Assembly (NCBI RefSeq): GCF_024298965.1
Contig: NZ_CP085193.1
Coordinates: 1,984,001 to 2,048,000, forward strand
Direction: 5' to 3'
Source of the DNA: Streptomyces rapamycinicus NRRL 5491
GTDB taxonomy: Bacteria > Actinomycetota > Actinomycetes > Streptomycetales > Streptomycetaceae
DNA: 64,000 nucleotides
Shown here: positions 1-64,000 of the stretch, piece after piece
How the letters are laid out: every line of letters begins with the position of its first letter
How positions within the stretch are numbered: the stretch's first letter is position 1
Notes under the pieces: model-generated
The model's database searches: none
Told to the model about the DNA's origin: nothing
The model's input: the letters and a program-made list of their open reading frames with translations, nothing else
Position numbers and translations under genes: made by a program

Positions 1-100
1 GGGGGCAATGGCGAGCCCTCACCGTCGGCCAAGCATGCGACCTTGCACCCGGACAGGCCGGTGTTCCCCTGCGGCGTGCCGCCCGCGACCGGATCCCTGG

Positions 101-661
101 TCAGCTGGTTGTTGTCAAGGCTGCGTGCGCGGCGGTGAGGATCTGCTCGGAGAGCGGGGAGTCCTTGGTGGCTCGGGCCAGGACGAGTGCACCGAGCATC
201 GTGCACAGCCGGGTGATGCCGTCCTGGTCCTCGGTGGCGAGCCACTCGGCGAACTCACCCACTCCCTCGGTGTAGACGCGGCGGGCCTCGCGATCTCCCG
301 GTTCGCGCGCCATGTCGGCGGCGAGCGCGGCGGCGGGACACCCATCTGCCGCGCTGTCGCGGTGCTCAACGGAGAGGTAGGTGTCGATCAGCTCCTGCTG
401 GGCGGCGTCGCGCTGCCCGCCGTGCTGCTTGAGGCCGCCATCGCGGAGCCGGGTGAGTCCGTCGAACGCGTGGGCGGTGGCTTCGTCGATGAGTGCCTCT
501 TTGGAGGCGAACTGCTTGTAGAAGCCGCCGTGGGTCAGGCCGGCGGCCTTCATGAGGTCGGTGACGCTGACGTGGGTTCCCTGTTCCCGGAACAGCCGGG
601 AGGCGGTTTCCACGACCCGCCTGCGGTTCTCCTCCGCTTGCGCCTGCGATACGCGGCCCAT
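101..661 (-). CDS. TetR/AcrR family repressor
   Basis: Predicted one-component TetR repressor of 186 aa with an ATG start. The helix-turn-helix covers about residues 10-55 (VTDLMKAAGLTHGGFYKQF is the recognition region). The rest is the usual all-helical, poorly conserved ligand and dimer domain. It is divergent from the SDR gene at 773, and the 111 bp between the two starts hold a perfect inverted repeat at 711-732 over the likely SDR promoter, so I infer repression of that gene and perhaps autoregulation. The ligand is unknown. The family is certain; the target is inferred from context. Confidence 0.9.
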   Translation of the reverse strand: MGRVSQAQAEENRRRVVETASRLFREQGTHVSVTDLMKAAGLTHGGFYKQFASKEALIDEATAHAFDGLTRLRDGGLKQHGGQRDAAQQELIDTYLSVEHRDSAADGCPAAALAADMAREPGDREARRVYTEGVGEFAEWLATEDQDGITRLCTMLGALVLARATKDSPLSEQILTAAHAALTTTS

Positions 662-686
662 CAGCCACCTCCCGATTGGATGCCGG

Positions 687-716
687 TTGACATCTATCCT
701 AGGTGAGGTTTTAGAT
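687..716 (+). promoter_or_regulatory. Promoter of the SDR gene
   Basis: TTGACA at 687-692 is followed after 18 bp by TTAGAT at 711-716, a good match to a vegetative (HrdB-type) promoter. It points toward the SDR gene at 773, and its -10 box lies inside the inverted repeat at 711-732. Confidence 0.55.
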
Positions 717-732
717 TGTGGTCATAATCTAA
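711..732. promoter_or_regulatory. Probable TetR operator
   Basis: Perfect inverted repeat TTAGATT-N8-AATCTAA in the intergenic region between the divergent TetR (661) and SDR (773) genes. It covers the -10 box of the SDR promoter. Length, symmetry and position fit a TetR dimer site; binding itself is inferred. Confidence 0.6.
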
Positions 733-772
733 TTGGTATGGGCCGCTCGGCCCCGCACCGCTGGGAGCACGT

Positions 773-1459
773 ATGGAACTGAAGAACGCTGTCGCCGTGG
801 TCACCGGCGCCAACCGAGGACTGGGCCGCCACCTGGCCGCACAGCTCGTGGAGCGCGGCGCGAAGGTGTACGCGGCGGCCCGCCGCCCGGAGACGGTGGA
901 CCTGCCGGGTGTGACTCCGCTGCGGCTGGACGTGACGGACGAGGAATCGATCCGGGCCGCGGCCCGCACCGCATCCGACGCGACACTGCTGGTGAACAAC
1001 GCGGGAATCTCCACCGCCACGCCACTGATCGCGGGCGGCCCGGACGCGGTGCGCCTGGAGATGGAGACGAACTTCTTCGGTCCGCTCGCCGTGACACGGG
1101 CTTTCACCCCCGTCATCGAGGGCAACGGCGGCGGCGCCGTGCTCAACGTCCTGTCCGTGCTGTCCTGGCTGCACCCCGCCGGCCTCGGGTCCTACGCCGC
1201 GACCAAGGCCGCGGCATGGGCGCTGACCGACGCCACCCGGGAGGAGCTGGCCCCCCGCGGCATCACCGTCTCCGGGCTGCACGTCGGATGGATGGACACC
1301 GACATGGCCGCCGGGGTTCCCGCCGATCAGAAGGCCGACCTCGCCGAGGTCGCCGCGCAGGCCCTGCACGGCATCGAGACGGGTCTGCCCGAGATCCTCG
1401 CCGATGAGACCACCCGGTACGTCAAGCAGACCCTGGCCGCTTCGCCAAGTGCGGCCTGA
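773..1459 (+). CDS. SDR family NAD(P)-dependent oxidoreductase
   Basis: Classical short-chain dehydrogenase/reductase of 228 aa with a Rossmann fold. The cofactor motif TGANRGLGRHLA is near residues 12-23, NNAG near 78, and the catalytic pair is present as SYAATKAA (Tyr-x-x-x-Lys) with an upstream serine region LSVLSWLHP. The acidic/basic residues after beta-2 (AARRPE) suggest NADP preference. Length is normal to slightly short for a classical SDR (about 250). The start is the ATG just after GCACGT; the ribosome site is weak. It is divergently transcribed from a TetR gene, with an operator over its promoter, so it is probably induced by the TetR ligand. Substrate unknown. Confidence 0.9.
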   Translation: MELKNAVAVVTGANRGLGRHLAAQLVERGAKVYAAARRPETVDLPGVTPLRLDVTDEESIRAAARTASDATLLVNNAGISTATPLIAGGPDAVRLEMETNFFGPLAVTRAFTPVIEGNGGGAVLNVLSVLSWLHPAGLGSYAATKAAAWALTDATREELAPRGITVSGLHVGWMDTDMAAGVPADQKADLAEVAAQALHGIETGLPEILADETTRYVKQTLAASPSAA

Positions 1460-1853
1460 GGCGCTCCCCGACTCCCCTGTCGATTCTTGAGCATGGACAC
1501 CTGATGCGTTACGCGAACTTCGGACACCGGACGGGACTGCGCGTGGCCGGGCACCGAGAACGGGAAGCCAGGCAGTCAGCTTCCGGACACAGCCTGGTAC
1601 GTCTCCCCCTTCTGTGCGGGCAGGGCGAGACTGGCCGTTGGGGTCGTGATGCTTGCCAGTGGGGTGGCGATGCCTGCCAGTGCTTCGCGAAGGCCGCTGG
1701 TCGGCAACAAGTCGGCTCCCTGGTGACCGGCTTGGAAGCCATGCGCTTTGCGGGGCCCGCGGGCGCGCTGGGGCCGTGGGTCGGACCTTCGTCTATTCGA
1801 CTGGGTGGGAGGATTCGGAGTACACCGCGCTGTCGTCCCTGGACCCGAACACG
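1460..1853. other. Intergenic stretch, no gene seen
   Basis: No reading frame here has convincing codon use. A short imperfect direct repeat (core ATGCTTGCCAGTG / ATGCCTGCCAGTG, 21 bp apart) lies at about 1643-1682. Nothing else can be supported. Confidence 0.4.
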
Positions 1854-2378
1854 TCAGGACGCGCCGCGTTCCGGGCCTGTCTGCGGGCCTTCCTCGGCGA
1901 TCGGGCGGGCCCGGCCGCTGCCGGTGTCGATGAGGATCTGCTCGGCCGGTGCGAGGTTGTCGACGCGGACGGCCCGGGCCATCGCGGTGCGTGCCGCGTC
2001 GGGCGTCGCGTGCGGGGGGACCACCAACAGGGAGAAGAGGTCTCGATCGCCTCGGGTGATGAGGATGGTGCCGTCGCCCACAGGGAACGAGTCGATATGC
2101 ACGATGCGGTCGTCGATGATCAGTCGTGTCGGCAGTTCTTCCCAGGCGTCGGCGTCCAGGCCGACGCGCGTGACGGGTCCGAGGTGCTCGGTCAGGGCGG
2201 TGATCAGGGCGGGAAGTTCGGCGCCTATGTCGCGGGAACGCGGCCACCACGCACCGTCGAGAATGCCCTCGCGGGTATGTGTCGTCGCCAACCGCAGCAG
2301 GGCTGTGCCGGGTTTCACGGCATGGTGGATCGCGTCTGGCAGAAGTTTCACTTCACGCGGGGTGTCGGCGTCGGACAT
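1854..2378 (-). CDS. DUF5994 family protein
   Basis: 174-aa protein with the DUF5994 signature: an early DGAWWPRSRDIGAELPAL block (residues 40-57), a central TRVGLDADAWEELPTRL stretch, and a late LLVVPPHATPDAAR segment. No signal peptide or membrane span is seen. It is a paralogue of the gene at 2642-3169, arranged head to head, and both share the WWPRSRD core. The family is common in Streptomyces, often near SpoIIE/HATPase regulators, but has no assigned biochemical role that I know of. I do not propose a function. Confidence 0.8.
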   Translation of the reverse strand: MSDADTPREVKLLPDAIHHAVKPGTALLRLATTHTREGILDGAWWPRSRDIGAELPALITALTEHLGPVTRVGLDADAWEELPTRLIIDDRIVHIDSFPVGDGTILITRGDRDLFSLLVVPPHATPDAARTAMARAVRVDNLAPAEQILIDTGSGRARPIAEEGPQTGPERGAS

Positions 2379-2641
2379 GGTCTGCTCGCCCTCTTACGAG
2401 GTTCGGTGGCCCGCCGGTTTCACCGTACTCCGAGAGCCCACGCCCAGGCCCATCGGTGCCCTGCGGACCCGGACCCGGCTCTGAAGAAGTGGCTGATCAT
2501 ACGGGGGCTCAGCGGGGCAACGCCCCGGAGTACAGTGAAAACACCGGGAGCACTTCGCACACCGGCCTCCACGCGGGTGTCGTTTTCGGCGAGCAACAAC
2601 ACCGGGACGCTGCAAAGCGCGCCCGGGGACAGGTCCGCGGC

Positions 2642-3169
2642 ATGAGCGTGACCATCGACCGTACGACCACCCATGAGCGCGTGCCCCCGCCACCGGCCCG
2701 CCTGTCCCTAACTCCGGTCGGCCCGGTTCCAGGTCTTCTGGACGGTGCGTGGTGGCCCCGCTCCCGCGATCTCCTCCGTGAGCTGCCCGCCCTGGCCGAT
2801 GTGCTGGACGCGCGCTGGGGCCGGATCACTCGGGTCTCCGTGAACCCGGCCCAGTGGCCCGTGATCCCGCGCAAGGTGCCTGCGGCCGGGCACACGATGG
2901 ACGTCGGCTGGTTCACCGACGAGCAGGACCCGCACAAGCTGATTCTGCTCTCCTACACCGCGGGCCGCTGGGACCTTCTGGTGATCCCACCGGAGACGGG
3001 TGCGGCAGCCGCCTCCCGGCTGATGGCCGCCGCTGCGACACCCGGCAGCCTCCTCACCGCCAGCAGGCTGATGGCGGACGAGACCGCCGCCCGTGATGCC
3101 CGGGAAGATTTCAGCCAGGAGGAGCGGTGGGAGACCGATGGCGGTCCTGCTCCGCTTCAAGGGAGGTGA
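2642..3169 (+). CDS. DUF5994 family protein
   Basis: 175-aa paralogue of the divergent gene at 1854-2378. The conserved DGAWWPRSRDLLRELPAL block is near residues 34-51, TRVSVNPAQWPVIPRKV follows, then the LLVIPPETGAAAA tail. The ATG at 2642 was chosen because the open frame upstream is not protein-like and homology begins just after it. The stop overlaps the ribosome site of the next gene (start 3174), which suggests a two-gene operon. Function unknown. Confidence 0.8.
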   Translation: MSVTIDRTTTHERVPPPPARLSLTPVGPVPGLLDGAWWPRSRDLLRELPALADVLDARWGRITRVSVNPAQWPVIPRKVPAAGHTMDVGWFTDEQDPHKLILLSYTAGRWDLLVIPPETGAAAASRLMAAAATPGSLLTASRLMADETAARDAREDFSQEERWETDGGPAPLQGR

Positions 3170-3173
3170 GGAA

Positions 3174-3698
3174 GTGGAGACCGTCATCACCGTGTCCGTG
3201 ATCATCTTCATGATCATGGTCGGAGTGCTGCTGATCCATCTGCTCAATGGACGGCACAACGAGCGGATCGCAGCATTTCACTACAGCGATGCCCTGGCGG
3301 GAGTCGGCCAGCGGAGCCGGAAGGGCCGGCAGTCGGCAAGCCCGCCGGATCGCCCGTCGCCCCCTCTCCTGACCGGGGCCGGTGGGCGCGCAGCGAGGCC
3401 CCACACTCACCGCCACGTCTTCCTGATGAACGAGGCCACCATGCAGCCACCGGAATCACCCTCGGCAGGGCGCGCCGAGGTGCGTATTGTCGCCGCGTCC
3501 CCCGAGGCCGCCCGCCAGGTCGCAGCGGTACTCCGTCGTTGCTTCGCCGCCACCGAACAGCGCAGCTACCCCGCTGGCGCCGAAGGCGGAACCCGCCTCC
3601 ATCTCACTGTAGACACCACGCACACGGCAGGACCGGCGCGGTCCTGGCTGGCAGCAAGTCGGTCCTCCGGGCACCCCGCGCAGACGGACGAAGTCTGA
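3174..3698 (+). CDS. Small membrane-anchored hypothetical protein
   Basis: Start GTG at 3174, seven bases after GGGAGG, and 4 bp after the stop of the DUF5994 gene, so co-transcription is likely. The frame encodes about 174 aa. Residues 3-25 form one hydrophobic helix (VSVIIFMIMVGVLLIHLL), followed by a long low-complexity linker. A compact C-terminal domain follows (AEVRIVAASPEAARQVAAVL ... THLTV-like strands, with RSYPAGAEGGTRLHLTVD). An internal ATG at 3441 could instead start an independent 85-aa soluble protein that is just the C-terminal domain. The two halves may therefore be separate genes in one frame. No function known. Confidence 0.5.
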   Translation: METVITVSVIIFMIMVGVLLIHLLNGRHNERIAAFHYSDALAGVGQRSRKGRQSASPPDRPSPPLLTGAGGRAARPHTHRHVFLMNEATMQPPESPSAGRAEVRIVAASPEAARQVAAVLRRCFAATEQRSYPAGAEGGTRLHLTVDTTHTAGPARSWLAASRSSGHPAQTDEV

Positions 3699-4102
3699 AG
3701 GGATGCCCCTCAGCGAGGTGCGGGCAGGGCACCGCGACGCGTGTCCGCGTCGGCGGAAGAACTCCTGAGCCCCGAAAAGTCCCTTATGCCGGAAAGCGCG
3801 CCAGGCTTAGCATGGTGAGTGGGCCGGTTCACTCTCACGTGCAACCGACCCGAAAGGGCGGCTCCGGTGTTTCTGCGCCGGAGCCGTTGTACCGACGCAT
3901 CGGCGCGAACGGCCGGGAGCAGAGCATGATCGGCAGCGTCGCCGGTCGCGCCACCGGCGCCCTGGAAGCGATCTCACGGCGATCTTCAGAGTGTGTCGCG
4001 GGAGTCCCGGGGAGCTCCCGATACCGGGGTGGAGGGGCAGCGGGACCAAAGTGCGGCGGGCGTGTCGCTGCGCGAGGGTGGTTATGGCGAAAAGAGGTGG
4101 CC
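3699..4102. other. Intergenic stretch, no gene seen
   Basis: About 400 bp before the phosphatase gene. I find no frame with coding character. The last 15 bases hold the ribosome site (AAAGAGGTGG) of the gene at 4103. Confidence 0.4.
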
Positions 4103-5347
4103 ATGGCCGAGGGTGAACAGAGCTTCCGGATTGTCGCCGTGGACCGGTCGGAAGGATTCGGTGAACGGCTGCTGGGCATCCTGCTGGACCGGGCTCACGA
4201 GATGCCGCCCCAGCTGATCGCCCCGCTGGTCGCGGAGGAAGTGAGCAGGATCGGGGGGCGTGACGTCTCGATCCTCCTACAGGACTACGACCAGCTGATA
4301 CTGGCACCGCTGCCGGGCAGAGGACTCGTTATCGGAGAGCCCGAGTGGATCGACGAATCGCAGGCCGGCAGGGCTTTCCTCAGCGCGACAACGGTGGAAC
4401 ACCCACAGGCCAGCGGAATCCGGATGTTCCTGCCGCTGCTGGACGGCAGCGATGAGGTGGGAGTGCTGGCCGTCACCCTGAACAGCGTCGATGATGACGA
4501 CCGGCGGCTGCTGCGGCGCCTCGCGGGCCTGGTCGCCGACATGCTGGTCACCAAGAACAGCTATACCGACCAGTTCTTCCAGGCCCGGCGCCGCCAGCCG
4601 ATGAGCCTGGCCGCGGAAATCCAGTGGTCGCTGCTGCCCCCGCTGACCATGATCACACCGCAGGTCGCGGTGGCCGGAATCCTCGAACCGGCCTATGACG
4701 TCGCGGGGGACAGTTTCGACTACGCCCTCAATGACGACATCCTGCACACGGCCGTCATCGACGCCATGGGCCATGGGCTGGACGCCGCCGTACTGGCGAC
4801 CGTCGCCGTCGGCGCCTATCGCCATGCCAGGCGCGCCGACGTCGGGCTCGATGAGCTGTACATGTTCATGGACAGGGCCATCGACGAGCAGTTCGGGCCC
4901 GACCACTTCGTCACGGCACAGATGATGCGCCTGAACATCCGAACCGGCCACCTGCAATGGGTCAACGCCGGCCACCCGGCACCCCTGCTGATCCGCGAGC
5001 ACCGCGTCATTCAGACCTTGGAGAGCCCGGGTACCCTGCCCGTCGGATTCGGAGGCGCCATCCCGCAGATCAGCGAGCAGGCCCTGTCCTCCGGCGACCG
5101 GATCCTCTCCTTCACCGACGGTCTCGTCGAGGAGCACCGCGCCGGCGAAGAACAGTTCGGCGAGGAGCGACTGCTCGGCTTCGTCGACCGCGCGGGGTGC
5201 GAGGGAGAAAGTGTGCAGGAAATGGTACGCGGCCTCTCCCATGCCCTGCTGCGGGAACGCGGCGGGGTCACCACGGACGACGCGACTCTCTTCCTGGTCG
5301 AGTGGTGCGGGGGCACCGCCGACGGCCTCGCCACGGCAGAAGCGTGA
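4103..5347 (+). CDS. GAF-SpoIIE (PP2C-type) serine phosphatase
   Basis: 414-aa cytosolic regulator of the RsbU/SpoIIE class, which dephosphorylates anti-anti-sigma proteins in partner-switching pathways. Residues about 15-150 form a GAF-like sensor domain. The PP2C domain runs from about 180 to 400 with AGDSFDYALND, VIDAMGHGLDAA, VNAGHPAPLL, SFTDGLVEEHR and DDATLFLVEW, covering the metal-binding aspartates. The ATG at 4103 follows AGAGGTGG at good spacing; the open frame upstream is non-coding. It has no HATPase partner directly adjacent. The DUF5994 genes nearby often accompany this class, but no functional link is shown. Signal unknown. Confidence 0.88.
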   Translation: MAEGEQSFRIVAVDRSEGFGERLLGILLDRAHEMPPQLIAPLVAEEVSRIGGRDVSILLQDYDQLILAPLPGRGLVIGEPEWIDESQAGRAFLSATTVEHPQASGIRMFLPLLDGSDEVGVLAVTLNSVDDDDRRLLRRLAGLVADMLVTKNSYTDQFFQARRRQPMSLAAEIQWSLLPPLTMITPQVAVAGILEPAYDVAGDSFDYALNDDILHTAVIDAMGHGLDAAVLATVAVGAYRHARRADVGLDELYMFMDRAIDEQFGPDHFVTAQMMRLNIRTGHLQWVNAGHPAPLLIREHRVIQTLESPGTLPVGFGGAIPQISEQALSSGDRILSFTDGLVEEHRAGEEQFGEERLLGFVDRAGCEGESVQEMVRGLSHALLRERGGVTTDDATLFLVEWCGGTADGLATAEA

Positions 5348-5440
5348 CCAGCCCACCGGAAGCCGATTCAGCCACCGCCGACTTGCATCTGCAAGGCTGG
5401 TCTCGGGCCGGGTGGGCTTGCGGGCGATGCAGTCCGGTGA

Positions 5441-6453
5441 ACCGACGCCAACGCGGAGTTGCTCGTGCTGCGGCACGAGAACGCGGTGCTACGCCGCCAG
5501 ATCAGCGGCCGGGTCCGGCATGAGCCCTTTGATCGGTTCTGGCTGGCTGCGCTGTTGGGGCTGATACCCCGCCACCGGTGGCGTGAAGTCTTCCCGGTCA
5601 CGCCCAGCATCCTGCTGGCCTGGCATCGCAGGTTCATCGCGGCGAAATGGGACTACAGCGTGCGACGCGCTCGGACCGGGCGACCACCGACCAGGGCGGC
5701 GCTCAGGGAGCTGATTCTGCGGCTCGCCCGGGAAAACGCAGGGTGGGGCCACAGACGGGTCCAGGGCGAGTTAATCGGCCTCGGGAATCCAATCGCCGCA
5801 TCCACCGTATGGGAGATCCTGAACGCTGCGGGTATCGATCCGGCCCCTCGCCGCGCCGGCCCAACCTGGCGCGAGTTCCTCACGAACCAAGCCGAGGGCA
5901 TCATCTCTGCAGAATTCTTTCATCTTGACACCGTGGTCGGACGCAGACTCTACGCGCTGGCCTTCCTCGAACACGGCACCCGGCGCCTCCACATCTCAGG
6001 CGTCACGGCACATCCCTCCCGGGACTGGGCCGTGCAGCAGGCCCGGAACGTAGCCGCCGACTTGGACACACGTATGGAATCCCTGCGGTTCCTGCTCCGT
6101 GACCGCGATGGCAAGTACGGCCAGTCCTTCGACGCCGTCTTCGAGGCCGACGGCATAGACGTGATCAAGAGCGCGCCACGAGCGCCGAGGATGAACGCCC
6201 ACTGTGAACGGGTTATCGGCAGCATCCGGCACGAGGCCCTCGACCACATCCTGATCACGAACGAGTCACACGCCCGACATGTCCTTGCCGCCTACCAACG
6301 GCACTACAACACACACCGTCCTCATCGAAGCCGAGGCGGCTACCTCCTGACGCCCACCAACAGCCCACCACCCCGCACGACCGCGACGCACGCGGACTCC
6401 TGCGTACACGCGTCCTCGGCGGCGTCATCAACGAGTACCGCTATGCCGCCTGA
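5441..6453 (+). pseudogene. Broken rve-type (IS3/IS481-like) transposase
   Basis: Degraded DDE transposase. The coding sense begins after an in-frame TGA at 5438 with ELLVLRHENAVLRRQ, so the usual N-terminal 30-50 residues are cut off. The body keeps the catalytic blocks FHLDTVVGRRLYALAF, LLRDRDGKYGQSFD and NAHCERVIGSIRHEALD. Near 6337 the frame shifts: the original frame runs to 6466 with nonsense, while the -1 frame restores the family C-terminus RTRVLGGVINEYRYAA and its stop at 6451-6453. It therefore carries two lesions and is not expected to be active. No terminal repeats were recognised. Confidence 0.8.
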
Positions 6454-7146
6454 TCAGCAGCGATGACTTTTCGAGCCCGACAAGCACGCCAGACGGCGCA
6501 CCCTCGCCGGTGCCCTCGCCCAGGGCAACCAACACCGGCCACGCCGACCCCTCAGACAACGGTCACCGATCCCACTAAAAATCCCTGAACCGATGTCGGT
6601 CAGCGACTACACAGCAGTCTCCCGGCGTAATCGGCTCGGTGAGCTCACCCACGAATACGAGCAGGTCGCGTACTGCGACATAGTTTCCGGCACCCACGCG
6701 GCCCCACGTCTCAGGCTCAGCGGCTTTCAGCAGGCCTTGACCGGCACGAGATTAAAGATCAGAAAGTCCCACCGGACATGGCCAGAGCTGACCGCAGTTG
6801 GGCAAGTTCCCGCTGCTTGAACAGCGACGTCTCCCCTTCCGTGTCACTGGCAGTCGGGGGCGCCCTCCCGGACAGAGTGGAACGATGGTCCCGTGAGTTG
6901 TGGCCGCTTGGAGAGGCGTTATTCACCCAATTGCATATGAGGGCATCGAAGCCCCCGACGTCACCCTCGGTGGGCCTTCCAGCCCAGCCCGGGGGGCTCA
7001 GGGTTCTGCCCAGGCAGATGCACTCCCTCGACGCCGGAGCGATCCGGCCACGGCGTTTTCTTCGATCACCCCGGCGCTTGGGAATCCCTGGAATGTGGTG
7101 CCCGTTGTGGCAAACAGGTTGTTTGTCGTACCCACAGGAGGCACGC
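6454..7146. other. Gene-poor stretch with a transposase tail relic
   Basis: Nearly 700 bp without an intact gene. At about 6618-6675 the + strand encodes SRRNRLGELTHEYEQVAY, which resembles the C-terminal tail of a different rve transposase, with no body in front of it. The remainder shows no coding bias. This fits an insertion-sequence graveyard between the broken transposase and the CoA-binding gene. Confidence 0.4.
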
Positions 7147-7554
7147 GTGTACAGCGACCCGGCGACGGTCCGCAAGATCCTCACAGAGCTGGGAGACACA
7201 TGGGCGGTAGTCGGCCTATCTTCCAACCAGCAGCGCGCGGCCTACGGGGTCGCTGGGATTCTCCAGCGTTACGGCAAACGGGTCATACCCGTACACCCCA
7301 AAGCCGAGTCGGTGCACGGCGAGCAGGGATTCCCGACGCTCTCTGCAATTCCATTCGAAGTCGATGTCGTGGACGTGTTCGTCAACAGCGACCTGGCGGG
7401 CCCGGTCGCCGACGAGGCCGTCGCCATCGGCGCCAAGGCCGTCTGGTTCCAGCTCGGCGTCATCGACCCGGAAGCGTACGACCGCACCCGCGCCGCCGGG
7501 CTCGCCATGCTCATGGACCGCTGCCCGGCCATCGAGCTCCCCCTGCTGGGGTGA
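7147..7554 (+). CDS. CoA-binding domain protein
   Basis: 135-aa single-domain Rossmann protein of the CoA_binding_2 (YccU-like) family. The N-terminal TWAVVGLSSNQQRAAYGVA is the nucleotide/CoA loop, followed by RYGKRVIPVHPKAESVHGE and the VDVVDVFVNSDLAGPVADEAV strand-helix. The GTG start at 7147 follows AGGAGG at five bases; the frame upstream is non-coding. Family members bind CoA in vitro but their cellular role is undefined. It appears monocistronic, followed by about 170 bp before a convergent gene. Confidence 0.88.
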   Translation: MYSDPATVRKILTELGDTWAVVGLSSNQQRAAYGVAGILQRYGKRVIPVHPKAESVHGEQGFPTLSAIPFEVDVVDVFVNSDLAGPVADEAVAIGAKAVWFQLGVIDPEAYDRTRAAGLAMLMDRCPAIELPLLG

Positions 7555-7723
7555 CCTGCGACGACGCGCCTTGGATGCATGGGTTTCCGCGGCCCACGGC
7601 AGGCGGGAAACGCCCCGACCGGCGCCGCGGGGGCGCACGGACGGGGCCGCTGTTGGGTTGTACTAGCTCCTCTTGCCCCGAGCCTGGTCGCGCGCTCAAT
7701 CAGGGACGGGCAGACGAGGTTCA

Positions 7724-8185
7724 TCACTCCGTGGGACCGGGGTCCGGAGGCATCGGCATGATCGCGCACTCCTCGGTGTGCTGGCACTTGGCCGCCACGA
7801 CGACCGGATCCGAACCGGGAGGGCCCCACAGCTCGGAGTCGACGTCGAAGCCCAGTTCCGCGGTCCGCGTCTTCGTGCGCTCCAGGATCTCGGCGTCGTA
7901 GTTCCGCGGGTTGTACCCGGGCGTGTGGTGGACGTACCCGCCCCGCCTCGTGCACAGGCTGGAGTACAGATACGTGTGCAGGATGAGCGCGTGCCACCCT
8001 TCGTCGACGATCCGCGACGGGGTCGGGTTCTTCCCGGCAGAGCACGAAGCGGCGATCACGAACTTCGTCGCCTCATCGACGATCCGGCCGGCCATGGTCT
8101 CGTCCATGTCCGGGTTGTTGTCCATGACGGTCTTGACCACGCCTGCCCGATCCTCGTCGGGCAGCAGAGCTGTACCTTGACTCAT
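7724..8185 (-). CDS. Glycine-rich-domain-like (WH motif) hypothetical protein
   Basis: 153 aa. The ATG at 8185 follows AGAAGAGG. The core IVDEGWHALILHTYLYSSLC, then GGYVHHTPGYNP, matches the VDEVWH...LHT...YxxFC...IHH pattern of the GRDP-like family (PF07173 type). Many bacterial members are small standalone proteins of unknown role. The conserved His and Cys residues could form a metal site; that is inference. It stands alone between the CoA-binding gene and the GTGA-coupled pair upstream. Confidence 0.6.
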   Translation of the reverse strand: MSQGTALLPDEDRAGVVKTVMDNNPDMDETMAGRIVDEATKFVIAASCSAGKNPTPSRIVDEGWHALILHTYLYSSLCTRRGGYVHHTPGYNPRNYDAEILERTKTRTAELGFDVDSELWGPPGSDPVVVAAKCQHTEECAIMPMPPDPGPTE

Positions 8186-8303
8186 GCGCGTACCTCTTCT
8201 CTGTGAGTGGTGCGTTGCCCTCGTCCCGGTCACTGGCCTCCAACCACCCGGCCGGGACGAGGCTTCACGTGCTTACGGCCCCCGCCCCCCATCCCGACAC
8301 ACG

Positions 8304-8600
8304 TCACGGAGATTCGGAGCGGGGACCACGGTCCGGGAGGAGCCGACCAGAGCGCTCCCGGACCGCTTCCTCGGCGACCATGATCACATCGGAGAGGGCT
8401 AACCGAAGCAGCTTGATCGCGGCCTGCGCGTCTTCGAGTGACGTCGACGGGTCCGCCAGATATCGCGACGACGCCCTGATCGCTGCGCGCCCTCGGTCCT
8501 CGAATGTCAAGGCGGCCTTTTCGCGAGGTGTCACGGCCGCGATGCGCGTGGTTGCGTCCCGCCGCGACAGGTAATCGTCCCTGCTGGGGTACCACGTCAC
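8304..8600 (-). CDS. Small helical hypothetical protein
   Basis: 98 aa starting at GTG 8600, whose first base pairs overlap the TGA of the upstream gene as GTGA (8597-8600). This is a classical translational-coupling junction, and is why I chose this start over longer options. The sequence is predicted mostly helical (EDAQAAIKLLRLALSDVIM near residues 55-75) with a charged tail. I recognise no domain. It is the second gene of a pair with the resolvase-like protein and lies opposite the XRE gene. Confidence 0.55.
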   Translation of the reverse strand: MTWYPSRDDYLSRRDATTRIAAVTPREKAALTFEDRGRAAIRASSRYLADPSTSLEDAQAAIKLLRLALSDVIMVAEEAVRERSGRLLPDRGPRSESP

Positions 8601-9043
8601 GCCGTCTCCCCGTCGTGACGGACCAGCGTCGTACCCGGCCCGAGCTGTTCCCCACCGGCATGAAGCCTGCGCATAGCCACGTCGCGCGGTGTACTCGGTA
8701 CCGCCTCGTCGTCGACGGCCACACACGCTCCCCCAACGTGACTGACTGTCTGCCGTAACGTATTGCGAGCCGCGTCGTCGAAGGCGATCCGGTGCCAGTT
8801 GGCGACGAGACAGACGATTCGCTTCCCCCGACCTTCGTGCTCCATCGCGGCGATCATGCCGTTCCAGAAAGTCCGCCGGAGGGCAACAGCGTTGGATCCG
8901 CGGTCTACCCACTGTCCCGCGACTGTCCACCCCCGATCGCAGGCGTACTGACGACAGGTAAGGATCCGCTCATCCGCTGAATCCTTCTCGGTCACCTCGC
9001 GGTCGTAGATGAATACGAGGGTCTTCGACTCGTCGTTGGTCAT
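8597..9043 (-). CDS. Resolvase-like protein lacking the catalytic serine
   Basis: 148 aa. The fold looks like the N-terminal domain of a serine recombinase. TLVFIYDREVTEKDSADER replaces the usual YxRVST loop, then CRQYACDRGWTVAGQWVDRG, and RIVCLVANWHRIAFDDA takes the place of the DRLSRD helix. The nucleophilic serine and one catalytic arginine position are not seen, and there is no DNA-binding C-terminal domain, so recombinase activity is unlikely. It starts 9043 divergently from the XRE gene and overlaps the next gene by 4 bp (GTGA). Probable role: a regulatory or partner protein of the XRE/coupled-gene set; unproven. Confidence 0.6.
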   Translation of the reverse strand: MTNDESKTLVFIYDREVTEKDSADERILTCRQYACDRGWTVAGQWVDRGSNAVALRRTFWNGMIAAMEHEGRGKRIVCLVANWHRIAFDDAARNTLRQTVSHVGGACVAVDDEAVPSTPRDVAMRRLHAGGEQLGPGTTLVRHDGETA

Positions 9044-9185
9044 CGAGGCTCCCGGTCACTGGTTTCCCTGTGTGACCAGATAACTACGAGTGAGTCATGA
9101 TCAGTTGGCACAAAACATGCACAACGGCGCGTCAGAGCCCTTCAGAGGTAGGGACGCAGGCGAAACGGCATGCGACAGTTGGTCC

Positions 9186-10367
9186 ATGCACAGCGCACCC
9201 TCAGCGGGCGAGAACATCGCGGTTTTACGTAAGGTCCGCGGGCTGAGCCAGACGGCTCTCTCCCGCCAAATGGGGATCACGCTCTCGTACCTGAGCAAAA
9301 TCGAGACTGGACTTCGTCCAGCGACTCCGCCGATCGTGGCAGCAGCGGCAGGTCCCCTGAAGGTCACGACGGCCCGCATCTACGGAGATCCGTTCGCCGA
9401 TCCGTCGAAGCAGACGGAATTGATGGATCAGCTACGAACGGTCGTCCGTCGACACACGCTGCCGCGCGAAGACGTGCCGCCTACCGACGAACTGGCCGCC
9501 TCGCTCGAGCGCGCCGCTCAGCTCCGCGCCAACACTGACTACCTGAGGCTGCTCCAGCTCCTCCCCAAGCTGCTCGGCCAGGTCACCGCAACGGCCATGG
9601 AGAGCGACGGGGATGCTGTTGCGTGGGGGCACGTGGCCGACGTTTACAGCTGTGCATACGCCTGCGCTCACCGTTTCCGTCAGCCGGACCTGGCCGACAT
9701 GATCGTGAGCCGTCAGCAGTGGGCGGCCCAGCAGACGTGGAACCCTGAGGCCGTGGCTGCCGCGGCGTGGAATGAGGCGGGGACGTATCAGTCAGCCGGC
9801 GAGTACTCCGACGGGCTGGCTATCATTGAACGCGCCATCGTCCAGTACGAAAGGATGCCGGGCGACGACCTGGACCGCGTCGTCCACCTTGGCTCGCTCC
9901 ACCTCCGCGGCATCGTCCTGGCCTCCCGCCACGAGGACGCGAACGCCACCGCGGACCACGTCCGCCGGGCCAAGGCGCTGGCCGAGCGGATCAGCGGGCC
10001 CGATGTCCTCCAGCACCACCTCACCTTTGGGCAGGGCAACACCGCGCTGTACGAGTTGGCAGCCCAGATCGAGCTGAACCACCCTGACAAGGCCGCGGAA
10101 GTGGCGGCCCCGCTGCTGAAGAATCCTCCCGCGGGGCTGAAGCCGTCGCGCGTCGGCCGGCTGGCCATCGACGCGGCTCGTGCGCGTCTCGCGACGAGGG
10201 ATCTCGTTGGCGCAGAGGATGCGCTGAAGTACGCCTTCCACGTCGCCCCTCAGATGGCGGAGATCCATCCCATGGCGCGGGAGGTGCTGCGCGTGCTGTG
10301 GACGCTCCACCAGCGCAGCCGCCCGGATCTACTGGCCATGGCGAAGCGGTCTGGACTGGCGTCCTGA
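9186..10367 (+). CDS. XRE family regulator with TPR-like domain
   Basis: About 393 aa from the ATG at 9186; a GTG at 9090 would add 32 residues and cannot be excluded. The helix-turn-helix lies at residues about 8-60 (AVLRKVRGLSQTALSRQMG, ITLSYLSKIETG). The rest is helical and repeat-like (AAAWNEAGTYQSAGEYSDGL; LRGIVLASRHEDANATADH), as in Streptomyces regulators whose C-terminal TPR-like region senses a peptide or partner. It is divergent from the resolvase-like pair. A strong hairpin at 10380-10409 ends the transcript. Target unknown. Confidence 0.82.
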   Translation: MHSAPSAGENIAVLRKVRGLSQTALSRQMGITLSYLSKIETGLRPATPPIVAAAAGPLKVTTARIYGDPFADPSKQTELMDQLRTVVRRHTLPREDVPPTDELAASLERAAQLRANTDYLRLLQLLPKLLGQVTATAMESDGDAVAWGHVADVYSCAYACAHRFRQPDLADMIVSRQQWAAQQTWNPEAVAAAAWNEAGTYQSAGEYSDGLAIIERAIVQYERMPGDDLDRVVHLGSLHLRGIVLASRHEDANATADHVRRAKALAERISGPDVLQHHLTFGQGNTALYELAAQIELNHPDKAAEVAAPLLKNPPAGLKPSRVGRLAIDAARARLATRDLVGAEDALKYAFHVAPQMAEIHPMAREVLRVLWTLHQRSRPDLLAMAKRSGLAS

Positions 10368-10379
10368 TCAACGTAAAAC

Positions 10380-10409
10380 AGCCCCCGCCGGATGATCCCG
10401 ACGGGGGCT
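10380..10409 (+). terminator. Terminator after the XRE gene
   Basis: Stem AGCCCCCG / CGGGGGCT with a 14-base loop, starting 12 bp after the XRE stop codon. There is no U-tract, as is usual in Streptomyces. Confidence 0.7.
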
Positions 10410-10426
10410 GATGCGTGTGGTCCACG

Positions 10427-10774
10427 GCCCCCGTGCTGGCGATTGGTCAGACAGGGACGTTCGGCACCGGCAAGGTGGACGAGTACAGCGAGAACTACAA
10501 GGTGACGTCGAAGATGCAAGTCACTGCCGTCAGCGCGAAGTACGTAGCCCCGGCCGAAATCGACACGACGAACGAGCCGGAGAACGGGCAGTACGTCGTC
10601 CTTACGCTCACACTGAAGAATGTCGGCACGGCACCTGCGGACTTCTCCACCTGCGGGCTGCTCAAGTGGGAGGACGATCAAACGGCCGCGCAGGACGCGA
10701 CGACATTGGAAGGCGTCGGCGACGGTCCGGATCTCGACACAACGCACAAGCCGGGGCAGTCCGTCACGGGGAAG
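10427..10774 (+). pseudogene. DUF4352-type protein remnant
   Basis: Truncated at both ends. The frame encodes GQTGTFGTGKVDEYSENYKV, then YVVLTLTLKNVGTAPADFS and GPDLDTTHKPGQSVTGK, which is the immunoglobulin-like DUF4352 core of secreted or lipoprotein antigens. The signal peptide/lipobox is absent (the terminator at 10380-10409 lies directly in front) and the C-terminal strands are replaced by unrelated sequence after 10774. It looks like the scar of a deletion or element excision. Confidence 0.6.
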
Positions 10775-10927
10775 CGACGACGAGCGGCGTGCTCTGCCCG
10801 GCGCGGGTTATGCGGGGCAACGCCCCTCGCGAGATGCGGTCTGCGGGTCGGTGGTTTCGTCGCCGACCGCGATCCGCTCCCGCTAGGCTCTGCCGCGATC
10901 ACAAGCGTGGGCATCGGGGGATGGACT

Positions 10928-12040
10928 TTGACGACGGCGGATCCGCACCACATCGGCCCGTTCGAAGCCATGGAGCGGCTGTTCGCGCAGTGGCTGCCGC
11001 CGTGGCGGCTGGCGGTGGTCGGCGGCGAGGCTCCGCCGTCCTACGAGGAAGAGTGGGACACCGCGCCCTCCGTGGCGCAGGTGTCGGAGTACGGGGCATT
11101 CCCGTCGGCGTTCGCCGGTCCCGGCGGGCGGCGCCATCCGGTGTCCGTCGAGCGGTTCGACATCGAGGACCCGGACGAGACGTCCGACGGCCCGCTGCAC
11201 GCCTCGTGGGGCCTGCCGGACACCGGTGCGGAGCAGGCGTTCGCGTTGCTCATCGAGGCGCTGGAGTCGGGCCCCGGCAGCCTGGACCGGCGGGGCCGGG
11301 CGCTCGCCGGGTATCTGGCCGGTTCCCTGGCGGCGGACGGTACGGACCTGCTGCGGATCGCGGTGGCCGCCGAGCCGGGCGGCCCCGCGCTGGACGACGA
11401 GCTTCAACTGCTGGTGCGCTCCGACGACGGGACGACGCGGCTGGCGCTGGCCCCCGCCCCGGTGGCCGCCCCCGCCGGCGACGCCACGCCGACGTACCGG
11501 ATCGCCTGCGCCACGACGCTGCTCAGCGAGTTCCTCCGAATCAACAACACCGACGCGGTGACCTTCGAGGTGGCCTTCGGAACCCATGGCCTCGAGCTGG
11601 ACGTCGCCGACCCCGACGCCGTCTTCCGCGCCGGCTGGGCCGGAGACGGGCACTGGCTTATCGCGGAGGAGGGCGACGACGAAACCGATGATGTCCTCTG
11701 GGCGTTGGACGTCGCTTCCCGCGAGGCCGCGCTGATCGAATCCGAGCTGAACATGGTCACGGCGGCCCGGGCGTCGACCCTGGTCTGGGAGTTCGACTCC
11801 ACGACGCCCGAGATCCCCGGCGACGAGCTCGTCTCCTGGCTCGCCCGCGACCTCCTCGGGACCGTCGTCACCGAGATCACCGGGGCCCCCGGGGTCCCAC
11901 CCGTTCTCGCCTACGCGAAGAACTTCCCCCTCGCATCGGCCCTGGACGGCGAGGGGGATTCCTGCCTCCTCCTGGTCGGGCCGCATCGCACCGCCCTCAT
12001 CCACATCAGCAGCCAGGACCCCGCCGAGGACCACCCGGCG
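10928..12040 (+). CDS. Hypothetical protein; reading frame has no stop where expected
   Basis: About 370 aa of well-biased Streptomyces coding sequence. The start is probably the TTG at 10928 behind GGGGGA. It is soluble, with no signal peptide. Notable stretches are FEAMERLFAQWLPPWRLAVV near the start, RPxSVERFDIEDPDE-like acidic segment, LDVASREAALIESELNMV, and a C-terminus near TALIHISSQDP. I recognise no family. The in-frame stop is missing: the frame stays open to 13252, antisense to the YbaK and XRE-cupin genes. The end given is where coding sense appears to stop, next to the convergent YbaK stop. Either the stop was lost or a small indel has shifted the frame. Confidence 0.55.
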
Positions 12041-12595
12041 TCAGGCGCCCAGACCCTCCAGGACCACCGCGCCCGGGAGGCCGGCGAGCAGCTTGCCCGG
12101 CACGATGAGCTTGCCGCGTCGGCTGCCGCTGCCGATGAGGGCGTACGGGATGTCGGCCACGGCCGCGTCCACCAGGAGCGGCCAGCCGGCGGGCAGCCCG
12201 ATCGGGGTGATGCCGCCGAATTCCATGCCGCTCTCGCCCGTCGCCGTGTCCATCGGGGCGAACGACGCCTTGCGGGCGCCGAGGTGGCGGCGCACCACGC
12301 CGTTGACGTCCGCGCGGGTGTGGGCCAGGACCAGGCAGGCGGCCAGGGTGGTCTCGCCGCCCCGCTTGCCCGCGACCACCACGCAGTTGGCGGACTGCTC
12401 CAGCAGCCAGGAGCCGTAGTTCTCGACGAGCACGGCGGTGTCGGCCTTGTCCGGGTCCGTGTCCACGAAGAGCACCTGCTCCACCGGCTCCGAGCCGCGC
12501 CAGGTGCGCAGCGCCTCGGCGACGGGAGCAGTCAGCAGGTCCAGGCACTCGACGGCGGGACGGACCTCGTCGAAGGCATCCATCGGCGTACTCAT
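12041..12595 (-). CDS. YbaK/EbsC (aminoacyl-tRNA editing-type) protein
   Basis: 184-aa member of the YbaK/EbsC/ProX family, whose characterised members deacylate mischarged tRNAs in trans. Visible hallmarks are VEQVLFVDTDPDKADTAVL, the NCVVVAGKRGGETTLAACLV segment carrying the conserved lysine, and GGITPIGLPAGWPLLVDAAV near the end (the conserved GGxxPxG loop). Length is normal for a standalone member. It stops head-on with the gene at 10928 and starts 49 bp after the XRE-cupin stop, so both may be one transcript. Substrate is not predictable. Confidence 0.85.
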   Translation of the reverse strand: MSTPMDAFDEVRPAVECLDLLTAPVAEALRTWRGSEPVEQVLFVDTDPDKADTAVLVENYGSWLLEQSANCVVVAGKRGGETTLAACLVLAHTRADVNGVVRRHLGARKASFAPMDTATGESGMEFGGITPIGLPAGWPLLVDAAVADIPYALIGSGSRRGKLIVPGKLLAGLPGAVVLEGLGA

Positions 12596-12643
12596 GCCGC
12601 CAAACTAGCAGTCGGAGCAGGGCACGAGGCCGGGCCGGCGGCC

Positions 12644-13255
12644 TCAGCGCGCGGGCGGCACCGACACCGCCATGGTCATCTCCACCGGCGCCGTACCGTC
12701 GTTGCGGTAGGTGTGCGGGGTGTTCGCCTCGAACGCCACGGAGGTGCCGACCGGGGCGGTGTGGGTCTCGCCGCCGATCACCAGGGTGAGCTCGCCGACC
12801 GTCACATGGATCAGCTCGACCGTGCCGGACGGATGCGGATCGGAGCTGCTCTCGTCGCCGGGCATCAGCCGCCATTGCCACATCTCCAGCGGGCCGTCCG
12901 CCTCGGTGCCGACGAGCAGCGCGGTGTAGCTGCCCGCCTCGGTGGACCACATCCGCACCGCCTGGTCGGGCGGGACGAAGGTCACCCGGGGCCCCTGCTC
13001 GTAGTCGAGCAGTGTGGTGATGCTCACGCCGAGCGCGTCGGCGAGCTTGACGGTGGTGCCCACGCTCGGATTCGTACGGGCCTGCTCAATCTGGATGATC
13101 ATGCCCCGGCTGACCCCGGCGCGTGCCGCCAGGGCGTCGAGGGTGAAGCCGCGTTCATTGCGCCACCGTTTGAGGTTGCGGGCGAGCGACTGCGTGAGCT
13201 GGTCGAGGTCCGTCACGTTCCGGTCCGTCCATCCGTCCAAAATAGTGAATGACAT
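12644..13255 (-). CDS. XRE-cupin transcriptional regulator
   Basis: 203 aa. The N-terminal HTH (LARNLKRWRNERGFTLDAL; ARAGVSRGMIIQIEQART) is followed by a C-terminal cupin barrel (HPSGTVELIHVTVGELTLVI, then FEANTPHTYRNDG). This is the standard XRE-cupin architecture that senses a small metabolite. It is divergent from the DMT exporter at 13324, and its start codon lies inside an AT-rich patch with repeated ATAGTGAA boxes 22 bp apart, so it probably controls that exporter and itself. Confidence 0.88.
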   Translation of the reverse strand: MSFTILDGWTDRNVTDLDQLTQSLARNLKRWRNERGFTLDALAARAGVSRGMIIQIEQARTNPSVGTTVKLADALGVSITTLLDYEQGPRVTFVPPDQAVRMWSTEAGSYTALLVGTEADGPLEMWQWRLMPGDESSSDPHPSGTVELIHVTVGELTLVIGGETHTAPVGTSVAFEANTPHTYRNDGTAPVEMTMAVSVPPAR

Positions 13256-13272
13256 AGTCGAGTATAGTGAAC
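13242..13272. promoter_or_regulatory. Candidate XRE-cupin operator
   Basis: Direct repeats ATAGTGAA (13242) and ATAGTGAAC (13264) are spaced 22 bp apart, with a further CATAG between them, in the AT-rich divergent region. The copies fall on one face of the helix and overlap the XRE-cupin start codon. Function is inferred. Confidence 0.4.
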
Positions 13273-13323
13273 TACTGTGGGCTGTACTCCCACGTCCACC
13301 ACACTGTACGGCGAGGTTTCACC

Positions 13324-14190
13324 ATGTCCGCACTCTTCGCTCTTGCCACCAGCCTGCTCTGGGGGCTGGCCGACTTCGGCGGAGGGCTGCTCACCCGGCG
13401 CACACCCGCGCTCACCGTGGTCGTCGTCTCCCAGATCATCGCGGTCACCGTCCTCGGCGCCATCGTGGTCGCCACCGGCGGATGGTCCGAGGCGGGCCCG
13501 CAGCTGTGGTTCGCCGCGGCGGCCGGTGTGGTCGGCCCGGCCGCGATGCTGTGCTTCTACCGGGCCCTCGCGCTCGGCCCGATGGGCGTCGTCTCCCCGC
13601 TCGGCGCGCTCGGCGGGGTCATCGTGCCGCTCGGCGTCGCGCTGGTGCTCGGCGAACGGCCCGGGCTGCTCCAGGTCTCGGGCGTCGTGGTGGCGGTCGC
13701 GGGTGTGGTCCTGGCGAGCGGTCCGCAGACCGGCGGGGCGCCCGTCCAGCGGCAGACGCTGCTGCTCACGCTGGTGGCCGCGCTGGGCTTCGGCTCGGTG
13801 ATGGCGCTGATCGCCGAGGCGTCCAACACGCTGACCGGGCTGTTCCTCGCGCTGTTCGTGCAGCGGGTGTGCAATGTGGCGGTCGGCGGCGGCGCGCTGC
13901 TGGTCTCCGTCCGGCGCGGCAACCCCGGGCTGCCCGAGGGCGGGATGGGCGTGGTGCGGGCGTCGCTGCCCGCGCTCGCCTTCGTGGGCCTGGCCGACGT
14001 GGCCGCGAACGGTACGTACAACCTCGCCGCGCACCACGGCCCGGTCACCGTCGCCGCGGTGCTCGCCTCCCTCTACCCCGTGGTGACCGCCCTCGCCGCC
14101 CGCGGGCTGCTCGGCGAGCGGCTGCGGGTGGTCCAGGCCACGGGCGCCGGACTCGCCCTGGTGGGCACGCTGCTGCTGGCCACCGGCTGA
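13324..14190 (+). CDS. EamA/DMT family transporter
   Basis: 288-aa integral membrane protein with about ten helices in two EamA repeats. The first contains SALFALATSLLWGLADFGGG, the second starts near residue 150 with LLLTLVAALGFGSVMALIA. The MGVVSPLGALGGVIVPLGV and PVTVAAVLASLYPVVTALAA motifs are typical of drug/metabolite exporters. The ATG at 13324 is favoured because the hydrophobic repeat begins immediately. It is divergent from the XRE-cupin gene, its likely regulator. Substrate unknown. Confidence 0.88.
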   Translation: MSALFALATSLLWGLADFGGGLLTRRTPALTVVVVSQIIAVTVLGAIVVATGGWSEAGPQLWFAAAAGVVGPAAMLCFYRALALGPMGVVSPLGALGGVIVPLGVALVLGERPGLLQVSGVVVAVAGVVLASGPQTGGAPVQRQTLLLTLVAALGFGSVMALIAEASNTLTGLFLALFVQRVCNVAVGGGALLVSVRRGNPGLPEGGMGVVRASLPALAFVGLADVAANGTYNLAAHHGPVTVAAVLASLYPVVTALAARGLLGERLRVVQATGAGLALVGTLLLATG

Positions 14191-14256
14191 GCGGCCCGCG
14201 GCCCGGCCCCCGCCCGGCCATGCATAAGCCGACGTGCTCCAGGAACCCACTACGCC

Positions 14257-15462
14257 ATGGGGCAGACGAACGAGAAGCTTTATGTGGTGCGGGCCGAGGC
14301 CCGGGGGATCGTGGACGCCGCGGCGCGGGCGTGGCAGGGGCCGGGGCGCGAGCGGGACCTGCTCGTGCAGTCGCTGAAGGCGGCCGGGGCGGCCACGCTC
14401 GCCTGGGCGGTCTCGGGGTGGTGGCTGAAGGACCCGGTGGCGCTGATGGCGCCGTGGGTGGCGGTGGTCCTGGTCCAGGCCACCGTCTACCGCTCGCTGT
14501 TCAAGGGGTTGCAGCAGCTGGTGGCCATCGCCGTGGGCACGCTGCTGGCGGCGGGGGCCGAGGCCCTGACGGGGAACATCCTGATCTCGGTGGCCCTGGT
14601 CCTGCCCGTGGTGATGCTGCTCAGCAACTGGCCCCGCCTGGGCGACCAGGGCATCTACGGCCCCACCACCGCCCTGTTCACCCTCACCTCGGCCCCGGTG
14701 TCCAGCCTCACGGTCTCCCACCGGCTGCTGCAGGCCCTGCTCGGCGCCGCGATCGGCATCGCGGTCAACGCGCTGATCCTGCCGCCGGTCCATCTGCGGA
14801 ACGTCCGGGAGAACCTCAGCAGTCTGGCGCTCGGGACCCAGGAGACACTGGCGAGCATCGCCCAGGCGCTGGCCGAGGGGGACTGGTCCGAGGACACGCC
14901 CACCGACTGGCGACGGCTGTCCGACCAGCTCCGGCAGCGGCAGGAGAGCCTGCGCTCCGCCCGGCTGTGGAGCCATGAGAGCCTCCGGCTCAATCCCAGG
15001 CTGCCGTGGAAGTCGCGCGGGCAACTGCCGCCGACGCTTCCCCCCGAGAGCGAGGACCAGCGGTGGAGCGCGATCGTCGCCGAGGTGGGCGCGGTCGTCA
15101 GCACGATGGTCGACGTCGCCGACGAGAACCGCACCATTCCCACCCCCGACCAGCAGCCGCTGTGCGACTACGGCCGCCTCCTCGCCGATCTGGCGGCGGC
15201 CTGCGCGGCCCGGGCCGAAATGATCTGTGACCCCGCCGCCCCCAATGGCCCGCGCGGCGGACTCCACGATGCGCGCGGCCGACTCGACGAGGCGCTGGAG
15301 GCCGTGGAACGGCACCACGGCGCCCTGCACAAACAGCTCACCGACGAGCGCTACGTCTCCTCCGGCACCACCGCCGTCCTGGGCACCCTGCTGATCCAGG
15401 CCCAGAACATCTGGCACGACATCGCCCCGGACACCTGGCCCCGCGCCACCGCCGGGGCATAG
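14257..15462 (+). CDS. FUSC / aromatic acid exporter family protein
   Basis: 401 aa. The N-terminal half has about six hydrophobic helices (AAGAATLAWAVSGWW, VALMAPWVAVVLVQATVY, ISVALVLPVVMLLSNW). The C-terminal half is a long soluble helical region (residues about 190-380). This is the FUSC/ArAE architecture, seen in exporters of aromatic acids and in related membrane proteins of unknown substrate. It follows the DMT exporter by 66 bp in the same direction and could be co-transcribed. Confidence 0.8.
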   Translation: MGQTNEKLYVVRAEARGIVDAAARAWQGPGRERDLLVQSLKAAGAATLAWAVSGWWLKDPVALMAPWVAVVLVQATVYRSLFKGLQQLVAIAVGTLLAAGAEALTGNILISVALVLPVVMLLSNWPRLGDQGIYGPTTALFTLTSAPVSSLTVSHRLLQALLGAAIGIAVNALILPPVHLRNVRENLSSLALGTQETLASIAQALAEGDWSEDTPTDWRRLSDQLRQRQESLRSARLWSHESLRLNPRLPWKSRGQLPPTLPPESEDQRWSAIVAEVGAVVSTMVDVADENRTIPTPDQQPLCDYGRLLADLAAACAARAEMICDPAAPNGPRGGLHDARGRLDEALEAVERHHGALHKQLTDERYVSSGTTAVLGTLLIQAQNIWHDIAPDTWPRATAGA

Positions 15463-15535
15463 CGCCCGGCCGACGGGGTACATCGGTGCAGTCCCCCGCG
15501 GTGGTGTCGGGGCGGAGTTATGAGGAGTGGTGCCC

Positions 15536-16312
15536 ATGCAGCCGATCGGCCAGGTACGGCCGGGATTCCCCTGCTGGGTGAGTCTCGCCGCCCCCAGTCT
15601 CCAGGCGGCGCAGGAGTTCTACACCGCGGTGCTCGGGTGGACCTGGCGCCCCACCGGGCTGGGCGAGGAGTTCCGTACCGCGCTGTTCGGCGGAGCGCCG
15701 GTGGCCGGGGTCGGGGCGCTCGCGAACAGCCTCAGGGGCGCGGTCGCCTGGACGCCGTTCTTCGCCGTGGCGGACGCGGACGCCACGGCGGCACGCATCC
15801 GTGAGCGGGGCGGCACCGTCGGCGTCGGCCCGCTCCCGTTCGGCACCGGCCGCCGCGCCGGGCTGGCCACCGACCCCGACGGCGCCGTCTTCGGCTTCTG
15901 GACGGGGGAGGCGCTGCCCGGCTGGCCTTCGGGTCCGGAGCAGGGCGCCCCGGCCTGGCTGGAGCTGCGGACCCGTGACGCGTTCGCGGCCGCCCTCTTC
16001 TACGGCGAGGTCTTCGGCTGGGCGTCACCGGAGGGCAACTGCTCCGTGGAGTACGAGAACGACGAGGTGATCGTGCGCGAGGCGGGCCGCAAGCTGGCGG
16101 TGGTCCACGGCGGCGCCGTCGAGCAGGCCCCCGACCCCCGGGTCCGGCCGCGCTGGTACGTCCACTTCCGCGTCCCCGATGTGACGGCCGCCGTGGCGGC
16201 GGCCCGCGCCGCCGGTGGCACGGTCGCCCTCCCGCCGGACGCCTCCCCCACGGGCCGTCAGGCGATCCTGTGCGACCCCGACGGCGGGCTGTTCACCGTC
16301 ACCGCGGCCTGA
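15536..16312 (+). CDS. VOC family protein, two glyoxalase-like domains
   Basis: 258 aa with two vicinal-oxygen-chelate modules: residues about 8-120 (SLAAPSLQAAQEFYTAVLGW) and about 135-255 (ELRTRDAFAAALFYGEVFGW). Each ends in a DPDG(A/G)xFxxxT-like strand. The ATG at 15536 follows GAGGAG at a good distance; the GTG at 15527 overlaps that site. Two-domain VOC proteins include dioxygenases, glyoxalases and antibiotic-binding proteins; the metal ligands are not clear enough to choose. A run of short repeats follows the gene. Confidence 0.85.
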   Translation: MQPIGQVRPGFPCWVSLAAPSLQAAQEFYTAVLGWTWRPTGLGEEFRTALFGGAPVAGVGALANSLRGAVAWTPFFAVADADATAARIRERGGTVGVGPLPFGTGRRAGLATDPDGAVFGFWTGEALPGWPSGPEQGAPAWLELRTRDAFAAALFYGEVFGWASPEGNCSVEYENDEVIVREAGRKLAVVHGGAVEQAPDPRVRPRWYVHFRVPDVTAAVAAARAAGGTVALPPDASPTGRQAILCDPDGGLFTVTAA

Positions 16313-16350
16313 GCGGACGCCCCGACGGGCGCCTCAGACGAACGAACGCC

Positions 16351-16430
16351 TTGACGGACAGCCCTGACGGACAGCCCCGTCGGACGGCTCTGACGGACGG
16401 CCCCGTCGGACAGCCCTGACGGACGGCCCG
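16351..16430. repeat. Short tandem repeat, GACGGACAGCCC type
   Basis: About six imperfect units of TGACGGACAGCCCC, alternating with TCGGACGGC variants. A 26-bp higher-order unit starts at about 16364 and 16390. The array lies between the VOC gene and the DUF2243 gene, within a 237-bp gap. It could form hairpins between GGACGGCC-type units. Confidence 0.6.
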
Positions 16431-16549
16431 CCCCGGCTCGGCGAGATGGCGTAAAGACGACAGGGCCAGGTGAGGAAGCCGGTCCGGCCGGGAAGCCGTG
16501 GAGGCGGAGAGCGCGGGGGACCACGCAGTCGTCAGGACGGAGAGCGGTC

Positions 16550-17104
16550 ATGGCCACCACCGCGGAGGAAGCCCGGGCCGGTCTGCCCGCGTCACGCGTC
16601 ATCCGGCTGCCGGGCATCGTGCTGGGGGTGGGGCTCGGCGGATTCCTCGACGGGATCCTGCTGCACCAGCTGCTCCAGTGGCACCACATGCTCAGCGGCA
16701 CCAACCACGACCGCATCGGCGTGCGCTACTACAACCCGCACACCGTCTCCGGTCTGCGGATGAACACCGTGTGGGACGGCATCTTCCACGCCGTGTGCTG
16801 GATCTCGGTACTGCTGGGTCTGGCCATCCTCTACGCCCGGGTCACCCACGACCGGCGCCGGGTGTGGGGCTCCCGCGTCCTGTGGGGCTGGATGCTGGTC
16901 GGCTGGGGCCTGTTCAACCTCGTCGAGGGCATGCTGGACCACCAGATCCTCGGCATCCACCATGTCCACGGCGGCCCGGAGCAGCCGTGGTGGGACGCCG
17001 GCTTCCTCGTCCTGGGCGCCCTTCTGGTGGCCGGCGGCTATCTGCTGCAGCGCGGCGGGGCCCCCTCCGGCCCCGCGGCACCCCGCGCCACCGGGCGCGT
17101 GTGA
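16550..17104 (+). CDS. DUF2243 membrane protein
   Basis: 184 aa with four hydrophobic segments. The N-terminal GIVLGVGLGGFLDGILLHQL with LQWHHMLS (residues 28-52) and the later LVEGMLDHQILGIHHVHGG carry the conserved His-rich motifs of DUF2243, which may bind metal or haem. Its stop overlaps the ATG of the next gene (TGATG at 17102-17106), so it is coupled to the CtaG-like gene. This pairing is common in actinomycetes and suggests a role near the respiratory chain, but the function is not established. Confidence 0.87.
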   Translation: MATTAEEARAGLPASRVIRLPGIVLGVGLGGFLDGILLHQLLQWHHMLSGTNHDRIGVRYYNPHTVSGLRMNTVWDGIFHAVCWISVLLGLAILYARVTHDRRRVWGSRVLWGWMLVGWGLFNLVEGMLDHQILGIHHVHGGPEQPWWDAGFLVLGALLVAGGYLLQRGGAPSGPAAPRATGRV

Positions 17105-17985
17105 TGGGTGGCGGCGCGGCGCATCCCGGCCATGGGCACGGCGGGGATGGCGGCCCCCTGGACGTATGGCTGCCGGCCCTCGCCCTGGTGGGGTGTGCCG
17201 CCGCCTACGCGCTGGCGGTCCGCCGCGCCCGTCGCCGTCACCCCGCCCGGCGTCGGCCGCCCCTCGCGCGGTCGCTGAGCTTCGCGGCGGGGCTCGTCCT
17301 GGTGGCCGTGGCGCTGCTGCCGCCGCTCGCGCCGTTCGCCCATGAGGACTTCCGCGGCCATATGGCCCAGCATCTGCTGCTCGGGATGTACGCGCCCCTG
17401 GCACTGGTGCTCGCGGCCCCGGTCACCCTGCTGCTGCGCGCCCTGCCGCCGGACCACGGCCGACGGCTGACCGCCGTGCTCCGCTCCCGCCCCGCGCGGC
17501 TGCTCGCCCACCCCGTGACCGCCCTGCTGCTGACGACCGGCGGGCTGGTGCTCCTGTACTTCACCCCCGTCTACGACGCCACCATGGGCCACCCTGGGCG
17601 GCACTGGCTGACGCACGCCCATTTCCTGCTCTCGGGCTGGCTGTTCGCGTATGTCATCGCCGGTCCCGACCCGGCCCCCGCCCGGCCGGGGGTGCCGGCC
17701 CGGCTGGTGGTCCTCGGTGTCGCCATCGCCGCCCACGCCGTCATCGCCCAGTTGATGTACGGAGGCTTCTGGGTCGAGGTCCACGCCCCGATCGCCGAGG
17801 TCCGGGGCGGCGCGGAGATCATGTACTACGGCGGCGACCTCGCCGAGCTCCTCCTGGCCGCGGCCCTGGTCACCACCTGGCGGCCCGTGCGGACGCCCCG
17901 GAACCCGCACGGGCCACCGGTACGTCCGGTGCGGCGGCCGAGGGAGGGGATCCGCGCCGCGCGGGCCCTGCCGAAATCCAGGTGA
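17104..17985 (+). CDS. Cytochrome c oxidase assembly (CtaG/caa3-type) membrane protein
   Basis: 293 aa, about seven transmembrane helices. Conserved features of the CtaG_2 family are visible: HMAQHLLLGMYAPLALVLAA, FTPVYDATMGHPGRHWLTHA, HFLLSGWLFAYVIAGPDP and EIMYYGGDLAELLLAAAL. Histidines in these segments are thought to help copper delivery in CtaG relatives. It is translationally coupled to the DUF2243 gene (1-base overlap), which supports a shared role in oxidase biogenesis. An N-terminal His/Gly-rich tail (HPGHGHGGDGG) may bind metal. Confidence 0.85.
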   Translation: MGGGAAHPGHGHGGDGGPLDVWLPALALVGCAAAYALAVRRARRRHPARRRPPLARSLSFAAGLVLVAVALLPPLAPFAHEDFRGHMAQHLLLGMYAPLALVLAAPVTLLLRALPPDHGRRLTAVLRSRPARLLAHPVTALLLTTGGLVLLYFTPVYDATMGHPGRHWLTHAHFLLSGWLFAYVIAGPDPAPARPGVPARLVVLGVAIAAHAVIAQLMYGGFWVEVHAPIAEVRGGAEIMYYGGDLAELLLAAALVTTWRPVRTPRNPHGPPVRPVRRPREGIRAARALPKSR

Positions 17986-18132
17986 CGGCGGGGTTACCTC
18001 TGGGGGCCACGGGGTACCTGGGCGTCACGCCATCGCAGCGACCCCCGGGGGACCACGGTGGCCAGGCCCTTCCGGTCCAGACCGCGGGCCGGAAGAGCCG
18101 CTTCGGCTGATGCGTCGGCTCGGGCCGACGCT

Positions 18133-18834
18133 TCAGTCGTCGATTCCGCCGCTCTCGCAGATCTGCCGGGCGATGTCCCGCAGCTTGACGTTGCGCTCCT
18201 GGGACACCCGGCGGATCAGTGCGAAGGCGTCGTCCTCGGTGATCTTCAGGCGTTCCATGAGGATGCCCATGGCCTCCCCGATGGTGTGCCGGGTCTGGAG
18301 TGCCTGCTGGAGCTGATCGGCGGTGCGGGCGCTGGAGAAGGCGACCGCGGCATGCGAGGCGAGCAGCCAGCCGGCCGTCTCGCTGGCCTTGGTGAAGGCG
18401 GCGGGGCGCCGTGAGTAGAGGTTCAGGGCGCCGAGGTTCTCCTCCTCGGTGTAGAGCAGGAACCCCATCATGCTGCCGATGCCGAGTTCGCGGCCCTCCC
18501 TGACGAAATCCGGCCAGCTCTCCTCGGGCACGGTGAAGTCCTTGATCCGGAACACCCGCTCGCCGTTCAGCCGACGGGCGGCGTCGAAGCAGGGCCCCTC
18601 GCGGAGCCGCTCCTGCAGCCGGTCCGACCGCACCACCAGCCCATCGGTGGGGGCGAGGGACTCCACTCGGCTGCCGTGGAGCACCAGGATGCCGGCCGCG
18701 TCACAGCCCTCCACTATGTCCACCGAGCACGCGCTGATCCGCTCCAGCGTGGCCTCGACGGAGTCCTGCGCCAGCAGGTCCCGCGCCATGGTGGCCATGC
18801 GCTCGGCGAAGGCTTCCCAGTCCATGACCACCAT
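18133..18834 (-). CDS. GAF and ANTAR domain response protein
   Basis: 233 aa. The GAF domain (residues about 20-155; CSVDIVEGCDAAGILVL, LREGPCFDAARR, SMMGFLLYTEEENLGALNLY) is followed by an ANTAR RNA-binding domain (residues about 170-228; QTRHTIGEAMGILMERL, then VSQERNVKLRDIARQI). ANTAR proteins bind paired hairpins in nascent RNA and cause antitermination. No kinase or hairpin pair was found next to it. A start slightly downstream (MDWEAF) is possible. The next gene upstream, for a gamma carbonic anhydrase, ends 14 bp before this start, so the two probably share a transcript. Confidence 0.88.
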   Translation of the reverse strand: MVVMDWEAFAERMATMARDLLAQDSVEATLERISACSVDIVEGCDAAGILVLHGSRVESLAPTDGLVVRSDRLQERLREGPCFDAARRLNGERVFRIKDFTVPEESWPDFVREGRELGIGSMMGFLLYTEEENLGALNLYSRRPAAFTKASETAGWLLASHAAVAFSSARTADQLQQALQTRHTIGEAMGILMERLKITEDDAFALIRRVSQERNVKLRDIARQICESGGIDD

Positions 18835-18848
18835 CCGATCACATCGGG

Positions 18849-19391
18849 CTACTCGCCGCCTCTGAGCGCTTCCCGGTACTGCTTCGCCCGCTCCGCGTAC
18901 ACCTGGGCGTTCAGCTTGATGCCTGCTCGCTCCTCGTCGGTGAGGGGGCGCTTCACCCTCGCCGGCACCCCCGCCACCAGCGACCCGGGCGGTATCTCCA
19001 TGCCCTGCGGCACCAGGGCCTGGGCCGCGACCAGCGACCCCGCACCGATCCGGGCGCCGTTGAGGACCGTGGCCCCCATGCCGATCAGGACGTCGTCCTC
19101 GACCGTACAGCCGTGCACGACCGCGTTGTGCCCGACCGAGACCCGCTCGCCGATGGAGACCGGGAATCCGGGGTCGACATGCACCGTGCAGTTGTCCTGA
19201 ATGTTGCTGTCCGCGCCGAGGACGATGGGACCGCCGTCGCCCCGCAGCACCGCCTGGTACCAGACGCTGGATCCCGCCGCCAGCACGACATCGCCGATCA
19301 CCACCGACGTGGGGGCCACGAACGTGTCGGGGTCGATCCGCGGCTCCTTCCCGTCGATGCCGAAGATCAAGGCGCGCACCGTCTCTCCCAC
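18849..19391 (-). CDS. Gamma carbonic anhydrase family protein
   Basis: 180-aa left-handed beta-helix protein with hexapeptide repeats (IGDVVLAAGSSVWYQAVLRG; IGMGATVLNGARIGAGSLVA). The zinc histidines of the gamma-class are present in NIQDNCTVHVD and VSVGHNAVVHGC, so metal binding is likely, although many family members lack measured carbonic anhydrase activity. The listed start is a GTG at 19391; a second GTG at 19379 sits five bases after GGGAG and may be the true start. The C-terminal helix (KLNAQVYAERAKQYREAL) is typical. Confidence 0.88.
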   Translation of the reverse strand: MGETVRALIFGIDGKEPRIDPDTFVAPTSVVIGDVVLAAGSSVWYQAVLRGDGGPIVLGADSNIQDNCTVHVDPGFPVSIGERVSVGHNAVVHGCTVEDDVLIGMGATVLNGARIGAGSLVAAQALVPQGMEIPPGSLVAGVPARVKRPLTDEERAGIKLNAQVYAERAKQYREALRGGE

Positions 19392-19503
19392 CTGGTCGTT
19401 CCCTTCGCGTTCCGCACCCCGGCCGGTAGCTCCGGCGGAGCCGTCCAGCCGGTCCAGCCAGTCCAGCCGGTTCGACCGGGACCGCCGATCCGGCCGATCC
19501 GCC

Positions 19504-20172
19504 CTAGTCCCCGGCCGGGACCGGCTCCGGCTCTGCGGGCTCGGCGTCGGCCGTCGTGACCGCCGCGGCCTTGGCCTTCTTGGAGCGCCACTTCATGACC
19601 AGCATCGAGCCGAGGCCGAAGAGCAGGGCCAGTACGAGCCCGAGCCAGGAGAAGCGCTTCAGCCAGTCCTCGGCGACCTTGCCCAGGGAGTAGATGACCG
19701 CGGTGGTACCACCGGCCCAGACGATGCCGCCGAGGACATTGGCGATGAGGAACTTCCAGTACGGCATGCGCAGCACGCCCGCGAGCGGCCCGGCGAAGAT
19801 GCGCAGCAGCGCGATGAACCGGCCGACGAAGACCGCCCACATGCCCCACTTCTGGAAGGAGCGCTCGGCGGTGGCCACGTGGTCGGCGCTGAAGTGTTTG
19901 GGGAACTTGCGGCCCAGCCAGGCGAGCAGCGGCTGTCCGCCCTTGCGGCCGATGAGATAGCCGATGGAGTCGCCGATCACCGCACCCGCTACGGCGCACG
20001 TCCCCAGGATGTAGGGGTTGATGTGGTCCTGGGAGGCCGCCAGCAGCGTCGCGCTGACGAGGACGATCTCGCCGGGGAGCGGGATTCCCAGGCTCTCCAG
20101 GCCGATGACGATACCCACGAGCAGATACACGCTGACCGCGGGCACGGTCTCGAGCCATTCCTCGATATGCAA
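19504..20172 (-). CDS. DedA family membrane protein
   Basis: 222 aa, about five hydrophobic segments. Family hallmarks: ESLGIPLPGEIVLVSATLLA near residue 30, GDSIGYLIGRKGGQPLLAWL near 65, and FVGRFIALLRIFAGPLAGVL near 115, with the conserved acidic residue and arginine needed in E. coli DedA paralogues. Bacterial DedA proteins act as lipid-carrier flippases or affect membrane energetics; the E/R motif here suggests a functional protein. The C-terminal tail is Ala/Glu-rich and cytosolic. Confidence 0.9.
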   Translation of the reverse strand: MHIEEWLETVPAVSVYLLVGIVIGLESLGIPLPGEIVLVSATLLAASQDHINPYILGTCAVAGAVIGDSIGYLIGRKGGQPLLAWLGRKFPKHFSADHVATAERSFQKWGMWAVFVGRFIALLRIFAGPLAGVLRMPYWKFLIANVLGGIVWAGGTTAVIYSLGKVAEDWLKRFSWLGLVLALLFGLGSMLVMKWRSKKAKAAAVTTADAEPAEPEPVPAGD

Positions 20173-20365
20173 CGCCGGTTCCTCCCCATGTGGCGACCGC
20201 TTCCCGGCGTGCGCCGGACAGGACGCGGCGCACGCCGGGAAGCCTACTCAATCGGCGCGCGGTCGCCATCATCCCCAAGTCGTGCTCCCGCTCGCGTCGG
20301 CTCCGGCGAAGGGAGGACGCGCTCAGGGACGGAGAGCTCGGGCTCAGGGGTGGGGAGGGTCGCGC

Positions 20366-20818
20366 TCAGGACTGGGGGCGCAGGGTCCACACGATGGACA
20401 TCTCGCCCGTAACCGCACCGTCCTCGCGTGTGATCGCGACGTTCACCGGGAATTCGGGCCGCGCCCCCGCGTCCAGCTCGGCGACCACCTCGGCGGCGGG
20501 CCGGCCGAGGGTGGCGGTCGCGGTGACGGGCCCCTTGGCGAGCTTCTTGTAGCCGATCTCGGCGCGCACGGCCAGCGGTACGGCACGGCCGAGCTGATCG
20601 CCGAACGCCGCCAGCACGATGGCGCCGCTCGCGGACTCCGCCAGGGTGAACATCGCGCCCGCGTGGGGGCCGCCGACGTGGTTGTGGAAGTCGGACTGGT
20701 CGGGCAGGCACAGCACCGCGCGCTCGGGCGACGCCTCACGGAACTCCAGGTTCAGGGTGCGCACCATGGGCACCGTGGCGGCGAGCATCTCACCGACGGA
20801 GGGCAGGGTTTCTGACAT
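20366..20818 (-). CDS. Hotdog-fold thioesterase (PaaI/DUF4442-like)
   Basis: 150 aa from ATG 20818; the open frame further upstream overlaps the next gene's promoter and lacks coding sense. The FHNHVGGPHAGAMFTLAES segment (residues 45-63) is the hotdog active-site helix, followed by GRAVPLAVRAEIGYKKLAKG and the ATLGRPAAEVVAELDAGARP strand. Similar proteins hydrolyse acyl-CoAs or, in the DUF4442 group, have unknown substrates. It is divergent from the Pro/Gln-rich membrane protein gene at 20914. Confidence 0.82.
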   Translation of the reverse strand: MSETLPSVGEMLAATVPMVRTLNLEFREASPERAVLCLPDQSDFHNHVGGPHAGAMFTLAESASGAIVLAAFGDQLGRAVPLAVRAEIGYKKLAKGPVTATATLGRPAAEVVAELDAGARPEFPVNVAITREDGAVTGEMSIVWTLRPQS

Positions 20819-20913
20819 GACCCGGAAGTTACCACTCAGTAGAAAGCGGGGAAAGGGCCAGTTCAAGGGGCAGCCGTAGCAGCTGTCGTCGGCCCCCTCT
20901 ATCGTTACTGGCC

Positions 20914-22020
20914 ATGTGGCCAGGACAGCAGCCGCCCGGGGGCGAGCAGAACAACCCGCACGACCAGAACCCCTATCAGCAACCGGGGTACCAGCAGCCG
21001 GGATACAACCAGCCCAACCCGTATCAGCAGCCGGGATACCAACAGCCGAATCCCTATCAGCAGCCGCCCCAGCAGCAGCCGGGGCAGTCCGGCCAGCCGG
21101 GGCAGCAGCAGCCCGGTTACGGCCCGCCACAGGGTCCGCCCGGCCAGCAGTGGGGCGCTCCGTCCAGCCCGCCCGGCGCACCGCAGCCGCCGCGCGACAA
21201 CAAGAAGCGCACGACCACCATCGCCATCGTCGCGGCCATCGCGGTCGTCGCGGCCGCGGCCATCACCGGTGTGCTGGTCCTGGGCAAGGACGACAGCGAC
21301 GGCGGTGACGAGTCGAAGGGGAAGGACAAGACGTCGGCCTCCACGTCGGCCCCGGCCTCCGAGGAACCGACCGAGGACCCGGGCGGCGGCGGTGCGGACA
21401 ACCCGCGCGCCGGCGGTGACACCACCGACGTCAAGGCGGTCATACCCGGCTGGAAGCCGGTGGTCAGCCCCAAGCGGCACAACGCCTTCGACGTCCCCCC
21501 GGACTGGACGATCGAATCGCCGGGCCTGAGCACCGGGTTCGAGGACGACAAGGGCAAGCCGCTCGTGGTCATGTCCGCTCCGGCGAGGTACAAGAAGGAC
21601 TACTGCTCGGTCAAGGACAAGGACGGCTACGTCGACAAGAGCCACGCCGCCGGGGCGGGCTCGAAGGGCGCCCAGGGCGCCAAGAGCGAGGCGTCGGCCG
21701 CCAAGATCGAGGCCGAGAACTGGGTCTTCGCCGCCTTCGACCAGAAGCAGACCGGGACCCGCAAGGTCACCGACGCCAAGAAGTTCAAGAGCGCCCACGG
21801 CCTCAAGGGCTACACCGCGTCGGCCACCGTCACCGGGGTGAAGAAGACCGACAAGTGCACCACCGACGGCAAGTCGGTCACCGTGACCTACACGGACACC
21901 AACGGCGACTTCGCCACCTGGGTCCTGTACTCGGTCAAGGGCACCAAGGAAGAGGTCCCGGACTCCACCATCAAGAAGATCATGAGCTCGCTGCGGCCGG
22001 TGAAGTCGGAGGTCTCCTGA
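20914..22020 (+). CDS. Pro/Gln/Tyr-rich membrane-anchored protein
   Basis: 368 aa. Residues 1-95 are a repetitive, disordered cytosolic tail built from NPYQQPGYQQP units. One transmembrane helix follows (TIAIVAAIAVVAAAAITGVL, about 103-122). Then comes an extracellular Ser/Thr/Asp-rich linker and a folded domain (residues about 175-368; FDVPPDWTIESPGLSTGF, IEAENWVFAAFDQKQTG, ATWVLYSVKGTKEEV). This layout is frequent among Streptomyces surface proteins of unknown role. Two cysteines in the outer domain (DYCSV, DKCTT) could form a disulphide. Confidence 0.82.
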   Translation: MWPGQQPPGGEQNNPHDQNPYQQPGYQQPGYNQPNPYQQPGYQQPNPYQQPPQQQPGQSGQPGQQQPGYGPPQGPPGQQWGAPSSPPGAPQPPRDNKKRTTTIAIVAAIAVVAAAAITGVLVLGKDDSDGGDESKGKDKTSASTSAPASEEPTEDPGGGGADNPRAGGDTTDVKAVIPGWKPVVSPKRHNAFDVPPDWTIESPGLSTGFEDDKGKPLVVMSAPARYKKDYCSVKDKDGYVDKSHAAGAGSKGAQGAKSEASAAKIEAENWVFAAFDQKQTGTRKVTDAKKFKSAHGLKGYTASATVTGVKKTDKCTTDGKSVTVTYTDTNGDFATWVLYSVKGTKEEVPDSTIKKIMSSLRPVKSEVS

Positions 22021-22094
22021 CCTTCTGACCGCTCCGATCACGGCGGCCGGAATTCGGTTGGACGCCGGGGCCCGCCCCCAGGGATAGTCCGGAT

Positions 22095-23399
22095 GTGACG
22101 ACTCCTCCGGCCCCGCGCCTCCGGCCGCGCCGCCCCCCGTGGGCCGGCCGCAACTACACACTGCTGACCACCGCCGCCGTGGTGACGGGCCTCGGGAACG
22201 CCGGAGCCCTCATCGCGGCGGCGTTCGCGGTGCTGGAGGCGGGCGGGGACGGCGGCGACGTCGGGCTCGTGGCGGCGGCCCGCACCCTTCCGCTGGTCGT
22301 CTTCCTGCTGATCGGCGGCGCGGTGGCGGACCGACTGCCCCGCCACCGGGTGATGGTGGCGGCCAACAGCCTCAACTGCCTCTCGCAGGCGGCCTTCGCC
22401 GTGCTCGTCCTGTCCGGCGAGGCGCGGCTGTGGCAGATGGCCGTGCTGTCCGCGCTCGGCGGCACCGGGCAGGCGTTCTTCGCCCCCGCCGCCGAGGGCA
22501 TGCTGCTCTCCAGCGTCAACGGCGAACAGGCCGCCGGCGCCTTCGCGCTGTTCCGGATGGGCATGAACGGTGCGCAGATCGGCGGGGCCGCGCTCGGCGG
22601 CGCGCTGGTCGCGGTGGTCGGCCCCGGCTGGGTGCTGGCGGTCGACGCCGCCGCGTTCGCGGCCGCGGGCGCCCTCCGCTCGCTTCTCGATGTCAGCGCC
22701 GTCGCCCGGCGGGAGCCCGGCGGCGGCATGCTGGGGGATCTGCGCGAAGGTTGGCGCGAATTCGTCGGCCGGCCCTGGCTGTGGTCGATCGTCGTCCAGT
22801 TCTCCGTCGTCAACGCGGTGGTGGGAGCGGCGGAGGCGGTGTTCGGCCCGCTGGTGGCCGAGGACCATCTGGGCGGGGCGCGCCCCTGGGGGCTCGCGCT
22901 CGCGGCGTTCGGCGCGGGCACCGTCCTGGGCGGTCTGCTGATGGTGCGCTGGCGGCCGCGCCGGATGCTGCTCGCGGGCTCCCTGTGCGTACTGCCGCTC
23001 GCGCTGCCGTCGGCCGCGCTCGCCGTCCCGGTGCCGATCGCGCCGCTGGCCGTGGTGATGTTCCTGGTCGGGGTGTCGGTCGAGGTGTTCGGGGTGTCCT
23101 GGATGACCGCGCTGCACCAGGAGATCCCCGAGGACAAGCTGTCGCGGGTCTCGGCGTACGACTGGTTCGGCTCGGTCGCCATGGTGCCGCTCGCCATGGC
23201 GCTCGCGGGCCCGGCCGAGGAGGCGTTCGGCCGGTCGGCCTCGCTGTGGGGGTGCTCCGCGCTGATCCTGGCGCTGACGCTGGCGGTGCTGACGGTCCCG
23301 GACGTACGGCGGCTGCGCCGGAGCGAGACCAAGCCCGTCGCCGAGGGCGGACCGGCCGCCGCCGCGGACCCCGCCCCGGAGCCGGTCAGCCCACGCTGA
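22095..23399 (+). CDS. MFS transporter (drug-efflux type)
   Basis: 434 aa, about 12 helices, GTG start. Motif A-like loop GGAVADRLPRHRVMV between helices 2 and 3, and a conserved internal turn QAFFAPAAEGMLLSSV. The family resembles the MFS_3/enterobactin-exporter group, which exports drugs or siderophores. The C-terminal 30 residues are Ala/Pro-rich and likely cytosolic. Its end overlaps the convergent spermidine-synthase-like gene by 14 bp. Substrate unknown. Confidence 0.88.
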   Translation: MTTPPAPRLRPRRPPWAGRNYTLLTTAAVVTGLGNAGALIAAAFAVLEAGGDGGDVGLVAAARTLPLVVFLLIGGAVADRLPRHRVMVAANSLNCLSQAAFAVLVLSGEARLWQMAVLSALGGTGQAFFAPAAEGMLLSSVNGEQAAGAFALFRMGMNGAQIGGAALGGALVAVVGPGWVLAVDAAAFAAAGALRSLLDVSAVARREPGGGMLGDLREGWREFVGRPWLWSIVVQFSVVNAVVGAAEAVFGPLVAEDHLGGARPWGLALAAFGAGTVLGGLLMVRWRPRRMLLAGSLCVLPLALPSAALAVPVPIAPLAVVMFLVGVSVEVFGVSWMTALHQEIPEDKLSRVSAYDWFGSVAMVPLAMALAGPAEEAFGRSASLWGCSALILALTLAVLTVPDVRRLRRSETKPVAEGGPAAAADPAPEPVSPR

Positions 23400-24252
23400 A
23401 CGCCCCGTCCGGCGGTTCGGGCGAGGGCGTGGCGTCCTCGTCCCGCACCGGCGCCGCGCCGCCCATGAACCGCTCCAGCGCGGCGCCGTACTCGACCCTG
23501 GCCGGGAAGGCGTCGGCCGCGGTGCGGCGGGCCAGTACGGCGACCGGCGGTTCGGACTGGGAGGCCACCAGCACGGCGTTGCCGAACCGGCGGCCGCGCA
23601 GCACCGACGGCTCCGCGATCAGCGCGAGGTGCGCGAACGCGGTGCGGTAGGTGGCCAGTTGGGAGCGGAGGAAGGTGAACGGCGCCCCGTCGGCCAGATT
23701 CGCCACGTACCACCCGCCCGGCCGCAGCGCCCGGGCCGCGACGCGGGCGTACTCGACGGAGGTCAGATGCGCGGGCACCCGCGAACCGCCGAAGACGTCG
23801 GCCACGATGACGTCGGCCGACCCCCCGGGCGCGGCCTCCAGCGCGGTCCGGGCGTCCTCCGGCCGTACCGTGATGCCCGCCCCGGACGGCAGCGGAAGGT
23901 GCTCTGCGACCAGCTCCAGCACCCCCCGGTCGGCCTCGATCACCACCTGCCGGGAGCCGGGGCGGGTGGCGGCCAGATAGCGAGGCAGCGTCAGCGCCCC
24001 ACCGCCCAGATGCAGTACGTCGAGCGGGGCGCCGGAATCGGCGGCCGCGTCCAGGACATGGGCGATCCGCCGCGCGTACTCGAATTCGAGATGGCCCGGA
24101 TCGTCCAGGTCGACATACGACTGCGGGGCGCCGTCCACCGTGAGCAGCCAGGCGCGCGGGCGGTCCAGGTCCGGCATCAGCTTGGCGGTGCCGCCGTCCA
24201 CGGCACGGCTCACGGGTATCGGCTCGTTCACCCCCTCATTGTGCCGTCGCAC
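23386..24252 (-). CDS. Spermidine synthase-like / class I methyltransferase-fold protein
   Basis: 288 aa. The methyltransferase-type Rossmann motif I is VLHLGGGALTLPRYLA (residues about 97-112), then VVIEADRGVLELV (motif II acid) and ADVIVADVFGGSRVP (motif IV, in place of the DxxDP of true spermidine synthases). This places it in the spermidine-synthase-like group, but the aminopropyl-acceptor residues are not recognisable, so polyamine synthesis is not claimed. A GTG seven codons inside could also be the start. It overlaps the convergent MFS gene. Confidence 0.75.
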   Translation of the reverse strand: MRRHNEGVNEPIPVSRAVDGGTAKLMPDLDRPRAWLLTVDGAPQSYVDLDDPGHLEFEYARRIAHVLDAAADSGAPLDVLHLGGGALTLPRYLAATRPGSRQVVIEADRGVLELVAEHLPLPSGAGITVRPEDARTALEAAPGGSADVIVADVFGGSRVPAHLTSVEYARVAARALRPGGWYVANLADGAPFTFLRSQLATYRTAFAHLALIAEPSVLRGRRFGNAVLVASQSEPPVAVLARRTAADAFPARVEYGAALERFMGGAAPVRDEDATPSPEPPDGAFSVG

Positions 24253-24320
24253 GCATGCCGTGGCCTCCGCTCGCCCGCCACCCCCGCACGGGGGAGGCGG
24301 ACGAGCGGGGCCGGTGATGG

Positions 24321-25496
24321 CTACGGCAGCACGGTGGTCACCGTGCCCGCGCCCACCGTGCGACCGCCCTCGCGGATCGCGAAGCCGAGGCCCGGCTCCA
24401 GCGGTACGGCACGGCCGAGCTCGACCGTCATGGTGACCGTGTCACCGGGGCGCGCCACCGCGGCGGCCCCGAGGTCCACGGCGCCGACCACATCGGCCGT
24501 ACGGAGGTAGAACTGCGGGCGGTAGCCGGTGGACACCGGGGTCCGCCGGCCGCCCTCGGCCGCCGACAGCACGTACACCCGCGCGGTGAAGCGCCGCCGC
24601 GGCACGAGGCTGCCGGGCGCGGCCACCACATGGCCGCGGCGCACCGCGTCCCGCGCCACTCCGCGCAGCAGCAGCGCCACGTTGTCGCCCGCCTCGGCCG
24701 ACTCCATGGACTTGCCGAAGGTCTCCACCCCGGTGACCACCGTGGCCACATCGGTGCCGGGCACCTCGACGCGGTCGCCGACCCGTACCGTGCCGCGCTC
24801 GATGGCACCGGTGACCACCGTGCCGCGTCCGGTGATGGTCAGCACGTTCTCCACCGGTAGCAGGAAGGGCGCCCCGGTGTGGCGAACCGGCGTCGGTACG
24901 TAGATGTCCACGGCGTCCAGCAGCGCCTCGATCGACCCGGTCCAGCGCGGGTCGCCCGCCAGCGCCCGCAGCCCGGAGACCCGTACGACGGGCGTGGTGT
25001 CACCGGGGTAGCCGTGCGCGGACAGCAGCTCGCGCACCTCGAGCTCGACGAGGTCGGTGAGCTCGGGGTCGCCCGCGTCGGCCTTGTTGAGGGCCACCAC
25101 GATGTGGTCGACGCCGACCTGGCGGGCCAGCAGCACATGCTCGGCGGTCTGCGGCATCACGCCGTCGAGCGCGGAGACCACGAGGATCGCCCCGTCGATC
25201 TGGGCGGCGCCGGTCACCATGTTCTTGATGAAGTCGGCGTGGCCGGGCATGTCGACATGCGCGTAGTGCCGGGTGTCGGTCTCGTACTCGACATGCGCGA
25301 TGTTGATGGTGATGCCGCGTGCGGCCTCCTCCGGCGCCCGGTCGATACGGTCCGCCGGCACATAGACGCCGCCGGTGCCGCGCTCGCTCAGCACCTTGGT
25401 GATGGCGGCGGTCAGCGTGGTCTTGCCGTGGTCGACATGGCCCATGGTGCCGATGTTCAGATGCGGCTTGGTGCGCACATACGTCTGCTTGGACAT
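24321..25496 (-). CDS. tuf3: Elongation factor Tu paralogue (tuf3 type)
   Basis: 391 aa, slightly shorter than standard EF-Tu (397). All three domains are present. The GTPase motifs are GHVDHGKT (G1), RGITI (G2), DMPGHAD (G3, usually DCPGHAD) and NKAD (G4, usually NKCD). The ATG at 25496 precedes the canonical N-terminus. The cysteine losses and many substitutions match the divergent third EF-Tu of Streptomyces (EF-Tu3), known in other species to be non-essential and expressed under stress, rather than the housekeeping copy, which sits in the str operon next to fusA. No ribosomal gene is nearby. A leader frame and hairpin lie upstream (25552-25746). Confidence 0.88.
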
Positions 25497-25551
25497 GCGA
25501 CGGTCTCTCCTCGTCAGCGGGGGTGGGAAGCGCGGACCCCAGAACCTCGCC

Positions 25552-25595
25552 GACCCTCCCCCTGGGGGATCCGTCGGAGTTGTCCGAGGAGGGTC
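25552..25595 (-). promoter_or_regulatory. Leader hairpin upstream of tuf3
   Basis: Perfect 8-bp inverted repeat GACCCTCC (25552-25559) / GGAGGGTC (25588-25595) enclosing two smaller palindromes (CCCCCTGGGGG and TCCGTCGGA). In the tuf3 direction it begins at the stop codon of a 50-codon upstream frame and ends 55 bp before the tuf3 ATG, the geometry of an attenuator. Role inferred. Confidence 0.4.
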
Positions 25596-25746
25596 AGCTT
25601 CGGGCGCCGTCGAGGCAGGCGGCGGGAACGGCTGCGGGCGGGTCCGTGGTGAAGGCGGCGACCGCGGCCGGAGCGAGAGAGGGGACGGCAGCCTTCGGCG
25701 CGTCCGCGACCGCGGACGTCGGCGTGAGGAAGGCGAGCCGGAACAT
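25594..25746 (-). CDS. Possible 50-aa leader ORF of tuf3
   Basis: Short frame starting with [13 protein letters not shown] and continuing Ala/Pro-rich to a TGA that overlaps the first arm of the hairpin at 25588-25595. The ribosome site is weak (GAAG). Codon use is good. It may be a regulatory leader rather than a protein gene; alternatively it is chance. Confidence 0.3.
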
Positions 25747-25952
25747 GCTGTGATCTTCGCGCACTGTTCGGTCCGCGTCGAATGGTTTTCGGTGCGTTTC
25801 GGTACGTGCGGGGTGGATGGGGCGGGTGGTTCGGAACCTCTCTCGGCCTCTCTCGTCAGGGTTCGGAACCTCTGTCGACGGTCTGCCGACAATCGGACGA
25901 CAACCCGACGACATCACAGCGTCCGCCGGGCCCGGTCGGCTACGCTCCAGCG

Positions 25953-26720
25953 ATGCTCGATGTCGCCCCGCCGCCCGCGAAACCGGCCACCCGCCGCGCC
26001 CGCGCCGTGCTCCTTTCGCCGTGGTCGCGGCTGGGGTTGCTCGCCGCGCTGCTCACGGGTTCCGCGATCGCGGTCTGGCTGTGGCAGCCGCAGCGGCTGC
26101 TCACCCACGGCTGGCCGGAGTTGACGGGCGGTACGGCCGTGATGCTCTTCACGGCCGCGTACGGGGTGGGCACCGCCGCGCTGGTCCCCCGGCCGCTGCT
26201 GAACCTGGCGGCCGGTGCGCTCTTCGGCATCCCGGCCGGGCTGGCCACGGCCATCGGCGGCACGGTGATCGGCGCCGGGATCGCCTTCGGCCTCGGACGG
26301 CTGCTGGGGCAGGACGCGCTGCGGCCGTTGCTGCGGGGGCGCTGGCTCACGGCGGCGGACCGGCAGTTGAGCCACCACGGGTTCCGGTCGATGCTGGCGA
26401 TCCGGCTGTTCCCCGGCGTGCCGTTCGCCGCCGCCAACTACTGCGCGGCCGTCTCCCGGATGGGCTGGCCGTCGTTCCTGCTGGCCACGGGGCTGGGCAG
26501 CGTGCCGAACACCGCCGCGTACGTGGTGGCGGGCAGCCGAGCCACCACCCCCACCTCGCCCGTCTTCCTCCTCGCGCTGGCCTTCATCACGGTGCCCGCC
26601 GTCGCGGGGGCGCTGGTGGCCTGGCGCAAACGCGGCCGTATCCGGCCCGTAAGGCCCGTGCGGCCCGTACGGCCCACGGAGGACACGGCGGCGGACGAGG
26701 AGATGGCACCGCGGGCCTGA
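25953..26720 (+). CDS. TVP38/TMEM64 family membrane protein
   Basis: 255 aa with about six hydrophobic segments. The SNARE-associated/VTT core is visible: RPLLNLAAGALFGIPAGLA, TVIGAGIAFGLGRLLGQDAL, RLFPGVPFAAANYCAAVSRM and LATGLGSVPNTAAYVVAGS. The same superfamily as DedA; roles in lipid scrambling are proposed. Translation most likely starts at ATG 25953, since the upstream frame runs through the tuf3 leader region. The C-terminus has three RPV repeats, then an acidic tail. Confidence 0.85.
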   Translation: MLDVAPPPAKPATRRARAVLLSPWSRLGLLAALLTGSAIAVWLWQPQRLLTHGWPELTGGTAVMLFTAAYGVGTAALVPRPLLNLAAGALFGIPAGLATAIGGTVIGAGIAFGLGRLLGQDALRPLLRGRWLTAADRQLSHHGFRSMLAIRLFPGVPFAAANYCAAVSRMGWPSFLLATGLGSVPNTAAYVVAGSRATTPTSPVFLLALAFITVPAVAGALVAWRKRGRIRPVRPVRPVRPTEDTAADEEMAPRA

Positions 26721-26779
26721 CGGGCGGACCAGCGGGGCTGACGGGGGCCGGGGCCGGTCAGCCGTCGGCCGGGAGCCGG

Positions 26780-28324
26780 TCAGCCGCTCGTCGGCCCGGT
26801 GGCTGAGGCCGATGTGGCCGCGGCGCGGGCGGACAACGGCTCGGCGATGTCCTCCAGCGGACGCCGCTCCGCCGGAATCGCGAGGAAGACGGCGACCAGC
26901 CCGGCGGCGACCATGAGCGACGCCCCGATGGAGAAGGCCAGCGCGGTGTCGGCGATGACTCCGCTCGCCGTCAGATCCGAGAAGATCAGCGGACCGCTGA
27001 TGCCCCCGGCCGCCGTGCCGATGGCGTAGAAGAAGGCGATGGCCAGGGCGCGCGTCTCCATCGGGAAGACCTCGCTGACGGTCAGATACGCCGAGCTGGC
27101 TCCGGCCGAGGCGAAGAAGAGGACCACGCACCAGCAGGCGGTCATCGTGGTCGCGTTGAGCCAGCCGTTGCCGAACATCCAGGCCGTGATGAACAGCAGC
27201 ACACCGGAGAGGACGTACGTCCCCGAGATCATCGGCCGTCGGCCGACCGTGTCGAAGAGCCTGCTCAGCAGCAATGGCCCGAGGAAGTTGCCGAAGGCGA
27301 TGACCGCGAAGTAGTAGCCGGTGTTTCCGCTGGGCACGTTGAAGAACTTCACCAGGATCGAGCCGAAGCCGAAGGTGATGGCGTTGTAGAGGAACGCCTG
27401 CCCGATGAAGAGGGCCAGCCCCAGGAACGCGCGCCGGGGGTACGCCCGGAAGAGCGTCCGCGCGATCTCGATGAAGCCGGTGCTCTTCCGCGTGCGGATG
27501 GTGATGGCCTTGTCCGGCTCGGGGAGGCGCCGCCCGGTCTCGTCCTCGATCCGCCGTTCGGCCGCCGCGACCAGTTCCTCGGCGCCCTCCGCCCGGCCGT
27601 GGATGAACATCCAGCGCGGGCTTTCGGGGACGTTCCGCCGGACCAGCAGGATGACCAGGCCGAGGACGACGCCGAGGGCGAAGGTGAGCCGCCAGCCGAC
27701 GTTCAGCGCGAAGAAGTCCGTGTTCAGCATCAGCACGGAGAGCAGCGAACCGCCCATCGCGCCGAGCCAGAAGCTCCCGTTGATGACCAGGTCGACGCGG
27801 CCCCGGTACTTGCTGGGGATCAGCTCGTCGATCGCGGAGTTGATGGCCGCGTACTCCCCGCCGATGCCGAAGCCGGTGAGGAAGCGGAACAGGAAGAACC
27901 ACCAGGCGGAGAAGGAGATGGCGGTGAGCGCGGTGGCGGCCAGATAGACCCCGAGCGTGATGAGGAAGAGCTTCTTGCGGCCGTAGCGGTCGGTGAGCCA
28001 GCCGAAGACCAGCGCCCCGGTGCAGGCCCCGGCCACATAGAGGGCCGCCGCCATCCCGGTGACCTGCGCGTCGGTGATGGGCAGCCCGCTGCCGGGCTCG
28101 GAGAGACGGCTGGCGATATTGCCGACGACGGTCACCTCGAGACCGTCCAGGATCCATACGGTGCCGAGGCCGATCACGATCATCCAGTGCCAGCGTGACC
28201 AGGGCAGCCGGTCCAGCCGCGCCGGGACCTCGGTGGTGATCGTCCCACCCGGCCCGTTCCCGGCGCCGCCCCCGGTCCCGTCCCGTCGGCCACCCTGTCC
28301 TCCGTCGCGCCCGATCGCGGTCAT
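26780..28324 (-). CDS. MFS transporter (sugar/aromatic-acid symporter type)
   Basis: 514 aa with 12 predicted helices. Motif A GWLTDRYGRKKLF between helices 2 and 3, the helix 4-5 motif RFLTGFGIGGEYAAINSAI, a PESPRW motif after helix 6, and a second loop RLFDTVGRRPM. This is the sugar-porter/AAHS-type signature for uptake of a small metabolite by proton symport. An extended Gly-rich N-terminus precedes helix 1. Convergent with the TVP38 gene. Substrate unknown. Confidence 0.87.
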   Translation of the reverse strand: MTAIGRDGGQGGRRDGTGGGAGNGPGGTITTEVPARLDRLPWSRWHWMIVIGLGTVWILDGLEVTVVGNIASRLSEPGSGLPITDAQVTGMAAALYVAGACTGALVFGWLTDRYGRKKLFLITLGVYLAATALTAISFSAWWFFLFRFLTGFGIGGEYAAINSAIDELIPSKYRGRVDLVINGSFWLGAMGGSLLSVLMLNTDFFALNVGWRLTFALGVVLGLVILLVRRNVPESPRWMFIHGRAEGAEELVAAAERRIEDETGRRLPEPDKAITIRTRKSTGFIEIARTLFRAYPRRAFLGLALFIGQAFLYNAITFGFGSILVKFFNVPSGNTGYYFAVIAFGNFLGPLLLSRLFDTVGRRPMISGTYVLSGVLLFITAWMFGNGWLNATTMTACWCVVLFFASAGASSAYLTVSEVFPMETRALAIAFFYAIGTAAGGISGPLIFSDLTASGVIADTALAFSIGASLMVAAGLVAVFLAIPAERRPLEDIAEPLSARAAATSASATGPTSG

Positions 28325-28607
28325 ACGGTTCGGCTCCTCGGCTGTCCAGGCTGTCCACGGCTGTCCTCACCAGGCGCCCGCGGCCGGGCGGCCGAGCCCC
28401 GAGTACCCAAGGTCAAAGCGCTGAACCGATGGTCTGACCAGGCCCTTGATGGGCCGCGCAGCCGGGGACGCTACGCTGCCCCCACAACCGGCCGTTGATC
28501 CTCGACGGTCGGCTTCCCACTGACCGCCCCGCCTGAATCGGTCATGCCTGGACATCTGAGACCAGGGACCGAGCAGCGCACGATCAGCCTTGGATAGCGA
28601 AGACTCA

Positions 28608-29480
28608 ATGTCGTGGTTTGAATCATTCATCCTCGGGCTGGTCCAGGGGTTGACTGAGTTTCTTCCGATCTCCTCCAGCGCCCATCTGCGGCTCACGGCC
28701 GCGTTCGCCGGCTGGAACGACCCTGGGCCCGCCTTCACCGCGATCACCCAGATCGGTACGGAGCTCGCGGTGCTCATCTACTTCCGCAAGGACATCGTCA
28801 AGATCGTGTCGTCCTGGTTCCGCTCGCTCTTCAGCAAGGAGTGGCGCGGCAACCACGACGCCCAGATGGGCTGGCTGGTGATCGTCGGCTCGCTGCCCAT
28901 CGGCGTGCTCGGCCTCACCCTCCAGGACGCGATCGAGGGTCCGTTCCGCGATCTGCGGCTCATAGCCACGACCCTCGTGGTCATGGGGGTCGTGCTGGGC
29001 TTCGCGGACCGGCGTGCGGCCCGCGATGAGACGGGCGGCCGGCATCGCGTCGCCAACCAGCGCAAGACGCTCCAGGAACTGAGCATCCGGGACGGGCTCA
29101 TATTCGGGGTCTGCCAGGCGATGGCGCTGGTGCCGGGCGTCTCCCGGTCGGGCGCCACGATCAGCGGCGGACTGCTGATGGGCTACACCCGCGAGGCCGC
29201 GGCCCGCTACTCCTTCCTGCTCGCGGTCCCGGCGGTGCTGGCCTCGGGCGCCTTCGAGCTGAAGGACGCCTCCGAGGGCCATACGGAGTGGGGCCCGACG
29301 ATCTTCGCGACGGTCATCGCCTTCGTTGTCGGCTACGTGGTGATCGCATGGTTCATGAAATTTATTTCGAGTAAGAGCTTTATGCCGTTTGTGATCTACC
29401 GGATCCTGCTGGGCATCGCGCTCTTCGCGCTCATCGGCTTCGGTGTGCTGAGCGCGCACGCGGCCGAGTCGGCAGGCTGA
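28608..29480 (+). CDS. uppP: Undecaprenyl-diphosphate phosphatase
   Basis: 290-aa integral membrane enzyme that converts C55-PP to C55-P for cell-wall carrier recycling; also confers bacitracin tolerance. The two conserved blocks are present: GLVQGLTEFLPISSSAHL near residues 10-27 and MALVPGVSRSGATISGG near 180-196, with the catalytic Glu and Arg. The ATG at 28608 is preferred to the TTG at 28590 because the homology starts with WFESFILG. Length is normal. Single gene, MFS gene divergent upstream. Confidence 0.95.
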   Translation: MSWFESFILGLVQGLTEFLPISSSAHLRLTAAFAGWNDPGPAFTAITQIGTELAVLIYFRKDIVKIVSSWFRSLFSKEWRGNHDAQMGWLVIVGSLPIGVLGLTLQDAIEGPFRDLRLIATTLVVMGVVLGFADRRAARDETGGRHRVANQRKTLQELSIRDGLIFGVCQAMALVPGVSRSGATISGGLLMGYTREAAARYSFLLAVPAVLASGAFELKDASEGHTEWGPTIFATVIAFVVGYVVIAWFMKFISSKSFMPFVIYRILLGIALFALIGFGVLSAHAAESAG

Positions 29481-29744
29481 CGCACCTCTCGGCCGTCCGC
29501 GCAGACATCCGCTCGGCCATCCGCCGGACAGGCAGGGAGATGGGCCGCCGGCCGAGGAGGGAGGAGTCCGGCGGCCCCTTCGCTCAGGTCTGGCGCCCCC
29601 TGAGCGGCATGGGACGAGTCAAGCCCCATGCCGGGCAGCGGGGAAGGGTGTGCGGTAGATATATGCAAGCACTCGCATCACACCGGGTGTGAATTCCTCA
29701 CCCAGCGCACACCCCTGCCCTGAGCTGCGGCCTTACGGGAACGC

Positions 29745-30410
29745 TTATGGGAACGATGGCCCCGACGGTCCGGTGACGATCCCCACCAGCTCACTCAACG
29801 AGTCGATCCGCCAGTCCGCCATGGCCGCGTCGACCGTATCGGCCCACAGATACGCCCACGGCCCCCGGCGGATATGCGCGGCCCGCAGCCCGGCGGCCTT
29901 CGCCGGGCGGATGTCGAAGGCCGGGTAGTCACCCACGTACACCGTGTCGCCCGGCGCGGCGCCGCCGAGCTCCAGCACCCGCCGGAAGAACTCCGGATCG
30001 GGCTTGACGACCCCCCATCCACTGGACGTGGCCACGGCGTCGACCGGCAGCTCCATTCCCCGCAGCAGCTCCCCCATCCGCAGCGACTGGTTCCCGGCCA
30101 GGACCACCCGCAGCCCGGACTCCCGCAGCGCGCCGAGCGCGGACCGCACATCCGGGTACAGATCGGACTCGTCCAGCCACTCCCCCCGCCCCGCCGCCTC
30201 CCGCGCCCGGCGCTCGGCGTCGATGTCCACGCCGTCCGGCCGCAGCAGCCGGATGGCGTCCGCGTCGTCCCGCCCCTGCGCCACGACGGCTCCCACCAGC
30301 GCGGACAGAGTGTGCCGGGGCACCCCGAGCCAGTCGGCCCAGGAGCCCCAGTAGCGGTCCTCACGGACGAGGGTCGAGCCGATGTCGAACACCACGCTCT
30401 CGATCACCAC
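29745..30410 (-). CDS. HAD family hydrolase
   Basis: 221 aa. HAD motif I is VVFDIGSTLV, with the second aspartate replaced by Gly-Ser, as in a known subset; motif II is VVLAGNQS, motif III is KPDPEFFRRV, and motif IV is VYVGDYPAFDI. A helical cap domain lies between residues 20 and 85. The nucleophile Asp is retained, so activity is possible. The stop lies near the end of the transcript; the flavin reductase gene ends 24 bp upstream of this start and may be co-transcribed. Substrate unknown. Confidence 0.85.
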   Translation of the reverse strand: MVIESVVFDIGSTLVREDRYWGSWADWLGVPRHTLSALVGAVVAQGRDDADAIRLLRPDGVDIDAERRAREAAGRGEWLDESDLYPDVRSALGALRESGLRVVLAGNQSLRMGELLRGMELPVDAVATSSGWGVVKPDPEFFRRVLELGGAAPGDTVYVGDYPAFDIRPAKAAGLRAAHIRRGPWAYLWADTVDAAMADWRIDSLSELVGIVTGPSGPSFP

Positions 30411-30434
30411 GACCCCTTCCTACGGCCGTGCGCC

Positions 30435-31055
30435 TCACGTCTTCTCCGGCCCCCGGCCCTCCCAGTCCGCGTAACGGATCCGGGCGAGATCCAGCACCTC
30501 ACCGACCGTGCCCCATTCGTTCCTCCCCAGCCGGGACAGCGGCCGCAACCTGGTGACCTCGGCATGCCCGTCGACCATCACCTCGTCGTCGATCACCGCA
30601 TGCACCACCCGCCCGAAGACCACCGTCGAGTTCCCGAGCCCCATCGTGCTGTGCACCACACACTCCAACGCCACCGGCGACCCCGCCACCCGAGGCGGCT
30701 TCACCCGCAGGCTCGCCTCCTGCTCCACCCCCACCGCCTCGAACTCGCTCACCCCGTGCGGAAAGTCCGTCGCGGTCGCGTTGACCTGCTCGAACAACCC
30801 CTCGGGAGCGAGGTTCACCACGAACTCCCCGGTGTCCTCGACATTCCGCAGCGAATCCTTACGCCCCACGGAAGTGAACTGCACGACGGGCGGAGCCACG
30901 GCCGCGACGGTGAAGAACGAATGCGGGGCGAGGTTCGCGGCACCGTCCTGGCCGACGGTCGAAACCCAAGCGATCGGCCGGGGCACGACGACCGAGGTCA
31001 GCAGCTTGTAGAAGGGGGTGGAGCCCATGGTCTCGGGATCGAAGTCGATACGCAT
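30435..31055 (-). CDS. Flavin reductase family protein
   Basis: 206 aa from ATG 31055, where the family N-terminus begins. The FMN-binding split-barrel is visible: TSVVVPRPIAWVSTVGQDG, NLAPHSFFTVAAVAPPVVQF, and NVEDTGEFVVNLAPEGLFEQ. Family members reduce FMN with NAD(P)H or act on small substrates using tightly bound FMN. It is probably transcribed together with the downstream HAD gene (24-bp gap). Confidence 0.88.
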   Translation of the reverse strand: MRIDFDPETMGSTPFYKLLTSVVVPRPIAWVSTVGQDGAANLAPHSFFTVAAVAPPVVQFTSVGRKDSLRNVEDTGEFVVNLAPEGLFEQVNATATDFPHGVSEFEAVGVEQEASLRVKPPRVAGSPVALECVVHSTMGLGNSTVVFGRVVHAVIDDEVMVDGHAEVTRLRPLSRLGRNEWGTVGEVLDLARIRYADWEGRGPEKT

Positions 31056-31169
31056 GCGCCCCAGTATCCGCTGGCCGCGCCGAGCATGACGGCCAGAGCG
31101 TGCCGTACACCGCGGGTCTTCCACCCGGATCACAGGGCGCCGAGAACTCCATGATCTTGGAAGGGCACG

Positions 31170-31391
31170 TCATTCGCCCGCGGCGTCCTCGGCCTCCCAG
31201 CGCAGCAGGTCACCCGGCTGGCACTTGAGCACCTCGCAGAGAGCGGCGAGCGTCGTGAAGCGCACCGCCTTGGCGCGGCCGTTCTTGAGTACCGCCAGGT
31301 TGGCGGGCGTGATCCCTACGCGGTCCGCGAGTTCGCCCACGGTCATCTTCCGCCTGGCCAGCATCACGTCGATGTCGACGGCGATCGGCAT
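31170..31391 (-). CDS. YozG/Cro-C1 type HTH regulator
   Basis: 73 aa, a single helix-turn-helix: MLARRKMTVGELADRVGITP, then LAVLKNGRAKAVRFTTLAAL and CEVLKCQPGDLLRW. Its ATG overlaps the TGA of the DUF2975 gene (TGATG at 31393-31389), which couples the two. DUF2975 plus YozG-type HTH pairs are frequent in Gram-positive bacteria, where the small HTH protein is thought to regulate the operon. Confidence 0.85.
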   Translation of the reverse strand: MPIAVDIDVMLARRKMTVGELADRVGITPANLAVLKNGRAKAVRFTTLAALCEVLKCQPGDLLRWEAEDAAGE

Positions 31392-31882
31392 CAGATCACC
31401 TCGTCCAACTCGGCCTGCATCTGCGACGCTTCGACGTCGCGCGCGACGGCCTGGCCGAGCAGCATCCGCAGCACGAGCACGATGAGCGCGACCCCCAGGA
31501 TGGCCACGCCAACCCCGCCCATGATGACGGTGACGCCCGGATCGTCCCGCTGACCCGGCGCGTTGAGGGCCGTGACGGTGAACCACAGGAGGGCAGCCGC
31601 CACGATCGCGCCGATCACGGCGTCCACGTACCGGAAGGCGGCGTGGGAGAACACGGTTCCGTGTCGCACCATCGCCACCAGCCGCCATACGCAGACCAGG
31701 GCGACCTGGGCCGACACCATGCCCAGGATGGTGATCACGCGCAGCGCCGTGAGCGGGAGCGACCCGTCCTCCTGGTCATTCCCGCTGACCAGTGTCCACA
31801 CCATCAATGCCTGCACGAACACGGTGCCGGCAAGCACCACCACGAGTACGGCGCGCAGCGCACGCACGGTCAGCTTTCCCAT
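31391..31882 (-). CDS. DUF2975 membrane protein
   Basis: 163 aa, four hydrophobic helices (VRALRAVLVVVLAGTVFVQA; TALRVITILGMVSAQVALVC; VIGAIVAAALLWFTVTAL; VGVAILGVALIVLVLRML) with a short acidic tail. Translation from ATG 31882 was chosen because the upstream frame is a degraded dehydrogenase fragment. It is coupled to the HTH gene by a 1-base overlap. Repeats of CGATAG lie just upstream. Function unknown. Confidence 0.82.
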   Translation of the reverse strand: MGKLTVRALRAVLVVVLAGTVFVQALMVWTLVSGNDQEDGSLPLTALRVITILGMVSAQVALVCVWRLVAMVRHGTVFSHAAFRYVDAVIGAIVAAALLWFTVTALNAPGQRDDPGVTVIMGGVGVAILGVALIVLVLRMLLGQAVARDVEASQMQAELDEVI

Positions 31883-31904
31883 GACTGATCCTCCCATCGA
31901 ATTG

Positions 31905-31930
31905 CGATAGGAATCTATCGAAAGTCGATA
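31905..31930. promoter_or_regulatory. Phased CGATAG repeats before the DUF2975-HTH operon
   Basis: CGATAG-N4-CTATCGA, then -N3-TCGATA: three half-sites in 26 bp forming two overlapping palindromes (31905-31920 and 31916-31930). They overlap a plausible minus-strand promoter (TTGCTC ... TAGATT). The site is a good candidate operator for the small HTH protein of the operon. Confidence 0.45.
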
Positions 31931-31942
31931 GGTTGAGCAAGG

Positions 31943-32107
31943 GCTGTCGAACGGGTCGTAGTGCCCGGCGAAGATCGAGGGCGCGCCGTGGCGGGCGACG
32001 AAGGAGTCGCCGACCGCCTGCTGGATCGCCGACCACAGCACACGGAGGTCGACGCCGTGCCGCATCCCCAGCGCGAAGCCCTCACCGATGGCGGCGGAGA
32101 CGCCCAA
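31943..32107 (-). pseudogene. 3-hydroxyisobutyrate dehydrogenase-type fragment
   Basis: A 55-codon relic: VSAAIGEGFALGMRHGVDL, then LWSAIQQAVGDSFVARHGA and IFAGHYDP, which matches the C-terminal NAD-binding_11 domain of beta-hydroxyacid dehydrogenases. Nothing of the Rossmann domain remains and the frame runs on into the DUF2975 start. Confidence 0.6.
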
Positions 32108-32190
32108 CTCGGCGTGATGGCCCTGGACGAGGGCCGCCCCCTGCGTGTCCGCGCGGCGTGCGCAAGGGCGCCGGCCTCGGCGGAGTCCGA

Positions 32191-33429
32191 TCAGGCCGCC
32201 GAACTCGCGGTCCGGCTGACCGACCTCCCGGAACTCGAACTCCAGCCGGCCGGCGCGCGCGGGAACTCGGCGTTGCCGACGCTGATGACGGACCGGACCC
32301 GCTGCAGGGCTTCAAGATCCCGGAGCGGGTCACCGTCGACAAGGAGGAGGTCGGCTCGGAACCCCGGGGCGACACGCCCTGTCACGCCGCCGAGCCCGAG
32401 CGCCTCGGCGGCCCGGCGGGTGGCCATGGCGAGGACGACGCTGTTCGGGATACCCAGGTGCGCGTAGAAGGTCAGCGCGCCGGGCAACCCGTCGAAGCCG
32501 GTTCGCTGGACCCCGGCATCCGTGCCGATGATCACGTTCGCTCCGGCCTCGGCCATCTGCCTCACCTGGTCGAACATGAGGCCCGCGCGCTCCTCTCCGA
32601 AGACCTTGGGGAGCATCCGCCAATGCGGACTCACGGTCACACTGACCGCGATGTTCCGATCGACGATGCGCTGGAGCACGTCATGGCGGAGGTCGAATCC
32701 GGTCTCGGTCATCCAGGTGCAGTGCTCGAGGGTGTCGACCCCGGCGGCGACGGCTTCGGTGATGGCCTCCGCTCCGTGGGCGTGCGCGGCGACCGGCAGC
32801 CCGGCGGAGTGCGCCTCATCGACCAGGGCATGTAGTTCCTCGCGGGAGAACTGGCTCTGCCAACTGCGCGGGCCGTCCTTGGTGAGCCCTCCCCCGCTGG
32901 TCATGACCTTGATGACGGCGGCACCGGCGGCGGCATTACGCCGGACGAGGTCACGGATCTCGGTCTCGCCGGCGACCTCTCCCCCAAGGAAGTAGCAGTG
33001 ACCTCCCGGCGGGGTCGCCGGAGCGCCGGCCGCGAGGATGCGCGGGCCGGACACACTGCCCGCCTCGATCTCCCGGGCGACGCGGAACGCGAGTCCGTTG
33101 CGATCCCCCAGGTCACGTGCCGTCGTCACACCAGTGCGCAGCAGCCGCTCGGCACGCTGCCGCATCAGGCCGAGCAGTTCCTCGTCGGTGGCCTGGAGGA
33201 CGGCGACGGGGTCAGGGCTCCCGTCAAAGATCAAGTGCACATGGGCGTCAATGAGGCCGGGCATGACCGTGCCGGAGAAGGAGATGTGCTCGGCATCCGG
33301 TGGTGCCTGCCGAACAACCTCTTCCCTGAGTCCTACGGCAATGATCGTCTCGCCATCCGTGAGGACGGCGCCGTCCTCCAGGTAAGTGTCCGAATCCGTC
33401 AGGACCCGATCCGCGGTGATGAGCATCAT
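32191..33429 (-). CDS. Amidohydrolase family protein (imidazolonepropionase-like)
   Basis: 412 aa, metal-dependent hydrolase with a TIM barrel. Visible metal-site motifs: PGLIDAHVHL (HxH, residues about 57-66), VIKVMTSGGG (bridging Lys position), VAAHAHGAEAI and DTLEHCTWM (two His), and IIGTDAGVQ (catalytic Asp). Closest to imidazolonepropionase-like dipeptidases/prolidases. The last 30 residues (after GFRADLLLVDGDPL) are unusual and Ser-rich, suggesting a shifted C-terminus that runs into the dehydrogenase relic. Substrate unknown. Confidence 0.85.
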   Translation of the reverse strand: MMLITADRVLTDSDTYLEDGAVLTDGETIIAVGLREEVVRQAPPDAEHISFSGTVMPGLIDAHVHLIFDGSPDPVAVLQATDEELLGLMRQRAERLLRTGVTTARDLGDRNGLAFRVAREIEAGSVSGPRILAAGAPATPPGGHCYFLGGEVAGETEIRDLVRRNAAAGAAVIKVMTSGGGLTKDGPRSWQSQFSREELHALVDEAHSAGLPVAAHAHGAEAITEAVAAGVDTLEHCTWMTETGFDLRHDVLQRIVDRNIAVSVTVSPHWRMLPKVFGEERAGLMFDQVRQMAEAGANVIIGTDAGVQRTGFDGLPGALTFYAHLGIPNSVVLAMATRRAAEALGLGGVTGRVAPGFRADLLLVDGDPLRDLEALQRVRSVISVGNAEFPRAPAGWSSSSGRSVSRTASSAA

Positions 33430-33504
33430 TCGATTCTCCTCGATCAGGAGAACCGCGAGTGGGAGGAACCGATCGCCTCCGGGACGGCGACCTCGGCAGC
33501 CGGA

Positions 33505-33969
33505 CTACGACCTCGGGTCGTCAACTTTGAGTTTGTCTCCGGTGTTGGAGACGTAGACGACCAGGAGCTTGGCCCGTTCGGTCCGGCTGGTGTTCTGGGT
33601 CAGGACGTGGTGGGCGCCAGGCCGCTCGACCCAGTTCCCGCCCTGGCGGTAGGTGCGCACGGGCTCGCCGGCGAGCTTGCTGCGCACGGTGCCTTCGAGG
33701 ACGTAGGCGTAGACGAACGCCTTGCCGTGCCGGTGCGGCACCGCGCGTGCGTTGGGTGGGAAGTCGACGACCATCGAGGTGAACGTCTTGCCCTTCACAT
33801 TCGGGAGGGCCCGCTGGAGCAGGGGCTTGACGGTTTCGGTGGGGTGCTTCGATGTCACGGCGCCGGTGGGCGTCTTGGCGTGGGCGGCCTGGTCCGAGGC
33901 GGTGCAGGCCGTGGCCGCGCTCAGCGTGGCGACGGCCAGCAGGCCACTGGTGATCCGCATTCCGGTCAC
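33505..33969 (-). CDS. Exported cupin-domain protein, probable lipoprotein
   Basis: 154 aa. GTG 33969 follows AGGAG at seven bases; an internal ATG (33960) is the alternative. The N-terminal segment GLLAVATLSAATACTAS is a signal peptide with a lipobox-like Cys. A single cupin follows (VVDFPPNARAVPHRHGKAFV, YVLEGTVRSKL, WVERPGAHHVLTQ), keeping the metal-type His residues. It sits 14 bp downstream of the quinone-reductase gene and is likely co-transcribed. Family role unknown. Confidence 0.8.
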   Translation of the reverse strand: MTGMRITSGLLAVATLSAATACTASDQAAHAKTPTGAVTSKHPTETVKPLLQRALPNVKGKTFTSMVVDFPPNARAVPHRHGKAFVYAYVLEGTVRSKLAGEPVRTYRQGGNWVERPGAHHVLTQNTSRTERAKLLVVYVSNTGDKLKVDDPRS

Positions 33970-33983
33970 GATGGGTCTCCTGT

Positions 33984-34904
33984 TCAGTCTTCCGCGACGC
34001 GGATGATCGTCTTGCCCGGGGTACGGGTTTCGGGGGCGAATGCGGCGGGTGCCTCGGTGAGTGGCCGTACGGTGCCGACGACGGGCTTGAGCCGGCCGTC
34101 CCTCACTCGTGTGGCGAGGTCGGTGAGCCGGGCGCGGTCGGGTTCGACGACGAAGAAGACGGCCCGCCCGTCCTTGGGCCGTACCTTGGGCGGCATGACG
34201 ATGGAGACCAACGTGCCGCCGGCCCGGACCAGGGTCGCCGAGCGGTCGAGGATGTCTCCGCCGATCACGTCGAACACGACGTCGGCCTCGCCGACGTCCT
34301 CCAGCTTCTCGGTCTGCGGGTCCAGGAAGGTGTCGACACCCAGCGCGAGCGCCCTGTCCCGGTCGGCGGACCGGCCGGTGCCGATGACGCGGGCGCCGGC
34401 CTCGCGGGCGAGCTGTACCGCGATCGAGCCGACGCCGCCCACCGCGCCGTGGATCAGGACGGTCTGGCCCGTGGCGAGGCGGCCGTGGTCGAACAGGCCC
34501 TGCCAGGCGGTCAGCCCGGAGATCGGCAGTGCGGCGGCCAAGGTGTGGTCGACGTCCGCCGGCAGCGGCGCGAGATTGCGGGCCTCCACCGCGGCGTACT
34601 CGGCGAGCGAGCCATTGCGGGTCCAGTCGGCCAGACCGAACACCCGCTGGCCGACGCTGAAGCCGGTGGTGCCGAACCCCAGCTCTTCGACCACACCCGA
34701 CAGCTCGTGCCCGGGCACGCTCGGCGTCCGGTCGTGGCCCGAGCGATCGGTCCATGTGCCCGGCCAGTCCAGCTCTCCGGGCGTGAGACTCGCGGCGTGT
34801 ACCCGCACGACGACGTCGTTCTGGGCCGCTTCGGGATAGGGCATGTCCGTCAGGGACAGCCCGGCGAGACCGGCGTCACGGTCCCGGACAACGATGGCTT
34901 GCAT
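33984..34904 (-). CDS. Zinc-independent NADP-dependent quinone oxidoreductase
   Basis: 306 aa, MDR superfamily. GroES-like N-terminus (VVVRVHAASLTPGELDWPG; PGHELSGVVEELG) and a nucleotide-binding domain with TVLIHGAVGGVGSIAVQLA and ARVIGTGRSADRDRAL. The zinc-site cysteines of alcohol dehydrogenases are absent, so it belongs to the quinone-reductase/zeta-crystallin branch. It is followed 14 bp later by the cupin gene. Physiological substrate unknown. Confidence 0.9.
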   Translation of the reverse strand: MQAIVVRDRDAGLAGLSLTDMPYPEAAQNDVVVRVHAASLTPGELDWPGTWTDRSGHDRTPSVPGHELSGVVEELGFGTTGFSVGQRVFGLADWTRNGSLAEYAAVEARNLAPLPADVDHTLAAALPISGLTAWQGLFDHGRLATGQTVLIHGAVGGVGSIAVQLAREAGARVIGTGRSADRDRALALGVDTFLDPQTEKLEDVGEADVVFDVIGGDILDRSATLVRAGGTLVSIVMPPKVRPKDGRAVFFVVEPDRARLTDLATRVRDGRLKPVVGTVRPLTEAPAAFAPETRTPGKTIIRVAED

Positions 34905-35111
34905 AAAGATCCTTAACTAGGGAGGGGTGCACGAGCGCGCAGCCCTTTCGCGCAGGGCTCGGCGCGGGTCATCGGCGGAGGAACGCGGCAGGTGGACGTA
35001 TGCCGTCCGCGTGATCGATCCGTTCTGCCCGCGAGCGTTTCTTCGTCTGTCCCGATTTGATCGATTCGGTTCTCGTCAGGGAGACGAGGCAGCCCCTCGG
35101 GGCGAGACTGT

Positions 35112-35402
35112 TCAGACGTGAGAAAGCTTGTCCGGGGCGATGACCCTGGGGTACGCGGCTATCAGACCGTCGGTGATCTGCGGCGTGCCCACGGAGTGGA
35201 CACGGCCCTCCCGGTGGAACACCGGGAGCATCGCCGAACTGGCGGACTCGTCGACGAGGTCCGGTTCGGATGCGTCCGGCCCCGTCGGCAGCGGTTCCGG
35301 CAGCCGGTGGGCCGCACCGAAGACCGCGGGCCGATCAGCCTCCCAGTCGGCTCCGAGCATGTCCTCCCGCTCGGACAACCCCGGCGCGTGCCCGTCACCC
35401 AT
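35112..35402 (-). CDS. Hypothetical protein
   Basis: 96 aa from ATG 35402 behind GGAGGAGG. Codon third positions are strongly GC-rich, supporting a real gene. Segments such as DRPAVFGAAHRLPEPLP and VHSVGTPQITDGLIAAYPRV give no family I recognise. No signal peptide or membrane helix. It may be the end of a longer protein since the first residues look unstructured. Confidence 0.45.
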   Translation of the reverse strand: MGDGHAPGLSEREDMLGADWEADRPAVFGAAHRLPEPLPTGPDASEPDLVDESASSAMLPVFHREGRVHSVGTPQITDGLIAAYPRVIAPDKLSHV

Positions 35403-35907
35403 GCAGACGCAACCTCCTCCAGATCGCGGACCCAGAGTAGCCATCCGAACTCGTGATCCTGCGCAGACAGCTCCGTGGAAGCGCGCCGGCCCGAATAAGC
35501 GGGTAGTGGGTTTCTATGCGGCAAACGGCCTGCCGGTGCGCGTGCGGACCGATGAGTTTCTCGGCGAGTTCCGGTCATCATCGAGACGGCGCGTGACACC
35601 TACCGGAGGGCATGATGGGTCGGCTTGGCGGCACTGCTTCACCCGTGCCGGTTGACGCCGTTGTCGGCGGCTTGGAGTCTGGACGGCGCATGCTTTGCCA
35701 CGGGTGGTCAGGAGCGCGAGGCGGGAAACCTCGAGCACAATCCCCGCGCTGTGTGCTCACGACCGGCACGAGTGCCTTGACCGGTGTGGACGTCGTCATC
35801 GCTGGCGACATCAGGCTGTATCGGGTCGCGCCGACCGTCGGATTCGCTTTCGGCAAGCTGCCGACGTCCAGCCAGACTCGCTACACGTGGCCGAGCCGGT
35901 GACGACG
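35403..35907. other. Gene-poor stretch
   Basis: About 500 bp with open frames on both strands but no convincing codon bias or protein signature. The serine hydrolase start lies at its right end. Confidence 0.35.
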
Positions 35908-36996
35908 ATGCCCTCACTCCGGCAAAAGATCCAAGGCGTCCTCGACGAATGCGTTGATTCCGGAGCCGAGAGCGGGCTGCAGGTTGCCGTCTACCACCAC
36001 GGTGCCCTTGTTGCCGACGCCGTCGCCGGTGTCGCCGATGGCCGGACCGGACGCAGGGTGACCCCGGAGACCCCGTTCTTCAGCTTCTCCGCCGGCAAGG
36101 TCATGACGTCACTGATCGCTCACCTGCTCGTCAGGACCGGTGCCGTCGGATACGACACACCAGTGGCCGACCTGTGGCCGGAGTTCGCTGCCCACGGCAA
36201 GGCGACTGCCACTCTTCGGCACGTGCTGACACACTCGGTCGGCGTGCCGGCGATGCCTCGTGGCATCGGCCCGGCCGACCTGACTGACTGGTCGCGAGTC
36301 TGCGCCGCGATCGCCGACGCCGAACCGCGGTGGCGGCCCGGGACCGAGACGGGATACCACTCGTTCACCTACGGCTTCCTCGTCGGCGAAGTCGCACGCC
36401 GGGCCACCGGCAAACCGATGCGGCAGCTCCTGCACGAATGGATCACCGTGCCCCTTGGCCTCGACGGTGACCTGTACTTCGGTGTGCCCCGAACCGACCT
36501 GGCCCGCCTGGCACGACTCGAAGACGGCGCACCGCGCCCGGTCGCCCCACCTGACGGCGATGCCATCCTCGCGCCCTGGGAACTGCGGCCGACCGCGGCC
36601 ATGGGCAACAGCCACGAGATCCTGCAAGCGGACATCCCGTCGGTCGGCACCTTCACCGCGCGGGGAATCGCTGCCATGAATGCCGCGGTCCTCGACGGTC
36701 GGCTCATCGATTCACCCCGGCTCGGGGAGTTGACAGCGGTGGCCTTCGAGGGCACCGACCAGGTCTTCGGCAACCATGCGCGGCTGGCCCTGGGCTATCC
36801 GCTCGGCCGCATCGGTACGCGGCCGGACGAGGCACCGGCCACGTTCGGCTGGGTCGGTGGTGGCGGCAGCTACGTCTATGCCGACACCGCCACCGGCACC
36901 TCCTTCGCCATGACCAAGACCCGACTCACCCCCCACTTCAACACCGCACAGCGACTCGCGGACATGACCACAGCCGAGATCAACCCACGCGCCTGA
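35908..36996 (+). CDS. Beta-lactamase-fold serine hydrolase
   Basis: 362 aa. The penicillin-binding/class C fold is recognisable: FFSFSAGKVMTSL holds Ser-x-x-Lys, YHSFTYGFLVGEVARRATG holds the Tyr-x-x motif, and FGWVGGGGSYVYAD fills the KTG-like HxG position. Family members are esterases (EstB type), D-aminopeptidases or PBP-like proteins. The ATG at 35908 is three codons inside a GTG at 35899 (VTTM); the longer frame to the left is not coding. Cytosolic, no signal peptide. Substrate unknown. Confidence 0.87.
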   Translation: MPSLRQKIQGVLDECVDSGAESGLQVAVYHHGALVADAVAGVADGRTGRRVTPETPFFSFSAGKVMTSLIAHLLVRTGAVGYDTPVADLWPEFAAHGKATATLRHVLTHSVGVPAMPRGIGPADLTDWSRVCAAIADAEPRWRPGTETGYHSFTYGFLVGEVARRATGKPMRQLLHEWITVPLGLDGDLYFGVPRTDLARLARLEDGAPRPVAPPDGDAILAPWELRPTAAMGNSHEILQADIPSVGTFTARGIAAMNAAVLDGRLIDSPRLGELTAVAFEGTDQVFGNHARLALGYPLGRIGTRPDEAPATFGWVGGGGSYVYADTATGTSFAMTKTRLTPHFNTAQRLADMTTAEINPRA

Positions 36997-37017
36997 AGAG
37001 AAGACGGTGCCCGTCCC

Positions 37018-37140
37018 CGCCTGGCCTTCCCCACCGCGAGCGGACGCGCCCAGTTCTTCGCCCGCCCGCACCAGTCGGCGGCCGAACTCCCCGACGGCGA
37101 CTACCCGTTCACCCTCGACACCGGCCGCCTCCGACACCAG
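37018..37140 (+). pseudogene. Molybdopterin nitrate reductase fragment
   Basis: 41 codons reading LAFPTASGRAQFFARPH, then LPDGDYPFTLDTGRLRHQ. This is the conserved region just before the C-terminal molybdopterin dinucleotide-binding domain of assimilatory nitrate reductases. The flanks are unrelated, so it is a relic. Confidence 0.55.
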
Positions 37141-37418
37141 TCCGCCAGCCCAGGGCTTCGAAGACCTGATCAACGACAGCGACCGGCACATGACCCGAAT
37201 GATGTGCGTGATGGCGCCCGACGCCATGGCCGGGCGCTCCGGCATCGCCCAGCCGGCGCAGCTGTTCCGTCCGGTCGGCTACGCCCTGACGGGCCACTCG
37301 CCCGGTAGCGCCACGTCCCACGCCCTCGCCAAGCCCGAGCCGCGATCAACGGGATTTCGCAGCGTCCCTGGAGGCGGCCGGTGCCCCGTTCGGCGCGTCG
37401 GGAGGGTAGAAAGGGCGT

Positions 37419-37913
37419 ATGCCGCGTCGCTCTTCTCCAGCTTCCGAGTCCGATGCCGAGGCGATGGTCTCCGCCCTGCTCACCGCGTCCCGTCTGCTGG
37501 TCGCCGTCTCCGCCCGGTCGCTGGCCGCGGTGGAGGAATCCCTGACGCTGCCGCAGTTCCGGATGCTCGTCGTCCTCGACGGCCGGGGGCCGCTGAGTCT
37601 GTCCGGGCTGGCAGCGGAGTTGGAGGTGCAGCCGTCGACGGCGATGCGCATGATCGATCGTCTGGTCACGGCGGGGATGGTCGCGCGCGGCGTTTCCGCG
37701 GAGGATCGGCGCACCAGTGTGATCTCGCTCACCAAGGACGGCCGACGGATCGTGCGCGAGGCCACGGATCGGCGCCGACAGGAGATCGCGCGCATCGTCG
37801 AGGCCATGCCGCCGGGTCAGCGTCGTCATCTGATCGATGCGCTACAGGCGTTCACGGAAGCGGGCGGCGAGCCCGCGGTGCCGAACGGCGTGCACGCACA
37901 CGCCAACTGGTGA
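37419..37913 (+). CDS. MarR family regulator
   Basis: 164 aa. The winged helix is clear: TLPQFRMLVVLDGRGPLSLS, GLAAELEVQPSTAMRMIDRL and the beta-wing AEDRRTSVISLTKDG. Conserved DxRxxxVxLTxxG motif present. It lies 112 bp upstream of the ClC channel gene in the same direction, and a 15-bp perfect palindrome overlaps the channel's start region (38009-38023), so regulation of that gene is likely. Ligand unknown. Confidence 0.9.
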   Translation: MPRRSSPASESDAEAMVSALLTASRLLVAVSARSLAAVEESLTLPQFRMLVVLDGRGPLSLSGLAAELEVQPSTAMRMIDRLVTAGMVARGVSAEDRRTSVISLTKDGRRIVREATDRRRQEIARIVEAMPPGQRRHLIDALQAFTEAGGEPAVPNGVHAHANW

Positions 37914-38008
37914 CCACCTACGCCGGCTCCGGGAGGTACGGGCGGCACGTTCCCCGTCCACGCTTCCTCCCCGCCCCGGCCATACCGTCTGTACGTTCCA
38001 CCTATTAT

Positions 38009-38023
38009 TTTGCATAATGCAAA
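38009..38023. promoter_or_regulatory. Palindrome at the ClC start, probable MarR site
   Basis: TTTGCAT-A-ATGCAAA, perfect, one base before the ATG at 38025 and 96 bp after the MarR gene. The TTGCAT half-site type is common for MarR proteins. Related TGCAA inverted repeats occur at 40379-40397 and 40599-40611. Confidence 0.5.
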
Positions 38024-38024
38024 G

Positions 38025-39860
38025 ATGAACGGTGAAACGATCGGTCTCCGGCGAGCTCCTTCTCGCGCGCCGGTGCGGGCCCGATTGCTGGGCGGAGTGC
38101 GGCAGGGGCAGGGGAGTGTGATAGCGCTCGCGCTGCTGGTGGGGTGCGGTGCCGGACTGGGAGCGATCGCCTTCCGGTGGCTGATCCAGACCTTCACCCG
38201 GCTGCTGTCGGGTCACACCGACTACTCCGCCGCCGGGCACGCCGCCCATCCGGGGCTGCCGTGGCTCGGCCCGTGGTTCGTGGTACTGGCGCCGGTGGCC
38301 GGCGGGCTGCTGTACGGGCCGCTGGTGCAGCGCTTCGCCAGGGAGGCGCGCGGACACGGTGTCCCGGAGGTGATGTACGCCGTCGCTCACCGTGGGGGCC
38401 GGATCGCCCCGCAGGTCGCGGTGGTCAAAGCACTGGCGTCGGCACTGTGCATGGGGTCGGGCGGCTCGGTTGGCAGGGAGGGGCCGATCGTGCAGATCGG
38501 CTCGGCGCTGGGCTCGACCGTCGGGGGTGTGCTGCGGGTGCCGGAGGACCGCAGACGGCTGCTGGTCGCCTGTGGCGCGGCGGGCGGTATCGCGGCCACC
38601 TTCAACGCCCCGCTGGCCGGGGTGTTCTTCGCCATGGAGCTGATCCTGCGGGACTTCGCCGTGGAGTCCTTCGGCGCCGTCGTCCTCTCCAGCGTCACGG
38701 CGAGTGTCATCGGCCGGGCAGTGCTGGGCGACGAGGCGTTCCTGACCCTGCCCGCCTTCCATGTCGGCCATCCCGGGCAGTACGTGCTGTTCGCGCTGCT
38801 CGGCGTGGTAGCGGGCGCGGTCGGTGTGGCGTTCACCCGGGTGTTGTATCTGATCGAGGACGCCTGCGACTGGGCCTGGCGCGGACCGGAGTGGCTGCGC
38901 CCGGCGGCCGGCGGACTGCTGCTGGGCGGGCTGCTGCTCGCGCTGCCCCAGATGTACGGGGTGGGCTATCCGGTGCTGGAGAACGCCATCGACGGCGAGT
39001 ACACCGTCGGCCTGCTGCTGCTCCTGCTGGTCGGCAAGATCGTCGCGACCAGTCTGACCATCGGCATCGGCGGCTCGGGCGGGGTGTTCGCACCGAGCCT
39101 CTTCCTCGGCGCGATGGCCGGGACCGCGTTCGGTGCCACCGTTCACCAGCTCCTGCCCGGCACGGCGGGAGCGGTGGGCGCCTACGGACTGGTCGGCATG
39201 GGGGCGGTGTTCGCGGGCTCGGCCCGCGCCCCCATCACCGCGGTGATCGTGCTGTTCGAGCTGACCGGGCAGTACTCCATCATCCTGCCGATGATGCTCG
39301 CCATCGTCCTGGCCACCCTGACCAGCCGACTGCTGTCACGCGACACCATCTACACCCTCAAACTGCGCCGCCGCGGCATCGAGCTGGACACCGCGCGCCT
39401 GACCCCTTCACTGACCGGCGCGACCGTGCGCGAGGTGATGGCGGAACCGCCCACCCCGCTGCCCGGCACGCTGCCGCTGGAGGACGCCGCCGACGTGATC
39501 GCCCGCTCCGGCCACGGGATCCTGCCCGTCACCGGCCGGAACGGCCGGTACGCGGGTGTGGTCACCGCACGCGCCGTCGCCGAAGCGCTCACCGAGCCCG
39601 ATCCCGCCCTCGACGCGCACGCCACCCCACGCCTCGTCGCCGACCTGGCCGAACGCCCCCCGACGGTGACCACCGGCACGCCACTGAGCGGGGCCTTGCA
39701 CACCCTGGTCACCGCCGATGCCACCGGGCTACCCGTACTGGAGACGGAGCACGACGAACCCGTCGGCTGGCTCACCCACCAGACCGTACTCAACGCCCTC
39801 CACACTCCCACGCCACCACCACAGCGCGCTCCCGATGCCGCTCATCGGTGCTCGGGATAG
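38025..39860 (+). CDS. ClC-type chloride channel/antiporter with CBS domains
   Basis: 611 aa from ATG 38025. The channel core spans residues about 25-430 with GSGGSVGREGPIVQIGSAL, the GIGGSGGVFAPSLFLGAMAG filter segment and the central KxFxP-like region. Two CBS domains follow (about 445-590; VMAEPPTPLPGTLPLEDAAD and TVTTGTPLSGALHTLVT). The glutamate gate position is held by REGP. Members exchange Cl- for H+ or conduct anions; the CBS pair may sense nucleotides. The MarR gene upstream is the probable regulator. Confidence 0.92.
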   Translation: MNGETIGLRRAPSRAPVRARLLGGVRQGQGSVIALALLVGCGAGLGAIAFRWLIQTFTRLLSGHTDYSAAGHAAHPGLPWLGPWFVVLAPVAGGLLYGPLVQRFAREARGHGVPEVMYAVAHRGGRIAPQVAVVKALASALCMGSGGSVGREGPIVQIGSALGSTVGGVLRVPEDRRRLLVACGAAGGIAATFNAPLAGVFFAMELILRDFAVESFGAVVLSSVTASVIGRAVLGDEAFLTLPAFHVGHPGQYVLFALLGVVAGAVGVAFTRVLYLIEDACDWAWRGPEWLRPAAGGLLLGGLLLALPQMYGVGYPVLENAIDGEYTVGLLLLLLVGKIVATSLTIGIGGSGGVFAPSLFLGAMAGTAFGATVHQLLPGTAGAVGAYGLVGMGAVFAGSARAPITAVIVLFELTGQYSIILPMMLAIVLATLTSRLLSRDTIYTLKLRRRGIELDTARLTPSLTGATVREVMAEPPTPLPGTLPLEDAADVIARSGHGILPVTGRNGRYAGVVTARAVAEALTEPDPALDAHATPRLVADLAERPPTVTTGTPLSGALHTLVTADATGLPVLETEHDEPVGWLTHQTVLNALHTPTPPPQRAPDAAHRCSG

Positions 39861-39906
39861 CCAGCCGCGCCCCAGCCCGTCTCCCACTCGGCACCGCGTC
39901 CCCTCT

Positions 39907-40395
39907 TCACCGGCTTACGGGCCCCTGGTCGGGCAGGACCCGGACGAAGGGAATGTGGTCACGCCCGATGCGGTGGTAGTCCTCCGCGCTGCCGTCGGTC
40001 TTCAGGCCGCACATCCGCATCAGCCCACGGGCCAGGCGCGGATGCCGCAGGGCGTAAACGGCCATCAGGCGTCCGGACTCCTCCGGGCCCAGCGGCCGCG
40101 CCACCGCCGCCATCCTGCGCCGCCCGACCTGGATCGTGACTCGCGGAGTGTGCTGGATGTTGCGGTACCACTGCGCGCCCGGACCGAAACCGGAGGCGAG
40201 GTGGTACGCGCCGGTCCGCGGGTCCCGGCCCGTCACTTCCAGAACCACCTGCCGCGACAGCCCACTCGTGCGGCCGGTATGGGTGAGCAGCAGCATCCGA
40301 CCGCCCAGCAACCACCCCAGATGCCACCGGTAGAGCGGAATCGGCGCACGGAACACCGCCCTCCGCAGCCTACTTCGACCATGCAAACGTTGCAT
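39907..40395 (-). CDS. F420/FMN-type nitroreductase family (DUF385-like) oxidoreductase
   Basis: 162 aa from ATG 40395; in-frame starts at 40422 and further upstream are possible. RMLLLTHTGRTSGLSRQVVL, GFGPGAQWYRNIQHTPRVTI and ESGRLMAVYALRHPRLA match the deazaflavin-dependent nitroreductase family of actinobacteria. A 19-bp inverted repeat (40379-40397) overlaps this start codon. Convergent with the ClC gene. Confidence 0.8.
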   Translation of the reverse strand: MQRLHGRSRLRRAVFRAPIPLYRWHLGWLLGGRMLLLTHTGRTSGLSRQVVLEVTGRDPRTGAYHLASGFGPGAQWYRNIQHTPRVTIQVGRRRMAAVARPLGPEESGRLMAVYALRHPRLARGLMRMCGLKTDGSAEDYHRIGRDHIPFVRVLPDQGPVSR

Positions 40396-40397
40396 GG
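40379..40397. promoter_or_regulatory. Inverted repeat CCATGCAA-N3-TTGCATGG
   Basis: Perfect 8-bp arms around ACG, overlapping the start codon of the nitroreductase gene. Shares the TGCAA-N3-TTGCA core with the site at 40599-40611. Could be an operator that blocks translation or transcription start; binding protein not known. Confidence 0.4.
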
Positions 40398-40598
40398 GCT
40401 CAAGATACTCATCGGGCGTCATCCCGGGGAAGGACATCACGTGAGGGTGCTCAGACCGAACCGCACGGACTGTTCGAAGGCGGTGCCTCAAAAGCACCCC
40501 TGATTGCCGGTGGCACCGTGCGCTACGAGGTCAACTGGCAGCGGGACTGTAGCGGATCGGGGGGACTCCCGCCATCGGTTCCGCACCCTTAATCAAAG

Positions 40599-40611
40599 TG
40601 CAAATTTTGCA
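40599..40611. promoter_or_regulatory. Inverted repeat TGCAA-N3-TTGCA
   Basis: Perfect repeat in an AT-rich patch upstream of the DUF4142 gene. It matches the core of the site at 40379-40397. Candidate operator. Confidence 0.4.
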
Positions 40612-40696
40612 GTGTCTAAATGCCTAGCGTTCTGCGTGCCACGACGCTCGCGTCCGTCTCCCAGCGGGCGGGCGCACTCCCGTTCCAGGAGGCACC

Positions 40697-41362
40697 ATGA
40701 CCGCTCACGCCCGGTCAGTACCCGGCCGCTCACGCAATCTCACCATCGCGGGCGTCCTGCTCGTCGCTCTGGCCGTCATCGCCGGAGCCATCGTCTGGGC
40801 CACCCGAGGCGATGCGAACGCCACCGAGAACTCCTCGGCGAGCTTCCCCAGCGCCAAACCGGCCGCCCCCGGTGACGTCGTCACCACGGCCGGCCCGGTG
40901 AGCAAGCTGGACATGGAGTTCCTGGTGAAGGTGCGGCAGGCCAACCTGTGGGAGGCCCCGGCCGGCCGGCTCGCCCAGACCCATGCCACCAGCGAGGCCG
41001 TCAAACGTGCCGGGATGCACGTCATGGACGGACACTCCAAGCTGGATGAGTTCGTCCGCAACACCGCCGAGGCACTGAACGTCTCCATCCCGGACGAGGC
41101 CAGCACCGAGCAACAGGGCTTCGTCCGCACCCTGGAGAACGCCCAGGGCGCCGACTTCGACAAGAAGTTCGCCAACATCCTCCGCGGCACCCACGGCAAG
41201 ATCTTCGTCACCATCGCCCAGGTCCGCGCCAGCACCAAGAACTCCGTGATGCGCCGGTTCGCCTCCGAGGTCAACCTCACCGTCCTGGACCACCAGAACG
41301 TCCTCGACGACTCCGGCCTGATCGACGAGGCCACCTACGACGACATCGCCTCCACCTTCTGA
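40697..41362 (+). CDS. DUF4142 domain protein, membrane anchored
   Basis: 221 aa. An N-terminal transmembrane anchor (LTIAGVLLVALAVIAGAIVW, about 15-34) is followed by an external four-helix ferritin-like DUF4142 domain (residues about 70-221; LDMEFLVKVRQANLWEAPAG, VLDHQNVLDDSGLIDEATYD). Members are predicted extracytoplasmic, sometimes linked to stress, but function is not assigned. ATG follows AGGAGG-like GGAGGC. A bidirectional hairpin ends the gene. Confidence 0.85.
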   Translation: MTAHARSVPGRSRNLTIAGVLLVALAVIAGAIVWATRGDANATENSSASFPSAKPAAPGDVVTTAGPVSKLDMEFLVKVRQANLWEAPAGRLAQTHATSEAVKRAGMHVMDGHSKLDEFVRNTAEALNVSIPDEASTEQQGFVRTLENAQGADFDKKFANILRGTHGKIFVTIAQVRASTKNSVMRRFASEVNLTVLDHQNVLDDSGLIDEATYDDIASTF

Positions 41363-41401
41363 CACCCGCACCCATGGCAGGGCGGACGGCAGGTGCGCGC
41401 C

Positions 41402-41432
41402 GGGCGGGCAGAGAGGTCTCATCTGCCCGCCC
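41402..41432. terminator. Bidirectional terminator
   Basis: Stem GGGCGGGCAGA / TCTGCCCGCCC, 11 bp perfect, 9-base loop, between the convergent DUF4142 and SpoIIE-phosphatase genes. Confidence 0.7.
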
Positions 41433-41452
41433 CGCACCGCCCCGGTCCTTGG

Positions 41453-42514
41453 TCAGCCGTCGCGATGGCGGAGCAGCAGCATCGCGGCGTCGTCCTGTAA
41501 CGGGCCCTCCACATGCTCCATCAGGTCCTGCCGCACGGCGGTCAGCGCCGCCTCCGGGTCTGGGTCCGCGAGCCCGCCCACCCGCTGCTCCAGCGGATAG
41601 AAGTCCCCAAAGGGGTCACGGGCTTCGGTCACCCCGTCGGTGTAGAAGAGCACCTGGTCACCCGATGCGAAGGACACCTGGTACGGCTTCGGGCCCGGTG
41701 CTCCGTGCGCGCCGAGTCCCAGCGGCAGCGCCCGCTCCGGCGGCGCCAAGTACCGGGCCTCCCCAGTCGCTCCCACCATCAGCGGTGCCGGATGGCCGAA
41801 GTTGAGCAGGGTGCAATCGGTGCCGTCCCCCACCTCGGCCAGCACGGCCGTGACGAACTTCTCCCGGGTCAGATGCCGCTCCAGGGCCCGTTCCAGCCGT
41901 TCACCGACGGCCTTGAGGTCCGGCTCGTCGTACGCCGCCTCCCGGAAGGCGCCCACGACCACGGCCGCGGTCTCCACCGCCTCCAGCCCCTTGCCCTGCA
42001 CATCACCCACGATCACGCGCACTCCCTGCGGTGAGGTCACCACTTCGTACAGGTCCCCTCCAATGCGGGCCTCGGCCACAGCGGAGGTGTACGAGACCGC
42101 CACTCGCAACCGTCCCGCGCCCCGCGGCACCGGCCGCAGCAGCACTCGCTGCGCCACCTCCGCGATCGACCGGACGCTTGCCAGCTCCGCCTCCCGCCGC
42201 TGCCGCCGCACGGCCGCCGCGAGCCCTGCGGCCGTGACGCCCGCCACCGAGAGCAGCGCGGTGAAACCACGGCGGGTGCCGAACAGGCCGTCGAACGCGC
42301 TGAGTCCGAGGCACAGGACAACGGCGACCACACCGATGGCGGCCGTGCGCCACCATCCACCCGTGAGCCCGGCGAAGGCCGGCCCCAGTGACACCAGGGG
42401 CAGCAGGCCCACCCCGGGGCCGGAGAGGAGGTCCAGCACGGCCACGAGCGCCATCACCCCGAAGGGCAGAACGGACAGGAGCAGGGAGTCCTTCGGATGA
42501 TTCTCCTCAGCCAA
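41453..42514 (-). CDS. Membrane-anchored SpoIIE (PP2C-type) phosphatase
   Basis: 353 aa from a TTG at 42514, six bases after GGGAG. Three to four hydrophobic helices at residues 10-100 (LPFGVMALVAVLDLLSGPG, TAAIGVVAVVLCLGLSAF) anchor it; the PP2C domain follows with IGGDLYEVVTSPQG, VGDVQGKGLEAVE, LNFGHPAPLMVG, LFYTDGVTEARDPF and DDAAMLLLRH. It is the RsbU/PP2C class that acts on phosphorylated anti-anti-sigma factors. No partner kinase is adjacent. The 4.1-kb phosphatase in this window has a different sensor (GAF). Confidence 0.88.
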   Translation of the reverse strand: MAEENHPKDSLLLSVLPFGVMALVAVLDLLSGPGVGLLPLVSLGPAFAGLTGGWWRTAAIGVVAVVLCLGLSAFDGLFGTRRGFTALLSVAGVTAAGLAAAVRRQRREAELASVRSIAEVAQRVLLRPVPRGAGRLRVAVSYTSAVAEARIGGDLYEVVTSPQGVRVIVGDVQGKGLEAVETAAVVVGAFREAAYDEPDLKAVGERLERALERHLTREKFVTAVLAEVGDGTDCTLLNFGHPAPLMVGATGEARYLAPPERALPLGLGAHGAPGPKPYQVSFASGDQVLFYTDGVTEARDPFGDFYPLEQRVGGLADPDPEAALTAVRQDLMEHVEGPLQDDAAMLLLRHRDG

Positions 42515-42642
42515 TGAACACTCCCGAGGGCGTCGCGTGGAGGCTGTGCCGCTGCCATCAGCGCGCGGCACAGGCCAGGACAGATCTCTTGAGACTAAGC
42601 AATGGGAGTGGAAACACGGGTCACATCCCGGACACGACGTGA

Positions 42643-43941
42643 TCAACTCAGAGCGAAGTACCGCAGCCACAGGTATCCGGCGCACAGTGTCACCGTCACG
42701 GCGGTGACGACCAGGCCGTACCGGGTGAACTGCCAGAAGGAGATGGGCTGGCGGTTGCGTTCGGCGATACCGAGGACCACGACGTTGGCCGAGGCGCCGA
42801 TGGCCGTGGCGTTGCCGCCCAGGTCGGCGCCCAGTGCGAGGGCCCACCACAGCACATGGACACCGTCGCCGCCGAAGCCATGGGCCAGGTCGGCGGTGAT
42901 GGGAGCCATGGTGGCGACGTACGGAATGTTGTCGACGACCCCCGACAGCACCGCCGAGCCGAACAGCAGCAGCATCACGGCCCCGAGTTCGCTGCCGCCG
43001 GTGGCATCCGCCAGGGCGCGGGAGACCTCCCCGATGACCCCGGTCTCGATGAGCGATCCGACCATGATGAACAGCCCGGCGAAGAACGCCAGGGTCGGCC
43101 ACTCCACCTCGCTCAGCGCCTGACCCGTCTCCACCTTGGAGACGGCGATGAGCAGCCCGGCGCCGAGCAACGCCACCACGCTCGGCGCGTAGTGCAGCAC
43201 CGGATGCGCCACGAACCCGACGACGACCAGGGCCAGTACCCCCAGGCCCTGGTACAGCAGCCGGTGGTCCCGGATGGCTTCCCGCTCCTCCAGCGCCATC
43301 ACCTCGGCGGCACGCTCCTCGTCGTAGACCAGCGCCTTGCGGAACATCACCCGGCACAGCACCACCAGAACGGCGGTCAGGACCACGGCGATCGGGGCGA
43401 GATGGACGAGGAAGTCGTTGAAGGTCAGCCCGCCCCGGCTGGCGATGATGATGTTCGGCGGATCGCCGACGAGCGTCGCGGTGCCGCCGATGTTGGACGC
43501 CATCACCTCCGCGATCAGAAACGGGGCTGCGGGCAGCGCAAGGCGTTCGCACACCAGCAGGGTGACGGGGGCGACCAGCAGGACCGTGGTGACGTTGTCC
43601 AGCAGCGCCGAGGCGGAGGCGGTGATGACTATGAGCATGGTCATCACGCGGAATGGCTTGCCGCGGGCCCGTTTGACCGCCCAGATCGCCAGATACTCGA
43701 AGAGACCCGTCTGCCGCAGGACCCCGACGATCGCCATCATCCCCAGCAGCAGGAAGACGACGTTCCAGTCGATTCCGGAGCGTTCGTCGAAGAAGGCGGC
43801 CTTGTCGTCGGTGGCGCCGATGGCGAGCATGGCCGCCGCCCCGGCCAGGGCGGCGGCCGTGCGGTGGACGCGCTCGCTGATGATCGCCACGTAGGCGACG
43901 ACGAAGACGGCGATCGCCGCCCAGCTGTGCCAGTTACTCAT
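42643..43941 (-). CDS. SLC13/ArsB-NhaD superfamily permease
   Basis: 432 aa with about 11 helices. Ion-transporter signatures include [60 protein letters not shown] and [20 protein letters not shown], plus [20 protein letters not shown] near the end. The family covers Na+/H+ antiporters (NhaD), arsenite permeases and dicarboxylate carriers; I cannot decide between them. ATG 43941 overlaps the stop of the CBS gene by eight bases, so the two are coupled and the CBS protein may regulate the permease. Confidence 0.86.
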
Positions 43942-44410
43942 GGGGCTCCGCATGTCCGAGGAGTCGATGGAGGAGCTGCGAGGCGGTGATCACCCCGAGC
44001 AGATTGAGGCCCGCCTTGTCCCGGTCGGCCACCGCCACCAGCGGGCTGCGCGCCCGCGCCATCAGCGCGGCCACCTCCAAGGCGGTGTCGTCGGGCGCGG
44101 CGATCGGCGGCCGGGCCGCCTTGTCGGACAGCAGGTCACCCACCGGGCGGCCGCGCAGTGCCGCACACAGCCGGTCGGCGTGTTTCTCGTCGATGACCGC
44201 CGCCAGCGCGGGGTCCTCGATCACATAGGCCGGGACCAGTGCCTTGATCACCTGGGAGGCGGGCAGGATCGCCTTCGGCTCGCCGTCGCGGTCCAGGACC
44301 AGCAGCCCCGGCAGTTGGTGCTCGGCCATGAAGCCGGCCGCCTCCAGCGCGTCGTCGTCGACGCGGACCGACTCGTACTCCACGGCCAGATCACGTGCGC
44401 GCATCGCCAT
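43934..44410 (-). CDS. CBS domain protein
   Basis: 158 aa, two CBS motifs: residues about 5-70 ([40 protein letters not shown]) and about 95-155 ([36 protein letters not shown]). It begins ATG 44410 behind GGAGGAAG (44404 is an alternative), overlaps the downstream permease by 8 bp and the upstream antiporter remnant by 20 bp. CBS pairs bind adenosyl ligands; here likely a regulatory partner of the permease. Confidence 0.87.
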
Positions 44411-44837
44411 CTTCCTCCACTCGGGGCGCCGCCCGGGCCACTCCGGCGGTCTGCTTCTCCCTGCCCACATGGTGGCCGTTCTCGTCATCGTCGTCCGGGA
44501 TGCCGGCGAGGTCCTCGACGTCGAAGAGGCGGGCGACGGGCACGTCCGTGCTGCTGTGCGCGGCGATGGAGAACGCGATGCACACCGCGATCACGGTGTA
44601 CGCCTCCTCACTCCGCGGGATGCCGAACTCCAGCACCAGCGGCCCGTACACGACGGAGGCGAAGCCCTTCGGCCCGAACCAGGCCGCCGCCGGCTTCTCC
44701 CGCCGCGCGAAACGGGTACCGATCAGCGAGATCAGCAGCGACGCCGGGCGGACGACCACGATGGCCGGCGCCACGGCCACGTACCCGCCAACCGACAGAT
44801 CCCCGAACAACCGGGGGGGCAGCAGCGCGCCGAACAC
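44391..44837 (-). pseudogene. C-terminal piece of a Na+/H+ antiporter (CPA1-like)
   Basis: About 148 codons that correspond to the last helices and tail of a CPA-type antiporter: FGALLPPRLFGDLS, FARREKPAAAWFGPKGFASV and FSIAAHSSTDVPVARLFD. The first roughly 280 residues are missing: the fragment begins 12 bp after the TetR stop codon (44850). It may still be translated from GTG 44837 but cannot form a transporter. The TetR gene probably arrived with a deletion. Confidence 0.75.
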
Positions 44838-44849
44838 CCCGCCCCGGGG

Positions 44850-45446
44850 TCACACGATGGCGCGGCGGTCGGGTCCCGGCTGTTTGAGAGCGGCGGTGGC
44901 GAGGCGCAGTTCGCGAAAGGCCTGGTCGAGCTGGTCGTGGAGGGGGATGGAAGGTTCCTCCATCCAGCGGTGGGTGGCGACTGCGAATGTGTCCATGGCG
45001 ACCTGGGCGCACAGGGGCGCGGTCCGGGCGGCGACGCCGCGGGCTTGCAGGGCGTCGGTCAGTGCGTTCACCAGGAGGGCTCGCTTGGCCAGGGAGCGTT
45101 CCTGGAGGGCGGGGGTCTCGGCGATGAGTCGGACACCGGGCTCGGTGAACGGGCGGTTGCGTTCGAACAGAGGCACCGTCTCATGGAAGGCGGCGCGCAG
45201 GGTGGGCAGCGGTTTCATGCCGTGCGGGACAGCGGCGACGGCCTTGACGAGCAGGTCACGCAGTTCGGTTTCTCCGTCGAAGAGCATCTCGCGTTTGTCG
45301 GCGAAGTGGCGGTAGAAGGTGCGCTCGGTCACACCGGCGCGAGAGGCGATGGCTTCGACCGGCGTCTGGTCGAAGCCATGTTCGGTGAACAGTTCCAGTG
45401 CGGCCTGCTGAAGCCGCCGACGCACCGCTTCCCCACTTCTTGGCAT
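44850..45446 (-). CDS. TetR family repressor
   Basis: 198 aa. HTH at residues about 10-55 (LQQAALELFTEHGFDQTPVE, ASRAGVTERTFYRHFADKRE). The C-terminal helices vary. Divergent from the SDR gene at 45549; the 102-bp gap contains three matching operators (45467-45526), which makes it the likely repressor of the SDR-esterase operon and of itself. It abuts the antiporter remnant downstream. Confidence 0.92.
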   Translation of the reverse strand: MPRSGEAVRRRLQQAALELFTEHGFDQTPVEAIASRAGVTERTFYRHFADKREMLFDGETELRDLLVKAVAAVPHGMKPLPTLRAAFHETVPLFERNRPFTEPGVRLIAETPALQERSLAKRALLVNALTDALQARGVAARTAPLCAQVAMDTFAVATHRWMEEPSIPLHDQLDQAFRELRLATAALKQPGPDRRAIV

Positions 45447-45466
45447 GAATCGACCCTACCACTTTG

Positions 45467-45526
45467 CGTCAGTCCATGACGTAAGTTAGCGTCACACACT
45501 GACGCTAAAAACGTCAGTCTATGACG
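45467..45526. promoter_or_regulatory. Three phased TetR operators
   Basis: CGTCA-N5-TGACG occurs at 45467-45481, 45490-45504 and 45512-45526. Centres are 23 and 22 bp apart, about two helix turns. The middle copy extends to a perfect 9-bp repeat TTAGCGTCA-N5-TGACGCTAA (45486-45508). All lie between the divergent TetR and SDR starts. Confidence 0.75.
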
Positions 45527-45548
45527 CTAAGAATAAGAGGCATCTCGC

Positions 45549-46316
45549 ATGGAACAGCGATTCGGCGGAAAGACGGTGATCGTCACCGGTGCCAGCTCCG
45601 GGATCGGAGTCGGCATCGCCAGGCGGTTCGCCCTAGAGGGAGCGAACGTGGTCCTCGCGGCGCGGCGCAAGGACCGGCTGGACACGCTCGCGGCCGAGCT
45701 CGGGACGGAGCGAACCCTCGCGGTGGCCACCGATGTCACCAGCCGGGATGCGGTGCAGGCCATGATCGGCGCCGCCGTGGACCGGTTCGGGGGCTTGGAC
45801 GTGCTGGTGTCCAACGCCGGTCTGGGCCTGGGCAAGGACTTCGAGAAGACGACCCTTGACGACTGGCGGCTCGTCATGAGCACCGATGTCGACAGCTGCT
45901 TCTTCGGCGCACAGGCGGCGCTGCCGCACCTGAAGCAGAGCCGCGGCAGCATCGTGCAGATCGCCTCGGCGTCCGGGCTGGGAGGCGACCGGATGCTCAC
46001 CGCCTACAACGCGGCCAAGGGCGCGGTTGTGAACTTCACCCGCGGACTCGCCTTCGACCTCGGCCGGTTGGGCATCCGGGTGAACGCCGTCGCCCCCTCC
46101 CTGACCCTCGGGGCGGAACACGCCGATCACCCCGACGCCGGGAGCCTGATCGAGCGGTTCGACCAGCGCCGGGCTCTGACCGGTTACAGCACTCCGGCCG
46201 ACATCGCCGGTGCGGTCGCCTTCCTCTCTTCCGACGATGCCCGCTTCATCACCGGAACCATTCTGCCCGTCGACGGCGGCATCACCGCCGGCAGCGGCCA
46301 GCCTCCCCTGTTCTGA
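45549..46316 (+). CDS. SDR family oxidoreductase
   Basis: 255 aa classical SDR. Cofactor loop TGASSGIGVGIARRF, the AARRKDRLD arginines suggest NADP, NAG at SNAGLGLG, catalytic serine in QIASASGLGG and the Tyr-x-x-x-Lys pair in AYNAAKGAVVN. C-terminal ILPVDGGITAGSG is typical of family members that use the substrate loop. It precedes an esterase gene by 20 bp; the two are probably one operon under the TetR gene. Substrate not predictable. Confidence 0.92.
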   Translation: MEQRFGGKTVIVTGASSGIGVGIARRFALEGANVVLAARRKDRLDTLAAELGTERTLAVATDVTSRDAVQAMIGAAVDRFGGLDVLVSNAGLGLGKDFEKTTLDDWRLVMSTDVDSCFFGAQAALPHLKQSRGSIVQIASASGLGGDRMLTAYNAAKGAVVNFTRGLAFDLGRLGIRVNAVAPSLTLGAEHADHPDAGSLIERFDQRRALTGYSTPADIAGAVAFLSSDDARFITGTILPVDGGITAGSGQPPLF

Positions 46317-46336
46317 TCCCGGAAAGGAACACGGCG

Positions 46337-47302
46337 ATGGCCTACGACATCGACCCCGAACTCGCCGCGGCACTGGACGCCATACCCAAGGGCCCCAACG
46401 GCGCCATGCTGGACTTCTCCGACATCCCCGCCTTCCGCGCGCAGACGGAGGCGGCCGGAGCCCAACTCCCAGTCCTCGCCCCGGACCCGCGAGTCAAGAT
46501 CGAGACGCTCAGCGTCCCGCGCGAGGACGCAACCGTGCTCGACGTAGTGATGTTCCACCCCGGCAGCATCGACCAGCCCCGCCCATCCCTTCTCTATTTC
46601 CACGCCGGAGGGCAGGTCCTCGGCAGCGCCCACGACTCGGCCTCCCACTCGTACGCCGCGACCATGGCCCTGCGACTCGACATCGTGCTGGCCGTGGTCG
46701 ACTACCGGCTCGCGCCCGAAACCCGGGCCCCGGGAGCGGCCGAGGACGGCTACCTCGCCTTCACCTACCTCACCGAGCACGCCTCCGAGCACGGGATCGA
46801 CCCGGACAGGATCGGGCTCGCCGGGGCGAGTGGCGGCGGGGCGCCCGCCACAGCCACCGCGCTCATGGTCCGCGACCGCGGCGACCGCCGACCGCGGCTG
46901 CTGTCGCTGAACTACCCGATGCTCGACGACCGCAATGAGACCCCGTCCAGCCACGAGATCGTCGACCTCGGCATCTACGACCGCCGGGAGAACGAGTACG
47001 CCTGGGCAGCCGTGCTGGGCGACCGCACAGGCGCCGCCGATGTCCACCCGTACAGCTCGCCCGGCCGTGCCACGGACGTGGCCGGCTTGCCGGACACCTT
47101 CATCGCCGTGGCACAGTACGACGTCTTCCGTGACGAGAACATCGACTTCGCGCAGCGGCTGATCGCCGCCGGCGTGCCCGTCGATCTGCACCTCTACGCC
47201 CACGCCTTCCACGCCTGGGACATGTTCGCCCCGAACTCGGCCCTGGCCACGACCTTCGAACGGACCTGGCACGACTACCTACGCCGCCACCTCCACGGCT
47301 AG
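46337..47302 (+). CDS. Alpha/beta hydrolase (hormone-sensitive lipase family)
   Basis: 321 aa. The oxyanion motif appears as LLYFHAGGQVLG (HAGG in place of HGGG), the nucleophile elbow as IGLAGASGGGAPATA (GASGG in place of GDSAGG), and the catalytic acid and His as FIAVAQYDVFRDEN and YAHAFHAWDMF. These are small variations of the HSL/BCHE type esterase. It follows the SDR gene at 20 bp in a likely two-gene operon, which suggests reduction and then hydrolysis of a shared substrate class. Confidence 0.88.
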   Translation: MAYDIDPELAAALDAIPKGPNGAMLDFSDIPAFRAQTEAAGAQLPVLAPDPRVKIETLSVPREDATVLDVVMFHPGSIDQPRPSLLYFHAGGQVLGSAHDSASHSYAATMALRLDIVLAVVDYRLAPETRAPGAAEDGYLAFTYLTEHASEHGIDPDRIGLAGASGGGAPATATALMVRDRGDRRPRLLSLNYPMLDDRNETPSSHEIVDLGIYDRRENEYAWAAVLGDRTGAADVHPYSSPGRATDVAGLPDTFIAVAQYDVFRDENIDFAQRLIAAGVPVDLHLYAHAFHAWDMFAPNSALATTFERTWHDYLRRHLHG

Positions 47303-47315
47303 AGAACCCGGCGCC

Positions 47316-47335
47316 GAGGAGGAACTGGCCTCCTC
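47316..47335. terminator. Terminator after the SDR-esterase operon
   Basis: Stem GAGGAGG / CCTCCTC with a six-base loop, between the esterase stop (47302) and the convergent SulP stop (47401). Confidence 0.5.
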
Positions 47336-47400
47336 CGCCCCAGCGGGCCGAGGCGGCTCCGGGTACGGTGCCGCCTGATCCCGCGCCGGCATGTCTGGAC

Positions 47401-48933
47401 TCAATGGCCGACGGTGAGTTCGCCGCTGAGCTTGCCGTGGAGGTGGGCGCTGGGTTCGTTCAGGCCGGTGATCTGGACGGTCTTTCCGCGCTGCGCGTAC
47501 TTGGTCTCGATGGCGTCGAGGGCGGCGACGGAGGAGGCGTCCCAGACGTGCGCGGCGGACAGGTCGATGACGACCGTCTTCGGATCGGTGGCGTAGTCGA
47601 ACTGGCCGACGAGGTCGTTGGAGGAGGCGAAGAACAGCTCCCCCGTGACCCGGTAGACCACGGTGGCGTGGTCGGGGTCGGTGACCGCGGTGACCTCGGC
47701 GAGGCGGGCGACCCGCTTGGCGAAGACGACCATGGCGGTGATCGAGCCCACGACGACACCGATGGCCAGGTTGTGGGTGGCCACGACGACCGCGACGGTG
47801 ATCGCCATGACGGCGATCTCCCCGGCGGGCATCCGCTTGAGCGTCTTCGGGGCGATGGAGTGCCAGTCGAAGGTCGTGAACGACACCATGACCATCACGG
47901 CGACCAGAGCGGCCATGGGGATGTCGGAGACGACCGGACCGAAGACGATGCACAGCAACATCAGGAACGTGCCGGCCAGGAACGTCGACAGGCGGGTGCG
48001 GGCGCCGGAGACCTTCACGTTGATCATCGTCTGGCCGATCATCGCGCAGCCGCCCATGCCACCGAAGAAGCCGGTGACGACGTTGGCGATGCCCTGACCG
48101 ATGGACTCGCGGGTCTTGTTGGAGCGGGTGTCGGTGATGTCGTCGACCAGCTTGGCCGTCATCAGCGACTCCATCAGGCCGACCAGCGCCATCGCGAAGG
48201 CGTACGGCGCGATGGTGGTCAGCGTGTCCAAGGTGAAGGGCACGTCGGGCAGGCCGGGAACCGGCAGGGAGGACGGCAGTTCGCCCCTGTCGCCGACGGT
48301 GGGCACCGCGATCCCGGCCGCGACCGTGACGACGGTGAGGATCACGATCGACACCAGCGGCGCCGGGACCACGGTGGTGACCTTCGGGAAGAACACCATC
48401 AACACCAGACCGGCCGCGATCAGCGGGTAGACGGCCCAGGGCACATCGGACATCTCGGGGACCTGAGCCATGAAGATCAGGATGGCGAGGGCATTGACGA
48501 AGCCGACCATCACCGAGCGGGGGACGAACCGCATCAGCTTCGCCACGCCCAGGGCGCCCAGCGCGATCTGGAAGACACCGGCGAGGATCACCGTGGCGAC
48601 CAGATAGCCCAGGCCGTGTTCACGGTTCATCGGCGCGGTCACCAGCGCGACGGCGCCCGTCGCGGCGGAGATCATCGCCCGGCGTCCGCCGACGATCGCG
48701 ATGGTGACGGCCATGGTGAAGGACGCGAACAGGCCGATGGCCGGGTCCACCCCGGCGATGACCGAAAACGAAATGGCCTCGGGAATCAGCGCCAGCGCGA
48801 CGACCAGACCGCCAAGGACCTCGGTGCGCCAGACCTTCGGATCGGTCAGCCAATCGGGCTTCAGGCCGCGCAGACGCGCGGCCGAGGAGACAGCGGGACC
48901 ATACAAGGGAGGAGGAACCTCGTGCTCGGGCAC
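47401..48933 (-). CDS. SulP family anion transporter with STAS domain
   Basis: About 510 aa. The sulfate-permease core begins at LKPDWLTDPKVWRTEVLGGL and shows ALALIPEAISFSVIAGVDP, MVGFVNALAILIFMAQVPEM, and GFFGGMGGCAMIGQTMINV; the C-terminal STAS domain is VVIDLSAAHVWDASSVAALD. Members carry sulfate, bicarbonate or other anions. The start is uncertain: GTG 48933, TTG 48906 and GTG 49044 are all in frame. A Cys-containing leader peptide with a good ribosome site lies upstream at 49080-49124, and a MerR gene is divergent. Confidence 0.86.
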   Translation of the reverse strand: MPEHEVPPPLYGPAVSSAARLRGLKPDWLTDPKVWRTEVLGGLVVALALIPEAISFSVIAGVDPAIGLFASFTMAVTIAIVGGRRAMISAATGAVALVTAPMNREHGLGYLVATVILAGVFQIALGALGVAKLMRFVPRSVMVGFVNALAILIFMAQVPEMSDVPWAVYPLIAAGLVLMVFFPKVTTVVPAPLVSIVILTVVTVAAGIAVPTVGDRGELPSSLPVPGLPDVPFTLDTLTTIAPYAFAMALVGLMESLMTAKLVDDITDTRSNKTRESIGQGIANVVTGFFGGMGGCAMIGQTMINVKVSGARTRLSTFLAGTFLMLLCIVFGPVVSDIPMAALVAVMVMVSFTTFDWHSIAPKTLKRMPAGEIAVMAITVAVVVATHNLAIGVVVGSITAMVVFAKRVARLAEVTAVTDPDHATVVYRVTGELFFASSNDLVGQFDYATDPKTVVIDLSAAHVWDASSVAALDAIETKYAQRGKTVQITGLNEPSAHLHGKLSGELTVGH

Positions 48934-49079
48934 GCCCCTTGGCCGGGGACGTGCGGGAACGGCGTGGAGGGGCCGGGTCGGCACCCTGCGGACGGCCGCG
49001 CGGAACGCGGACCGGTACTGGAAGGCGGGACGGAGCGGAAGCACGGATGCGGCCGGACTTCACGCCCAGGAGTGGAGGG

Positions 49080-49124
49080 TCACGGCGGGCAGACCGCGGC
49101 GTCGGGCGTCACCGGCTCGCGCAT
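49080..49124 (-). CDS. 14-aa leader peptide upstream of SulP
   Basis: ATG 49124 stands six bases after GCAGGAG, a better ribosome site than that of the SulP gene. The peptide is MREPVTPDAAVCPP, ending Cys-Pro-Pro before TGA. It is too short for ordinary gene finders. Position in front of an anion/sulfate carrier and the late Cys resemble cysteine-sensing uORFs known from mycobacteria; that role is inferred here. Confidence 0.45.
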   Translation of the reverse strand: MREPVTPDAAVCPP

Positions 49125-49220
49125 GCGGTTCTCCTGCAAGAATCAGATCTTCGCCGGGGGCATCATCGGCCCCGGCACGGCAACGGCAGAGCAGCGCCAG
49201 GCCGCCTCACTGCCGAGAAC

Positions 49221-49242
49221 TCTACCCTAACGTTAGGGTAGA
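49221..49242. promoter_or_regulatory. Perfect 22-bp palindrome, MerR operator
   Basis: Perfectly symmetrical, each arm TCTACCCTAAC. It sits 65 bp before the MerR GTG (49307) and about 290 bp upstream of the SulP start. Size and symmetry match the site that MerR dimers bind between -35 and -10. Confidence 0.7.
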
Positions 49243-49306
49243 GGTCGGCCGAGGCTGCGAGCGGACGCGGCTCGCCGCGAACGAGAAGGGCCAGAGGATC
49301 ACGGGC

Positions 49307-49711
49307 GTGGACGGCAAGCACATGCAGATCGGCGAAGTCGCCGCGCGGACCGAGCTGTCCCTGCGCACCATCCGCCACTACGACGAGACCGGCCTTGTGG
49401 TCCCCTCCGCCCGTTCCCAGGGCGGCTTCCGCCTCTACACCGAGACCGATGTCGCCCGCCTGATGGTCATCCGCCGCATGAAACCGCTCGGCTTCACCCT
49501 GGACCAGATGCGCGACTTGCTGGAGGCCACCGACCGCCTCGACACCGGTGCCGAGATGCCGACCGGCGAGCGGGAGAATCTGCTGGACCGCGTACGCGGC
49601 TTCGAGGAGTCCGCGCGGCAGCGGGTGGCGGACCTGCGGACCCAACTGGCGCGGGCGGAGGAATTCGCCGCTACTCTGGGCGAGCGCCTCACCTCGGCGC
49701 AGCGTCACTGA
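49307..49711 (+). CDS. MerR family regulator
   Basis: 134 aa from GTG 49307 behind AGAGGA; an in-frame ATG (49322) is five codons later. HTH and wing: MQIGEVAARTELSLRTIRHY, DETGLVVPSARSQGGFRLY, then the coiled-coil dimer helix (ENLLDRVRGFEESARQRVAD). No C-terminal metal-binding Cys is present, so the effector is probably not a thiophilic metal. It is divergent from SulP and likely binds the 22-bp palindrome between them. Confidence 0.9.
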   Translation: MDGKHMQIGEVAARTELSLRTIRHYDETGLVVPSARSQGGFRLYTETDVARLMVIRRMKPLGFTLDQMRDLLEATDRLDTGAEMPTGERENLLDRVRGFEESARQRVADLRTQLARAEEFAATLGERLTSAQRH

Positions 49712-49848
49712 CGACGTTGGGTCAGCACGTCCCATCGAGATCGAAGGACGGCGCGTGGTGGATCCGCACGCTCCAACCTGGGAACAGCGCCCGGTTGAAG
49801 GTTCAATTTCGCACCTAGCGCCGGGCCCAGGGAACGCGTGGCAACCCC

Positions 49849-51144
49849 TCAGCTCCCGTGGACCGAGTCCTCCTTGTCCGGGATGACGCTGCCGTCCTGT
49901 CGCCGCACCGGACCCAGCGTGCCGTCGGAGTTGGTGTATCCAGTGGTGGAACAGGGGTAGGCGGCCTCCTTGCGCGGCAGCGGATCGATGAACATGGGGT
50001 TGATCAGCCAGGCACCGTCCGCGTTGTCGTAGGCCCGGCACATGATCTCGTTCTTGTTCCGGTTGAGGACCAGGCCCGCGCCGGTGGCGTCGCCGACCAT
50101 GGTCACATCGGTGTCGGCATCACCCGCGCCAATCACCAGGCGCCCCTCAGGAGGCTGCTGTTTCCAGGCAGCAGGGCCGGTGACACCGAACACCTTCTCG
50201 TTGAGCCAGCAGCGCTTGCCCTCGATGTACGGCATGACCTTGCCCTTGCTGTCGGGTTCACCACCGCACCCTTCCTGGGTGTAGGTGATCCGCCCCCGAC
50301 GGTCGAGCAGGTTGCGGATGGCGAGAGTGTGCTGGCGGTCGACGCCGACGCCACTCGCCCAGGCGTTGGTGACCGGAGTGCTGCCCGCGGAATCCACCCA
50401 CACCTCGAAGCCCGCCTTCTTCAGGACCCGGATCAGGTCCTTGATCTGCGGGTTGTAGCGAGCGTAGGCGTGCAGGGTGTGGCTGCCGACCCGCTGCGTG
50501 GCGCCGACGGGCGCAGCCAGCGCCTCGGCCCGGGACTTCCGCGCGTAGGAGGTGACCTCGGCCTCGGTGTGGCCCGCGAACAGCTGGGGCACCCAGGCGT
50601 ATTGGGGAAGAGTCCGGCGGCTGTTCCACTCTCCCGCGAATGCCTTGTGGCCGTTCATCAGGGTGGCCTCACTGCGGATGGAGAAAATCTCGTCCGTGCA
50701 GGCGGTGTTGGCGGAAGTCGGCAGTGGCGCACCGGCGGGCACATCCGTGCCACATGCTTTGGTCAGTGCCCGGTCGGCTTCCTCGGTCAGCCAGGGACTG
50801 GTGTCGGACCAGCGTGCCGGTCGCAAGACCTTGTCGTGCTTGAGAGCCCAGGCGATGGCGAGGTCGGTGATGTCGTTCTTGGTGACGGTGTTGTCCCAGT
50901 CGAAGGCGGCGACTGGCCGCTTGTCATGACGCATATGCGGGTTGCCGCATGTTCCGTGCTCGTCGATCACTCGCTGAAGCCGCTCCCTGTTGTCGCCGTA
51001 CCACGCGAGCGACGAAGAGAGGCGGGGGCAGTGGGGCCGTCCGGCGGCGGTCCCCGCCGCGTATGTCGTGCCCGCTGGAATCAAGGACGTCAGTAAGGCG
51101 ACCGATGCCAGCCCGAGGACGGCGCCCAGGGAAGCAGTACGCAT
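49849..51144 (-). CDS. Secreted HAD phosphatase (phosphorylcholine-phosphatase-like)
   Basis: 431 aa with a Sec signal peptide (about 30 residues, cleavage near GTTYAAG). The nucleophile motif is VAAFDWDNTVTKNDI (DxD-N-T), motif II lies in VWVDSAGSTPVTNAW, and motif III/IV is LVIGAGDADTDVTMVGDA. Several Cys in the second half (QEGCGGEP, KRCWLNE, YPCSTTG) suggest disulphides. The arrangement matches extracellular HAD phosphatases like Pseudomonas PchP. Substrate (choline phosphate?) is inferred from family only. Confidence 0.82.
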   Translation of the reverse strand: MRTASLGAVLGLASVALLTSLIPAGTTYAAGTAAGRPHCPRLSSSLAWYGDNRERLQRVIDEHGTCGNPHMRHDKRPVAAFDWDNTVTKNDITDLAIAWALKHDKVLRPARWSDTSPWLTEEADRALTKACGTDVPAGAPLPTSANTACTDEIFSIRSEATLMNGHKAFAGEWNSRRTLPQYAWVPQLFAGHTEAEVTSYARKSRAEALAAPVGATQRVGSHTLHAYARYNPQIKDLIRVLKKAGFEVWVDSAGSTPVTNAWASGVGVDRQHTLAIRNLLDRRGRITYTQEGCGGEPDSKGKVMPYIEGKRCWLNEKVFGVTGPAAWKQQPPEGRLVIGAGDADTDVTMVGDATGAGLVLNRNKNEIMCRAYDNADGAWLINPMFIDPLPRKEAAYPCSTTGYTNSDGTLGPVRRQDGSVIPDKEDSVHGS

Positions 51145-51560
51145 GCGGTGACTCTCCTTCGCATCGAGAACGGTGAGGACAACACGTTCGTACGACGGAC
51201 TGCGGGACGTCTCGTACCGTACGCGCAGCGATCATCCGGGTACACCTTTGAGCGGCGGGCCACCGTGGCGGCCGCGAGCGCCACCATCCCGGCGCCCTGA
51301 AGCCCCACGAACTCGGTCACCGCCACGTCGCGGCACACCCCACACCTGGCCCTGGGCACCGGTCCATGAGGTGTCGCGTCTCGCGGGCGTCACCTGTTTG
51401 ACGGGTTACGCAGCTCCGGATTAGCCTGCGATCGTCACCAGCCGCCCGCCGAGGGCCGTGTCGCCCGGACAGCCCGTTCACCCACGTCCTCGCTCAGCCG
51501 TGGCCCATCGCCATGGCCTGATCGCGTCATGGCCCTGACCAGCACTCCCACGAGGAACCC
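51145..51560. other. Promoter region of the DinB/C-S lyase operon
   Basis: About 415 bp with no supported gene. It contains the operator at 51389-51409 and a probable promoter (TTGACG 51398-51403, 18 bp, TAGCCT 51422-51427) pointing to the DinB gene at 51561. A minus-strand frame with GC-rich codons at 51235-51300 is possibly a gene relic. Confidence 0.5.
51389..51409 (+). promoter_or_regulatory. GTCACC-N9-GGTGAC element, site 1
   Basis: GTCACC-N9-GGTTAC with the spacer TGTTTGACG, whose TTGACG serves as the -35 box of the promoter for the DinB operon. One mismatch in the right arm. It is the leftmost of nine such elements between here and 58024. Confidence 0.65.
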
Positions 51561-52025
51561 ATGGAACTGAACGAGTACCTGTACTTCCTGCGCCGCGCGT
51601 TCGACGGCATGATCAGCGCACTGGAGGAACTGGGCGACGAGCTCGCCAATACCGCGCTTCCGCCGACCGGGGCGAACAGCCCGTTCGCGATCGCCTATCA
51701 CTGCACGGGCGTGGCCGATTACTGGATCGGGCACGTCATCGCCGACAGGTCCGTGGACCGGGACCGGGCCTCGGAGTTCACCGCCGTCGGGACGGTCACC
51801 GACCTCAAGAGTGCTGTGGACCCGCTGTTCGGCCGTCTGCGCGACGACCTGTGCGGAGTCGACCCGCAGGCGGCGCCCCGCAACGTACCGCCCGTCTCCT
51901 TCGAAGGCCCCGACCGCCCGCTGACCTGCGCCGGTGTTCAGCTGCACGTACTGGAGGAACTCGCCCAGCACCACGGGCAGGTACAGATCACCCGGGACGT
52001 CCTCCTGAACGGCACGGCACGATGA
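51561..52025 (+). CDS. DinB family (DUF664) protein, possible mycothiol-type transferase
   Basis: 154 aa four-helix bundle of the DinB/YfiT superfamily. The metal triad is visible: His47 in AYHCTGVADYWIGH, His129 and His137 in LHVLEELAQHHGQ. Related actinobacterial proteins transfer mycothiol or other low-molecular thiols to electrophiles; that activity is known for the family, not shown here. The stop overlaps the ATG of the C-S lyase gene (ATGA, 52022-52025), so the two are coupled, which suggests that the lyase acts on the thiol adduct. Confidence 0.82.
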   Translation: MELNEYLYFLRRAFDGMISALEELGDELANTALPPTGANSPFAIAYHCTGVADYWIGHVIADRSVDRDRASEFTAVGTVTDLKSAVDPLFGRLRDDLCGVDPQAAPRNVPPVSFEGPDRPLTCAGVQLHVLEELAQHHGQVQITRDVLLNGTAR

Positions 52026-53245
52026 CTCATCCGGCCCCCGCCCCGGGAGCCCCCGCCCCCGACCATCGCCACGTCCCCGGCTTCGACGACCTCGACCGGG
52101 ACTGGCTGCGCAACCGCGCCGGGGTGAAGTGGCACCGCGTGGATCAAACGGTCCTGCCCGCCTGGGTGGCCGACATGGACTACCCGATCCCCCGGGCCGT
52201 CGCCGAGGCTCTCCACGAGGCCGTCACTTACGGAGATCTGGGATATCCCGACTGGCCCGACGGCAGCCCGCTGCGCCGGCTCTTCGCCGAGCGCATGACG
52301 TGCCGTTACGGCTGGGAGGCCGCGCCATCCCGTGTCCGCGAACAAACAGACCTCATACAGTGCCTGCAGCTCCTGCTCCACCTGGCCACCTCCCCGGGGG
52401 ATGCCGTCGCGGTCCAGACGCCGAACTACCCTCCGTTCCTGGCCACGCTGAGGACAATGCGGCGTCCCGCCGTTCCGGTGCCCATGATCCAGACCGACCA
52501 GGGCTGGCGCATGGACTTCGCCGCGCTGGCCGACGGCGTGGCCCGCCACGGCTGCAAGGTGCTCCTGCTGGTGAACCCGCACAACCCCACCGGCCGCGTC
52601 ATGACCCGGGACGAGCTCGAGGAGATCGCCGCCGTCGCCCGACGGCACGACTTGCTGGTCATCAGCGACGAGATCCACTCCGAGCTGAGCCACGCCCCCC
52701 ACCAGCACATCCCCTTCGCGTCCCTGTCGCCCGACGCCGCCGCACGGACGGTGACCATCACCTCCGCTACCAAGGCGTTCAACCTTGCCGGGCTGCGCTG
52801 CACCGTCACCCACTACGGCCCCGACCGGCTGCTGGCCACCCGCGACGCCCAGCCACCGGACCTGTACGGAACCGTCTCCACCCTCGGCGTCATCGGCACC
52901 CGAGCGGCCTGGCGGCACGGAGATCCCTGGCAGAAGGAACTTCTGACCGTCCTGGACCGCAACCGCCATCGTGTCCACGACGTACTACGCGACCGGGTGC
53001 CGGCGCTGCGCCACTGGCTTCCCGAAGCCACCTACCTCGCCTGGCTCGACGTCCGTGGGCTACGGCTCACGGAAGATCCGGTCCAGTACGTGCTCCGCCA
53101 GGGCAAGGTCCTCCTCGACGGCGGGGAACCCTTCGGTCCGGAGTCCGGCGGGTATCTGCGGCTCAACTTCGCCACCTCGGCGCGGGTGCTGGACGAGGTT
53201 CTCGACGGGGTCAGCACCGCGCTGGCCCCCCTCCAGGAGCGCTGA
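52022..53245 (+). CDS. PatB/MalY-type PLP C-S lyase
   Basis: 407 aa. Fold type I aminotransferase of the MalY/PatB branch. The N-terminal WHRVDQTVLPAWVADMDYPI is the family hallmark (ADMDF/Y), followed by GDLGYPDWPDG, NPHNPTGRVMT, ISDEIHSELSH and the PLP-lysine loop TITSATKAFNLAGLR. These enzymes cleave cystathionine or cysteine S-conjugates to thiol, pyruvate and ammonia via 2-aminoacrylate. It is coupled to the DinB gene by a 4-bp overlap, and RidA, which removes 2-aminoacrylate, follows 113 bp later. Confidence 0.92.
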   Translation: MTHPAPAPGAPAPDHRHVPGFDDLDRDWLRNRAGVKWHRVDQTVLPAWVADMDYPIPRAVAEALHEAVTYGDLGYPDWPDGSPLRRLFAERMTCRYGWEAAPSRVREQTDLIQCLQLLLHLATSPGDAVAVQTPNYPPFLATLRTMRRPAVPVPMIQTDQGWRMDFAALADGVARHGCKVLLLVNPHNPTGRVMTRDELEEIAAVARRHDLLVISDEIHSELSHAPHQHIPFASLSPDAAARTVTITSATKAFNLAGLRCTVTHYGPDRLLATRDAQPPDLYGTVSTLGVIGTRAAWRHGDPWQKELLTVLDRNRHRVHDVLRDRVPALRHWLPEATYLAWLDVRGLRLTEDPVQYVLRQGKVLLDGGEPFGPESGGYLRLNFATSARVLDEVLDGVSTALAPLQER

Positions 53246-53357
53246 GGACGCGACGCGCAAGCACCCACGTGTATCAGCCCCGTGCCGTCGGCGCCCCTCA
53301 GCGGGCCGGCGCACCCCACGACATGTCTCCCGACCCGGACGAAAGAAGGAAATCCCT

Positions 53358-53771
53358 GTGAGCGATCAACAAACGAAGACGGCCATCGTCCCCACCACCC
53401 ACTCGGGCGCGGCAGGCCCGTACTCACCCGGCAGCCGAAAGGGCGACATCCTGCAGACCGCGGGTCAGCTGGGGCTGCCGCCCGGCGCCCCCCATCTCCG
53501 CTCGGCCGATCAGTACCCGAACCTGGCCACCCAGGTGCTTCAGGCGCTCGACAACGTCACCGCGGTGCTCGCCGAGGCCGGGTCCGGCTGGGCAGACGTG
53601 ATCATGGTCCGGGCGCATCTCACCGACACCGCCCACTTCCGGGAGTTCAACACCCTGTACTCCGAGTACCTCGCCACCGAGCAGGGCCCCCTCCCGTCCC
53701 GCACGACTGTGTACGTGGGCCTGCCGGCCGGATGTCTCGTGGAGATCGACGCCCTGGCCGTCCTGGGGTGA
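53358..53771 (+). CDS. RidA family enamine/imine deaminase
   Basis: 137 aa, GTG start behind AAGGAA. The YjgF/RidA fold is clear: GAAGPYSPGSRKGDILQTAG, NVTAVLAEAGSGWADVIMVR and PSRTTVYVGLPAGCLVEI with the substrate-binding Arg. RidA hydrolyses 2-aminoacrylate and similar imines, the reactive product of PLP beta-lyases, so it fits directly behind the C-S lyase. A stem-loop ends the transcript before the MFS gene. Confidence 0.93.
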   Translation: MSDQQTKTAIVPTTHSGAAGPYSPGSRKGDILQTAGQLGLPPGAPHLRSADQYPNLATQVLQALDNVTAVLAEAGSGWADVIMVRAHLTDTAHFREFNTLYSEYLATEQGPLPSRTTVYVGLPAGCLVEIDALAVLG

Positions 53772-53781
53772 CACCTCCTGT

Positions 53782-53816
53782 GCCACGGGCCGTGCCGCCG
53801 CAGGCCGGCCCGTGGC
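53782..53816 (+). terminator. Terminator after RidA
   Basis: Stem GCCACGGGCC / GGCCCGTGGC, 10 bp perfect, 15-base loop. It separates RidA from the MFS gene, which has its own promoter. Confidence 0.65.
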
Positions 53817-53894
53817 GATGAGGCCGCCGCTGTGACGCCGCCAGCTCCGCGGCCCCCGTCCATAACAGCAGCGCAACCCTGAAGCAGTAATTCC

Positions 53895-53962
53895 GTCACC
53901 GTATTGACAGGTGTCGACATCGACGGCATGTTACTCCCATCGTCACCCCATAGAGCGGTGAC
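53895..53962 (+). promoter_or_regulatory. Two GTCACC-N9-GGTGAC elements (sites 2 and 3) at the MFS promoter
   Basis: Site 2 (53895-53915): GTCACC-GTATTGACA-GGTGTC; its TTGACA (53904-53909) is a -35 box. Site 3 (53942-53962): GTCACC-N9-GGTGAC, a perfect repeat, about 25 bp downstream, near the transcription start. Repressor occupancy of both would block the MFS gene at 54020. Confidence 0.65.
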
Positions 53963-54019
53963 ACTCATCGTGAATGCCTCTTCACGCGCCTCGATGCCCG
54001 TCGTCCCCAGGGGAACCCC

Positions 54020-55426
54020 ATGACCCACACCGCATCCACTCCCCCTCCCGGCGGCCGAGTGCCGCGTCCGGCGACGGAAACGTCCGGCGCCGGCCAGCTC
54101 GCGGCCAGACTCGAGCGACTGCCGTGGTCCGGCTATCAGCGAAAGCTGCTGCTGGTCGTGGCCACGGCCTGGCTATTCGATTCCATCGACCTCGCGTCGC
54201 TCACCTTCATGCTGTCGCCGATCAGCACCGAATTCTCGCTCGACCACGCGCAGGCCGGCCTCGTGGGCAGCACGAGCTTCCTGGGCATGCTCGTCGGAGC
54301 GGTGGTGGCCGGCGCACTGGCGGACCGAGTGGGCCGCCGACGAGTCTTCCAGTGGAGCATCGTCGTCTGGGGCGTCGCCGGCATCGCCCTGGCCCTGTCG
54401 TGGGACTTCTCCAGCCTGTTGGCATTCCGGTTCCTGCTGGGCCTGGGCATGGGGGCCGAATTCCCCGTCGCCGCGGCACTGATGGCCGAGTTCCTGCCCG
54501 CCGAACGGCGCGGACGCGGTGCGGCGATCCTGGAAGGGGCATGGCCGGTCGGCTTCGTCCTGGCGGGCACACTGGCGTACTTCATCGTTGAGCCACTCGG
54601 CTGGCGCGCGATGTTCGTCATCGAGGCGTGTCTGGCCCTCTGGGCCCTGGTGATCCGGCGGTTCATCCCCGAGTCGCCCCGCTGGCTGGCCACTCACGGC
54701 CGGTACGCCGAAGCGGAGCAGATCATCACGGAGATCGAGAAAACCGTCGAAGCCACCACCGGCAAGCCCCTGCCGGAACCGGCGGGCCCCGTCATCACCA
54801 CCGCGTCCGGCCCGGAACGCGGCGGAATCCGCGATCTGCTCTCCCCCTCGTACCGACGGCGCACGCTGTCCCTGTGGGCCGTCTGGTTCTGTATTCTCCT
54901 CGGCTACTACGGACTGACGACCTGGCTCGGCGGCCTCCTCACCGAACGCGGCCTCGACGTCATTCACAGCATTCAATACGTCCTGCTCATGGCCCTGTGG
55001 GGCATCCCCGGCTTCCTGTCCGCGGCCTATCTGGTCGAACGCGTCGGACGGAAGTTCTGCCTGGCGGGATACACCGTGGCCTCGGCAGTGGCCGCTTATG
55101 CCTATGGCCAGGCGGGCGACCGGACCGAGCTGATACTGACCGGCTCGATCCTCCAGTTCTTCTTCTTCGGAATGTGGTCCGCGCTCTACGCCTACACCCC
55201 GGAACTGTTCCCCACCCGCAGCCGGGGCATCGGGATGGGAACCGCGACGGCCGCCGGCCGACTCGGCGCGGTACTCGGCCCGACTCTCGTTCCCATCATC
55301 CTGAACGTGGCCGGAGCCACCGCTGTCTTCACCGTCAGCGCGGCCCTCTTCCTCATCGCCGCGTCGGTGGTCGTGGCGCTTCTGCCCGAAACCAAGCACA
55401 CCGTCCTGGAAGACATCTCCGGATAG
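54020..55426 (+). CDS. MFS transporter (aromatic-acid/sugar symporter type)
   Basis: 468 aa, 12 helices. Motif A in GALADRVGRRRVF, helix 4 LLAFRFLLGLGMGAEFPVAA, PESPRW after helix 6, and a second loop VERVGRKFC. The same family as the gene at 26780-28324. It has its own promoter with two copies of the 21-bp element, in common with the C-S lyase operon upstream, and its likely substrate is therefore an organosulfur or thiol-adduct compound; that is inference. A hairpin terminates it. Confidence 0.88.
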   Translation: MTHTASTPPPGGRVPRPATETSGAGQLAARLERLPWSGYQRKLLLVVATAWLFDSIDLASLTFMLSPISTEFSLDHAQAGLVGSTSFLGMLVGAVVAGALADRVGRRRVFQWSIVVWGVAGIALALSWDFSSLLAFRFLLGLGMGAEFPVAAALMAEFLPAERRGRGAAILEGAWPVGFVLAGTLAYFIVEPLGWRAMFVIEACLALWALVIRRFIPESPRWLATHGRYAEAEQIITEIEKTVEATTGKPLPEPAGPVITTASGPERGGIRDLLSPSYRRRTLSLWAVWFCILLGYYGLTTWLGGLLTERGLDVIHSIQYVLLMALWGIPGFLSAAYLVERVGRKFCLAGYTVASAVAAYAYGQAGDRTELILTGSILQFFFFGMWSALYAYTPELFPTRSRGIGMGTATAAGRLGAVLGPTLVPIILNVAGATAVFTVSAALFLIAASVVVALLPETKHTVLEDISG

Positions 55427-55458
55427 GGACGCCGGATCCGAAGACCGACGTGACGCCG

Positions 55459-55496
55459 CCCCTGCGAGCACGGCACAGCCACCTTGCTCGCGGGGG
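55459..55496 (+). terminator. Terminator after the MFS gene
   Basis: Stem CCCC-T-GCGAGCA / TGCTCGC-G-GGGG around a 14-base loop, 33 bp after the MFS stop. Confidence 0.6.
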
Positions 55497-55545
55497 TCCG
55501 GCGCTCGTCTGTGCTGACAATCGACGACATCGGAGGGTGAGCACT

Positions 55546-56280
55546 GTGGGGCGTTGGTGGCGCTGGCGGAGAGTGGCTTTCAAGGGAAGGGTGACCCAGG
55601 CCGAGTTCGCCCAGTTCGCCTCGCGGGAGGGATGGTGGTACTCGGGCTCACAGGAGCACGAGTGGTTCGGCTCCGCTCACACGTGGGACACGGTGGAAGG
55701 TCTCGTCGTACGGTTCTACACCGGTGGTCCGGTGCCCGTGCCGTTCGCCGAGGTGAGCGCGGACGAGCCGGAGATGTGTCAGCGTGCGATGGCCGACGCG
55801 GAGGCCGCCGCCGTCCGGGCCTTCCCCTGCTTCTCGGTCGCGGATTGCCTCGACCTGGCGCGGGGCTCAAGCGGTGGGGCGACGGTCCGGGCGCTGAACG
55901 GCCTGGCCGCCGTGGTACCCGACCGCTACTCCCGCGCGGTGGGAGAAGTCGTGATTCCGGCGCTCTTCGCACCCGAAGCAATGGTCCGGTCGGCAGCACT
56001 GCGGGTCGTCAGGATGGCGGCGTGGCCCGAGTTCGTACGACCGCTCGCCGCCGCGGCACTGACCGAACCCGACGAGGAGGCCGCCTGCCTCGCGCGCGAC
56101 ATCGTGGCCGGCCTGTCCGGGGCGGACGTCCTGACCTTCCTCGTGCGGCCGTCGGCCGACAAGGAGCCGACGACCGACACCGGCCATCGATCGGACGACG
56201 ACGCGCAGCGGACCGCCGGCCAGGGACGGCGGTCGCGGAAGCCCGGCTCAGCCCAAGAGATCTTCGTCTGGACACCCTGA
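55546..56280 (+). CDS. Hypothetical protein with HEAT-like helical repeats
   Basis: 244 aa from GTG 55546, nine bases after GGAGG. The first 20 residues are basic and Trp-rich (GRWWRWRRVAFKGRV). The middle (LNGLAAVVPDRYSRAVGEVV; FVRPLAAAALTEPDEEAACL) looks like paired helices of a HEAT/armadillo type. The tail is charged and disordered. No known domain. It overlaps the convergent HATPase gene by 33 bp. Confidence 0.6.
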   Translation: MGRWWRWRRVAFKGRVTQAEFAQFASREGWWYSGSQEHEWFGSAHTWDTVEGLVVRFYTGGPVPVPFAEVSADEPEMCQRAMADAEAAAVRAFPCFSVADCLDLARGSSGGATVRALNGLAAVVPDRYSRAVGEVVIPALFAPEAMVRSAALRVVRMAAWPEFVRPLAAAALTEPDEEAACLARDIVAGLSGADVLTFLVRPSADKEPTTDTGHRSDDDAQRTAGQGRRSRKPGSAQEIFVWTP

Positions 56281-56754
56281 GTTCCAGCCCGATACGCGAA
56301 GGCCGACGCGGACCGTGTGGGAGTCGGCCGTCTCGCGGCACTCGATCCATTCGGTCAGGTGCTCGACGATGGACAGCCCCCGTCCGTGCTCGTCTCCGCA
56401 CTCGTCGGATCGGCCCGTCGCGGACGGTGGGCGGGCGGCTGGCGCGCCCCAGTCAATGACTTCGAGACTCAGCCGTCGGGCGTCCAGACGCAGGGAGACG
56501 CACATGCTGGCCCTTCCGTGCACGGCCGCATTACCGACGAGCTCGCTCACCACGAGGACCGCGGAGTGCAGGTCGTCGTCGTCCACGCCCCACAGGTCGA
56601 GCTGGACGCCGACGAACCGACGCGCCTCCGGAACCCGGCAGGGCTCGGCGGGCAGGGTCATCGCCGCCTGCTGGGGTTCCCCGCGGAGCTGACCCCGACC
56701 ATCGGACACGTGGGGTGACGACTGCGTCACGCCGGGGACTGAAAGAACAAACAT
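56248..56754 (-). CDS. HATPase (RsbW/anti-sigma-like) protein
   Basis: 168 aa, a single GHKL ATPase domain. The N box is VVSELVGNAAVHGRAS, the G1/G2 region is DEHGRGLSIVEHLTEW, and the ending HTVRVGLRV is usual. Standalone proteins like this act as anti-sigma kinases or bind partner proteins in stress pathways. The first 30 residues (up to PAEPCRVPEARRFV) are not conserved. Its upstream region, shared with the CGNR gene, carries four copies of the 21-bp element. It may therefore belong to the same regulon. Confidence 0.82.
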   Translation of the reverse strand: MFVLSVPGVTQSSPHVSDGRGQLRGEPQQAAMTLPAEPCRVPEARRFVGVQLDLWGVDDDDLHSAVLVVSELVGNAAVHGRASMCVSLRLDARRLSLEVIDWGAPAARPPSATGRSDECGDEHGRGLSIVEHLTEWIECRETADSHTVRVGLRVSGWNSGCPDEDLLG

Positions 56755-56829
56755 GGGAAATCCGATTCGGAACGGAGCCGAACTCCAGGGACTTTCGACA
56801 GCTCAGCCGGATCGATCGACAACCTCTAC

Positions 56830-57010
56830 GTCACCAGCTTGTGTAGTTACTTCTGGTTGCCACCCTTCCTCCCGATTTGTAACCTGTCAATAGGGTGACG
56901 AAGGCGAAGCGGGTTGAAGGGGAAGAAACCAGAGACTGAACCTGTTTGCGGGGTGACCTCGCCTGCGGCCCGCTATCGACACGGGAGGCGTCACCTGTCA
57001 ATATGGACGT
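56830..57010. promoter_or_regulatory. Four GTCACC-N9-GGTGAC-type elements between HATPase and CGNR genes
   Basis: Sites 4-7: 56830-56850 (GTCACC-N9-AGTTAC), 56879-56899 (GTAACC-N9-GGTGAC), 56937-56957 (TGAACC-N9-GGTGAC, weakest) and 56990-57010 (GTCACC-N9-GGACGT). Centres are 49-58 bp apart. The last abuts the GTG of the CGNR gene and covers its likely -10 box (CAATAT, 17 bp after TCGACA). Confidence 0.6.
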
Positions 57011-57583
57011 GTGGATGAGTTCGTCTTTGTGAGTGGTCGGCTGTGCCTCGATCTGGCGGGCACCAAGCTGTGGCGTCGGAGTCTTCACACGGAGCTGCTG
57101 AACTCCCCGGATGACATGCGGCGCTGGGTCCGCCAGGCGGGGCTCCTGGATGATCCGGGCCCAGTGGACGCCCGCGCGTTCGAGCGGCTGCGCCGTCTGC
57201 GTGAGGCGGTCTACACGCTCGCCACTTCCTGGCCTCCGGGCGACCACCCGGATGCCGATGTCGGTGAAGTCCTCGCGGAAGTGAACGAAGCGGCCCGGCT
57301 GCCGCTGCCGAAGCATCAGCTCGAGGTGTCGGGTCGGCTGACCCGGACGGGCGGTGTGGACGAGGTACTCGGTGCGGTGGCCCGCGACGCGGTGGACCTG
57401 CTGAGCTCGGCCCATTTCGCGCGGATGAGAGAGTGCGCCAACCCGGACTGCACGCGTCTCTTCATCGATCTGTCCCACTCCGGCGCCCGACGGTGGTGCG
57501 GGATGGCCGAGTGCGGGAACAGGCACAAGGCCGCCAGCTACCGGAAGCGGAAGAAGCAAACTGCGGTCGAAGCCGCCGCCTGA
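57011..57583 (+). CDS. CGNR zinc-finger transcriptional regulator
   Basis: 190 aa. The N-terminal ABATE-type region (residues 1-125) precedes the zinc finger: ECANPDCTRLFIDLS, then RWCGMAECGNRHKAASY, giving Cys-x4-Cys ... Cys-x4-Cys with the CGNR signature and a basic tail (RKRKKQ). CGNR proteins are regarded as stress-responsive DNA-binding regulators. The GTG at 57011 has no ribosome site, but a promoter with +1 at the start codon is plausible (leaderless). Site 7 of the 21-bp element touches this start, so autoregulation and control of the nearby genes are likely. Confidence 0.85.
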   Translation: MDEFVFVSGRLCLDLAGTKLWRRSLHTELLNSPDDMRRWVRQAGLLDDPGPVDARAFERLRRLREAVYTLATSWPPGDHPDADVGEVLAEVNEAARLPLPKHQLEVSGRLTRTGGVDEVLGAVARDAVDLLSSAHFARMRECANPDCTRLFIDLSHSGARRWCGMAECGNRHKAASYRKRKKQTAVEAAA

Positions 57584-57586
57584 GGA

Positions 57587-57610
57587 CAGGTCCTCACCGG
57601 CGAGGACCTG
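57587..57610 (+). terminator. Terminator after the CGNR gene
   Basis: Stem CAGGTCCTC / GAGGACCTG, 9 bp perfect with a six-base loop, beginning 4 bp after the CGNR stop. Confidence 0.6.
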
Positions 57611-57835
57611 GCGGCGTTCATGACGGCCTTTGCGATCACCTGGGGAGCGCGTACCGCGTGGCCCCCACCCGGAGGGTGCTGCCGTCCAGTCCGTCGACCG
57701 CAGCGCACCGGTGGGGGACAGCCAGGCGGCACACAGCGCCGGACAGACGGCGCGCACCGCGCGGATCGCGCGTTCACGCCATCCGCGGGCGCTCTCGCGG
57801 CATTGGCACGTTCATGTAATATTTGCGCGCCTACG

Positions 57836-57856
57836 CTTACCACACAATAGGGTGAC
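57836..57856 (-). promoter_or_regulatory. GTCACC-N9-GGTGAC element, site 8
   Basis: On the + strand CTTACC-N9-GGTGAC; the minus reading gives GTCACC-CTATTGTGT-GGTAAG. Two mismatches in one arm. Confidence 0.45.
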
Positions 57857-58003
57857 GATCCGCGACCATCCATCTGCCATATCGGCCTGCCACAACAGCC
57901 TGTCGAGCGTCAGTAACCCGCGTTTAGACCGCCTGGAATGTGTGATTCACCAGCCCATCTCGCCCGATCAGAGCGGGAGAGCAGTCCGCAGCGCACGGCA
58001 TTC

Positions 58004-58024
58004 GTCACCTCATTGACTAGTGAC
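58004..58024 (+). promoter_or_regulatory. GTCACC-N9-GGTGAC element, site 9
   Basis: GTCACC-TCATTGACT-AGTGAC: one mismatch. TTGACT lies inside the spacer as a possible -35 box. It stands about 250 bp before the LAL relic. Confidence 0.55.
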
Positions 58025-58270
58025 ACATTCGTACGGCAGTCTTGGGCAGACGACGAAGACAGGCCACACAGGCCGATTCAAGGCGACAAGCCGTGTGGTG
58101 ACCGGCAGGGAAGGTCATCTGGCCTCTCCGCCCCCGCACTCCCCGCCGCAGCCGCCACCCCCGTCGGCTGCGGCGGGGCCAGTCGTCAGCGGATCCGCAG
58201 GGTTGACCGACCGGGGCCACCGGGACCGGACCCCGACAACGTTGCGTGGTGCGAGAGAAGAGGTAGAACG

Positions 58271-59119
58271 GTGATCAGACGCCGCGCATCCTTCGCAGAC
58301 ACAGAACTCACCGGGCGACGACGTGAGTTGCACACCCTCCGCGTGCTCCTCGACGGGATGAGTGACAAACGAGGAGGGGCGCTGGTCGTGCGTGGGGAGT
58401 TGGGCATCGGCAAGACTGCCCTCCTTCAGGGAGTGCGGCCCTCACCGGACACGCTCGTCCTCGCCATATCCGGCGTGGAGCCCGAGAAGGAACTGGACTT
58501 CGCCGCCCTCCACCGGCTCTGCGCCCCCGTATTGCCCGGTGTCAACCGGCTGCCCGCACCTCAGCGTCATGCCCTGGAGGCGACGTTCGGCACCGGAACG
58601 GAGGGGCACCCGGATCGCCTCCTGGTGGGACTCGCTGCCCTCGGTCTATTGTCGGAAGCGGCCGCGGAACGCCCCCTGTTGTGCGTCATCGACGACGCAC
58701 AGTGGTTGGATCAGGCAACAGCGCACACTCTCGCCTTTGTCGCGCGCAGAGTTCACAACGAGCCAATCGTCCTCGTGTTCGCGGTGCGCGAGCCGAACGA
58801 CCGCTCCGAGCTCACCGGCCTCCCGGAACTCCGTCTGGAGGGACTGGCGGAAGAGGACGCGCGCAAGCTCCTGTCAGTGCGGTTCCCTTCGCCCTTCGAC
58901 GGCCCGGTCCGCGACTGCGTCGTCTCCGAAGCTCAGGGCAATCCCCTGGCTTTGCCGGAACTGTCACGCACCGCTGATGTCGCCGGCGGATTCACCTCTC
59001 CTGGAACGGGTGCGCGCCCGTCTCCCCTGGAAGCCGACCTGCGAAAGCAGCTCGCCGGACTTCCCCGGAACACGCGTATTCGCGATCGCTCATCGGTTGC
59101 GGACGGCTTACACCGCTGA
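58271..59119 (+). pseudogene. Truncated LAL (LuxR-family ATPase) regulator
   Basis: Starts GTG 58271 behind AGAGGT. About 270 residues of the AAA-type ATPase core are intact: FADTELTGRRRELHTLRVLL, Walker [14 protein letters not shown], Walker [14 protein letters not shown] and [16 protein letters not shown]. Homology ends at [12 protein letters not shown] (59075), where the frame enters a different gene, and it stops at 59119. The long TPR region and LuxR HTH (about 600 residues) are missing, so it cannot bind DNA as a LAL regulator. Confidence 0.75.
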
Positions 59120-59294
59120 CCGGGTCGCGGTCCTGGAGAAGGGGCGTATCAGCGAACTGGGCACTCATGACGAGCTCTTGGCCCGCGACGGTGGATACGC
59201 CTCACTGTGGCGTACCTGGCACGGCTGCTTGCCACCGCACGACGTGCCACGCGGCGGAGATCTGGCGGTTCCCCGGCCATGGGGTGAGCGGTGA
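59075..59294 (+). pseudogene. ABC transporter ATPase tail relic
   Basis: The +1 frame encodes [20 protein letters not shown], then [20 protein letters not shown] and [10 protein letters not shown], the H-loop and C-terminus of an ABC exporter ATPase. Nothing upstream of the H-loop remains; it is spliced directly onto the LAL relic, probably by a deletion between the two genes. Confidence 0.75.
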
Positions 59295-59393
59295 GTTCCG
59301 GCCGGGGTTCGGCGGCGCGGCGAGACGCCGGCGGGCCTGCGCCGGAGTGCTGGAGCAGGCCCACCGGGCGGTTGGTCCGGTCGGGGGTTGGGG

Positions 59394-61049
59394 TCAGCGG
59401 GGCATGACCGCTCCTTGGTTGGCGGGGGCGACGTGCTGGGCGTAGAAGGCGAGGTAGCCGCGGGTGACGTTCGGGGCGGGGGCGACCCGGCTGGTGCGGC
59501 GGCGGGCGAGTTCGGCCTCGTCGACGGCGAGGTCGAGTCGGCGGGCGTTGAGGTTGATGGAGATGGTGTCGCCGTCCCGCACCAGGCCGATGGGGCCGCC
59601 GCTGGCGGCTTCGGGGCCGACGTAGCCGATCGCGGGACCGTGGGAGGCGCCGGAGAAGCGGCCGTCGGTGATCAGGGCGACGGTCTCCGACAGGCCCATG
59701 CCGACGACGGCGGAGGTGGCGCCGAGCATCTCGCGCATGCCGGGGCCACCCTTGGGTCCTTCGTTGCGGATGATGATCGCCGTACCGGGTTCGATCTCGC
59801 CGGCCAGGGTGGCGGTGATCGCGTCCTCCTCGTTCTCGAAGACGCGGGCGGTGCCCTCGAATTCCCACATCGCCGGGGTGACGCCGGAGGCCTTCACGAC
59901 CGCGCCCTCGGGGGCGAGGCTGCCGCTGAGGATGTAGATCGCGCCTTCGGGAGCCTTCGGCTCGGCACGGGTGGCGAGCAGCTCGGGGTTGGTGTTCTCG
60001 GCCGCGGCGGCGATCTCGCCGGTGGTCCTGCCCGAGACCGTGATGGTGTCGCCGTGGATGAGGTCGCCGAGTTCCTTGAGGACGGCCGGCACACCGCCGG
60101 CCTCGCCCAGCTCGGTCACCCCCCAGGGACCCGAGGGTGCGAGCTTGGCCAGGGTGGGGGTTTCCCGGCCGATCTTGTCGATAAAGCCGAAGTCGAGTTC
60201 GACACCGGCTTCTTTGGCCATCGCGATGAAGTGCAGTACGAGGTTGGTCGAGCCGGACACCGACAGCGCGACGCGCAGGGCGTTCTCGAACGCGGCCGGG
60301 GTGAGGATGTCGCTGGGCCGGACGTTCTCCCGGAACAGGTCCACGATGCGCATACCGGTGTACTTGGCCGCGCGGATCTGCTTGTTGGTCCCGCCGGCGA
60401 GCGTGCCGGAACCGGGCAGTGACAGCCCGAGGGCCTCGGTGTAGATGCCCGCCGTGTTGCCGCTGGTGAGGGTGTCGCCGGCGCCGGGGCCGGGGAACAG
60501 CTCGTCCTCCCAGTTCTTCAGCGTCTCCTGGCTGATGGCGCCGCGAACCGCCTCGCCGACCCCGTCGTAGACGGTCTCGAGGAACAGGTGCTTGCCGCGG
60601 TACTCGCCGTACTTGGTGGGGCCGCAATAGAGCAGGATGGTCGGCAGATTGAGCCGGGCCGCCGCCATGACCATGCCCGGAGTGGGCTTGTCGCCACCGG
60701 TGAGCAGGACGAGGGCGTCGACGCCGTGGCCTTCGGCCATCAGCTCGACGGAGTCGGCGACGATGTCCCGGCTGGGCAGAACGTAGCGCATGCTGCGTGC
60801 GGCGAACGCTTCGCTGTCGGTGACGTGAAAGGTGTTGAACTCGATCGGTGTGCCGCCGTTCATCCGCACCCCCGCCTTGACCGCCTCGGCGAGAGTACGC
60901 AGGTGGGCGTTCTCTGGTGAGAAGTCCTGGTAGGTGTTGGCGATCATGATGAGCGGGCGGTCCAGCTCCTCATCGGTGAAGCCGGCTCCCTTGATCCAGG
61001 CACGCTGGAGCGAACGCTGGATGCCCTGGAACTGGTCCTTGCTGCGCAT
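59394..61049 (-). CDS. IlvD/Edd family dehydratase without Fe-S cysteines
   Basis: 551 aa from ATG 61049. The family layout is complete: VRMNGGTPIEFNTFHVTDSE, MRYVLPSRDIVADSVELM, the CGPTKYGEYRGK loop, GLSLPGSGTLAG, and TDGRFSGASHGPAIGYV with the catalytic Ser (about 466). The three Fe-S cysteines of characterised members are replaced: Glu46 (SPENAHLR), Gly119 (LTGGDK, usually GCDK) and Gly197 (SGNTAG). The Mg-site lysine (Lys121) remains. It might be an iron-free dehydratase for a sugar acid, or inactive. An ACS-type MFS gene was its upstream operon partner before an IS110 inserted. Confidence 0.85.
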   Translation of the reverse strand: MRSKDQFQGIQRSLQRAWIKGAGFTDEELDRPLIMIANTYQDFSPENAHLRTLAEAVKAGVRMNGGTPIEFNTFHVTDSEAFAARSMRYVLPSRDIVADSVELMAEGHGVDALVLLTGGDKPTPGMVMAAARLNLPTILLYCGPTKYGEYRGKHLFLETVYDGVGEAVRGAISQETLKNWEDELFPGPGAGDTLTSGNTAGIYTEALGLSLPGSGTLAGGTNKQIRAAKYTGMRIVDLFRENVRPSDILTPAAFENALRVALSVSGSTNLVLHFIAMAKEAGVELDFGFIDKIGRETPTLAKLAPSGPWGVTELGEAGGVPAVLKELGDLIHGDTITVSGRTTGEIAAAAENTNPELLATRAEPKAPEGAIYILSGSLAPEGAVVKASGVTPAMWEFEGTARVFENEEDAITATLAGEIEPGTAIIIRNEGPKGGPGMREMLGATSAVVGMGLSETVALITDGRFSGASHGPAIGYVGPEAASGGPIGLVRDGDTISINLNARRLDLAVDEAELARRRTSRVAPAPNVTRGYLAFYAQHVAPANQGAVMPR

Positions 61050-61067
61050 GTGTGTCCTACCTTTCAA

Positions 61068-62500
61068 GGGTGGTTGCTCTGGTCATTCGTAAGATCGGAG
61101 GGCCCAGGGGTTCTGGGTATGGCTGGCATGTGGGCGCCGTTGGCAAGGCTCAAAGGACTTGGCCGCCCGGGACCCCGCGACGACTCGACCGCCAATTGGG
61201 AGACGCGACTCGATCGCTGCTGTAGGACAACGTCGGCGAGGTCGTCTGCGGGTGACATGTGAGACGGCGAGCTGGCGGAGGTGGCCGTGCCCGAGATCTG
61301 GGCCGGAGTGGACATCGGCAAGGAACACCACCACTGCGTGGTGATCAACGCGGACGGCGAACGGCTGCTGTCGCGCCGGGTCCTGAACGATGAGACCGAG
61401 TTGCTTCACCTCATCGGCGATGTCCTGGCGATATCCGCGGACGTGCTGTGGGCCGTCGATCTCAACCACGGCGGAGCTGCCCTGCTGATCTGCCTGCTCC
61501 TCAGCCACGATCAGCCGATGGCCTATCTGACCGGCCTGGCAGTCCACCGTGCCTCGGCCACCTACAAGGGCGAAGGCAAGACGGACGCGAAGGACGCCTT
61601 TGTCATCGCCGACCAGGCCCGCGTTCGCCGGGACCTCGGGCTGCTGAGGCCCGGTGACGAGATCGCTGTCGACCTGCGCACGCTGACCAACCGGCGCCTT
61701 GACGTGGTCTTCGACCGCACCCGGCAGATCAACCGGCTCCGCGCCCAACTGCTGGAGATCTTCCCCGCGTTGGAGCGGTCGCTGGACCTGGTCAATAAAG
61801 GCCCGGTGATGCTGCTGACCGGCTACCAGACCCCGGCCGCGATCCGCCGCGCCGGCGTCCAGCGGATCGAGACCTGGCTGAAGAACCGCAAGGTCCGCGG
61901 TGCCGCGGCGCTGGCGAAGACGGTTGTGGAGGCCGCCCGGGCCCAGATGACCGCACTGCCCGGCGAGAAGCTGGCGGCCGCCATGGTGGTCCGCCTCGCG
62001 AAGGGGGTGATGGCCCTTGATGAGGAGATCGTCGAGCTTGACGCCCTGATCGAGGCCACGTTTCGCGAGCATCCGCACGCCGAGGTGATCCGTAGCCTGC
62101 CCGGTATGGGCCCCAAGCTCGGCGCCGAATTCATCGCCGCGACCGGCGGTGACATGGACGCCTTCGGCAGCGCCGACCGCCTGGCCGGCTTCGCCGGCCT
62201 TGCCCCAGGCCCCGTGACTCCGGCCGCGTCAGCGGCAACCTGCGCCGCCCCCGGCGCTACCACCGCGGACTGCTGCGGTCGATGTACCTCTCGGCGATGG
62301 TCAGCATCACGACATGCCCCGCGTCCAAGGCGTACTACCAGCGGAAGAGAAGCGAGGGTAAGGGCCACAAGCAGGCCCTGCTCGCGCTCGCCCGCCGCAG
62401 GCTCAACGTCCTGTGGGCGATGATCCGTGACGGACAGTGCTACCAAGGTTCACCTCCCGTCACGACTGCGGCTTGACATCACGATTGGGAAGTCCTTTCG
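61068..62500 (+). mobile_element. IS110 family element, boundaries approximate
   Basis: Frameshifted IS110 transposase (61287-62476) with about 200 bp of non-coding sequence on its left and about 25 bp on its right. In IS110 proper the left non-coding end encodes the bridge RNA that guides target choice, so 61075-61286 is the place to look. The element lies opposite to and between an MFS gene and a dehydratase gene. Exact ends were not resolved; IS110 elements lack clear inverted repeats. Confidence 0.7.
61287..62476 (+). pseudogene. IS110 transposase, frameshifted
   Basis: GTG 61287 follows GGAGG. The N-terminal DEDD (RuvC-like) domain is intact with IWAGVDIGKEHHHCVV and GKTDAKDAFVIADQARV. 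The C-terminal Tnp_IS116/IS110/IS902 domain begins IRSLPGMGPKLGAEFIA. Near 62210 (GLAPG) the frame is lost; the -1/+2 frame restores RDSGRVSGNLRRP, RGLLRSMYLSAMVSITTCPA and the family C-terminus to the stop at 62476, including the catalytic-Ser region. One base change would repair it, so a sequencing error cannot be excluded. Confidence 0.82.
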
Positions 62501-62552
62501 GTGGTGCGGGACGGTGAACGGTGGTGGTGGGTGGTGGTGGACGCCCGGTGGT

Positions 62553-63929
62553 TCAGACCTCGGTCCGCGAGGCCCGCGCCACCGGTGTGGCCGGTTCGCC
62601 GGACGAGGCCCTGTGTGTCGCGCGGTGCAGCGCGAGTGTTCCGCCGGCGGCGAGTAGCAAGAACACGCCGAGGAGGATGTAGCCGACCGAATAGGTGCCG
62701 GTGGCGTCCTTGAGGACGCCGGTCAGGGAGGGTGCGATGATCCCGGACAGGTTGCCGACGGAGTTGATGACGGCAACGCCGACCGCGGCCGCGGTGCCCA
62801 CGAGATAGCGGGACGGGAGCTGCCAGAACACCGGGATGCTGGAGTAGATGGCGGCGGCGGTGACCGACACCAGCACCATGCCGATGAAGAAGTTCGAGAA
62901 GAACGGGGACGCCGCGATGGCTGCCGCGCCGATGAGGGTGGGAATCACGATGTGCCACGTGCGTTCCTGCGCGCGATCGGAGCGGCGGCCCCAGAAGATC
63001 ATGCAACAGACACCCACCGCGCTGGGAATCGCACTGATCAGGCCGATCTGCATCAGCGACAGATGGGTGCCGAACTGATCGCCGAAGGACCGCACCATCT
63101 GCGGCAGGAAGAACCCGAGCGCGTACTCGCCGAACTCCAGGCCGAGATAGATCAGGGCCATGTAGAGCACCGCCGGCCGCAGCAGCGTCCGCATGATCGA
63201 ATGCTGATTGCGATGGGCGGCGGAGACCTCGCCGGTCTCGGATTCGAGCTCGGCCACCAGCCAGGCCCGCTCGGGTTCGGTGAGGAACGTGGCCTGAGCG
63301 GGCCTGTCTACCAGCCAGAACAGGCACGCGATCCCGCCGAGCACGGAGGGAACGGCCTCGATGACGAACATCGCCTGCCAGCCGCGCAGGCCCGCCACTC
63401 CGTGCAAGACGGTCATCAGCCAGGTCGACAGCGGCGAGCCGATGAGACCGGCGAGCGGCACCGCCATGAAGAAGGTCGCGGTCGCCTGGGCCCGCTTCTC
63501 CCGGGGAAACCACCGGGTCAGATACAAAATCATCGCCGGGAAGAAGCCCGCCTCGGCGACCCCCATGAGGAAGCGCAACACGTAGAAGCTGACGGGCCCC
63601 CGCACCAATGACATGCAGCCGGCGACGACCCCCCAAGTGATCATGATCCGCGCGATCCACAGCCGGGGCCCGAACCTGGTCAGAGCGATGTTGCTGGGCA
63701 CCTCGAAGATGAAGTACGCGACGAAGAAGACCCCTGCCCCGATCCCGTAGGCGCCGTCGGAAATGCCGACGTCGGCGTTCATCTCCAGCGAGGCGAAGCT
63801 GATGTTGACGCGGTCGAGGTAGCAGACGAAGTAGGCGAAGAGCAGGAACGGCAGGATCCGCCACATCACCTTGCGCATCGCGGTGCGCCGGACAAGCTCC
63901 CCCGTCGTGCCTGGTGGTGCTGGATTCAT
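62553..63929 (-). CDS. MFS transporter, anion:cation symporter (sugar-acid type)
   Basis: 458 aa from ATG 63929 behind AAGGAG. Twelve helices. N-terminal WRILPFLLFAYFVCYLDRVN with ISFASLEM is the ACS family signature, followed by FIFEVPSNIALTRFGPRLWI and a second-half GRRSDRAQERTWH loop. Members carry hexuronates, galactonate, tartrate or similar organic anions. It lies upstream of the IlvD/Edd dehydratase on the same strand with an IS110 in between, consistent with an interrupted uptake-and-dehydration pathway for a sugar acid. Confidence 0.9.
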   Translation of the reverse strand: MNPAPPGTTGELVRRTAMRKVMWRILPFLLFAYFVCYLDRVNISFASLEMNADVGISDGAYGIGAGVFFVAYFIFEVPSNIALTRFGPRLWIARIMITWGVVAGCMSLVRGPVSFYVLRFLMGVAEAGFFPAMILYLTRWFPREKRAQATATFFMAVPLAGLIGSPLSTWLMTVLHGVAGLRGWQAMFVIEAVPSVLGGIACLFWLVDRPAQATFLTEPERAWLVAELESETGEVSAAHRNQHSIMRTLLRPAVLYMALIYLGLEFGEYALGFFLPQMVRSFGDQFGTHLSLMQIGLISAIPSAVGVCCMIFWGRRSDRAQERTWHIVIPTLIGAAAIAASPFFSNFFIGMVLVSVTAAAIYSSIPVFWQLPSRYLVGTAAAVGVAVINSVGNLSGIIAPSLTGVLKDATGTYSVGYILLGVFLLLAAGGTLALHRATHRASSGEPATPVARASRTEV

Positions 63930-64000
63930 GGACGTCAACTCCTTCACGGCCCGCCTCATCGCGGACGTCTGAACCGGCCCCCTTCAGTGCGGCGAAAGTA

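Follow-up and report, generated by a model that had tools for sequence, protein, structure and literature searches.

A 21-bp dyad as the probable operator of a CGNR zinc-finger regulator over a putative thiol-conjugate module in Streptomyces rapamycinicus

Ligand-responsive one-component autorepressors of the TetR, LacI, and GntR type contact DNA with a helix-turn-helix, and mycothiol/mercapturate detoxification with a C–S lyase and RidA is a known type of system. The locus described here, part of a 64,000-nucleotide window of the Streptomyces rapamycinicus NRRL 5491 genome, resembles the former in having dyads over a regulator's own and divergent promoters, ligand-like and DNA-binding domains, and a local regulon, but differs in that its CGNR protein carries a C-terminal treble-clef zinc finger and its operator is defined by comparison alone. 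It resembles the latter in its adjacent mycothiol-S-transferase (MST)-like DinB protein, PLP C–S lyase, and RidA protein; unlike the known type, its PLP enzyme falls short of the PatB family TIGR04350 (315.4 bits against a cut-off of 340), so that we call it PatB-like only, and the best NCBIfam match of its MFS protein, the aromatic acid/H+ symport family, is likewise under its cut-off.

In the available part of PMC2954205, structure 3h0n led to the prediction that the ABATE/CGNR family is dimeric with a putative DNA-binding site. This founding structure, Jann_2411, has the same two domains as the window's CGNR protein, and a 14-protein CGNR profile headed by the window's protein matches it at 4.3e-13. 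Its helix differs (AAAF), for which the rule proposed below predicts GTAACC half-sites; the same part of the paper gives no DNA site for Jann_2411. PMC3485107 and PMC4260502 name a CGNR zinc finger in the portions available, and in those of PMC7413915 and PMC9976334 we found no operator for the family. The initial annotation knew of no described CGNR operator, and we likewise found none in a search of openly available, non-preprint literature. CGNR proteins are numerous: of 150 genomes of the genus, 85 have a match to the window's CGNR protein at E<=1e-20, and the S. rapamycinicus genome contains 12 zf-CGNR matches.

Table 1. Genes and operator-like sites of the block (window coordinates); arm changes are scored against GTCACC/GGTGAC in the 21-bp pattern GTCACC-N9-GGTGAC.
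Feature	Position	Strand	Details
Tenth operator-like site, GGCACC-GGTCCATGA-GGTGTC	51355..51375	+	Counterpart in S. iranensis (L179) is a perfect dyad
Candidate operator ahead of DinB/C–S lyase	51389..51409	+	1 arm change
DinB/mycothiol-S-transferase-like protein	51561..52025	+	Pfam PF04978 7.5e-12, PF12867 1.4e-8
PLP enzyme, PatB-like C–S lyase	52022..53245	+	Pfam PF00155; NCBIfam TIGR04350
RidA-family protein	53358..53771	+	Pfam PF01042 1.8e-22
Candidate operator ahead of MFS gene	53895..53915	+	1 arm change; kept in S. iranensis (L179) and S. sabulosicollis (L181)
Candidate operator ahead of MFS gene, perfect dyad	53942..53962	+	0 arm changes
MFS transporter	54020..55426	+	Pfam PF07690
HATPase_c_2 gene, divergent from CGNR	56248..56754	-	Pfam PF13581
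Weak operator copy, HATPase/CGNR intergenic	56830..56850	+	2 arm changes
Candidate operator, HATPase/CGNR intergenic	56879..56899	+	1 arm change; kept in L179 and L181
Weak copy 5' of CGNR gene	56937..56957	+	3 arm changes
Candidate operator adjoining CGNR start codon	56990..57010	+	Right arm eroded, 4 arm changes
CGNR regulator (ABATE + zf-CGNR)	57011..57583	+	Pfam PF07336 4.3e-22, PF11706 1.7e-18
Weak copy 3' of CGNR gene	57836..57856	+	2 arm changes
LAL relic, a frame of uncertain start whose sole domain is AAA_16	57938..59119	+	Pfam PF13191 5.2e-17
Candidate operator copy ahead of LAL relic	58004..58024	-	1 arm change

All nine copies of the 21-bp element that had been claimed for this block were recovered at their positions, and a tenth operator-like site, at 51355, had been overlooked (Table 1). 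The claimed range of up to three arm changes holds for eight of the nine, while the 56990 copy has four; that copy occupies the same position as the conserved start-proximal copy in relatives. The counterpart of the 51355 site in S. iranensis is a perfect dyad, GACACC-GGTCCATGG-GGTGTC, and in S. sabulosicollis GTCACC-CCATTGACG-AGTGAC precedes the LAL match. The CGNR protein exceeds the gathering scores of both of its domains (79.5 against 24.4 bits for the N-terminal ABATE domain, 66.5 against 24 for the C-terminal zf-CGNR) and has the zinc-finger helix CGNRHK-AASY-RKR. Across 14 diverse members, the zinc cysteines C142, C147, C163, and C168 are invariant, as is R160, with K173 and R178 nearly so. 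The DinB-like protein passes the gathering score of the mycothiol-S-transferase family PF04978 (46.4 against 27 bits) and is a putative enzyme of this kind.

The element is concentrated in the 6.8-kb block, which contains 5 of the 6 window matches with <=1 arm change (P 7e-5), 8 of 16 with <=2 (binomial P 9.5e-5), and 18 of 97 with <=3 (P 0.013); the last of these totals compares with 61.2 +/- 8.6 in 100 shuffles of the window (largest 82). Spacers of 5-8 and 10-14 bp gave no comparable cluster, with 0-2 matches in the block. A 27-column model built from 13 sites and run over the 12.47-Mb genome at E<=10 returned 17 hits, of which the ten best and four others lay at two CGNR loci, some of these 14 being one site read on both strands. 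The 56879 site scored highest genome-wide (E 0.007), and the second locus carries paralogues of DinB, C–S lyase, and CGNR. Only three hits fell outside these loci, with E values of 1.3, 1.5, and 9.2, which is chance level; because the model was trained on the same sites, its new information is limited to this absence of sites elsewhere. The element is thus restricted to two CGNR/DinB/C–S lyase loci rather than spread at random. A match at 5579767 was dismissed, as it lies inside reading frames and is at chance level in the model scan.

Relatives carry the same element at the CGNR start and at DinB/C–S lyase promoters. A consensus of the element has 38 exact matches in 150 genomes of the genus; 35 of these precede a CGNR gene by 4-16 bp, all in one orientation, and a reversed-consensus control gave none. 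Among the 54 genus matches that are not CGNR-adjacent, 20 are a single string, GTCACCGGTCTGGATGGTGA(C/T), found once per genome in 20 genomes and taken as coding. Perfect copies occur at the CGNR start in Rhodococcus, Mycolicibacterium, Actinoplanes, and Amycolatopsis, and in the first two genera the CGNR gene is divergent from MFS–DinB–C–S lyase genes. Six named records have the operon DinB–C–S lyase–CGNR with a single operator-like site upstream. When 12 C–S lyase homologues were compared, all five with an adjacent DinB gene had operator-like sites, and none was found within 1.5 kb of the seven without one. Two of the three checks proposed with the initial annotation, the genome scan and the comparison of relatives, thus support the interpretation of the copies as a candidate CGNR regulon. 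RidA is not essential to the module, since S. iranensis has only a 25-codon match and S. endocoffeicus has no match. By eye, a deletion in S. endocoffeicus seems to stop near an operator-like site.

The core ACC-N9-GGT was present in 77 of 90 CGNR upstream regions, against 3, 1, and 1 of 90 in controls and a mean of 3.2 (maximum 8) in shuffles. It recurred in 19 of 28 CGNR genes fetched later (200 shuffles: mean 1.1, maximum 5). The strict core is missing from 13/90, 9/28, and 6/24 CGNR genes; the window's own is among the 13, because the right arm of its start-proximal copy is lost. In relatives the dyad lies at the regulator's own promoter, and the window has the eroded start copy with the 56879 site farther upstream. 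Sixty-seven GTC-type start-proximal sites, selected for <=2 arm changes and a spacer containing CA, revealed a strict arrangement: a GTG or ATG start codon directly follows the site in 65, T occurs at -14 in 65, and 59 TTG boxes begin at -15 or -14, 17-18 bp from a CAnnAT within the operator. At the CGNR start TTGAC is antisense, and CAnnAT on the sense strand is a possible -10. TTGAC had been described as present in most spacers at the same position and as a possible -35; it occurs in five of the nine, three on the + and two on the - strand. The -35 role is plausible at the DinB promoter, where the 51389 site contains TTGACG with TAGCCT 18 bp downstream and where TTGAC[GT]-N18-TAG[CT]CT recurs in 4 of 13 DinB loci examined (window, S. 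iranensis, S. endocoffeicus, and Wenjunlia); for the other sites shown among these loci, no TAnnnT was found at 16-19 bp.

We conclude that the 21-bp element very probably serves as the site bound by the neighboring CGNR zinc-finger protein, and hold with high confidence that the locus as a whole is best explained by a CGNR autorepressor acting on this operator over a thiol-conjugate module. From the observed sites, their position, conservation, and linkage, and the helix agreement described below, we infer binding, repression, ligand, and chemistry as follows. A CGNR dimer would place one zinc-finger helix on each GTCACC half-site. The operator at the CGNR gene itself would overlap the -10-like box and a start codon that appears leaderless, and we propose that binding there stops transcription of the regulator; in the window's DinB operon, and in that of some other loci, it would cover the -35 box instead. 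Operator position and domain make-up suggest that the ABATE domain may bind a small molecule, releasing the DNA. The DinB/MST-like enzyme, PatB-like C–S lyase, RidA, and MFS transporter would then form the thiol-conjugate module, in which the C–S lyase may yield 2-aminoacrylate for removal by RidA. The HATPase gene and the LAL relic are possible further targets.

Other readings of the element are much less probable. The copies might be a dispersed or mobile repeat spread in the block without regulatory function, as ten copies within 6.7 kb, several of them degenerate, and the apparent end of the S. endocoffeicus deletion could suggest. We give this very little credence: repeat expansion is unlikely because the two arms change in step in relatives (GACACC/GGTGTC, GTAACC/GGTTAC) and the position at the CGNR start is kept across genera, fixed relative to the start codon in the 65 of 67 sites above, and the remainder of the genome has no above-chance site. 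It is just as hard to credit that conservation of the string reflects mainly a promoter (TTGACA or CAnnAT) whose palindromic look is accidental. TTGACA and the -10-like CAnnAT do overlap the spacer, but the symmetry is carried by the arms and not the boxes, 45 of 90 upstream regions contain a perfect 6-bp dyad with a 9-bp spacer, compared with 9 of 90 within genes and 3.4 in shuffles, and second copies begin 37-63 bp farther upstream in 33 of the 67 sites.

Somewhat less remote, though still improbable, is that another regulator of CGNR genes and their neighbors owns the site, with the CGNR protein merely a target. A position at CGNR promoters is expected for any such regulator, and CGNR binding is something we infer; against this, the element is found at CGNR starts in many genera, the dyad varies with CGNR subfamily and helix, CGNR is the sole DNA-binding gene of three in the six DinB–C–S lyase–CGNR operons, and no second regulator gene was seen linked across the loci, whose neighbors are annotated in part. 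CGNR binding to the element thus remains our preferred reading.

Genome comparison also suggests which part of the protein may read which bases. Other CGNR subfamilies have related dyads, NNNACC-N9-GGTNNN, whose outer bases track the zinc-finger helix residues. We propose that in the helix K-x1-x2-x3-x4, x4 sets base 3 (Tyr for C; Phe, His, Leu, or Trp for A) and x1 sets base 2 (Ala for T; Val or Ile with Tyr for A; Lys for G). With some rows left out, x4 and base 3 agree in 114 of 115 cases and x1 and base 2 in 81 of 81, an agreement that rests on 2-3 tree changes, so that a phylogeny-corrected test is unable to reach significance. Exceptions to the code are L034 and L170, with Tyr yet GTA, three Tyr rows, two with the residues MAAY, in which base 3 is T (GTT), and S. 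hyaluromycini, with Phe yet a GTC left arm at the CGNR start. Ahead of DinB, however, S. hyaluromycini, whose helix is AAAF, has the site ATAACC-N9-GGTTAC, which makes it a natural counterpart of a Tyr-to-Phe swap. Seven VARH/AVAR proteins in a later test gave no convincing N9 core: six had none, and the hit of the seventh (L310) was the single miss of the base-3 rule in that test.

The idea that every CGNR protein uses an N9 operator was rejected. In a phylum-wide PF11706 search of 30 loci, with the zinc-finger position obtained for 28, the core occurred at only 3 of 28, all with helix VRAH, and spacing 17 was seen in 7 of 29 upstream regions from these loci against 0.7 in shuffles, L162 being doubtful. 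Among seven plasmid records outside Actinomycetota, chosen from 60 listed, Sphingomonas and Pararhizobium CGNR genes have N9 dyads adjoining the start; by eye and without a chance estimate, N19 pairs are seen in Pantoea and Deinococcus and a partial N9 pair in Ensifer; and the Sphingobium and Agrobacterium records show no such dyad. On balance we lean slightly towards CGNR proteins being cross-phylum autoregulators with one half-site grammar, N-N-N-A-C-Y, whose outer three bases would be read by four residues of the helix K-x1-x2-x3-x4, with half-sites spaced 9, 17, or 19 bp apart depending on the clade.

CGNR proteins form a large, almost unstudied regulator family, for which a single structure and a conjectured function are available. 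With a defined operator, CGNR regulons would become searchable in any genome, and the promoters to test are named here. The code ties helix residues to DNA bases in a testable form, with natural switches as built-in controls; if true, it would provide a predictive recognition code for a class of zinc finger without a known site.

All nine copies of the 21-bp element (GTCACC-N9-GGTGAC, with 6-bp arms) are where the initial annotation placed them, and we found a tenth. Eight of the 16 window matches with at most two arm changes fell inside the 6.8-kb block, and the window scan revealed no comparable cluster at other spacer lengths. That annotation had proposed a regulon read by the CGNR zinc-finger protein and suggested a genome scan. 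Using a sequence-only model built from the nine window sites and four sites of a second CGNR locus, we scanned the whole 12.47-Mb host genome (one contig) and obtained 17 matches; the ten best and four others lay at the two CGNR loci, and the remaining three, outside both loci, were at chance level. Because above-chance matches occur only at these two loci, each with a CGNR gene, the element is not dispersed in the genome, in keeping with the proposal. The second locus carries paralogues of DinB (68% identity), the C-S lyase (73%), and CGNR (78–79%), the last with its own element sites. A gene divergent from the DinB operon there, with operators in between, encodes a product weakly matching the aldolase BhcC (104 versus 690 bits).

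The element recurs at the CGNR genes of relatives, a comparison that the annotation had also put forward and that came out in its favor. Across 150 genomes, the 21-bp consensus gave 94 matches when up to one mismatch was allowed, of which 38 were exact; the reversed consensus gave none in the same genomes. Matches lay 4–16 bp upstream of a CGNR gene, in uniform orientation, in 35 of the 38 exact cases and 40 of the 94 overall, covering 40 of 57 CGNR genes compared; the consensus was derived from some of the same loci, so the telling result is that almost no matches lie elsewhere. Among 26 CGNR homologues of 40–46% identity (L010–L035), 23 have the element, as read by eye, immediately next to the start codon, some of these copies carrying arm changes. 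Perfect dyads starting 21–30 bp ahead of the first aligned codon occur in 20 of 26 further loci (L193–L218) from named genomes including Rhodococcus, Mycolicibacterium, Actinoplanes, Amycolatopsis, and Labedella. The nearest named relative found, S. iranensis, has a CGNR 94% identical to that of the window. A separate string, GTCACCGGTCTGGATGGTGA(C/T), occurs once per genome in 20 genus genomes, adjoins no compared CGNR gene, and is probably conserved coding sequence.

Window-type CGNR genes are linked to DinB and the C-S lyase. Both enzyme genes are present at 20 of 22 window-type CGNR loci (CGNR identity at least 49%; L179–L199 and L210), the two failures (L181 and L196) being cut by contig ends. 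Six records place DinB, C-S lyase, and CGNR in one operon, in which CGNR comes last and the only operator precedes DinB. Rhodococcus wratislaviensis and Mycolicibacterium have MFS, DinB, and C-S lyase divergent from CGNR with operators between, and RidA follows in R. wratislaviensis. Ten of the 150 genomes have C-S lyase homologues, 12 in all: the five with DinB adjacent have operators, and the seven without it have none within 1.5 kb.

Other neighbors were seen in the group of 38–44% identical CGNRs, where operators also lie at Bax-inhibitor-1-like gene starts (assigned by Pfam in three records, a candidate in L130) and near those of alpha/beta hydrolase genes (L131, L133). On a Streptomyces linear plasmid, two ABC-F genes, one of them annotated as ribosomal-protection-like, stand immediately upstream of a CGNR gene belonging to this group, and a double-ABC ATPase gene is also near CGNR in the relatives L138 and L130. 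In Bordetella pertussis, Table 1 of one report lists the CGNR gene bp3097 with raised sulfur-metabolism genes, including an ABC transporter, under putative cysteine starvation (PMC9976334).

Coordinates of CGNR-associated features and of the separate conserved string
Feature	Record	Position	Strand
CGNR gene	Window	57011..57583	+
Tenth element site	Window	51355	
Second CGNR locus	Host genome	near 0.77 Mb	
Gene divergent from second-locus DinB operon	L036	8158-9324	
RidA-start-like stretch (by eye) joined to MFS-type operator, then CGNR promoter	L180 (S. endocoffeicus)	8863-9000	
Operator at Bax-inhibitor-1-like gene	L129	17013	
Operator at Bax-inhibitor-1-like gene	L134	16293	
Operator at Bax-inhibitor-1-like gene	L136	3182	
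Operator at Bax-inhibitor-1-like gene (candidate)	L130	15741	
Two ABC-F genes before CGNR	L284 (linear plasmid)	463-4555	
GTCACCGGTCTGGATGGTGA(C/T), example	G125	C2:290755	

RidA proteins remove 2-aminoacrylate. Window DinB matches mycothiol-S-transferase and the PLP enzyme is PatB-like, so this combination with RidA suggests that the module handles thiol conjugates. This is the weakest part of our account, because RidA matches over just 25 codons in S. iranensis and not at all in S. endocoffeicus. The S. endocoffeicus locus also gives no match for MFS or HATPase.

Dyads with the same spacing recur beyond the window subfamily of CGNR; we fetched 60 additional CGNR genes with upstream DNA. Other subfamilies carry GTAACC/GGTTAC, GACACC/GGTGTC, GGAACC/GGTTCC, and CTAACC/GGTTAA at spacer 9. 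In a sequence-agnostic scan, 45 of 90 upstream regions had a perfect 6-bp inverted repeat at spacing 9, versus 9 of 90 regions inside genes and a shuffle value of 3.4; counts at spacings 7 (24, versus 5 inside genes) and 11 (21, versus 14 inside genes) were also raised, as longer dyads are expected to give them. An ACC-N9-GGT core was present in 77 of 90 upstream regions (control stretches: 3, 1, and 1 of 90; maximum 8 in 100 shuffles). This rule was set after viewing the same 90 sequences and was therefore tested on 28 further genes from the same search, one of them (L286) already viewed, where 19 had the core (200 shuffles: mean 1.1, maximum 5). The core likewise occurs in 18 of 24 genes taken from further genomes in the class (shuffle mean 0.7), fetched after the rule but already used in the helix comparison below. 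By eye, GTAAC(C/T)..(A/G)GTTAC half-sites upstream of CGNR in Pantoea (L282) and Deinococcus (L279) are separated by 19 bp, roughly one helical turn above 9; half-sites are 17 bp apart at six distant actinobacterial CGNR genes (L152, L160, L165, L168, L170, L175), of which L168 has helix TRTY and AACACC arms.

Operator bases agree with the first and fourth of the four helix residues after CGN[RK]xK (AASY in the window). In 114 of 115 genes, out of 127 bearing operators, half-site base 3 (the C of GTC) is C where the fourth residue is Tyr and A where it is any other; the rows left out had disagreeing arms (8), G (1), or T (3), and all three T rows have Tyr, against the rule. Among 81 genes with Tyr, first-residue Ala goes with T at base 2 and Val/Ile with A in all 81. 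This agreement is mostly from shared ancestry, and a phylogeny-corrected test has no power because the tree requires only three and two changes for the two pairings. Two natural switches were observed: the six operon-type relatives have Val first and left arms GACACC (five) or AACACC (one), resembling the distant IAGY clade, and S. hyaluromycini has Phe replacing Tyr with ATAACC..GGTTAC before DinB, its CGNR-start copy still keeping a GTC left arm. The base-3 rule was correct in 17 of 18 resolvable test genes, all non-Tyr, so only that half was tested; the class set, no independent check on the rule, gave 15 of 18.

The operator also overlaps putative promoter elements. In the window, S. iranensis, S. 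endocoffeicus, and Wenjunlia, 4 of the 13 DinB loci compared, the operator at the DinB promoter holds a putative −35, with a −10 at 18 bp. Of 67 GTC-type proximal sites, 65 are followed directly by the start codon and 33 have a second copy starting 37–63 bp upstream; a TTG box begins at −15 or −14 (59 matches), and CAnnAT lies within the operator 17–18 bp from that box. In the PDB copy searched, 3h0n was the sole relative and no DNA complex turned up; 3h0n is dimeric, and a DNA-binding site has been proposed for it (PMC2954205). We infer both repression and the ligand. The layout of the proximal sites fits an operator placed over a putative −10 box together with a leaderless start codon, so that bound CGNR would repress its own gene.
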